Assembly: GCA_003221655.1 (NCBI GenBank)
Contig: QHSV01000027.1
Location: forward strand, 1-32,068
Length of the DNA: 32,068 nucleotides
Origin: Candidatus Rokuibacteriota bacterium
GTDB lineage: Bacteria > Methylomirabilota > Methylomirabilia > Rokubacteriales > CSP1-6
Reading direction: 5' to 3'
Program-made: the position numbers and the translations under genes
Shown here: positions 1 through 32,068 of the stretch, one piece after another
How positions within the stretch are numbered: position 1 is the stretch's first letter
How the letters are laid out: each line of letters starts with the position of its first letter
The notes under the pieces: model-generated
Seen by the model: only the letters and a program-made list of their open reading frames with translations
What the model was told of the DNA's origin: nothing
Databases searched by the model: none

Positions 1-351
1 CGCCCGGAACCGGCGTAGTGCCGGCGGCAACAGATAGATGCTGAACGACGCGCTGGTGCCGAGCCGCACCCGTCCGGCCACGATCCCCCGGAGCCGTTGC
101 ACGAGCTCGACGCCCCGCTCGAGCTCCTGCAGGGCGCGGCCGGCGTGGGCCAGGAGCACCTCGCCCGCCTTGGTCGTATAGGTCCGCTTGCCGACGCGCT
201 CGAGCAGGGGCAGCCCCAGATCTCGCTCGAGCTGGCGCACCTGCATGCTCACCGCCGGCTGCGTGAGCCGGAGCTCGCGCGCCGCCAGTGAGAAGCTGCC
301 GTGGCGCGCCACGGCCTCGAGCGTGTGCAGGTGGGTGAGCTGGAGATCCAT
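1..351 (-). CDS. LysR-family transcriptional regulator (N-terminal 117 residues, runs off window)
   Basis: The start is the ATG at 351-349, and the frame stays open to the window edge, so the C-terminal part is missing. Residues 1-60 form the winged helix-turn-helix of LysR-type regulators, beginning MDLQLTHLHTLEAVARHGSF and continuing with LTQPAVSMQVRQLE in the recognition helix. After a linker helix, the segment RLGTSASFSIYLLPP opens the periplasmic-binding-protein-like effector domain. It is divergent from the genes at 426-2260. LysR regulators commonly repress themselves and activate the divergent gene. A palindrome inside this gene's own promoter (373-387) fits that model. The effector cannot be inferred from the part visible. 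Confidence 0.9.
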   Translation of the reverse strand, partial: MDLQLTHLHTLEAVARHGSFSLAARELRLTQPAVSMQVRQLERDLGLPLLERVGKRTYTTKAGEVLLAHAGRALQELERGVELVQRLRGIVAGRVRLGTSASFSIYLLPPALRRFRA

Positions 352-364
352 GTCGAGACTACAA

Positions 365-393
365 AAAATAACTGATCGTAACGATCATAACAA
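365..393 (-). promoter_or_regulatory. Sigma-70-like promoter of the lysR gene
   Basis: Read on the minus strand there is TTGTTA (393-388), a 17 nt spacer, then TATTTT (370-365), about 14 nt before the ATG at 351. This is an AT-rich island in a GC-rich genome. The -35 and -10 both match four or more consensus positions with ideal spacing. The prediction is from sequence pattern only. Confidence 0.55.
373..387. promoter_or_regulatory. Perfect 7+1+7 palindrome, likely LysR operator
   Basis: TGATCGT-A-ACGATCA is an exact inverted repeat with a one-base centre, filling almost the whole spacer of the lysR promoter. Inner ATC...GAT half-sites resemble the T-N11-A / ATC-N-GAT boxes bound by LysR-type proteins. 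Its position fits autorepression together with control of the divergent genes. Confidence 0.5.
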
Positions 394-425
394 TTGATTT
401 CCCTGATGACCCCTCCTTCGCGATC

Positions 426-554
426 ATGCGGTCCGTGGACATGAACCCCTACTTCGCCGAGATGCTCGCGCGGGAGCGGCTGGACTGCGCTCGGGCCGTT
501 GCCGCGCGCCGGAGGCTTCTTCGCGGCCCATGGGCCGCGCCCGGACTCGCGTAG
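426..554 (+). CDS. Possible 42-residue small protein
   Basis: A short frame starts at ATG 426 (or the in-frame ATG 441, giving MNPYFAEMLARERLD) and ends at TAG 552-554. It is a basic, Arg/Ala-rich helix-like peptide without a recognised domain or a clear ribosome binding site. It overlaps the start of the acetyltransferase frame by 56 nt. It lies just downstream of the lysR operator, so it could be the first gene of the divergent transcript. This may equally be non-coding; confidence is low. Confidence 0.25.
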   Translation: MRSVDMNPYFAEMLARERLDCARAVAARRRLLRGPWAAPGLA

Positions 555-1083
555 CGCTCGCCACGCGGGCCCCGGCCAGGTCGCGATCCGTGACGCGCGC
601 GAGGCGGACCTCGAGCAGATCGCCGCGATCTGGAACCACGAGATCCTCTGCACCGATGCGACCACCGACACCGAGCCCAGGGACCAGGTCGCCCAGAGCG
701 AGTGGCTGGCCCGGCACACCGAGAGCTATCCCGCCATCGTCGTCGTGGCCGCTGAGGACGTGGTGGCGTACGGCTCCCTCTCGCCCTACCAGCCCCGGCG
801 GGCCTTCGCCCGTACGGTCGAGGATTCCGTCTACGTCAAGCGCGGCCGGCGCGGCGCGGGCCTCGGGAGCCTGATCCTCGCCGAGCTCATCCGGCGCGCC
901 GGGGTGCTCGGGCACCACTCGATGCTGGCGCGCATCACGGCGAAGAACGCCGCGTCCCTTCGCCTTCACGAGCGCCACGGGTTCTACCGCGTCGGCGTCG
1001 AGCGGGAATCCGCGTTCAAGCTCGGCCGCTGGCACGACGTCACCATCATGCAGCGCCGGCTCGATGGCATCCGATGGACCTGA
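499..1083 (+). CDS. GNAT-family N-acetyltransferase (phosphinothricin acetyltransferase-like)
   Basis: This is a predicted acetyl-CoA-dependent acetyltransferase for a small amine. The fold starts at VAIRDAREADLEQIAAIWN (about residue 28). The acetyl-CoA pyrophosphate loop is RGRRGAGLGSLIL (about residues 112-124). NAASLRLHERHGFYRVG near residue 155 is the typical C-terminal GNAT motif, followed by the PAT/bar-type ending FKLGRWHDVTIMQ. The frame is closed by a stop at 442, and the only common start codon before the conserved domain is the TTG at 499. The true start is therefore uncertain, and the first 27 residues (Gly/Arg-rich) may not be real. The stop is followed 16 nt later by the aminotransferase ATG, which suggests a shared transcript. 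The substrate is unknown. Confidence 0.85.
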   Translation: MPRAGGFFAAHGPRPDSRSARHAGPGQVAIRDAREADLEQIAAIWNHEILCTDATTDTEPRDQVAQSEWLARHTESYPAIVVVAAEDVVAYGSLSPYQPRRAFARTVEDSVYVKRGRRGAGLGSLILAELIRRAGVLGHHSMLARITAKNAASLRLHERHGFYRVGVERESAFKLGRWHDVTIMQRRLDGIRWT

Positions 1084-1099
1084 TCACAGGAGGGGAGTG

Positions 1100-2260
1100 A
1101 TGACTGCAACGCTCGACCGGATCATGAAAATCGCGGACCGACCGCCCCTCGTCATGGTCGGGGGTGCGGGCTCGTGGCTCTGGGATCGCGACGGCAAGCG
1201 CTATCTCGACTTCGTTCAGGGATGGGCCGTGAACGCACTCGGGCACTCGCCGCGGATCGTGCTCGACGCCCTGCAGGCGCAGGGCACCCGGCTGATCAAC
1301 TGCAGCCCGGCGTACTACAACGAGCCGATGGCGGAGCTCGCAGCCCTCCTCGCCGAGACGTCGGGACTCGACCAGGTGTTCCCGTGCAACAGCGGCGCCG
1401 AGGCGAACGAGGGCGCCATCAAGCTGGCGCGCAAGTGGGGGTCCCGGCATCGCGACGGCGCCTTCGAGATCATCACCATGCATGGGAGCTTCCACGGGCG
1501 CACGCTGGCGACGATGGCGGCCTCGGGCAAGCCGGGCTGGGATACGCTCTTCGCGCCGAAAGTTCCCGGATTTCAGAAGGTCCCGCTGGGCGACCTCGAC
1601 GCCGTCGCGTCGGCCATCACCTCTGCCACGGCCGCGGTGATGCTCGAGCCGATCCAGGGCGAGGCAGGCGTCGTCGTCGCCCCCGACGACTATGTGCGTG
1701 CGCTGCGGGCGCTGACGAGGGAGCGCGGAGTCCTGATGATCCTCGACGAGGTCCAGACGGGCGTCGGGCGCACCGGGCGCTTCCTCGGTTGCCAGCACGC
1801 CGGCATCGCGCCGGACATCGTCACGCTCGGCAAGGGCCTCGGCGGCGGAGTCCCACTCGCGGCGCTCGTCGCCGCCGACAGCGTCAGCTGCTTCGAATAC
1901 GGCGATCAGGGCGGTACCTTCAACGGCAATCCGCTCATGGCCGCCGTCGGCCGCGCCGTGGTCGAGACGGTCAAACAGCCGGAGTTTCTTCAGATGGTCG
2001 CCGCGAACGGGACCTACCTGGCGGACCGCCTGCGAGCCCTCGCGGCCGACCGCGGCCACGGCGAAGTCCGCGGCCGCGGGCTGCTGCTCGCGCTCGAGCT
2101 GAAGGGGCAGGACTCGAAGAAGGTCGCCGCGGCGGCGCTCGACCACGGGCTCTTGATCAACGCGCCGCGCCCTGACACGCTCCGCTTCATGCCGGCGCTC
2201 ACCGTGTCCGCTGACGAGATCGACGAGATGGTCGCGCGCCTCGAGGCGAGCCTCGACTAG
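1100..2260 (+). CDS. argD: Class III PLP-dependent aminotransferase (acetylornithine aminotransferase-like)
   Basis: The protein has 386 residues, the usual length for ArgD. I chose ATG 1100 because AGGAGGGG lies 5 nt upstream and the next residues match the family N-terminus. Hallmarks are SGAEANEGAIKLARK (PLP phosphate-binding region), FHGRTLATMAASGK, the LILDEVQTGVGRTG motif holding the PLP-pyridine-nitrogen Asp, and the Schiff-base lysine in LGKGLGGGVPLAA (Lys245). The family moves the amino group of N-acetylornithine (or succinyl-diaminopimelate, 4-aminobutyrate and similar substrates) to 2-oxoglutarate. No other arginine genes are adjacent, so the exact substrate is open. The neighbour, a GNAT acetyltransferase, is compatible with acetylated amine metabolism but does not prove it. 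The symbol is a family-level assignment. Confidence 0.8.
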   Translation: MTATLDRIMKIADRPPLVMVGGAGSWLWDRDGKRYLDFVQGWAVNALGHSPRIVLDALQAQGTRLINCSPAYYNEPMAELAALLAETSGLDQVFPCNSGAEANEGAIKLARKWGSRHRDGAFEIITMHGSFHGRTLATMAASGKPGWDTLFAPKVPGFQKVPLGDLDAVASAITSATAAVMLEPIQGEAGVVVAPDDYVRALRALTRERGVLMILDEVQTGVGRTGRFLGCQHAGIAPDIVTLGKGLGGGVPLAALVAADSVSCFEYGDQGGTFNGNPLMAAVGRAVVETVKQPEFLQMVAANGTYLADRLRALAADRGHGEVRGRGLLLALELKGQDSKKVAAAALDHGLLINAPRPDTLRFMPALTVSADEIDEMVARLEASLD

Positions 2261-2299
2261 CGACCGTGGCAAACGCCTGCGGGTTGCCCTGACGGTCGC
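2260..2299. terminator. Two-tier hairpin between convergent genes
   Basis: GCGACCGT (2260-2267) pairs exactly with ACGGTCGC (2292-2299). Inside it GGCAA (2268-2272) pairs with TTGCC (2284-2288), leaving an 11 nt loop and a 3 nt bulge. It sits between the ends of the convergent aminotransferase and ligD, where a bidirectional terminator is expected. No T-run follows. Confidence 0.5.
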
Positions 2300-2301
2300 G
2301 T

Positions 2302-3573
2302 TCAGCGATCCGGCGCGCTCCGGCGCTCGAGCTTCCGGAGGGTGGCCGCGACGTCGATCCACCCGGTGAGCACCGGGGCCAGTGGGTCGCCGAGCTTCTG
2401 GAAGCGCGCCGGCGCCGTCGTGATCGTGAAGCGCGAGGGGTCGAGCGTGGCGGTGACCTCCTCCCAGCGGAGCGGGCACGAGACCGGCGCCCCCGGCAGC
2501 GGGCGCACCGAGAACGGTGCCACGATGGTCTGGCCCTGGCCGTTCTGGCCGAAGTCGATGTAGACCTTGCCGCCGCGCGAGCGCAGCGGTCGCGCGATCG
2601 TCGAGATCGCGGGCTCGGCCTCGACCCCCATCACCGCGAGGAGCCGCGCGAAGGTCCGCGTCACGTCGTAGTCGTAACGGGCGCCGAGCGGCAGGAGGAT
2701 GTGAAGGCCCGTCGCCCCGGACGTCTTGACGTAGCTCGGCAGCGCGAGCTCTTCCAGGATCCGGTGGAGCGCCCGCGCCACCTTCACGACGTCGGTGAAC
2801 GGCGCCCCTTTGGGATCGAGGTCGAGCACGAGCCAGTCCGGGTGGTCGAGCGATTGCCGGCGTGAGCTCCAGAGGTGCAGGGGGATCGTCCCGAGATTCA
2901 CGACGTAGCGGAGACTCTCGCGGTCGTCCACGACGAAGTAGTCGATGTCGCGGCCCACGTCGTGCGAGTGGATCCGCGCGGTCCTGATCCACGACGGGAT
3001 CCATTCAGGCGCGTCCTTCTGAAAGAAGGACTTCCCTTTGATCCCATCGGGGTAGCGCGTGAGCACGAGCGGCCGATCCCGTAGATACGGCAGGAGCCAC
3101 GGCGAGACCGAGTCGTAGTAATCGATCAAGTCCGACTTCGTGTATCCCTCGTCGGGCCAGAACACCTTCCTCGGATTCGTGATCGTCACGCGCCGCTCAT
3201 CCGCCCCCGGCTCCTTCGGAGCTTCGGACGAAGAACGCCGAGACGCTCGCGTGCGAGCACCAGCGCGACCGCGTGGGGGAGGGGCCGGGGCGGAGGGGTC
3301 AGCAGGTGTCGCAGGGACCCGTTCCCGCAAACTGTCGACGGACCACACGCGCCCAGATGGAGCCCAGCAGCTACCGGGCAGCGGAAGCGAGCCGCGTGGT
3401 CCCGCGACACCTGCTGACCCCTCCGCCCCGGCCCCTCCCCGACGCGCCACCACCGGCGCTTCGCGTACGCAGTCTTCCGGGCGCTTGTCGTCACGCAGCC
3501 CTAGGAAAGCCGGGTGCCGGATACCGCCGTCGCGTGTCCATTCGGTGAAGCGAACCTCGCAGACCGGGCGCGC
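2302..3573 (-). CDS. ligD: DNA ligase D, 3' part: end of ligase OB fold, palindromic linker and primase/polymerase domain (frame-shifted from the 5' part)
   Basis: Recognisable homology in this frame begins near 3573 with ARPVCEVRFTEWTRDG...RHPAFLGLRDDKRP, the end of a LigD ligase OB fold. A Gly/Ala/Pro/Ser-rich linker encoded by the 165 bp palindromic insert follows. From ERRVTITNPRKVFWPDEGYTK the complete LigD POL (archaeo-eukaryotic primase-like) domain runs to the stop. It includes the metal-binding LVLDLDPKG and the HILLPL strand. POL adds ribo- or deoxynucleotides at broken ends during Ku-dependent NHEJ. The frame does not join the 5' part at 3501-4697; a -/+ shift and a missing OB-fold segment lie at about 3570-3576. 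Whether a separate POL protein is made, and from which start, cannot be seen. It may be a pseudogene half or an assembly error. Confidence 0.8.
   Translation of the reverse strand, partial: ARPVCEVRFTEWTRDGGIRHPAFLGLRDDKRPEDCVREAPVVARRGGAGAEGSAGVAGPRGSLPLPGSCWAPSGRVWSVDSLRERVPATPADPSAPAPPPRGRAGARTRASRRSSSEAPKEPGADERRVTITNPRKVFWPDEGYTKSDLIDYYDSVSPWLLPYLRDRPLVLTRYPDGIKGKSFFQKDAPEWIPSWIRTARIHSHDVGRDIDYFVVDDRESLRYVVNLGTIPLHLWSSRRQSLDHPDWLVLDLDPKGAPFTDVVKVARALHRILEELALPSYVKTSGATGLHILLPLGARYDYDVTRTFARLLAVMGVEAEPAISTIARPLRSRGGKVYIDFGQNGQGQTIVAPFSVRPLPGAPVSCPLRWEEVTATLDPSRFTITTAPARFQKLGDPLAPVLTGWIDVAATLRKLERRSAPDR
3276..3440. repeat. 165 bp palindromic element inside ligD
   Basis: The arms 3276-3312 and 3404-3440 are perfect 37 bp inverted repeats. 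Beyond a single unpaired A at 3313 the stem continues with GGGACC (3314-3319) and GGTCCC (3398-3403). The loop is 78 nt. The element is exactly 55 codons long and open in the ligD frame, so it reads through as a low-complexity linker between the ligase and polymerase domains. I see no transposase and no obvious target-site duplication. Confidence 0.85.
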
Positions 3574-4697
3574 GTGCCCTGGGGCGTCGTGTAGCCGCCG
3601 ATGACGAACTCCTGCCGGAGCTGACACTTGATCTTGAGCCAGTCCGTCGAGCGTCTCGAGAGGTACAAGCTGTCGCGCTTCTTCGCGATCACCCCCTCGA
3701 GATGCTGCTCGCAGGCGGCGGCGAGGAACTCGGCGCCGTGGCCGACGACATGATCGCTGTAGTAGACGACGCCGCGCGCGGGTAGAAAGAGCCTCAAACA
3801 TTCCTTGCGCGCCTCGAGCGGGACTCTACGTACATCGCGTCCGTCGAGCGCGAGCGCGTCGAAGAAGACCGCGCTGACCGGCACCTCCGCGCGCGCGCGC
3901 TCGATGTCGGCCGGGCTCGTGAGCCCCATCCGTTCCTGGAGCCGCTGAAAGCTCGAGCGCCCTGCGTCGTCCAGCGCGACGATCTCGCCGTCCAGCAGGA
4001 ATCGCGGGAGCGGTAGCGCGCGCAGGGCCGCGGTCACCTCGGGATAGCGGGCGGTGACGAGCTGACCGCTCCGCCCGCGGAGCTCGACGTGGTCATCGGC
4101 GCGGGAGGCGAGGACGCGGACGCCGTCGTACTTGATCTCGAAGAGCCACGCCGGATCGGTGGGGGCCTCGCCGACGAGCGTGGCGAGCATCACGAGCTCC
4201 CCACGCGGCGCGATCTCGGCGCGCGGCGCCCCGAGCTCGGCCAGGCGCTTGCGCAGCGTCTCGACCCGTCCCGGGCCGTCGCGCAGCTCCTCTACCGTCA
4301 GGCCAAACAGCTCGAACTCGAGCTTGCCGCGCTCGAGCTGCTCGCGCGCAGGCTCCGGCTTCACGAGCTGGAACCGGCCGGCGTCCCACACGATCGACGG
4401 GCCCGCGCCGTAGTTGCCCTCGGGGATCACGCCCTCGAAGTCCGCGTACTCGAGGGGATGATCTTCGACGTGCACGGCGAGCCGCTTTTCGTGGGAGCGC
4501 ACCGAGGGCCCCTTGGGCACGGCCCAGCTCTTCAGCACGCCGTCGATCTGCAGGCGCAGATCGTAGTGGAGCCGCCGCGCCGAGTGCTTGTGAACGACGA
4601 ACCGGCTGCCACCGGCCTGGCCCGGGCCGCCGAACGGCTCCGGCGTCAGCGCGGGATCGCGCTTTCGCCGATATTCCTGGAGATCGCGGCTAGCCAC
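3501..4697 (-). CDS. ligD: DNA ligase D, 5' part: phosphoesterase and ATP-dependent ligase domains
   Basis: The start is GTG 4697, overlapping the end of the CPBP gene by 8 nt. Residues about 1-160 are the 3'-phosphoesterase domain: FVVHKHSARRLHYDLRL carries the catalytic His/Asp residues, then AVHVEDHPLEYADFEG and EGNYGAG. The ligase adenylation domain follows, with nucleotidyl-lysine motif EIKYDGVR, then FLLDGEIVALD, EGVIAKK and WLKIKC (motif V). The OB fold starts (EFVIGGYTTPQG) but the frame then diverges and stops at 3501 after about 25 non-homologous residues. The partner 3' part is in another frame. LigD seals Ku-bound double-strand breaks; PE trims 3' ends. Without an intact OB fold the ligase step would probably be impaired, though PE and adenylation could survive. 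Domain order is PE-LIG-POL, as in Pseudomonas LigD. Confidence 0.88.
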   Translation of the reverse strand: MASRDLQEYRRKRDPALTPEPFGGPGQAGGSRFVVHKHSARRLHYDLRLQIDGVLKSWAVPKGPSVRSHEKRLAVHVEDHPLEYADFEGVIPEGNYGAGPSIVWDAGRFQLVKPEPAREQLERGKLEFELFGLTVEELRDGPGRVETLRKRLAELGAPRAEIAPRGELVMLATLVGEAPTDPAWLFEIKYDGVRVLASRADDHVELRGRSGQLVTARYPEVTAALRALPLPRFLLDGEIVALDDAGRSSFQRLQERMGLTSPADIERARAEVPVSAVFFDALALDGRDVRRVPLEARKECLRLFLPARGVVYYSDHVVGHGAEFLAAACEQHLEGVIAKKRDSLYLSRRSTDWLKIKCQLRQEFVIGGYTTPQGTRARSARFASPNGHATAVSGTRLS

Positions 4698-6129
4698 GCA
4701 GCACCAGGATCACGCCGAGCGAGGCCATGAGGTTGTCCACGGCGTGCGACGCGATCGACGGGAGCAGGCTGCCGGTTCGCTCGTACGCCCACGCCCACAG
4801 GAGCCCGCTCCAGAAGACGGCGGCGAAGCCGAGGACGCCGTAGCCGTGGGCGACGGCAAAGATCCCCGCGCTCAGCACTGCCGCCACGCTCGTTCCGAAC
4901 CTCCGGCGCAGGGTCGCGAACAGGAGCCCGCGGAACACGATCTCCTCGAACACCGGGGTGAGGACGACCGTGTCGAGGAGCGTCACGCCGACCACAAGCG
5001 GGGCGCCCCACACGAGGTCGCGGTCGAACCACTCGGTCCAGTGCGCGGACAGCCCGAGCCATCGCCCGGCCACGTCCATCACGCCCTCGCCGAGCTGGCC
5101 GACCGCGAGAAGCGCGAGGAACACGAGGGCGAGGCTTCGCCACCCGCCGGCCACGGGCACCAGCCCGAAGCTCTCGCCGAAGCGCAACTCCGACGGCCGC
5201 AGCAAGCGGCCATAGGCGAGGACCAGCACCGGCACGAAGGCGAGGTTCGTCACAGTACCGAGCATCACCCGGGTGAACGGCTGCTCTGGGCCCACGACGG
5301 AATAGAGGTAGAGGACGCTGAGCGTGATCACGCCAAGCGCCCCGCCGCGGACAAGGACCACCACGCCCTCGCGGCCCCGCCAGGGCGGTGGGAGGATCGC
5401 CGCGCCCACCCGTGCGAGGGCGCCGCGCCGCCGCGCGAGCCGTATCAGCGCGAGCAGCCCCACGCCGAGCAACACCAGCTCGAGCGCGATCATCGGGCGC
5501 ATGCGGAGCAGCAGCCGGTCGGACCGAACGACCTGCGCCTCCGTCACCCTGCCCAGCAGCTCGCGGTCGCCCGCTCGGGACGCCAGGCGCGTGGCGATCC
5601 GGTCCCTGAACCAGCCCGTTTCGAGGGCCTCTCCGAGCGCCTCGTCGAGGACCGTCCCGGGCGGCGTATCCAGCTCGTCACCGAGATAGGCAGCGGCGAC
5701 GAGACGCGCGAGCTCGGGCAGCGGGTCGGGTCGGTGGTCCCACTCGTCCATCCGGCGCTGGACGCTATCCAGACGCCCGGCCTCACCCTCGAGGATCGCG
5801 AGGTACAGATCGACGGTGGGATCGAACGACTGGTCGGCGAGCTCCTCGTACCACCGGATTGCCTCCCGGAGATCCCCCGCGGGCTCGCTCGACATCACAC
5901 GGTAGAAAAACCGCTCCCACGCGGGCGCGCGGGCGATCGCCTCGTCAAAATCCATGGTCCGGCCGACGATCAGCGCGAGCGCACGCTCGGGCTCCGCCAC
6001 CGACTCCACGCGTGATCCGCCGTACTGCAGCCAGGCCATCAGGGCGAAGAAGGCAACAAGGGCGAGCGCCGAAAGGGCGGTCAAGACCCCGACATGTCGC
6101 CGCTCGACCGGCGCGGACACGCTATCCAT
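4690..6129 (-). CDS. CPBP-family intramembrane glutamic protease (CAAX/Abi type) with N-terminal extension
   Basis: The protein has about 479 residues from ATG 6129 (MDSVSAPVERRH); in-frame ATGs at 6141 and further upstream are alternatives, and no strong ribosome site decides between them. One membrane helix lies near residues 15-33 (LTALSALALVAFFALMAWL). A soluble, tetratricopeptide-like helical region of about 200 residues follows, then a multi-pass C-terminal membrane domain. That domain has the CPBP motifs FEEIVFRG (catalytic Glu pair and Arg, near residue 391), FAVAHG, and SIASHAVDN. The family includes CAAX-prenyl-type proteases and bacteriocin-immunity/abortive proteins. It sits between ku (divergent) and ligD (8 nt overlap, same transcript), so it may only be cotranscribed with repair genes. 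No direct link between membrane proteolysis and NHEJ is known to me. Confidence 0.85.
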   Translation of the reverse strand: MDSVSAPVERRHVGVLTALSALALVAFFALMAWLQYGGSRVESVAEPERALALIVGRTMDFDEAIARAPAWERFFYRVMSSEPAGDLREAIRWYEELADQSFDPTVDLYLAILEGEAGRLDSVQRRMDEWDHRPDPLPELARLVAAAYLGDELDTPPGTVLDEALGEALETGWFRDRIATRLASRAGDRELLGRVTEAQVVRSDRLLLRMRPMIALELVLLGVGLLALIRLARRRGALARVGAAILPPPWRGREGVVVLVRGGALGVITLSVLYLYSVVGPEQPFTRVMLGTVTNLAFVPVLVLAYGRLLRPSELRFGESFGLVPVAGGWRSLALVFLALLAVGQLGEGVMDVAGRWLGLSAHWTEWFDRDLVWGAPLVVGVTLLDTVVLTPVFEEIVFRGLLFATLRRRFGTSVAAVLSAGIFAVAHGYGVLGFAAVFWSGLLWAWAYERTGSLLPSIASHAVDNLMASLGVILVLRG

Positions 6130-6183
6130 GGGAGAGACCATGCCTGCGCGCATCATAGGGAGCATCGTGCTATCGTGCAAACC

Positions 6184-7050
6184 ATGGCGCCGCACTCCAT
6201 CGGCTCCGGCACGATCTCCTTCGGCCTGGTCTCGATCCCGGTCCGGCTCTTCACCACCGCGTCCTCGGCCAGCGTGTCCTTCAACCTGCTCCATGCGAAG
6301 TGCGGCTCGCGGATCAAGCAGCAGACGTTCTGTCCCGTGTGCAACGAGGTCGTCGACCGGGCGTCCCTGGTTCGCGGCTACGAGTTCACGAAGGACCAGT
6401 ATGTGAGGGTCGCCGACGAGGAGCTGAAGTCGCTCGAGGGCGAGGTCTCGAAGGTCATCGACATCGCCGAGTTCGTGCCGCTCCAGTCCGTGGATCCGAT
6501 CTTCTTCGAGAAGACCTACTATCTCGGGCCTGACAAGGGCGGCGACAAGGCGTATCGCCTCCTCGCCGACGCCATGGAGAAGGGCGGGCGGGTCGCCCTG
6601 GCCAAGTTCGTCATGCGCGGCAAGGAGAGTCTCGTTCTCATCCGACCGGCCCGGGGCGGCCTGATGCTCCACACCATGTACTTCGCCGACGAGGTGCGCG
6701 ACTTCGGCGAGATCGACCGTGGACAGTCGGCGAAGATCAAAGCGGGCGAGCTCGAGCTGGCGCTCCAGCTCATCGACGGCCTCTCGAGCGACGAGTTCCA
6801 CCCGGAGCAATACCAGGACGAGTATCGCCACCGCGTCCTCGACCTGATCAACCAGAAGGTCGAGGGCAAGGAAGTCACGGTCGCCGGGCCCCAGGTCCAG
6901 CGCGCCCAGGTGATCGACCTGATGGAAGCGCTCAAGGAAAGCCTCGCCAAGCGTGTCGCCGCCGGCGAGAAGAAGCCCCTGGCGAAGGCGAAGCGAGCCG
7001 AGCCCGCCGCAGCCGCCCCCGCGAAGAAGGCCCAGGCCGCAAAGAGGTAG
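6184..7050 (+). CDS. ku: Ku, DNA double-strand-break end-binding protein
   Basis: The protein has 288 residues, typical of bacterial Ku. ATG 6184 is chosen because the family N-terminus SIGSGTISFGLVSIPVRL follows directly. The Ku beta-barrel region includes CPVCNEVVDRASLVRGYEF and KTYYLGPDKGGDKAYRLL. YQDEYRHRVLDLINQKVEG marks the end of the core. The C-terminal tail (about 25 residues) is Lys/Ala-rich (KKPLAKAKRAEP...AKKAQAAKR), the extension class known in other Ku proteins to aid DNA binding. The homodimer threads onto broken DNA ends and recruits LigD, encoded on the divergent transcript starting 55 bp away. Unlike ligD, ku looks fully intact. Confidence 0.96.
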   Translation: MAPHSIGSGTISFGLVSIPVRLFTTASSASVSFNLLHAKCGSRIKQQTFCPVCNEVVDRASLVRGYEFTKDQYVRVADEELKSLEGEVSKVIDIAEFVPLQSVDPIFFEKTYYLGPDKGGDKAYRLLADAMEKGGRVALAKFVMRGKESLVLIRPARGGLMLHTMYFADEVRDFGEIDRGQSAKIKAGELELALQLIDGLSSDEFHPEQYQDEYRHRVLDLINQKVEGKEVTVAGPQVQRAQVIDLMEALKESLAKRVAAGEKKPLAKAKRAEPAAAAPAKKAQAAKR

Positions 7051-7090
7051 CTCTCGGGGGTTCGGGGGTTAGAATGGATCTGGGCCGCCA

Positions 7091-8227
7091 ATGCCCAGAA
7101 TCACCCTCGAACCTCGATTCCAGGTGGAATACCTGTCGATCCTCGACAGCGACGGCAACCTCGACACCGCGCTCGAGCCCAAGCTGGCCGGGGAAGACCT
7201 GAGAGCCCTCTATCGCGCGATGGTGCTCGGCCGCCGGCTCGACGAGCGAATGGTGCGCTTGCAGCGCCAGGGACGCATCGGGACCTTCGCCCCGACCAAG
7301 GGTCAGGAGGCCTCCCAGATGGGAAGCGCCTTCACCCTGCGGCGGATCGATTGGATGGTGCCGTCGTTCCGCGAGACGGCGGCGATGATCTGGCGCGGGT
7401 GGCCGATCGAGAAGCTTTTGCTCTTCTTCGCCGGCCATCTCGAAGGGGGCCAGCCGGCCCTCGACCAGCACGATCTGCCGATCACGATCCCGGTCGCGAC
7501 CCAGCTTCCCCACGCGGTGGGTCTCGCCTACGCCGCCCAGTACCGGGGCGACGACGTGGTCGTCATGGCGTACTTCGGCGACGGTGCGACGTCCGAGGGC
7601 GACTTCCACGAGGCGCTGAATTTCGCCGGAGTCTGGCACGTCCCCGTGGTCTTCGTCTGTCAGAACAACCAGTGGGCGATCTCGGTGCCCCTGAAGAAAC
7701 AGACGCACTCACGCACGATCGCCCAGAAGGCACTCGCCTACGGCCTGCCCGGCATCCAGGTGGACGGCAACGACGTCCTCGCCGTCTACGCCGCCGCGCG
7801 CGAGGCCGTCGATCGGGCGCGCGCCGGCGACGGTCCCACGCTGATCGAGTGTGTGACGTATCGCCTCGGCGTTCACACGACCGCCGACGATCCGACCAAG
7901 TATCGGACCGACGAAGAAGTCGCGATGTGGGAGCAGAAGGACCCTCTGACCCGCTTCCGCGCGTATCTGGAGAAACGGAATCTCCTCGAGGCGAACGTCG
8001 AGCAGCGGATCGACGAGGAGATCGCCGAGGCGGTGCGTCGCTTCGAGTCGGCGCCGCCCGCCGATCCGCTCACCATGTTCGACCACGTGTACGCCGAGCT
8101 GCCGGCGGACCTCAAGGCCCAGCGGGAAGCGATGGCCGCGCGTGAGCCGGCCGCCCCGGCGCGCACCGGCGAGATGCCGCCGCCGAGCCCCACGCCGATG
8201 CGGGGCCAGCGACTGACGCGGCGCTGA
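7091..8227 (+). CDS. pdhA: Pyruvate (2-oxoacid) dehydrogenase E1 component, alpha subunit
   Basis: This 378-residue thiamine-diphosphate-binding subunit of a heterotetrameric E1 decarboxylates the 2-oxoacid and passes the acyl group to lipoyl-E2. The ThDP motif runs from GDGATSEGDFHEALNFAG (starting at residue 163) to the closing CQNN. TFAPTKGQEASQMGSA and RIDWMVPSFRETAAMIWRG match the PDH-type alpha family. YRLGVHTTADDPTKYR is the conserved phosphorylation-loop region. The last 40 residues are Pro/Ala-rich. Pyruvate is the likely substrate from overall resemblance to the PDH-alpha group; a branched-chain oxoacid is possible. The gene starts 40 bp after ku, and the beta subunit starts 4 nt after its stop. 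Confidence 0.92.
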   Translation: MPRITLEPRFQVEYLSILDSDGNLDTALEPKLAGEDLRALYRAMVLGRRLDERMVRLQRQGRIGTFAPTKGQEASQMGSAFTLRRIDWMVPSFRETAAMIWRGWPIEKLLLFFAGHLEGGQPALDQHDLPITIPVATQLPHAVGLAYAAQYRGDDVVVMAYFGDGATSEGDFHEALNFAGVWHVPVVFVCQNNQWAISVPLKKQTHSRTIAQKALAYGLPGIQVDGNDVLAVYAAAREAVDRARAGDGPTLIECVTYRLGVHTTADDPTKYRTDEEVAMWEQKDPLTRFRAYLEKRNLLEANVEQRIDEEIAEAVRRFESAPPADPLTMFDHVYAELPADLKAQREAMAAREPAAPARTGEMPPPSPTPMRGQRLTRR

Positions 8228-8231
8228 CGCG

Positions 8232-9212
8232 ATGCCCAAGCTGAACATGGTCAAGGCGCTCAACCTCGCCCTCTTCCAGGCGATGGAGCGCGACGCTGAC
8301 GTGCTCGTCCTGGGCGAGGACGTCGGCGTGGATGGCGGCGTCTTCCGCGTGACCGATGATTTGCAGCGAAAGTTCGGTTCCCAGCGCGTCATCGACAGCC
8401 CGCTGGCCGAAGCGGCCATCATCGGGACCGCCGTCGGCATGGCGCTCTACGGCCTCAAGCCTGTCTGCGAGATCCAGTTCTCGGGCTTCGCCTTCCAGTG
8501 CTTCCACCAGATCGAGAACCACTGCGCGCGCTACCGGGCGCGCTCCCAGGGACGCTTTCACATCCCGATGGTGATCCGCATGCCATACGGGGGAAGCGTT
8601 CGCGCTCTCGAACATCACTCGGAATCAGAGGAGCAGTTCTACGCTCATATTCCCGGGCTGAAGATGGTCATTCCATCGGGCCCCCGCAATGCGCGCGCGC
8701 TGCTCGCCGCCGCCATCAGCGATCCCGACCCCGTGATCTTCTTCGAGGCGAAGGCGCTCTACCACGCCGCCAAGGAGGAGGTTCCGGAGGAGAGCGAGAC
8801 GGTGCCGCTCGGGCGCGCGCAGGTGGCGCGCGAGGGGAGCGCCCTCACGCTGATCGCCTACGGCGCCATGGTCCGCGTCGCCCTCGAGGCCGCCGATGTC
8901 CTCCGTGACGAGGACGGGGTCGACGCCGAGGTGATCGATCTGCTGACGATCTCGCCGCTCGATCGCGACGCACTCGTGACCTCGGTCAAGAAGACCGGCC
9001 GCGCCGTCGTCGTTCACGAGGCGCCACGCAGCTTCGGCCCGGGTGCCGAAATCGCCGCCTCGATCATGGACGGCGCGTTTCTCTCGCTCGAGGCGCCGGT
9101 TCGACGCGTGGCCGCGCACGACGTGCCGTTCGTCGGCTTCGCGCGCGAGAAGGCGAACATCCCCGACGTGCCCCGGGTCGTCGCCGCCGCGCGCGCGACC
9201 CTCGCGTTCTGA
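8232..9212 (+). CDS. pdhB: Pyruvate (2-oxoacid) dehydrogenase E1 component, beta subunit
   Basis: This 326-residue transketolase-like partner of the alpha subunit completes the ThDP site and binds E2. Recognisable family blocks are VLVLGEDVGVDGGVFRVTDDL, IDSPLAEAAIIGTAVGMALYG, EIQFSGFAFQCFHQIENH, MPYGGSVRALEHHSES and the C-terminal swivel domain from SALTLIAYGAMVRVALEAA onward, with HEAPRSFGPGAEIAA. Conserved Glu in EDVG and the HHSES segment are present. The gene follows pdhA by 4 nt and precedes the E2 ATG by 4 nt, so the subunits are likely made by coupled translation. Confidence 0.94.
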   Translation: MPKLNMVKALNLALFQAMERDADVLVLGEDVGVDGGVFRVTDDLQRKFGSQRVIDSPLAEAAIIGTAVGMALYGLKPVCEIQFSGFAFQCFHQIENHCARYRARSQGRFHIPMVIRMPYGGSVRALEHHSESEEQFYAHIPGLKMVIPSGPRNARALLAAAISDPDPVIFFEAKALYHAAKEEVPEESETVPLGRAQVAREGSALTLIAYGAMVRVALEAADVLRDEDGVDAEVIDLLTISPLDRDALVTSVKKTGRAVVVHEAPRSFGPGAEIAASIMDGAFLSLEAPVRRVAAHDVPFVGFAREKANIPDVPRVVAAARATLAF

Positions 9213-9216
9213 GGCA

Positions 9217-10638
9217 ATGCCCCGGCCGTTCGCGCTGCCCGACCTGGGTGAGGGACTGACCGAGGCCGAGATCGTCAAGGTCCTCGTCAATGAGGGCGAC
9301 GTCATCGCCGAGGACGCGCCGCTCCTCGAGGTCGAGACCGACAAGGCCACGGTCGAGATCCCCTCGCCGTTCGGCGGTCGCGTGGCCAGCATTCACGTCC
9401 AACCCGGGCAGACCGTGAAGGTCGGTGAGGTGCTGGTCACGTTCGACGACGCGACGCTGGCGGCGTCGGGGCGGGGAGGTGGGGCGCCCCTGCCGAAACT
9501 TGAGAACGACGACAGGTTCCGGCAGGGGCGCCCCACCTCCCCACCCCGCCGGGAACCCGCGGCGGCCGGCGAGGTGAACCAGATCTCGACTACGTCCACG
9601 ACTGCAACGGCCGGCCGAGGTCACGAGCCCGCGGCAGCGGTGACGAGGGGTTCAGGCGGCGCGAGCAGAGGACCGGCGGCGGCCGGCGCGCGCGTGGGGC
9701 CGGTGCCGGCGACGCCGGCCACGAGGCGGCTCGCCCGCGAGCTCGGCGTCGATCTCGGTACCGTGAGGGCCACCGGGCCGGGCGGGCGCGTGACCGATGA
9801 CGACGTGCGCGCCGTCACCGGCGGCGCAGAGAGACGGCCACTCGCGCCGGCCGGGCAGGCTCCGGAGCGCGGCGCCGTCGCCAAGCCGCTACGGTCGGTC
9901 GGCGTGGAGCCCGCGCTGCCCCGGTTCGAGCAGTGGGGGCCGGTGGAGCGGCAGCCCCTGTCCCACCTGCGTCGCATCATCGCCGAGCGCATGACGCTCT
10001 CGGCCACGCTCATCCCGCACGTGACGCACTTCGATCGTGCTGACGTCACCGAGCTCGACGCGATCATCCGCCGTAACGTGGAGCCCGCACGCGCGCGCGG
10101 CCTCACGCTCACGCTGACGAGCTTCCTCTTGAAGGCGGCCGCGCTCGCGCTCCACGAGCACCCGCAGTTCAACGCCAGCCTCGACCCGGCCGCCGGCGAG
10201 CTGATCCTCAAGCGGTACTGCCATCTCGGCGTCGCGGTGGCCACCGAGCGCGGCCTGATCGTCCCGGTGATCCGCGACGTCGATAGGAAGCCGCTCATCG
10301 AGCTGCAGCGCGAGCTCGCGGCGCTCGCCCAGCGCGTCCGCGAGGGCAAAGCGACCCTCGACGACCTGCGCGGAGGCACGTTCACGATCACCAACATCGG
10401 CGCGCTCGGTGGCACGGGGGCGATTCCGATCATCAACTACCCCGAGGCGGCCATCCTCGGCGTCGCCCGCGCCCGCGAAGAGCCCGTCGTGCAGGAGGGC
10501 CGGATCGTACCGCGCACGCTCCTGCCGATCTCACTCACGTTCGACCACCGCGTCGCCGACGGCGCCGACGGCGCCCGCTTCGCCGCGGCCATCGTGCGGC
10601 GGCTCGAGCGCCCCGAGCAGCTTCTCCTGGAATGGTGA
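9217..10638 (+). CDS. pdhC: Dihydrolipoyl acyltransferase (E2) of the 2-oxoacid dehydrogenase complex
   Basis: The protein has 473 residues from ATG 9217. Residues 1-80 are one lipoyl domain with the lipoylated lysine Lys43 in VETDKATVEIP. A long flexible linker (about 80-160) is partly encoded by a palindromic insert. The E1/E3-binding domain lies near 160-205 (VPATPATRRLARELGVDL...GPGGRVTDDDV). The catalytic trimer-forming domain starts near 245 and carries His444 and Asp448 in DHRVADG, followed by an intact C-terminus (LEW). It moves the acyl group from lipoyl-Lys to CoA. A single lipoyl domain and separate alpha/beta E1 are typical of PDH or branched-chain complexes outside enterobacteria. 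The linker insert is the main oddity. Confidence 0.93.
   Translation: MPRPFALPDLGEGLTEAEIVKVLVNEGDVIAEDAPLLEVETDKATVEIPSPFGGRVASIHVQPGQTVKVGEVLVTFDDATLAASGRGGGAPLPKLENDDRFRQGRPTSPPRREPAAAGEVNQISTTSTTATAGRGHEPAAAVTRGSGGASRGPAAAGARVGPVPATPATRRLARELGVDLGTVRATGPGGRVTDDDVRAVTGGAERRPLAPAGQAPERGAVAKPLRSVGVEPALPRFEQWGPVERQPLSHLRRIIAERMTLSATLIPHVTHFDRADVTELDAIIRRNVEPARARGLTLTLTSFLLKAAALALHEHPQFNASLDPAAGELILKRYCHLGVAVATERGLIVPVIRDVDRKPLIELQRELAALAQRVREGKATLDDLRGGTFTITNIGALGGTGAIPIINYPEAAILGVARAREEPVVQEGRIVPRTLLPISLTFDHRVADGADGARFAAAIVRRLERPEQLLLEW
9467..9548. repeat. 82 bp palindromic element inside the E2 linker
   Basis: A perfect 23 bp inverted repeat (9473-9495 with 9520-9542) extends on both sides to about 35 bp arms with three or four mismatches (CGGGG at 9467-9471 pairs with CCCCG at 9544-9548; AAC at 9497-9499 with GTT at 9516-9518). 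The loop is about 12-24 nt. Translated in the E2 frame it gives a Gly/Pro/Arg-rich stretch between lipoyl and E3-binding domains. Arms differ in sequence from the element in ligD, though both are G-run-rich on the left arm. Confidence 0.8.
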
Positions 10639-10668
10639 TCCGACAGGCAGTGCGCGCCGCAAGCCGTC

Positions 10669-10686
10669 GCGGGGCTGGGGCCCCGC
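10669..10686. terminator. GC hairpin after E2
   Basis: GCGGGGC and GCCCCGC pair perfectly around a TGGG loop, 31 nt after the E2 stop and 33 nt before the next ATG. No T-run follows, so it may attenuate, stabilise the upstream mRNA end or have no role. Confidence 0.35.
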
Positions 10687-10718
10687 CGGCCGAGGCGCGG
10701 CGATAAAAGGAGGCCTTG

Positions 10719-11516
10719 ATGTCCGACCATCGAGATACCTGGTCGAGCGGCGATACCTACGAGCCCTATGTGGGCCGCTGGAGCCGGCTCGTCGCGCGTG
10801 ACTTTCTGGGCTGGCTCAGCGCGCCCGACGACCTCCGCTGGCTCGACGTCGGCTGCGGCACCGGCGCCCTGACCGAGACCATCGTCTCGCGCTGCTCGCC
10901 GGACGCGGTCGTCGGCGTCGACCGGTCCGAGGAGTACCTCGCGTATGCCCGCGCGCGCGTCACCGACCCGCGGGTCAGTTTCCGCGCCGGCGACGCCCAG
11001 GCGCTCCCCGTCAAGGACAGCGAGCACGACGCCGTGGTCTCCGGACTGGTGCTGAACTTCGTGCCGGACCAGGCGCGGGCGGTGCGCGAGATGAAGCGCG
11101 CGCTGTCGGCCGGAGGCACGGCGGCGGCGTACGTTTGGGACTACGCGGGTGAGATGCAGCTCATGCGCCGCTTCTGGGACGCGGCCGTCGCCCTCGATCC
11201 CGGTGCGCTCGAGCTCGACGAAGGACGGCGGTTTCCACTCGCCAGGCCCGCGCCGCTCGTCGAGCTCTTCGAGGGCGCCGGCCTGCAGGACGTCCGCGTT
11301 CTCGCGATCGACGTTCCGACGGTCTTCAAGGACTTCGACGACTACTGGTCGCCGTTCCTCGGCGGGCAGGCGCCGGCGCCCGGGTACTGCATGTCGCTCA
11401 GCGAGGAGCGCCGCGCCGCCCTCCGTGAGCGCGTCCGGTCGACCTTGCCGATCCAGGCCGACGGCAGCATCCGTCTGATCGCTCGCGCCTGGGCGGTCCG
11501 CGGCGTCGCGGAATGA
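10719..11516 (+). CDS. Class I SAM-dependent methyltransferase
   Basis: The protein has 265 residues from ATG 10719, which is preceded by a strong AAAAGGAGG at 10705-10713; TTG 10716 is less likely. The SAM-binding motif I is WLDVGCGTGALTETI (about residues 43-57). Motif II acidic strand is VVGVDRSEEYL. DAQALPVKDSEHDAVVSGLVLNF covers motifs III/IV, typical of UbiE/COQ5-like methyltransferases. The acceptor is not identifiable. It is embedded between E2 and E3 genes in the same orientation; its E3 neighbour starts 21 nt later, so cotranscription is likely, but no known role in oxoacid dehydrogenases follows from that. Confidence 0.87.
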   Translation: MSDHRDTWSSGDTYEPYVGRWSRLVARDFLGWLSAPDDLRWLDVGCGTGALTETIVSRCSPDAVVGVDRSEEYLAYARARVTDPRVSFRAGDAQALPVKDSEHDAVVSGLVLNFVPDQARAVREMKRALSAGGTAAAYVWDYAGEMQLMRRFWDAAVALDPGALELDEGRRFPLARPAPLVELFEGAGLQDVRVLAIDVPTVFKDFDDYWSPFLGGQAPAPGYCMSLSEERRAALRERVRSTLPIQADGSIRLIARAWAVRGVAE

Positions 11517-11537
11517 GGGACTGATCAGGCCGTGGTG

Positions 11538-12920
11538 ATGGGCGACCTCGTGATCGAGGTCGACGTCGCCGTGGTGGGTGGCGGACCCGGCGGCTATTCG
11601 GCGGCCTTCCGCTGCGCCGAGCTGGGGCTCGAGACGGTCGTCGTGGACGCGGGCAAGCGCCTCGGCGGCGCCTGTCTCTGGGAGGGCTGCATCCCGTCGA
11701 AGGCGCTGCTCCACGTCGCCGCGCTCATCGAGGACGCCGAGCGCGCGCGCGAGCTCGGCGTCGACTTCGGGGAGCCGCGGGTGTCGCTCGATCCCTTGCG
11801 CAAGTGGAAAACCGAGCGGGTCGTCGGCCGGCTCGCGCGCGGGCTCGCGTCGGTCGCGAAGGCGAAAGGTGTCGAGGTGATCGGCGGCCGCGCGGTCTTC
11901 GAGAGCTCGCGCGAGCTGCGCGTCGAGGGCGACGAGCCGCAAAAAGTGCGTTTCAAGCATGCCGTCATCGCCACGGGCTCGGCGCCGACCGGCCTGCCCG
12001 GCCTCACCATCTCGAGCGATCGCGTCATCGACTCGACCGCAGCGCTCGAGCTGGCCGACGTGCCCGAGAAGCTCCTCGTGATCGGCGGCGGCTACATCGG
12101 CCTCGAGCTCGGGCAGGTCTACGCCGCGCTGGGCAGCGCGGTGACGCTCGTGGAAATGACCGACGGCCTCCTGCCGGGCGTCGACCGGGCGCTCGTTCAC
12201 CCGCTCGCCCGCCGGTGCGAGAAGCTCTTCGCCCAGATCCGCCTCGGCGCCAGAGTGACGTCGCTCGTCGAACGAGGCTCGGCGATCGAGGCGCGCTTCG
12301 ACGGCGACAGCGTCGCCGCTTTCGACCGCGCGCTCGTCGCGGTCGGCCGGCGGCCGGCCAGTGCTGGACTGGGTCTCGAGTGCACCCGGGTGAGCGCCGA
12401 TACGCGCGGCTTCATCGGCGTGGACGACCGCTGCCGCACGACCGATCCAGCGATCTACGCGGTCGGCGACGTCACCGGCGAGCCGATGCTCGCCCACCGG
12501 GCGATGCGCCAGGGCAAGATTGCCGCCGAGGTCATGGCGGGGCGCGCGGCGGCGTTCGACAACGTCGTCGTCCCCGCGGTGGTGTTCACGGACCCGGAGA
12601 TCGCCTGGTGCGGGCTCACCGAGTCCGAGGCGGAGCGCGAGGGTCGCACGGTCAAGGTGGCCAAGCGCGAGTGGGCGGCCGCCGGCCGTGCCTTGACGCT
12701 CGGGCGAAGCGACGGCCTGACGAAGCTCATCGCGGACCCGGACTCGGGCCGCGTCCTCGGCGTCGGCATCGTGGGCCCGGGCGCCGGCGAGCTCATCGCC
12801 GAGGGCGCGCTCGCCGTCGAGACGGCGCTCACCGTCGAGGATCTCGCGGCGACGATCCACGCTCACCCCACCCTCTCCGAGACGCTCATGGAAGCCGCCG
12901 AGGCGTTCTTGCGGGGCTGA
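11538..12920 (+). CDS. lpdA: Dihydrolipoyl dehydrogenase (E3)
   Basis: This flavoprotein of 460 residues reoxidises dihydrolipoyl-E2 with NAD+. ATG 11538 is preferred over the two in-frame GTGs just before it. The FAD Rossmann motif is VVGGGPGGYSAA (about residues 12-23). The redox disulfide is Cys46/Cys51 in GGACLWEGCIPSK; Leu-Trp-Glu between the cysteines differs from the common Leu-Asn-Val. The NAD-binding motif is VIGGGYIGLELGQVYAALG. IYAVGDVTGEPMLAHRA is the second FAD contact. The dimer-interface catalytic pair is His443/Glu448 in HAHPTLSE. It closes the operon begun by pdhA, and its end is 4 nt from the convergent phosphodiesterase stop. Confidence 0.94.
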   Translation: MGDLVIEVDVAVVGGGPGGYSAAFRCAELGLETVVVDAGKRLGGACLWEGCIPSKALLHVAALIEDAERARELGVDFGEPRVSLDPLRKWKTERVVGRLARGLASVAKAKGVEVIGGRAVFESSRELRVEGDEPQKVRFKHAVIATGSAPTGLPGLTISSDRVIDSTAALELADVPEKLLVIGGGYIGLELGQVYAALGSAVTLVEMTDGLLPGVDRALVHPLARRCEKLFAQIRLGARVTSLVERGSAIEARFDGDSVAAFDRALVAVGRRPASAGLGLECTRVSADTRGFIGVDDRCRTTDPAIYAVGDVTGEPMLAHRAMRQGKIAAEVMAGRAAAFDNVVVPAVVFTDPEIAWCGLTESEAEREGRTVKVAKREWAAAGRALTLGRSDGLTKLIADPDSGRVLGVGIVGPGAGELIAEGALAVETALTVEDLAATIHAHPTLSETLMEAAEAFLRG

Positions 12921-12924
12921 GGCC

Positions 12925-13743
12925 TTACCCGATCGCCTTCCTGCCGTCGGAGAAGAGGTACGGCCCGTCGAAGTCGCCAATGTAGCTCGTGTGGCTGACG
13001 AGGCCGGTGCCGGGGCGCCAGACATGGAGCTGGCACGCCGGCGGCTCCATGGTGAACATCAGGGGGTTATCGTCCTCGAGGTCGAGCGCCACCTGATGCG
13101 CGGTGCTCGGCGCGGTGCTCGCGAGCGTCCCGCCCACGCGCGCTTGGATCGGGCGGTGCAGATGGCCGCACAGGATACGCTCGACCTGGGGGTGGCGGCG
13201 CACGACCTCGGCGAACTCGCGGGCGCTCGCGAGGCCGTAGCTGTCCATGTGCGCGATTCCCGTCACGAACGGCGGATGATGCATGAAGATGACGGTCGGG
13301 CGATCGGGCGCCTCTTCGAGACGCGCCGCGAGCCAGCCCAGACGTTCCTCGCAGAGCAGGCCGCCGACTTGCCCGGGCACGAGCGTGTCGAGCGCCACGA
13401 GCCTCACCGGATATTCCTCGACGACGTATTGCATGAATCGACCAGACCGCGGAAGGTACGCGTGGTCGGCGAACACGGCGGCGAGCGCATCGCGGTTGTC
13501 GTGGTTACCCGGAATGAGGTAGACGGGCATGGGGAGCGGCGCCAGCAGCCCGCGAAGGCGCCGGTACTCCTCGTCTGTCCCGGCATCGACGAGGTCGCCC
13601 GTGGCCAGCACGACGTCGGGGCGCGGCCTCAGGCGGCGCAGGTGCTCGACGGCGCGGGCGAGGTAGGGAGCCGTGTCCACGCGCCGGTAGGCGAGGACGC
13701 CTTCAGGCCGGATGTGCATGTCGGTGATCTGGGCGATGATCAC
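12925..13743 (-). CDS. cpdA: Calcineurin-like metallophosphoesterase, class III cyclic nucleotide phosphodiesterase-like
   Basis: The protein has 272 residues. The start is GTG 13743, since the first dimetal motif IAQITDMHI follows at once and no in-frame ATG precedes it. The dimetal centre is complete: D-x-H in TDMHI, GDLVDAG, GNHDNR, FMHHPPF and GHLHRPI. The order and spacing match CpdA/Rv0805-type enzymes that hydrolyse cyclic nucleotides or other phosphodiesters. The C-terminal part (about 60 residues) is family-specific and ends in FDGPYLFSDG. The divergent MFS transporter begins 51 bp away. The actual substrate is unproven; the symbol is a family label. Confidence 0.85.
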   Translation of the reverse strand: MIIAQITDMHIRPEGVLAYRRVDTAPYLARAVEHLRRLRPRPDVVLATGDLVDAGTDEEYRRLRGLLAPLPMPVYLIPGNHDNRDALAAVFADHAYLPRSGRFMQYVVEEYPVRLVALDTLVPGQVGGLLCEERLGWLAARLEEAPDRPTVIFMHHPPFVTGIAHMDSYGLASAREFAEVVRRHPQVERILCGHLHRPIQARVGGTLASTAPSTAHQVALDLEDDNPLMFTMEPPACQLHVWRPGTGLVSHTSYIGDFDGPYLFSDGRKAIG

Positions 13744-13794
13744 ATCTAGAGAATAGACCCGAGCGAGTCCGAAGGGGGAGACGATCGCGACCCT

Positions 13795-14985
13795 GTGACG
13801 TCCCGGTGGCCGATCCTCGTACTCGTGACACTCGCTCACGGTCTCGGCGCCCTCACCGCCCTGGCGGTGGCTCCGCTCGCGCCGTTCCTGCTCGAATCGC
13901 TCGCGCTCTCCCGCGTGCAGGTCGGGCTCTTCCTGCCCGCGGTCTATCTGGGCGGTGCGCTGATGGCGCTCCCCGCCGGCTGGCTGACCGACCGCCTCGG
14001 CGTTCGCCTCGCCCTCGGGCTCGGTCAGCTCCTCGTCGGCGTCATGATCACGCTCGCGGCCTTGAGCCCGAACCTCGCCTGGCTCCTCACGCTGCTGGTC
14101 CTCGGCGGCTTCGGATTCAGCGCTCTCAATCCTGCCACCGGCAAGGCGGTTGTGGAGTGGTTTCCGCCCCGCGCGCGCGGCATGGCGATGGGCGTCAAGC
14201 AGACCGGCCTCACGCTGGGCGGGCTGGCCGCGGCGCTGGCGCTGCCGCCCATCGCGCTGGCCTGGAGCTGGCGACATGCGCTCGCCGCCGCGGGCACGCT
14301 CTCGCTCATCTCGGCCGCGCTCGTCTCGATCTTCTACCGTCCCAGCCCGACCGGTTCGCCCACGCGCGTGGGCGACCAGCCGCGGCTCGCCGAGCTCAGC
14401 ACGTTCCTCCGGCGCCCGCCGGTTCTCGTCGTGTTCGGCTGCGGGCTCGCGCTCTCGATCACCCAGTCCTCGCTCCTGGCTTACCTCGTCCTCTACACGA
14501 AGGAGACGTTCGCTGTTTCCGCGGTGACCGCGGCGCAGTTCCTGGCCCTGGCGCAGGTGGGCGGGACGGTCAGCCGCGTGGTGTGGGGAATGACCTCGGA
14601 TCGCTCCTTCGGAGGCCGCCGTCGACCGGGCGTGGTGGCCAGCGCGGCCATCGGTGCCGCCGCCTACGCCACGCTCGCCCTTGGGGCCCGGCTGCCCGTG
14701 TGGCTCATGATTCCGCTGGCTCTCGTCGCGGGCGCCGGGGCGTTCGGGTGGGTCGGGCTCTACTTCGCGCTCGTCGCCGAGATCGGTGGGCCGCGCTACG
14801 CCGGCCTCCTGACCGGCGCCGCCACCGCCTCTTCGTGGAGCGGGACCCTCATCGGTCCACCGATCTTCGGCGTGATGCTCGAAGCTACCGGCGACTACAC
14901 CTTGCCGTGGCTCATCCTGACGGTGATCGCTGTGGCGGTGGCGGTGACGCTACCCCGCCTCTCTCCGCTCGTGCAGCGCGGCTGA
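13795..14985 (+). CDS. MFS transporter
   Basis: The protein has 396 residues with about 12 predicted membrane helices, beginning at GTG 13795. The loop 2-3 signature is GWLTDRLGVRLALGLG (G-x3-D-R-x-G-x-R-R-like). LNPATGKAVVEWFPPRARGMAMGVKQTG is typical of the nitrate/sugar-acid type MFS branch (helix 4-5), and the symmetric loop 8-9 is WGMTSDRSFGGRRR. A central cytoplasmic loop lies near residues 182-205. The substrate is unknown. It is divergent from the phosphodiesterase and followed 41 bp later by pyroglutamyl peptidase. Confidence 0.88.
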   Translation: MTSRWPILVLVTLAHGLGALTALAVAPLAPFLLESLALSRVQVGLFLPAVYLGGALMALPAGWLTDRLGVRLALGLGQLLVGVMITLAALSPNLAWLLTLLVLGGFGFSALNPATGKAVVEWFPPRARGMAMGVKQTGLTLGGLAAALALPPIALAWSWRHALAAAGTLSLISAALVSIFYRPSPTGSPTRVGDQPRLAELSTFLRRPPVLVVFGCGLALSITQSSLLAYLVLYTKETFAVSAVTAAQFLALAQVGGTVSRVVWGMTSDRSFGGRRRPGVVASAAIGAAAYATLALGARLPVWLMIPLALVAGAGAFGWVGLYFALVAEIGGPRYAGLLTGAATASSWSGTLIGPPIFGVMLEATGDYTLPWLILTVIAVAVAVTLPRLSPLVQRG

Positions 14986-15026
14986 CGGGCGATGTGGCAG
15001 ACTGAACGGTAGCCAGAGAACAGGCG

Positions 15027-15656
15027 ATGCCTGAAGATCGCGTCATCCTCGTCACCGGGTTCGAGCCGTTCGGGGCTCACACCGTCAACCCCTCCGAGGG
15101 GCTGGCCAAGGCCGTCGACGGACGTCGGGTCGGCGACTTCGGCATCCTCGGCGCGGTTCTGCCCGTTCACCATACCGACGCGGCGAAGCGGCTCGCGGCA
15201 ACTCTCGCGGACACGAGGCCGGCGGCGGTCGTGCACCTCGGGCTCGCGGGCGGGCGGGCCCGCGTCGCGCTCGAGCGCGTCGCCGTGAACGTCATGGACT
15301 ACGAGCAGCCCGACAGCGCGGGTTTTCGAGCGAGCGGGGAACCGTGCGTTCCGGGCGGACCAGCCGCGTACTTCTCGACGTTGCCGCTCGCCGCGATGCT
15401 GAAGGCGCTCGTCGCGGACGGCATCCCGGCCTACGCCTCGAACACCGCGGGTACGTATCTGTGCAATCAGACGCTCTACTGGACGCTCCATGCGGTGCGC
15501 CAGCAGTCCCGGCCACCGAGAGTTGGCTTCGTCCATTTTCCCCTGCTCCCAACGATGGTCGCCGCCTCGGGACTGGAGCAGCCCAGCATGGACTTTCCCC
15601 TCATGCTCCGCGCGGTCGAGACCATGCTGGCCGTCATCGCTCGAGAAGAATCGTGA
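15027..15656 (+). CDS. pcp: Pyroglutamyl-peptidase I (cysteine peptidase C15)
   Basis: The protein has 209 residues, as usual for Pcp. It removes N-terminal pyroglutamate from peptides in the cytosol. VTGFEPFGAHTVNPSE is the family N-terminal motif. The catalytic triad is visible: Glu83 in ALERVAVN, Cys146 in SNTAGTYLCNQTLYW and His170 in VHFPLLP. The gene overlaps the HAD hydrolase start by the four bases GTGA (15653-15656), so the two are translationally coupled. Confidence 0.92.
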   Translation: MPEDRVILVTGFEPFGAHTVNPSEGLAKAVDGRRVGDFGILGAVLPVHHTDAAKRLAATLADTRPAAVVHLGLAGGRARVALERVAVNVMDYEQPDSAGFRASGEPCVPGGPAAYFSTLPLAAMLKALVADGIPAYASNTAGTYLCNQTLYWTLHAVRQQSRPPRVGFVHFPLLPTMVAASGLEQPSMDFPLMLRAVETMLAVIAREES

Positions 15657-16372
15657 AGGCGCTGCTCCTCGACCTCGACGACACATTGCTCGACTACTCC
15701 GGCGGCGTGGACCAGAGCTGGACGGAGGCCTGCAGCGCCTGCTGCGCCTCCGCCGGGATCGATCCGGCCGTGCTCGTCACCGCGATCGCCGACACCCGGC
15801 GGTGGTTCTGGGACGACCCGGAGCGCCAACGCCGGGAGCGCTTGAACATGCTCGGGGCCTGGCAGCACATCGTGGAATTCGCCCTCGAGGGCCTCGGCCA
15901 GACCACCACCGGTCTCGCGGCGGCCGTCGCGCGTGACTATGCGGCGCGGCGGAAAGAGAGGATGCGCCTGTTCCCTGAGGCGCTCGACTGCCTGACCGAT
16001 TTCCGGCGCCGGGGCGTGCCGCTGGCTCTCGTTACGAACGGTGACGCCGTCCAGCAACGCGACAAGATCGAGCGTCACGGCCTAGCGCGCTTCTTCGACG
16101 CGATCTTGATCGAGGGCGAGTTCGGCGTGGGCAAGCCCCACGAGGCGGTGTATCGACGGGCGCTACAGGCGCTCGGCGCGGTGCCGACCGAGGCGTGGAT
16201 GGTCGGCGATCATCTCGAGTGGGACGTGGACGCGCCGCAGCAACTCGGACTCAGGGGCGTGTGGATGGACCGCGGGGGACGCGGGCTACCGCCGGACAGC
16301 GCGGTACGGCCTCACTGGATCATCCACTCGCTCGACGAGCTGACCACACCGAGAGGTGAATCCGCCGCTTAG
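15653..16372 (+). CDS. HAD-superfamily hydrolase
   Basis: The protein has 239 residues from GTG 15653, which overlaps the pcp stop. HAD motif I is LLLDLDDTLLDY with nucleophile Asp7 and acid/base Asp9. Motif II is ALVTNGD (Thr), motif III the Lys in GVGKPHEAVYRRAL, and motif IV MVGDHLEWDVDAPQQLG. A helical C1 cap lies between motifs I and II. This arrangement is that of YjjG/phosphoglycolate-phosphatase-like and haloacid dehalogenase-like small phosphatases. The substrate is unknown. Its stop overlaps the stop of the convergent small Cys-rich frame by 4 bases, and a CCGCCGC/GCGGCGG stem spans the stop. Confidence 0.9.
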   Translation: MKALLLDLDDTLLDYSGGVDQSWTEACSACCASAGIDPAVLVTAIADTRRWFWDDPERQRRERLNMLGAWQHIVEFALEGLGQTTTGLAAAVARDYAARRKERMRLFPEALDCLTDFRRRGVPLALVTNGDAVQQRDKIERHGLARFFDAILIEGEFGVGKPHEAVYRRALQALGAVPTEAWMVGDHLEWDVDAPQQLGLRGVWMDRGGRGLPPDSAVRPHWIIHSLDELTTPRGESAA

Positions 16373-16605
16373 CGGCGGCCGTGGACGACGTCGCACCAGC
16401 GCCGGTTGTCGTCGCCGCCCGCCTCGGCACTCCCCGACAGGTACGCGGACGCGGTTACCACCTCGTCGTCGGCGCCGTCACGCGCCGGAGAGTGGGATTC
16501 GCACCAGCGCACGTCGAGGATTTCCTGGCTTGGGTCGGCATCGGGCTCACAACCAGGACAGTAGGCGCGGGCGACACATGGAGTGTCTGGAAGGTAATCC
16601 GTCAC
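16369..16605 (-). CDS. Small Cys-rich protein, possible zinc-binding
   Basis: A 78-residue frame starts at GTG 16605. It holds a plausible zinc ligand set Cys16-x2-Cys19 (YCPGCEPDADP) and Cys35-x2-His38 (VRWCESHSP), spaced by 15 residues, followed by an acidic, Ala/Gly-rich tail. No family is recognised with certainty. Upstream an 11-codon frame (ATG 16638) ends with TGA overlapping the GTG, preceded by AAAGGA, so coupled initiation is possible. It is tail-to-tail with the HAD gene with a 4 nt overlap. It may be non-coding; the ligand-like spacing is the main argument for it. Confidence 0.45.
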   Translation of the reverse strand: MTDYLPDTPCVARAYCPGCEPDADPSQEILDVRWCESHSPARDGADDEVVTASAYLSGSAEAGGDDNRRWCDVVHGRR

Positions 16606-16937
16606 CGGTTTATGGCGAGAATCTGCTGCACCGCCATTCCTTTCTCATATTAGGGTAGCCACCCACCTATGCATGCAAAAATTAAACCGGCGGGCGAGCC
16701 TCAGGATCCCGGCGACGGACGTCGACAGAACGAGCGATTTCAGGCTGATCCAGATCGGCTGGAGAGGGTGGCAAAGTCCTCACCGCAGTGAAGGTCTTAC
16801 ACGGTGAGGGCAAACCGGGCCTTTCCGAGCCTTGAGGTGACGAAAATGTCAGCACACGTGGACGGCCTGACATTGGCTGGCCCGCGCCTTCCTCGTTGAC
16901 GTAGACTCCTCGTGGCTTCGATCCGGGAAATGACGCG
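16606..16937. other. Intergenic region with two inverted repeats upstream of the enolase-superfamily gene
   Basis: I see no convincing gene in this stretch. It holds an AT-rich patch at 16646-16688, CCTCACCG/CGGTGAGG (16778-16785 and 16802-16809, 16 nt loop) and AATGTCAG/CTGACATT (16845-16852 and 16867-16874, 14 nt loop). These could form consecutive stem-loops in a leader RNA or be protein-binding sites. TTGACG at about 16890 has no good -10 partner. No known riboswitch is recognised. Confidence 0.4.
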
Positions 16938-18077
16938 ATGAAGATCATCGAACTCAAGGCCTATCCCACGTCCTTCCCTGTGCCGCCCGAGGGCAGCGTG
17001 ACGCTCGGCATCGGCCGAGCAGTGAAGCGCGATGCAGTCGTCGTCAAGGTGACGACCGACGATGGCGTCGTCGGCTGGGGCGAGTCGCACCACGGCCGCG
17101 CGCCGGGTGCGGTCGCCCACCTCGTGAACACGACGCTCCGCCAGCTCGTGCTCGGCATGGACGCGGCCGATGTCGTCGGCGTGTGGACGCGCATCTACAA
17201 GATGCAGCTCGGCAGCCACGGTATGGGGGCCGGCACGGCCCTCGCCATGAGCGGGATCGATCCGGCCCTCTGGGACATTCGCGGGAAGGTGACAGGCTGG
17301 CCGCTCTACCGTCTGCTCGGCGGGACCTCGCGGCCCATCCCGGCCTATGCCGGTGGCGTCTCGCTCGGCTATCAGGAACCAGCCGCGCTCGTGGACGAGG
17401 CTCGTCCGCTCGTCGCGGCCGGATACCGGGCCGTGAAGCTCCGCGTCGGCGACACGCCGGGGCGCGACCTCGAGCGCGTGGCCGCCGTCCGGAAGGCGTT
17501 CGGTGACGGCCTGGTCATTCTCGTCGACGCGAACACCGGCTATTCGGTCGCCGACGCGCGCGCCGCCATGCCAGGACTCGACGCGCATGGCGTCGGCTGG
17601 CTCGAGGAGCCGTTTCCGGCTCACGATCACCGCAGCTACGCGCTCGCCGCAACCTTCGGCCGCGTCCCGCTCGCCGCCGGCGAGAACCACTACACGCGCT
17701 TCGAGTTCACGCGCGTGATCGAGGACCGCGTCATCACGATCCTGCAGCCAGACCTCTCGAAGACCGGCGGCATCACCGAAGGGCTCCGCATCGCGGCCAT
17801 GGCTTCGGCGTGGAAGCTCTCGGTCAACCCGCACACGTCGATGACCGGGCTCAACATGGCCGCCTCGATCCACTTCCTGGCCGCGATCGACAACGCCGGC
17901 TATTTCGAGGCGGACGTCTCGAAGGGGAACCTGTTCCGCGACACGCTGGTCGGCACGCCCTATACCCTCGGCAAGGACGGTTGTGTGAGACCACTCGAAA
18001 AGCCCGGTGTCGGGGTCGAGGTTGACGAGGAGTTCCTCGTCAAGCACCCGGTGATCGAGGGGCCGTCGTACGTCTAG
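16938..18077 (+). CDS. Enolase-superfamily enzyme (mandelate racemase/muconate lactonizing type)
   Basis: The protein has 379 residues: an N-terminal capping domain ([16 protein letters not shown] to about residue 125) and a TIM-barrel with the superfamily machinery. The strand-2 base motif is AVKLRVG (Lys-x-Arg), so one of the usual two lysines of KxK is Arg. Metal ligands are Asp in VDANTG, Glu in WLEEPF and Glu in [23 protein letters not shown] carries the strand-6 Asp, and NPHTSMTG the strand-7 His. A His/Asp dyad with KxR suggests the mandelate-racemase subgroup, whose members dehydrate or epimerise acid sugars. The substrate cannot be told. MurA starts 4 nt after the stop. Confidence 0.88.
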
Positions 18078-18081
18078 ACCG

Positions 18082-19386
18082 ATGCCTTCGGTAGATTCGA
18101 CGGCGGGTGACCGCTTCGTGATCGAGGGCGGGCACCCGGTCGGCGGGGACGTGACGCCGAGCGGGAACAAGAACGAAGCGCTGCCCCTCCTCGCGGCGGC
18201 GCTCCTCGCGACGGGGAGTGTCGTGATCGAGAACGTGCCGCGCATCCGGGACGTCACCACGCTGATCGAGCTCCTGCGCGCGCTCGGCGTCGGCGTCGAC
18301 TGGTCGGGGGAGCACGCGGTCGGGGTCGACGCCGGGAGACTCCGCGAGTCGCGGCCCGACGCGGCGCTGGCCTCGGAGATCCGGGCCTCGTTCCTCCTCG
18401 CGGCGCCCCTCCTCGCGCGGACAGGGCTCGCCGTGCTGCCCCGGCCGGGCGGAGACAAGATCGGCCGTCGCAGGCTCGACACCCACCTGCTCGCGCTTCG
18501 CCAGCTCGGCGCCCGGATCACCCTCGACGACGCCTACTATCACCTCGAGCTCTCGGGTCGCTTCCGGGGCGCCGAGATGTTCCTCGACGAGGCCAGTGTC
18601 ACCGGGACGGAGACCGCGGTGATGGCGGCCGCGATGGCCGACGGGCGCACGCGACTGCTGAACGCGGCCTCAGAGCCGCACGTGCAGGGGCTCTGTCATG
18701 CGCTGAACGCGATGGGGGCACGGATCACCGGGATCGGCAGCAACGTCCTCGAGATCGACGGCGTCGGTGAGCTTCACCCGGCCCGGCATCGCGTCGGCCC
18801 GGATCACATCGAGGTCGGATCCTTTGTCGCCGTCGCCGCGATGACCGGCGGCGAGCTGTGTGTGCGGGAGGTGGCTCCGGACCACCTGCGGATGATCAGG
18901 ATGGTGTTCGCCCGGCTCGGCGTGGAGACCCTGATCGAGGGCACGGCCCTTCGGGTGCCCGCCGCGCAGAAGCGAGCCATCGTCGCCGACGTCGACGGCG
19001 CGATCCCCAAGGTCGATGACGCCCCGTGGCCGGGCTTCCCGGCCGACCTCACCCCGTTGGCCCTCGTGCACGCCACCCAATGCGACGGGACCGTGCTGAT
19101 CCACGAGAAGCTCTTCGAGAGCCGCTTGTTCTTCGTCGACAGCCTGATCATGATGGGCGCCCGGATCGTTCTCTGCGATCCCCACCGGGCGCTCGTGATC
19201 GGGCCGAGCCGTCTCCACGGTGCTACCATCGTCTCCCCGGACATTCGGGCCGGGATGGCCCTGATCGCCGCGGCGCTCGCCGCGCACGGCCGCTCGGTCA
19301 TCCGCAACGTGCAGCAGGTGGACCGCGGGTACGAACGCGTCGACGAACGCCTGCGGAGCCTCGGCGCCAGGATCAGCCGGGAGTGA
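18082..19386 (+). CDS. murA: UDP-N-acetylglucosamine 1-carboxyvinyltransferase (MurA) with Asp replacing the catalytic Cys
   Basis: The protein has 434 residues with the two-lobed EPSP-synthase fold. MurA transfers enolpyruvate from PEP to UDP-GlcNAc, the first committed peptidoglycan step. [16 protein letters not shown] (Lys30, Asn31) matches the substrate-binding N-terminus, GFPADL holds the base Asp, and [16 protein letters not shown] is the C-terminal family motif. The active-site loop reads [17 protein letters not shown]: Asp125 stands where most MurA have Cys (GGCAIG). The same Cys-to-Asp change occurs in mycobacterial and chlamydial MurA and gives natural fosfomycin insensitivity. The loop is also unusually basic. 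No other wall genes are near, so it might be a second, divergent MurA-like copy with a different role. Confidence 0.85.
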
Positions 19387-19431
19387 GCACAAGCACTTCA
19401 CTGACGACAACCTGAAATTGGGAGGCCCTGC

Positions 19432-20757
19432 ATGCGTGCCATTCGAGTTCGGGGGACGTTCCTCGGAGGAATCCTCGGCGTCCTGGCCCTCGCCCTCGCC
19501 GCCGCGTCACCAGCTGGCGCGGACGAGACGTGCAACTCGCCCTACATGGGCAACCTGATCAAGGGACAGGAAGATTACCTGTACGTCTGGGCGCTCGGCG
19601 TCAAGAGCATGGGCGACGGCGGCGACAAGCTCGTTACCATCGACGTGAATCCGGCCTCGAGTCGCTACGGCAAGGTGATTCACAAAGTGTCCGTGCGCGG
19701 CCGCGGCGAGGCTCATCACATGGGCTTCACCGACGACCGTCGGTTCCTCTGGGCCGGCGGCCTCGACAATAGCCGCATCTCGATCTTCGACGTCGGAACC
19801 GACCCCGCGCGCCCGAAACTCGTGCAGACGATCGCAGATATGCCGGCCAAGACCGGGTACGTTGGTCCGCACACGTTCTACGCCATGCCCGGCCGGATGC
19901 TCGTCCAGGGCCTGTCCAACGCCAAGGACGGCGGCGGTGTGACCGGAATGGCGCTCTACAGCAACAAGGGCGAGCTGATCGCCACCTACCCCATGCCCGC
20001 CACGGGCGGCGGCGACGGCTACGGCTACGACATCGCGATCAATCCGCAGAAGAACGTGCTGCTGACCTCGAGCTTCACCGGCCGGAAGAACTACATGCGG
20101 AACCTGGGTGAGCTGGTGAAGGACGCCGACGCCATGAAGCGCTTCGGGAACACCATGGCCGTCTGGGATCTCAAGGCGATGAAGCCGAAGAAGGTCCTGA
20201 GCGTTCCCGGCGCGCCGCTCGAGATCCGGTGGTCGCTCAAGGACGGCGACACCTGGGCGATCACCGCCACCGCGCTCACCTCGAAGCTCTGGCTCATCAA
20301 GCCGGACGCCTCCGGCGAGTGGCAGGCCAAGGAGGTCGCGGTCATCGACGACCCGACGAAGATCCCGCTTCCGGTGGACATCAGCATCAACAAGGACGGC
20401 ACCGGGCTGTGGGTCAACACCTTCATGGACGGCAAGACGCGCTACTTCGACCTGTCGAACCCCGAACAGCCCCGCCAGACCTACGAACGGGTCACCGGCA
20501 AGCAGGTCAACATGATCTCCCAGAGCTGGGACGGGACACGCGTCTACATCGCTTCCTCGCTCCTCGCCAACTGGGACAAGGCGGGCGCGGACGACGAGCA
20601 GTTCGTGCGCGGCTTCCGCTGGGACGGCAAGGAGCTCAAGCCCGCCTTCGAGGTCGACTTCTACAAAGAGAAGCTCGGCCGCGCGCATCACATGAAGCTC
20701 GGCTCGAAGGCGATGAAATCCGCGTATGGGCTCGAGCGCACCGCGACGCTCCGCTGA
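19432..20757 (+). CDS. mtoX: Exported SBP56-family protein, probable methanethiol oxidase
   Basis: The protein has 441 residues, preceded by GGGAGG 7 nt before ATG 19432. A signal peptide spans about residues 1-30 (RVRG, hydrophobic core, cleavage after SPAGA). The remainder is the selenium-binding-protein-56 beta-propeller: GDKLVTIDVNPASSRYGKVIH, then EAHHMGFT (His95/His96), GYVGPHTFYAMPG (His147), and GRAHHMKLG (His419/His420) near the end. These are the candidate copper ligands of the methanethiol oxidase group, which converts methanethiol to formaldehyde, sulfide and hydrogen peroxide in the periplasm. The CSSC motif of eukaryotic SELENBP1 is absent, as expected for the exported bacterial form. 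A SCO1 homologue overlaps its end by 32 nt, matching the mtoX gene neighbourhood described in Hyphomicrobium. Selenium binding is not implied. Confidence 0.82.
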   Translation: MRAIRVRGTFLGGILGVLALALAAASPAGADETCNSPYMGNLIKGQEDYLYVWALGVKSMGDGGDKLVTIDVNPASSRYGKVIHKVSVRGRGEAHHMGFTDDRRFLWAGGLDNSRISIFDVGTDPARPKLVQTIADMPAKTGYVGPHTFYAMPGRMLVQGLSNAKDGGGVTGMALYSNKGELIATYPMPATGGGDGYGYDIAINPQKNVLLTSSFTGRKNYMRNLGELVKDADAMKRFGNTMAVWDLKAMKPKKVLSVPGAPLEIRWSLKDGDTWAITATALTSKLWLIKPDASGEWQAKEVAVIDDPTKIPLPVDISINKDGTGLWVNTFMDGKTRYFDLSNPEQPRQTYERVTGKQVNMISQSWDGTRVYIASSLLANWDKAGADDEQFVRGFRWDGKELKPAFEVDFYKEKLGRAHHMKLGSKAMKSAYGLERTATLR

Positions 20758-21469
20758 GCCGCGGTTCGGACGGATCATCACGGTCCTCGCGGCGGTCGCG
20801 GCGCTCGCCACCGCTGCGGGGACCGGACCGGGCGCGGCGCACGAGCCCGACAACCGCCTGCCGGCCTCGGTCACGATGGACTTCGTCCCGCCGCCGCCCG
20901 GGAGCTACGCGCTGCACGCGATCATGCGGGCGCCGGACGGCCCGGTGCTCGATCGCGATGGGCGGCGCCTGCCGCTCTCGCGCTTCACTTCGGGGAAGAT
21001 CACGCTCCTCGGCTTCATCTACACGTCGTGCGCCGATCCCCGGGGCTGTCCGCTGACCTCCCAGGTCTTCTACACAGTACGGCACCGGGTGGCCGAGGAT
21101 CCCGAGCTCCGCGAGCGCGTCCGCCTGGTCTCGCTCAGCTTCGATCCGGCTCGGGACACCCCGGCCGCGATGCGCCACTACGCGGCCAGCATGCCCCGAA
21201 ACGGCGTGGAGTGGGCGTTCCTCACCACCGAGCTCCCCCGGACGCTGGTGCCGCTCCTCGACGGCTTCGGCCAGGACGTTCGCGTCGAGCTCGACGCGCG
21301 CGGTCGGCCCGCCGGGCCGCTTGCGCACGTGCTCAAGGTGTTCCTGATCGACGAGCGTGCGATCGTCCGGGAGATCTACACGACGTCGTACCTCTTCACG
21401 GAGGTCATCCTGAACGATATCAAGACGCTCCGCCTCGAAGGCACGCCGGCGCGACGGGCGGCCCCGTGA
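20726..21469 (+). CDS. SCO1/SenC/PrrC-family copper chaperone/thioredoxin-like protein
   Basis: The protein has 247 residues starting at ATG 20726 inside the end of mtoX. Residues about 15-37 form a signal peptide or membrane anchor (IITVLAAVAALATAAGTGPGAA). The thioredoxin-fold domain has the metal-binding cysteines Cys102 and Cys108 in YTSCADPRGCPL and the third ligand candidate His201 in LAHVLKVFLID. The two cysteines are separated by five residues rather than the three of canonical SCO (CxxxC), a known variant in part of the family. VSLSFDPARDTPAAM is the family signature. In this context it probably supplies copper to, or maintains thiols of, the adjacent periplasmic oxidase. Its stop overlaps the sulfurtransferase start (GTGA). 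Confidence 0.87.
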   Translation: MGSSAPRRSAEPRFGRIITVLAAVAALATAAGTGPGAAHEPDNRLPASVTMDFVPPPPGSYALHAIMRAPDGPVLDRDGRRLPLSRFTSGKITLLGFIYTSCADPRGCPLTSQVFYTVRHRVAEDPELRERVRLVSLSFDPARDTPAAMRHYAASMPRNGVEWAFLTTELPRTLVPLLDGFGQDVRVELDARGRPAGPLAHVLKVFLIDERAIVREIYTTSYLFTEVILNDIKTLRLEGTPARRAAP

Positions 21470-22326
21470 CCTCGCGTGCTCGAGCGCCGGTGACGTCGCC
21501 GCTCGTCACGACCGAATGGCTCGCCGCCAACCTGGGCCGGCGCAACGTGCGGGTGGTCGATGGCTCCTGGCACATGCCCCAGCTCAAGCGTGACGCGCGC
21601 GCCGAGTTCGCGCAGGCGCACATTCCAGGCGCCGGCTTCTTCGACATCGACGCGATCGCCGACACCCGCACGTCGCTCCCGCACATGCTGCCGCGCCCCT
21701 CGGAATTTGCCCGGAGCGTGGGGACTCTGGGAATCGGCGATGGCGACCGCGTGATCGTGTACGACTCGCGCGGGGTCGTCAGCGCCGCGCGCGTGTGGTG
21801 GGCCTTCCGCGCCTTTGGCCACGACGCGGTCGCCGTCCTCGATGGTGGCTTCCCGCGGTGGCGCGCCGAGGGCCGGCCGGTCGAATCGGGCGCGCCGGCG
21901 CCGAGGCCGCGCCGCTTCACCGCGCGCCTCCGCCGGCGCCTCGTCCGCGACCTCGCGAGTATTCGTGGCAATCTCACGAAGCGGCGCGAGCAGGTGCTCG
22001 ACGCCCGCTCGCACGGGCGCTTCGTCGGCACCGAACCCGAGCCGCGCGCGGGCCTTCGCGCCGGGCACATCCCCGGGAGCCTGAACCTCCCATACGATCA
22101 GCTGTACCAGCCCGACGGCACGCTCCTGGGAGCCGACGCCCTCCGGCGGCGATTCGAGACGGCGGGGCTCGACCTCGAGAAGCCCATTGTCGCGTCGTGC
22201 GGGTCGGGCATCACCGCCTCCGTCCTCGCGCTCGGGCTCTACGCGCTCGGACGATCCGACGTCGCGGTCTACGACGGCTCCTGGACCGAGTGGGGCGGTC
22301 GAGCCGATACCCCGATCGAGCGTTAG
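21466..22326 (+). CDS. sseA: Two-domain sulfurtransferase (3-mercaptopyruvate/thiosulfate type)
   Basis: The protein has 286 residues from GTG 21466; GTG 21490 is a slightly shorter alternative. Two rhodanese domains are visible: an inactive N-terminal one (VRVVDGSWHMPQ, HIPGAGFFDID, VIVYDSRGVVSAARVWWAF, VLDGGFPRW) and a catalytic C-terminal one. Cys245 carries the persulfide in SCGSGITAS; the CGSGxT loop is that of mercaptopyruvate sulfurtransferases rather than of classical rhodanese. HIPGSLNLPY precedes it. No signal peptide is seen, so it should be cytosolic. Placed right after methanethiol oxidase and SCO1, it may handle the sulfane or sulfide sulfur released by that system, which is an inference from gene order. 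Confidence 0.9.
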   Translation: MTSRARAPVTSPLVTTEWLAANLGRRNVRVVDGSWHMPQLKRDARAEFAQAHIPGAGFFDIDAIADTRTSLPHMLPRPSEFARSVGTLGIGDGDRVIVYDSRGVVSAARVWWAFRAFGHDAVAVLDGGFPRWRAEGRPVESGAPAPRPRRFTARLRRRLVRDLASIRGNLTKRREQVLDARSHGRFVGTEPEPRAGLRAGHIPGSLNLPYDQLYQPDGTLLGADALRRRFETAGLDLEKPIVASCGSGITASVLALGLYALGRSDVAVYDGSWTEWGGRADTPIER

Positions 22327-22336
22327 GAGGCGCCCG

Positions 22337-22393
22337 ATGGCGACGGTCGAGCTCGAGTTCAGTCCGCTGAGCCACGGAGGGGATGCTGCATGA
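22337..22393 (+). CDS. 18-codon ORF overlapping the PPOX gene start
   Basis: ATG 22337 is preceded by AGGAGG with ideal spacing (6 nt). The frame reads MATVELEFSPLSHGGDAA and ends with TGA overlapping the next ATG (ATGA at 22390-22393). It could be a real micropeptide, but more probably it loads ribosomes onto the downstream gene by coupled termination and re-initiation. Confidence 0.4.
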   Translation: MATVELEFSPLSHGGDAA

Positions 22394-22803
22394 AGCTTTC
22401 CGACGAGATCAAGACGCTCATTCGCGGCGTCAACTTCGCCCATTTCGCGACGCTGATGACTGACGGCTCGCCTCAGGTGGCGCCCGTCTGGGTGGATCTC
22501 GAGGGGGACTCGATCCTCGTGTGCACCGGTGAGGGCTCGCTCAAAGCGAAGAACACCAGGCGGGATCCTCGTGTCGGTCTGTCCATCATCGCGATGGACA
22601 ACCCGTACCAGGAAGCCCAGCTCCGCGGCCGCATCGTCGAGCGCCGGCCCGACCCGGAGTTCAAGACGATGGACCGGAGCGCGCGCAAGTATACGGGCCG
22701 GCCGTTCCCGTTCCGCGACAATCCCACCCAGCGGGTGGTCCTCGTCATCCAGGTCGACCGGGCACGCTATGCCGTCCTGCCGTTCGTCCACGCGCCGGCG
22801 TAG
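22390..22803 (+). CDS. PPOX-class (pyridoxamine-phosphate-oxidase-like) F420- or FMN-dependent protein
   Basis: The 137-residue split-barrel protein starts at ATG 22390 with GGAGGGG upstream. IRGVNFAHFATLMTDGSPQVAPVWVDLEGDSILVCTG is the typical N-terminal strand set. KAKNTRRDPRVGLSI follows, and RKYTGRPFPFRDNPTQRVVLVIQVDRARY is close to the Rv1155-like, F420-associated group. Such proteins bind deazaflavin F420 or FMN and reduce small organic molecules. The substrate is unknown. It is the last intact gene of the plus-strand run that starts with the enolase-superfamily gene; a decayed nitroreductase lies downstream. Confidence 0.85.
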   Translation: MKLSDEIKTLIRGVNFAHFATLMTDGSPQVAPVWVDLEGDSILVCTGEGSLKAKNTRRDPRVGLSIIAMDNPYQEAQLRGRIVERRPDPEFKTMDRSARKYTGRPFPFRDNPTQRVVLVIQVDRARYAVLPFVHAPA

Positions 22804-22857
22804 CTGACACCGGGCGTGAGCGTGCGCGGCGCGTCCTCCTGAAAAGGCGCGGGCGCC

Positions 22858-23240
22858 GTGGTCGTGGTGGCCGGAGCCGGAAGCGCCTGGCGCGCCTGGG
22901 ACCAGGGCGTCTTCAGCGTCGGGCGGGGCCCGGCCTACGAGGCCTGGTACCGTTGGCGGAGCGACCCGGCCGAAGGCCCGGTCGCGCTGGTTCTGGCTCG
23001 CGGCGACACGCGAGACGTTCGTGGCGACCGCCGCGGGCTTCGGCATGCTCATCGTGCGCAATGCGCACGATGATGCGCAACGCCTTTGCGGTGGGCGCGC
23101 CTGGCAGCGCCTCCATCTCGCCGCGACGGCGCACGGGCTCGCACTCCAACCACTGAACCAGCCGACGGAGCGCGCCGACCGCGAGCAGACATTGGGTATC
23201 ACGCGGACGTTCGGAAAGGCCTTCACCCGAGCTTCGGCCA
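22858..23240 (+). pseudogene. Remnant of an Acg-type nitroreductase-family gene
   Basis: Frame 1 near 22880-22990 reads AWRAWDQGVFSVGRGPAYEAW and WRSDPAEGPVALV, which is the start region of the Acg-like FMN nitroreductase family. After about 22990 the homology continues in another frame: TRETFVATAAGFGMLIVRNA, then GRAWQRLHLAATAHGLALQP and LNQPTERADREQTLG, which belong near the C-terminus. About two thirds of the normal protein between the two blocks is gone, the frames do not join, and both ends look eroded. I call it a decayed gene with a large internal deletion. It fills the gap of about 470 bp between the PPOX and VOC genes. Confidence 0.7.
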
Positions 23241-23274
23241 GACCTCTCCGACCATTGGTCTCCCGGCCGGTCGG

Positions 23275-23622
23275 TCAGTCGCAGTAGAGCTCGACCGTGT
23301 AACCGTTCGGGTCTTTGATATAGATCGCGGTGTTACCGCGGCGGCCGTGGACCCGGACGCCCGCGTCCTTGACGCGCGCGCAAACCTTCTTCCACTCGGC
23401 GCGCGGGAAATGCAGGCCGAAGTGGTCGAACCCTCCCGCGTCCGGATCCAATCTGGCTCGCGTCCCGACGAAGTTCAGGAGATCCTGCCCACCGGGCGTC
23501 TCGAGGAAGATCATCCCGTCGTGGGGAAATGCGCGCTGGAGACCGAGGATGTCGACGTAGAAGCGCTCGGTGGTCGGAAGATCACGCGTCTTGAGGGCCA
23601 GATGACGGAGCCCACGATTCAT
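23275..23622 (-). CDS. VOC-superfamily (glyoxalase/bleomycin-resistance fold) protein
   Basis: The single-domain protein has 115 residues from ATG 23622 (a GTG one codon earlier is possible). GLRHLALKTRDLPTTERFYVDILG is the first beta-alpha-beta-beta-beta half; FDHFGLHFPRAEWKKVCARVKDAG and IYIKDPNGYTVELYCD are the second. Candidate metal ligands are His7, His in FDHFGLHF and the Glu in VELYC. The family includes dioxygenases, isomerases and lyases. The ATG overlaps the stop of the NHL-repeat gene (ATGA), so it is the last member of the four-gene minus-strand operon. Confidence 0.88.
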   Translation of the reverse strand: MNRGLRHLALKTRDLPTTERFYVDILGLQRAFPHDGMIFLETPGGQDLLNFVGTRARLDPDAGGFDHFGLHFPRAEWKKVCARVKDAGVRVHGRRGNTAIYIKDPNGYTVELYCD

Positions 23623-24743
23623 CACGGCTCCACGGGCCCGACGCCCTTGAACACGAACCGTTGCGCGCGCTTACCGCTGTCCACCTCGGCGGTGTAGATG
23701 TTGCCCTTCGAGTCCACGGCCAGGTTGTGGACCCAATGGAAGTTGCCGGCCTGGCGGCCGTTCCGGCCGAACTTCGCGACGACCTTGCCGTTCTCGCGAA
23801 GGAGCGTCCACACATGGTTGTTCTCGCCGTCGGCGTTGTAGAGCCAAGCCTGCGGCGCGTCGTGGGAGACGTCGAGGTCCCAGACCGAGCCGTTGCCGCG
23901 CGTCGCGGGCGCGACGATGAATTCGTTGACGAACGACCCGTCCTTTTTGAAGACCTGGATGCGATTGTTCATCCGGTCGCACACGTAGAGGAGACCATCT
24001 CGAGCGAGCCGCACGCAGTGCACCGGATTGCCGAAGCGCTTGACGCCCGGCTCCCCGGGCGGCCGGCCGTTGGCGCCCCAGTGGCGCTTGTAGGCGCCGG
24101 TCTGCGCGTCGAAGACGATCACGCGATGGTTCTTGTAGCCGTCGGCGACGAACAGCTCGTTCGTCGCCTGGTCCACGTTCATGTTGGCCGGACGCCCGAG
24201 GTGCGCAGTGTCATTGTCGCCACCCGTCACGTCTGCCTTGCCGATCTGGAGCAGGAACTTCCCGCCCGGTGTGAACTTCAAGACCTGGTGGTCCTTCTGA
24301 TCGTTGCCGCCGATCCACACGTTGTCCTGATAGTCCACGAAGATTCCGTGCTCGTTCAGGGGCCAGTCATAGCCGGCCCCCGGCCCGCCCCACGAGCGGA
24401 GGAGGTTGCCGTCGGCGTCAAACTCGAGCACTGGCGGCGCCGGCGCGCAGCAGAGGGAGCGCGGCGGGTTCAGGGTGGCGCCGCGCTCGTCCTCGGTGAG
24501 CGAGCGGGGGCGCTGGATGACCCACACGTGGTCATGACGATCCACCGCCACGCCCGCGGCCTGACCCATAAGCCAGTTGTTCGGCAACGGCTTCGGCCAC
24601 CACGGATCCACCTGGAACCGCGGCGCGACCGCGTTGGCAGGATTTTGCGCCGTCACGGGTCCGGTGCGCACGAGGGCGAGTCCGCCGAGCGTCGTGAGCG
24701 CCAACGCGGCGGCGACGATTCCGAGACGACGACGGGTCGTCAT
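23622..24743 (-). CDS. Exported NHL/six-bladed beta-propeller protein (peptidylglycine alpha-amidating-lyase-like)
   Basis: The protein has 373 residues from ATG 24743, whose ATGA overlaps the LLM gene stop. An N-terminal signal peptide (TTRRRLGIVAAALALTTLGG to about residue 33, ending PVTAQ) sends it to the periplasm. Repeats of the NHL type follow: AAGVAVDRHDHVWVIQRP, NEHGIFVDYQDNVWIGGND, RPANMNVDQATNELFVADG, CVRLARDGLLYVCDRMNNR and HNLAVDSKGNIYTAEVDSG. The family resembles the lyase domain of peptidylglycine amidating enzymes, but bacterial members are of unknown activity. The context with an acyl-CoA synthetase and a flavin oxidoreductase suggests a catabolic or sensing role. Confidence 0.85.
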   Translation of the reverse strand: MTTRRRLGIVAAALALTTLGGLALVRTGPVTAQNPANAVAPRFQVDPWWPKPLPNNWLMGQAAGVAVDRHDHVWVIQRPRSLTEDERGATLNPPRSLCCAPAPPVLEFDADGNLLRSWGGPGAGYDWPLNEHGIFVDYQDNVWIGGNDQKDHQVLKFTPGGKFLLQIGKADVTGGDNDTAHLGRPANMNVDQATNELFVADGYKNHRVIVFDAQTGAYKRHWGANGRPPGEPGVKRFGNPVHCVRLARDGLLYVCDRMNNRIQVFKKDGSFVNEFIVAPATRGNGSVWDLDVSHDAPQAWLYNADGENNHVWTLLRENGKVVAKFGRNGRQAGNFHWVHNLAVDSKGNIYTAEVDSGKRAQRFVFKGVGPVEP

Positions 24744-25747
24744 GGGCTCGCCTCCTCGAGGCCGAAGACCTTGGCCAGCAGCTCGTAAGACCTGCGCCGG
24801 GCCTTCGGGTCGTGGGTGATCGTGACGATGATCAGTTCGTCCGCCTCGTACTCGGCGGCGAGCGCCTCGAGCCGCTCGCGCACTTGCTCGGGAGCGCCTG
24901 CCACCGTGCGCCGGTGCGCGTGCCGGAGGATGGCGCGCTCGCGCTCCGTGTACGGGTACGACTCGGCCTCCTCGACCGTCGGATAGCGGCCGGGGCGCCC
25001 GGTGTACAGGCGGACGATGAAGAGCTCGCGGCTCTTCGCCAGGCGCTGCGCCTCCGCCTCGGTGTCCGCGCAGACCACGAACACCGCGGCGCTCGCGCGG
25101 GGCGCGTTCAAGCAGGCCGACGAACGAAATTGCCCCCGGTAGGCGCGGGTGACCTCGGCGCCGCCCTCCTGGTTGATGAAGTGCGCGAACGAGAAGCCGG
25201 TGCCGAAGTGCGCGGCGAGCGCGGCGCTCTGGTCGCTCGAGCCAAGAAGCCACACCTCCGGCGCCGTGGGCCCGGTCGGCATCGCGAGCACGTGCGCGTA
25301 GGGGTGGCCCTCCGGCAAGGTCCCGTGAAGGAAACCCACGAGGTCGGCGACTTGCTGGGGAAAGTACTCGGGGCTCGCACCGTCTCGGAGCGCTCGGGCC
25401 GTCACCTGGTCGCTCCCGGGCGCGCGGCCGATCCCCAGATCGACACGACCGGGGAAGAGCGTCTCGAGCACGCGAAAGCTCTCGGCGACCTTGAGCGGGC
25501 TGTAGTGCTGGAGCATGACGCCGCCCGAGCCCACGCGGATCCGCGAGGTGCGGGCCGCGACCTGCCCGATCAGCACCTCGGGGCTCGAGCCCGCCAGCCC
25601 CGGTGTCGCGTGGTGCTCGGCGAGCCAGTAGCGGTGGTAGCCGAGCCGATCGCACGCCTCGGCGAGGTCGAGCGTCTCGTGGATGGCGTCGGCCACGGCG
25701 CCGCCGCTCCGCACCGGCGATTGATCGAGCACGCCAAGCCGGAGCAT
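24740..25747 (-). CDS. LLM-class flavin-dependent oxidoreductase (luciferase-like monooxygenase)
   Basis: The protein has 335 residues with the bacterial-luciferase TIM barrel. LRLGVLDQSPVRSGG is the LuxA-like group N-terminus; GYHRYWLAEHHATPGLAGSSPEVLIG, RVGSGGVMLQHYSPLKVAESFRVLE and PGRVDLGIGRAPGSD follow. The MsnO8/YhbW-type family uses FMNH2 (or F420H2) to oxidise small organic substrates. TPEVWLLGSSDQSAALAAHFG is also typical. The ATG directly abuts the acyl-CoA synthetase stop with no intervening base, and its stop overlaps the next ATG. The substrate is unknown. Confidence 0.92.
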   Translation of the reverse strand: MLRLGVLDQSPVRSGGAVADAIHETLDLAEACDRLGYHRYWLAEHHATPGLAGSSPEVLIGQVAARTSRIRVGSGGVMLQHYSPLKVAESFRVLETLFPGRVDLGIGRAPGSDQVTARALRDGASPEYFPQQVADLVGFLHGTLPEGHPYAHVLAMPTGPTAPEVWLLGSSDQSAALAAHFGTGFSFAHFINQEGGAEVTRAYRGQFRSSACLNAPRASAAVFVVCADTEAEAQRLAKSRELFIVRLYTGRPGRYPTVEEAESYPYTERERAILRHAHRRTVAGAPEQVRERLEALAAEYEADELIIVTITHDPKARRRSYELLAKVFGLEEASP

Positions 25748-27331
25748 CTAGTTGATCCGCTTCTCCTTGCCCTTCCACTCTTTCTCGCGCAGGACGAATT
25801 TCTGCACCTTGCCGGTCGACGTCTTCGGCAGGTCGCCGAACTCCACCTCCGCGGGGCACTTGAAGTGGGCGATGTGCTTGCGGCAGAACTCGATGATCTC
25901 CGGCGCGGTCGCCTTCTGTCCCGGCTTCAGCGTGACGAAGGCTTTAGGGCGCTCACCCCATTTCTCGTCCGGGACCGCGACCACCGCGCACTCCAGCACC
26001 GCCGGGTGCCGGGCCACCGCCTGCTCGACCTCGATCGTCGAGATGTTCTCCCCGCCGGAGATGATGATGTCCTTCTTGCGGTCGCGCAGCTCGACGTAGC
26101 CGTCGGGATGCCACACCGCGATGTCGCCCGAGTGGAACCATCCCCCGCGGAACGCCTCGGCCGTCGCGTCGGCCTGCTGGAAGTACCCCATGGCGGCGTT
26201 GTTACCGCGCATGATGACCTCGCCGAGGGTTGCCGCGTCTCGCGGCACGTCGTTCATGCGGTCGTCGACCACCCGCACCAGGTCGAAGAGCGCGTAGCCC
26301 TGGCCCTGGCGAGCGGCCAGACGCGACTGCTCGTCGAGCGGCAGCGCGTTCCACTCCTCGTGCCACGCGCACACCGTGTGCGGGCCGTAGGTTTCGGTGA
26401 GCCCGTAGACGTGCACGGGCCGGAAGCCGAACTCCTTGAGCCGGCCGAGTAGCGTCGGCGAGGGCGGCGCCCCGGCGACGCACACGGTCACAGGGCGGGC
26501 GAGCTTGTGAGCCCTGGGGTCGTTGACGACCCCGATGTGGACGGTCGGGGCGCCGTTGTAGTGGGTGACTCCCTCCTGATCGATCATCTCCCACACGCGC
26601 CCGGGCTCGACGCGGCGCAGGCAGATGTGCGTGCCCGCCACCGCGGTCACGCCCCACGTGAAGCACCAGCCGTTGCAGTGGAACATCGGCAGGGTCCAGA
26701 GGTAGCGAGTATCGAAGCTCATCTGGGACTCGATCACCTCACCCAGCGCGTTGACCCACGCACCGCGGTGCGAGTACATCACACCCTTCGGCCGGCCCGT
26801 CGTGCCCGAGGTGTAGTTGATTGCGAGCATCTCCTCTTCGTTCTCGAGCCAGCTCTCGACGGGCGCCGACGCGCCCCCGGCCAGGAAGTCCTCGTAGGGA
26901 TCGCCCGGCCCTCCGGTATCGTCCACCCTCACCACGCGGACGCCGGTGAGGTCCAGCGACTTGACGAGAGGCTCGAGCTCGGCGTCGACGAAGAGGAATC
27001 TCGCCCCGGAGTGCTTCAGGATGTAGCCGATCTCCTCCGAGCTGAGCCGGGTGTTGATGGCGACGAGGACGCCGCCCGCGGCCGGCACGCCGAAGTGCGC
27101 CTCGAGCATCGCGGGGATGTTCGGGCACAGGAAGGCCACCCGGTCGTGCTTGGCGAGGCCCACCGCGCGCAGGGCCGAGGCGAGTCGATTCACGCGCTCG
27201 GCGAGCTCACGGTACGTGTACCGCCGCGCCCCGTGCACGACGGCAATCTTGTCGGGGAACACGCACGCGCTCCGGGTGAGGAAGCTCACCGGGGAGAGTT
27301 CAGTACGATAGACGTGACGAAACTCGCTCAT
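25748..27331 (-). CDS. Acyl-CoA synthetase (AMP-forming, AAE/long-chain fatty acid-CoA ligase type)
   Basis: The protein has 527 residues from ATG 27331, preceded by GGAGGAG. The ATP/AMP-binding P-loop is YTSGTTGRPKGVMYSHRG. LPMFHCNGWCFTWGVT and GAPTVHIGVVND are characteristic of the AEE/BZL-like acyl-activating branch. The adenylation motif A5 is YGLTETYGP, A8 is WFHSGDIAVWHPDGYVELRDRKKDIIISGGENIS, and the acyl-transfer lysine is in KTSTGKVQKF near the C-terminus. It joins a carboxylic acid to CoA through an acyl-AMP. It heads a tight four-gene operon with LLM oxidoreductase, NHL protein and VOC protein. The acid substrate cannot be inferred. Confidence 0.92.
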   Translation of the reverse strand: MSEFRHVYRTELSPVSFLTRSACVFPDKIAVVHGARRYTYRELAERVNRLASALRAVGLAKHDRVAFLCPNIPAMLEAHFGVPAAGGVLVAINTRLSSEEIGYILKHSGARFLFVDAELEPLVKSLDLTGVRVVRVDDTGGPGDPYEDFLAGGASAPVESWLENEEEMLAINYTSGTTGRPKGVMYSHRGAWVNALGEVIESQMSFDTRYLWTLPMFHCNGWCFTWGVTAVAGTHICLRRVEPGRVWEMIDQEGVTHYNGAPTVHIGVVNDPRAHKLARPVTVCVAGAPPSPTLLGRLKEFGFRPVHVYGLTETYGPHTVCAWHEEWNALPLDEQSRLAARQGQGYALFDLVRVVDDRMNDVPRDAATLGEVIMRGNNAAMGYFQQADATAEAFRGGWFHSGDIAVWHPDGYVELRDRKKDIIISGGENISTIEVEQAVARHPAVLECAVVAVPDEKWGERPKAFVTLKPGQKATAPEIIEFCRKHIAHFKCPAEVEFGDLPKTSTGKVQKFVLREKEWKGKEKRIN

Positions 27332-27407
27332 GGGCGGCGCTCCTCCCGAACAGGCTGGCGCCAGTTTACCCCATGATTTCACGCCCACGGCGGGCCGGCG
27401 GGAGGTC

Positions 27408-27430
27408 CGGAAGGGGGACGAAGCCCCTCC
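27408..27430 (-). terminator. Hairpin after the ATP-grasp gene
   Basis: Just after the ATP-grasp stop (27438-27440) the minus strand reads GGAGGGG, a CTTCGT loop, then CCCC(C)TTCC, giving a stem of about 7 bp with a bulge. No U-run follows. It could end the siroheme operon transcript. Confidence 0.35.
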
Positions 27431-27437
27431 GAGCTCT

Positions 27438-28469
27438 TTACCGAGGCTGCGGCGTCAGGCGCAGGTAGGGTTTCAGCGCACGCCAGCCGTTCGGGAACTT
27501 GATTCCTTCTGTGCCGGTCGCCACCCGGACGATGTAGTCCGCAAACCGCGGGAAGGGGTCGAAGCCCAGCACCGCGGGCGCATTGGCGACGAAGTTGGAG
27601 GTGGCGTTGACGTCGTAGAAATAGACACGGCCGTCGGTGCGGCCCACCAGATACTCGATCCCGCCGATGTCGATCGACGCGGCGCGGGCCAGGGCGCGCG
27701 CCTGCTCGACCACCGCCGGCGGAGCCTCGCAGCGCATGACGCTGAGCCCCGGGTTCGTCTCGACGGGACAGGCGCCAAGGGCGGCGCTCGGGGGCGATTC
27801 GGGGACCCGGCAGATGTCGGCCGGGCAGAGATTGAAGTCGGACGCGGTGCGGACGATCCGGATCGCGTAGAGGTAGCGGTCGTCCATTACCTCGATCCGC
27901 ACGATCGCGCCCTCCTCCGACTCGACGTACTCCTGGACCAGGGCCGTCCCGTCCGGGCCGAAGTCGAGCATGGCGCTCCTCGCCTCGAGCTCGGCGCGCG
28001 ACTCGAAGCGCTCGATGAGCGCGCCGGAGCCGCCGACGTTCGGCTTGACGAGGAGCGGGAAGCGAAGCTCTCCGCTCGCCTTGAGTACCTGGTCGCGATG
28101 GTTCACGATGACGGTCCGAGGATAGTGGACGCCCAGCCGCTCGAAGAGCCCGATCTGGAGCGCCTTGGACTTCTCGAACCGGTACGCGCGGACGGGATTG
28201 ATGACGGGTACGCCGAGCCCCTCCCAGTGGGCCAGCAGCGCCTCGGCGTAGAACAGCACGGCGCCGTGGCCACGCCGATGAGAGGAGGGGCTCGTGCGAT
28301 TCACGATGACCGAGTAGCGTGGGACGCGATCGCGCGGGTCGAAAGCGTGGTTCGAGTGGTCGATCTTCTCGAACGGCAACCGGCGGTGCTGGAGCTCGGC
28401 GATGAGCCGTGCCGACCACTCGGGATGCTCGTCGAGGATGCCGATCGGTGTCGAGAGCCGGACACTCAC
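27438..28469 (-). CDS. ATP-grasp-domain protein coupled to siroheme synthesis genes, function unknown
   Basis: The 343-residue protein has a RimK-like ATP-grasp fold. The start is GTG 28469, overlapping the cobA-type gene stop as GTGA. After an N-terminal preATP-grasp region (PIGILDEHPEWSARLIAELQ), VNPVRAYRFEKSKALQIGLFERLG-type sequence precedes the ATP-binding lysine strand PLLVKPNVGGSGALIERF. VQEYVESEEGAIVRIEVMDDRY and the metal/adenine motif GIEYLVGRTDGRVYFYDVNATSNF complete the site. ATP-grasp enzymes join a carboxylate (through acyl phosphate) to an amine or thiol. No substrate is evident. Position at the end of nirA-met8-cobA suggests it may act on the siroheme pathway, on sulfide/ammonia produced, or on the reductase itself. 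That is inference only. Confidence 0.85.
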   Translation of the reverse strand: MSVRLSTPIGILDEHPEWSARLIAELQHRRLPFEKIDHSNHAFDPRDRVPRYSVIVNRTSPSSHRRGHGAVLFYAEALLAHWEGLGVPVINPVRAYRFEKSKALQIGLFERLGVHYPRTVIVNHRDQVLKASGELRFPLLVKPNVGGSGALIERFESRAELEARSAMLDFGPDGTALVQEYVESEEGAIVRIEVMDDRYLYAIRIVRTASDFNLCPADICRVPESPPSAALGACPVETNPGLSVMRCEAPPAVVEQARALARAASIDIGGIEYLVGRTDGRVYFYDVNATSNFVANAPAVLGFDPFPRFADYIVRVATGTEGIKFPNGWRALKPYLRLTPQPR

Positions 28470-29269
28470 TGGGCCACCTCCATAGGGACACGGTTGTCGT
28501 CGAACCAATGGAGCCGGTCGCGCAGCGCGACGACCTCGCCGATCACGATCACGACGGGCGGCTCGAGCCGTGCGCGCGCTGCCAGGGCCGCGATGTCGCC
28601 GAGGGTGCCGGTGATCGTCTCCTGGACGTTCGTGGTTCCCCAGCGCACGAGAGCGACGGGAGTCGCCGCGGGGCGCCCGTGCTCGATCAGCTCACGCGCG
28701 ATCCGGGGCAGGCTCTTCACGCCCATCAAGACCACGAGCGTGTCGACGGCCCGCGCCAGCCGCGACCAGTCGACGCTCGACTCGCGCTTGCAGGCCTCTT
28801 CGTGTCCGGTCACGACCGCAAACGAAGAGGCGACGCCCCGGTGTGTGAGCGGGATTCCCGCGTACGCCGGGACGGCGACGGCCGAGCTGACGCCGGGGAC
28901 GACTTCGAACGGAATCCCGGCGCGCGCCAACGCGTCGGCCTCCTCGCCGCCCCGTCCGAAGACGAACGGGTCGCCGCCCTTGAGCCGCACGACACGGCGC
29001 CCGCGCCGTGCGTGCATGATCAGGAGCGCGTTGATCCGCTCCTGCGGCAACGTATGATGGTCGGACGCCTTGCCCGCGAAGATGCGCCGCGCACGCGGCG
29101 CCGCGTCCAGAAGGCGTGGGTCGACCAGCCGGTCGTAAACGACGACGTGAGCCCGGCGAAGCAGCTCGAGGCCGCGCACCGTCATGAGCCCGGGATCCCC
29201 GGGGCCCGCGCCGACGAGGGCGACCGTCCCGGCCCCGCGACGGCCTGCGGCTCGCACTACGGGGCGCAT
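28466..29269 (-). CDS. cobA: Uroporphyrinogen-III C-methyltransferase
   Basis: The 267-residue protein is the SUMT that adds two SAM-derived methyl groups to uroporphyrinogen III to give precorrin-2, the branch point to siroheme and cobalamin. VALVGAGPGDPGLMTVRGL, YDRLV, RLKGGDPFVFGRGGEEADAL, VPGVSSAVAVPAYAGIPLTHRG and VTGHEE are family signatures, including the SAM pocket. It is a stand-alone enzyme, without the CysG dehydrogenase domain, which is encoded separately upstream with a 13 nt overlap. Its stop overlaps the ATP-grasp GTG. Confidence 0.93.
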   Translation of the reverse strand: MRPVVRAAGRRGAGTVALVGAGPGDPGLMTVRGLELLRRAHVVVYDRLVDPRLLDAAPRARRIFAGKASDHHTLPQERINALLIMHARRGRRVVRLKGGDPFVFGRGGEEADALARAGIPFEVVPGVSSAVAVPAYAGIPLTHRGVASSFAVVTGHEEACKRESSVDWSRLARAVDTLVVLMGVKSLPRIARELIEHGRPAATPVALVRWGTTNVQETITGTLGDIAALAARARLEPPVVIVIGEVVALRDRLHWFDDNRVPMEVAQ

Positions 29270-29895
29270 GCTTCGACTCCGAGGAGCTCGAGCAGTCGGT
29301 GCTTGGCGTCGTCGCGCCCACGCTCGACGATGAGTCGGCGCACTTCTGGGCCGAGAGCGCGCCGCCAGGCGTCCGCGGTGACCTGTCGCCCCGCCACCCG
29401 CAGCTCGCGCCTGGCCTCCGCCGCGATCGCGGCGAGCGTCGCGTACTCGGCGGTGAGATAGGCCTCGAGTTCCTCCCGAACGGCGCGGGCGAGGGCGGGG
29501 CTCGAGCCGCCCGTCGCGACAGCCACGGTGAGATCGCCACGGCGCACGACCGCCGGGAGGATGAAGGTGCAGTGCGCCGGGTCGTCGGCGGCATTGACCC
29601 AGACGCCTCGCTCCCGCGCCTCGCGCGCCACGGCCACGTTGACCTCGCCTGCGTCGGTCGCAACGAACGCGAGATCGGCGCCGGCGAGGTCGCCCTCGCG
29701 ATAGCCGCGCGACTCCAGCTCGATGCGTCCCTCGGCGGCCAGCCCGGCTAGCGTCGCCGTCGTCCGCGGGCTGATCACTGTCACCCGCGCGCCAGCCGCC
29801 AGGAGTCCGGTGATCCGCCGCTCGGCGACCGGTCCCCCGCCGACCATGAGGCAGCGTCGGCCCGTAAGGTCGAGGAGCACGGGAAAGTACCCCAT
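29257..29895 (-). CDS. Precorrin-2 dehydrogenase / sirohydrochlorin ferrochelatase (Met8/CysG-N type)
   Basis: The protein has 212 residues. ATG 29895 is preferred because MGYFPVLLDLTGRRCLMVGGGPVAERR starts the family exactly and leaves 1 nt after the reductase stop; ATG 29913 would overlap it. The NAD+ motif is MVGGGPVAERR. LAGADLAFVATDAGEVNVAVAREARERGVWVNAADDP and CTFILPAVVRRGDLTVAVATGGSSPALARAVREELE are diagnostic. It oxidises precorrin-2 to sirohydrochlorin and may insert iron, supplying siroheme to the adjacent reductase. It ends 13 nt inside the cobA gene. Confidence 0.92.
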   Translation of the reverse strand: MGYFPVLLDLTGRRCLMVGGGPVAERRITGLLAAGARVTVISPRTTATLAGLAAEGRIELESRGYREGDLAGADLAFVATDAGEVNVAVAREARERGVWVNAADDPAHCTFILPAVVRRGDLTVAVATGGSSPALARAVREELEAYLTAEYATLAAIAAEARRELRVAGRQVTADAWRRALGPEVRRLIVERGRDDAKHRLLELLGVEACAP

Positions 29896-29896
29896 C

Positions 29897-31594
29897 TCAG
29901 CCGTCGACCCCATGCGGCGGCCGCTCGGACGCGACGTCGCGCGCGACCGCCTCGACGAGCTCGCCCGCCAGGAGCGCGCGGAGCTCGTCGTCCGTGTGGC
30001 GCGCGGCGAACTGGCGGAAGTTCTCGGCCGGCAGGCGGTCGGCCAGGAAGGTGCGCAGCAGGCGCTCGATCGCCGGGGCCACGTCGGTCGCGGGCAGGCG
30101 GAGACCGATGGGTCGTGCCACGGCCTGATGCCGGCCGACGGCGCCGCCGACGCAGAAGTAGTAGGCATCGACGAGCGCCCCGCCCTGCTTGACCTTCTTG
30201 CCTTCGATGCCGAGGTCGGCGATCCAGTGCTGGCCGCAGCTGTTCGGGCAGCCCGTGATGTTGATCCGCAGGTGCTGGTCGAACCCCGGCAGCCGCCGCT
30301 CGAGCGTCTCCACGAGCCCTCGCGCAAACCCTTTCGTCTCGGTGAGCGCCAGCTTGAAAAACTCCGAGCCCGTGCACGCGACGGTCCCACGCCGGAACGG
30401 TGAGGCACCGAGCGCGAAGCCCGCGGTCTCGAGGTCGCGGGCGAGAGCGTGGACGCGCTCGCGGCGGACGTTCGGGATCAGGAGGTTCTGCATGTGGGTC
30501 GTCCTGAGCGCGCCCGTCCCGTAGCGCTCGGCCAGGTCGGCGGCGGCGCGCATCTGGTCGGCCGTGAGACGCCCACGAAGCACGGCGACTCCCGCGTAGG
30601 AGAGGCCCGGCTGCTTCTGGGCGTGGATCCCCACGTGGTCGCGGTATACGTCGTCGGGCGGGTCGTCGGGCACACCCGGCTCAAGGGGGAACCCCAGGCG
30701 CTCCTCGATCGCGGCCCGGAAGCGCTCGGCAGTCCAGCCGTGCTGGAGGAAGAGAAACTTGAGGCGCGCCTTCTCGCGGTTCTGTCGCAGCACGTCGGAG
30801 TCGCGGAAGATCTCGGCGATCGCGCGAACCACGCCCAGCGCCTGGCCCCAGGGGACGAAGGCGTCGAGTCGCACTCCGAGGTGCGGATCGGTCGAGAGCC
30901 CCCCGCCGACGCGGACCGCGAAGCCAATCTCACCCGTTGCCGGGTGGCTGACCGCGGTGACACCGATGTCGTTGATTTCTGGATACGCGCACCAGGCGCG
31001 GCAACCCGCGATTGAGACCTTGAACTTCCGCGGCAGGTTGTAGAAGGCGGGATTGCCGTTGAGCAGGTGCGTCGCCTCGAGGACGAGCGGTGAGGCGTCC
31101 ACCAGCTCGTCGGCGTCCACACCGGAGAGCGGGCAGCCCGTGACGTTGCGCGTGACGTCGCCGCACGCGCCCATCGTGGTCACGCCCTGAAGCCAGAGCG
31201 CGCGGAAGACATCGGGCAGGCTCTCGAGCGTCACCCAGTGCAGCTGGATGTTCTGGCGGACCGTGATGTCGGCGATCCCATGACCATGCCACTCGGCGAG
31301 GTCGGCGATCGTCCTGAGCTGGTTGGACTCGAGGGCGCCGTTCGGGATCCGGATACGCACCATGAAGTGGCGAACGGCCTTGCCCTCGCCGCCCTTGCCG
31401 CCGACCGCGCCGACACCATCGCCCTGGGTATAGATGCCCCACCAGCGGAAGTACGTGCCGAGCCACTCGGGTGGGACCGCGTCCCAGCCCTCACGCGCGA
31501 AGCGCTGGATGTCGGCAAACGCCTCCCAGGGATTGAGCTCGCGCTTGAGCCTCTCCACGCGCTGCGCCTTCGTCTCTTTCACGGCTTCACTCAT
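29897..31594 (-). CDS. nirA: Ferredoxin-type nitrite/sulfite reductase (siroheme, [4Fe-4S]) with one cluster cysteine missing
   Basis: The protein has 565 residues from ATG 31594 (GGAGG upstream). It contains the duplicated ferredoxin-like half-domains and siroheme-binding repeats: HFMVRIRIPNG, DITVRQNIQLHW (siroheme-contact Arg), RKFKVSIAGCRAWC and a second repeat from QKQPGLSYAGVAVLRGRL. The cluster/siroheme motifs are CTGSEFFKLALTETKG and NITGCPNSCGQHW. Family members have CTGxxFC in the first; here Cys407 is present but position 413 is Phe (TTC). Cys449 and Cys453 are normal. The protein reduces nitrite to ammonia or sulfite to sulfide with six electrons from ferredoxin. Downstream precorrin-2 dehydrogenase, SUMT and ATP-grasp genes make up its cofactor operon. 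The loss of one of four cluster ligands could mean altered activity, decay or a sequencing error. Confidence 0.9.
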   Translation of the reverse strand: MSEAVKETKAQRVERLKRELNPWEAFADIQRFAREGWDAVPPEWLGTYFRWWGIYTQGDGVGAVGGKGGEGKAVRHFMVRIRIPNGALESNQLRTIADLAEWHGHGIADITVRQNIQLHWVTLESLPDVFRALWLQGVTTMGACGDVTRNVTGCPLSGVDADELVDASPLVLEATHLLNGNPAFYNLPRKFKVSIAGCRAWCAYPEINDIGVTAVSHPATGEIGFAVRVGGGLSTDPHLGVRLDAFVPWGQALGVVRAIAEIFRDSDVLRQNREKARLKFLFLQHGWTAERFRAAIEERLGFPLEPGVPDDPPDDVYRDHVGIHAQKQPGLSYAGVAVLRGRLTADQMRAAADLAERYGTGALRTTHMQNLLIPNVRRERVHALARDLETAGFALGASPFRRGTVACTGSEFFKLALTETKGFARGLVETLERRLPGFDQHLRINITGCPNSCGQHWIADLGIEGKKVKQGGALVDAYYFCVGGAVGRHQAVARPIGLRLPATDVAPAIERLLRTFLADRLPAENFRQFAARHTDDELRALLAGELVEAVARDVASERPPHGVDG

Positions 31595-31605
31595 GAGGGC
31601 CTCCG

Positions 31606-31655
31606 GAAACGCAAAAGCCGGGGGCGGGCGCGCTTCTCGGCCCGTCCTCCGGCTT
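31606..31655 (-). terminator. GC hairpin with U-rich tail upstream of nirA (terminator or attenuator)
   Basis: On the minus strand AAGCCGG (31655-31649) pairs with CCGGCTT (31621-31615), and inside it CGGGC (31644-31640) with GCCCG (31629-31625). The strand continues TTTTGCGTTT. It lies after the zinc-ribbon stop and 21 nt before the nirA ATG, so it could be an intrinsic terminator of the small gene or a regulated attenuator for the reductase operon. Confidence 0.6.
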
Positions 31656-31694
31656 GTGTCTTTGGCTTCGACGTCGCCTTACGACGGAGTCATG

Positions 31695-31883
31695 TCACCC
31701 CACATACCGCAGGGGTACCCGCACCCACGCTTTACATCGCGGGCACTTGGCCGTCACGCGGCCCGTCGGCGGGTCGACCTTCAGGATCGCGTTATGGATC
31801 ACTACCTCGTTCTGGAGCTTCACAACCACCTTCGCCTCGCACACCGGGCAACGCAAGGCCGGCTCTTGGACGTGAGTGCTCAT
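31695..31883 (-). CDS. Small Com-like zinc ribbon protein
   Basis: The 62-residue protein starts at ATG 31883 (GGAGACGGG upstream; an in-frame ATG at 31913 lies across the -10 and is unlikely). Cys12/Cys15 in RCPVCEAKVVV and Cys47/Cys50 in KCPRCKAWVRVPL form a CxxC-CxxC zinc ribbon, resembling the phage Mu Com translational regulator group. Between them lies a beta hairpin-like region. It is the first gene after a strong promoter and precedes nirA, separated by a hairpin. A nucleic-acid-binding regulatory role is possible. No phage gene is near. Confidence 0.75.
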   Translation of the reverse strand: MSTHVQEPALRCPVCEAKVVVKLQNEVVIHNAILKVDPPTGRVTAKCPRCKAWVRVPLRYVG

Positions 31884-31902
31884 CCCGTCTCCGATGGCAT
31901 GC

Positions 31903-31932
31903 AAAATACCCATTCTCGATCGAGATTGTCAA
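31903..31932 (-). promoter_or_regulatory. Strong sigma-70-like promoter of the zinc ribbon/nirA operon
   Basis: Minus strand: TTGACA (31932-31927), an 18 nt spacer, then TATTTT (31908-31903), about 20 nt before ATG 31883. The -35 is perfect. Expected start of transcription is near 31896, giving a short leader. Confidence 0.7.
31914..31925. promoter_or_regulatory. Perfect 12 bp palindrome between -35 and -10, likely operator
   Basis: TCTCGATCGAGA is its own reverse complement and lies centrally in the spacer of the promoter at 31903-31932. A repressor bound here would block RNA polymerase. The protein is not identified. Confidence 0.5.
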
Positions 31933-32034
31933 GAGGGGGCTGATTCTCTCATAGGATCAGGGCTTGGCGGTGCCCACGCGGGCCGTGATAACGTTCCCGA
32001 GCCGTCCAGCGGCCGCGCCCAGGGAGGGCTCACC

Positions 32035-32068
32035 ATGGCGAAGAGCGTTTACGACGAGGCGTACGCAC
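32035..32068 (+). CDS. Start of an unidentified gene (truncated by window end)
   Basis: ATG 32035 follows GGGAGGG by 7 nt and reads MAKSVYDEAYA to the window edge. Eleven residues are too few to assign. The gene is divergent from the zinc ribbon/nirA operon, with a 102 bp spacer between the -35 of that promoter and this start. Confidence 0.5.
   Translation, partial: MAKSVYDEAYA

Follow-up and report, generated by a model that had tools for sequence, protein, structure and literature searches.

A siroheme reductase operon at the end of the contig

The window (the whole stretch of 32,068 nucleotides that was analysed, from a soil bacterium) ends in a minus-strand operon comprising a reductase, a siroheme synthase N-terminal-type protein and a uroporphyrinogen-III C-methyltransferase. 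The features considered here are the following.

28466..29269, minus strand: uroporphyrinogen-III C-methyltransferase (siroheme synthesis), intact; TIGR01469, 322.6 bits against a cut-off of 185
29257..29896, minus strand: siroheme synthase N-terminal-type protein (precorrin-2 dehydrogenase / Met8-CysG-N), intact; TIGR01470, 153.5 bits against a cut-off of 62.3
29897..31594, minus strand: NirA/SirA-type siroheme [4Fe-4S] reductase ORF, 565 aa, frame intact
30236..30250, minus strand: Cys449-Pro-Asn-Ser-Cys453, the CX3C ligand pair, each Cys present in 91/91 orthologues
30356..30358, minus strand: codon 413, TTC (Phe) instead of the relatives' Cys codon, from the sequence and the orthologue comparison
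30359..30361, minus strand: codon 412, TTT (Phe), a private synonymous TTC to TTT change two bases from the Cys-to-Phe change
30374..30376, minus strand: Cys407, first ligand of CX5C, Cys in 91/91 orthologues
31595..32033, no strand: upstream gap, the site of cysH in the relative G001, with no cysH here and nothing but the 72-aa ORF listed next; the next gene is on the other strand
31695-31913, minus strand: 72-aa ORF upstream of the reductase, with weak zinc-ribbon matches below cut-off

The reductase ORF contains two stretches each of PF03460 and PF01077, both above cut-off in a profile search, and its best solved relative by sequence is NirA (SirA) of Mycobacterium tuberculosis (PDB 1zj8, E=4.3e-92). 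The AlphaFold model (mean pLDDT 82.3) has the sulfite/nitrite reductase fold and matches 1zj8 along almost all of its length (Z 43.0, rmsd 2.4, 518 aligned). The ferredoxin-nitrite reductases of spinach and tobacco (2akj, 3b0g) share this fold (Z 39.7, rmsd 2.7-2.8, 487-489 aligned) and have the same two-repeat architecture. A preliminary description of this DNA had called the gene NirA-type, and the domains, the match to 1zj8 and the predicted fold all agree with that call. The NCBIfam equivalog cut-offs are missed (393.7 bits against 594, and 374.8 against 523, for PRK09566 or PRK09567); these scores, obtained for the window protein alone, say little about the cysteine change described below. 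The ORF is best explained as orthologous to the ferredoxin-dependent siroheme reductases of the NirA/SirA type, closer in character to sulfite than to nitrite reductases. By descent the protein belongs to this group; given the CX5F motif described below, it is not classed as a functional member.

Cys144 and Lys192 of the window protein match the M. tuberculosis enzyme. Its Tyr55 and Cys144 align with Tyr69 and Cys161 of 1zj8, which are joined by a covalent bond. The title of a 2005 study by Schnell names this bond.

A second NirA, with all four cluster cysteines, is encoded in the same genome on contig C184 (L153:2362-5957). Its neighbours are another methyltransferase and a molybdopterin oxidoreductase that is related to NasA/NasC and formate dehydrogenase, with scores below the curated cut-offs. 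At the positions of tobacco NiR Met175 and Asn226, which have a role in substrate choice and are named in mutant structure entries, this paralogue has Met and Asn, and the window protein has Gly145 and Lys192. We read the window protein as putatively sulfite-reductase-like and the C184 paralogue as a probable nitrite reductase.

Phenylalanine at the position of a cluster cysteine

Residues 407-413 of the reductase read CTGSEFF (window 30376-30356, minus strand). A G-to-T change in the middle base of codon 413 (30357) puts Phe in place of the relatives' Cys, leaving CX5F and three of the four cysteines of CX5CXnCX3C. The preliminary description had reported this missing ligand, a TTC codon one base from TGC in an open frame that keeps Cys407, Cys449 and Cys453, and the ORF and its relatives bear it out in full. 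The private synonymous change in codon 412 had been overlooked; taken together, the private changes in codons 412 and 413 turn CTG into TTT over three bases and make a T5 run.

Cys453, the last cysteine by position, is presumably the ligand that bridges to siroheme, as judged by homology. The lost Cys413 is the second cysteine of the motif and, on the same grounds, not the bridging one. That four cysteines hold the cluster, as the preliminary description assumed, is backed by excerpts of two papers: the siroheme-coupled cluster of assimilatory-type enzymes is held by CX5CXnCX3C (PMC10229431), and the four coordinating cysteines are conserved in NirA proteins (PMC10949509). The same excerpts of PMC10229431 describe DsrB, whose homologous cluster-siroheme site likewise departs from CX5CXnCX3C, its motif being CXnCCX3C with an extra Cys directly before CX3C. 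This arrangement is absent from the window protein, where residue 448, before Cys449, is Gly, as it is in 91/91 relatives. Nor has the protein gained a Cys, since all of its cysteines are present in nearly all relatives (seven positions in 91/91, C481 in 87/91). A compensating Cys and a DsrB-type ligand are thus ruled out, and the idea that another Cys has taken over the ligand position fails.

Because Phe cannot ligate iron, loss or crippling of the reductase activity would be expected. The accessible parts of the literature on cysteine ligands of siroheme-coupled clusters, and on the loss of such ligands, contained no work on a siroheme enzyme without this cysteine; such work may nevertheless have been published.

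We consider it unlikely that the siroheme-[4Fe-4S] centre works on three cysteines, with one iron carrying water, hydroxide or a non-Cys ligand, the potential or specificity shifted, and Phe413 filling space. In its favour, the bridging Cys453 is retained, as is every other conserved residue except Ala157, and the DsrB motif, as given in those excerpts, is a precedent for non-standard ligation (PMC10229431). The cluster domain of a further enzyme, IspG (4s3b), resembles model residues 396-519 (Z 9.0, rmsd 3.3, 104 aligned). The cluster ligands of IspG are three Cys and one Glu. However, Phe offers no ligand, the columns invariant among the relatives hold no compensating change except A157S, and a three-Cys centre is common to no relative (0/91). 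Still less probable is an enzyme that works in a cysH-less lineage with extra cysteines in its N-terminal half, in which, the base being real, the bridged cluster would sit on three Cys and the open iron would shift the potential or the substrate range. A functional three-Cys siroheme centre would, if true, be an exception to the rule that assimilatory-type enzymes retain all four cysteines; the present evidence does not demonstrate any new cofactor.

Conservation of Cys413 among relatives

The orthologue set was drawn from loci whose best stretch exceeds 480 aa. These gave 109 proteins including the window, 93 of them distinct, and removal of the paralogue L002 leaves 91 orthologues besides the window; the partial loci L031 and L096, both with Cys, were dropped. 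The named orthologues come from MAGs of Rokuibacteriota, Methylomirabilota and Acidobacteria. Alignment A1 holds 30 sequences, the window and 29 of 80 loci.

Cys413 is present in 91/91 distinct orthologues aligned over the site, and Phe occurs in the window alone. Before de-duplication, four Cys are found in 111/111 non-window rows covering the site, a count that takes in duplicate rows as well as a paralogue and a neighbouring reductase, one of each. A pattern with codon 413 left free, which still demanded the first Cys of the motif, has 49 matches in 47 of the 95 genomes of the phylum; 48/49 carry TGY and the exception is the window. When the codon is restricted to TGY or TTY, 45 of the 46 matches carry TGY. 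The gene is present in 9/9 genomes of the genus, eight of which have the Cys. The Rokuibacteriota MAG orthologues all have Cys413, in contrast to Phe413 in the window; one of them, on QHSR01000230.1 (L032), is 92% identical and has the same siroheme-gene neighbourhood and the same cysteines in its N-terminal half. In printed alignments of solved homologues, M. tuberculosis NirA and tobacco NiR, the latter with its CTGxxFC motif, align a Cys at position 413, and the plant enzymes have all four cysteines where the window protein has three.

A three-Cys variant fixed in the lineage is ruled out by these counts, with Phe413 in 0/91 orthologues and in 1/49 free-codon matches, the window itself. The preliminary description had allowed for a change shared by relatives; alignment of the closest homologues shows instead that it is private to the window.

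Among the columns invariant in the 91 orthologues, the window departs only at C413F and A157S, and one relative departs from three. The window protein is therefore not generally divergent. Codon 157 (31124-31126) specifies Ala in 91/91 relatives and Ser in the window, likewise by a G-to-T change.

State of the gene and of the contig

Compared with its nearest relative, the reductase has a dN of 0.038 and a dS of 0.313 (dN/dS about 0.12), which points to purifying selection. Changes private to the window with respect to four close relatives are nonsynonymous in 17/47 cases, in line with the private nonsynonymous to total counts of the relatives themselves (19/46, 25/57, 14/35 and 19/51). Beyond codon 413 and A157S, there is no sign of decay in the reductase gene. 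Countable columns were obtained from 18 of the 24 contig genes, the other six giving none; over these 18 genes, private residues number 86 in 4546 columns (10 radical) for the window and 123 in 4583 columns (14 radical) for G008, taken for comparison. The adjoining siroheme genes contain 2 (29257..29896) and 0 (28466..29269) private residues, none radical.

An old pseudogene is ruled out by the open 565-aa frame, the purifying selection and the ordinary load of private changes on the contig. An error-rich contig is unsupported, as radical private residues are not in excess over the 18 genes. A second, differing copy of the stretch was sought in the organism's own genome and only short chance matches were found, so a strain-variant second copy is rejected.

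These observations bear on whether Phe413 is a consensus artefact, that is, a base error, a low-coverage miscall or a mixture of strains in a metagenome assembled from short reads, the organism itself having Cys413. We regard this as quite possible. It would fit a private change at a residue invariant in 91/91 relatives within a gene otherwise under purifying selection, the G-to-T change lies beside a second private change with which it forms the T5 run, and the genome is a draft of 557 contigs. On the other hand, neither private nor radical residues are generally over-represented on the contig, and no second, differing copy exists in the genome. Nor is it unusual for two private changes to lie within 2 bp of each other (3 seen, 1.95 expected, P 0.31). 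Every private change in codons 402-425 is synonymous and at the third position, as real evolution gives, except for the Cys-to-Phe change; these flanking changes suggest that the sequence around the site is genuine, but give no assurance about base 30357 itself. G-to-T is not enriched among the private changes (3/47). The accessible parts of the literature on damage-type artefacts gave nothing decisive, and no error rate was found in the excerpts of PMC7111523, which deals with the curation of MAGs.

The stretch at coding positions 1141-1274 (window 30320-30453) is richer in private changes than the rest of the gene, with 13 over 134 bp (P 0.004 by a scan, or about 0.009 after correction for six scan sizes that were picked after a first look). 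This dense stretch is possibly a small recombination tract. Import of the segment by recombination from an unsampled lineage with Phe413 fixed would account for such density, and to this we give the slightest chance of all the readings: the clustering is weak, Phe is found in no fetched sequence, and the best local matches (87%) all have Cys.

cysH and the source of sulfite

In G001, a member of the same genus, cysH lies directly upstream of nirA (L152:17892-18650; PF01507, NCBIfam phosphoadenylyl-sulfate reductase), and in G011 a PF01507 gene is found about 2 kb upstream of nirA. No cysH was found in the organism's own genome, and G001 is the only one of the nine genus genomes that carries it. 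Genomes of this group retain the sulfite-reductase operon after losing cysH, its usual sulfite source. The seven other genus genomes lack cysH and keep the Cys; thus, loss of cysH alone does not explain the change. The ATP-sulfurylase family PF01747 was not found in the organism's own genome; it represents one type of the enzyme only, the control missed that of E. coli, and sulfate may still be activated in this genome.

Interpretation of Phe413

Phe413 most probably reflects either a mutation that disabled the enzyme recently or an error of sequencing, and not a novel type of enzyme; early decay and a base error, two of the options named in the preliminary description, both stay plausible. 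Of the two we tentatively favour a real base and a recent loss of function in a sulfite-reductase-like enzyme; a consensus error is almost as likely. These gradings are judgements and not calculations.

If the base is real and recent, the private G-to-T change in codon 413 would have exchanged the second Cys of CX5CXnCX3C for Phe. With no Cys stepping in, the [4Fe-4S] cluster would not be formed, or one iron would remain unligated and labile, and siroheme without its electron relay would leave the enzyme inactive or crippled. The cell may tolerate this loss because its lineage no longer has cysH, which normally provides the sulfite, and because nitrite would be handled by the second, intact NirA beside a NasA-type nitrate reductase. 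Against a loss of function stands the fact that Phe413 rests on a single MAG consensus base. The gene is moreover under ordinary purifying selection, the siroheme genes are intact, and cysH-less relatives keep the Cys. As the evidence stands, the case mainly illustrates how a single consensus base can mimic a new cofactor.

Cysteines of the N-terminal half

Of longer-lasting interest than Phe413 is a side finding in the N-terminal half of the protein, where Cys144, Cys154, Cys198 and Cys202 (residues 144-202; window 30989-31165) are each found in 91/91 relatives. According to excerpts of PMC10229431, one of the two duplicated halves of assimilatory enzymes has lost the cluster motif, the N-terminal half being structural. 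A profile comparison of the two halves of the reductase (probability 98.8%) aligns Cys198/Cys202 with Cys449/Cys453. The N-half cysteines may be a remnant, or a second putative metal site, in a half from which such sites have reportedly disappeared in assimilatory enzymes. The 1zj8 enzyme has a Cys where the window has Phe413; the window clade has the extra conserved Cys154, Cys198 and Cys202. The M. tuberculosis and tobacco enzymes are without the N-half CX3C pair, and the C184 paralogue keeps Cys154 and the CX3C positions.
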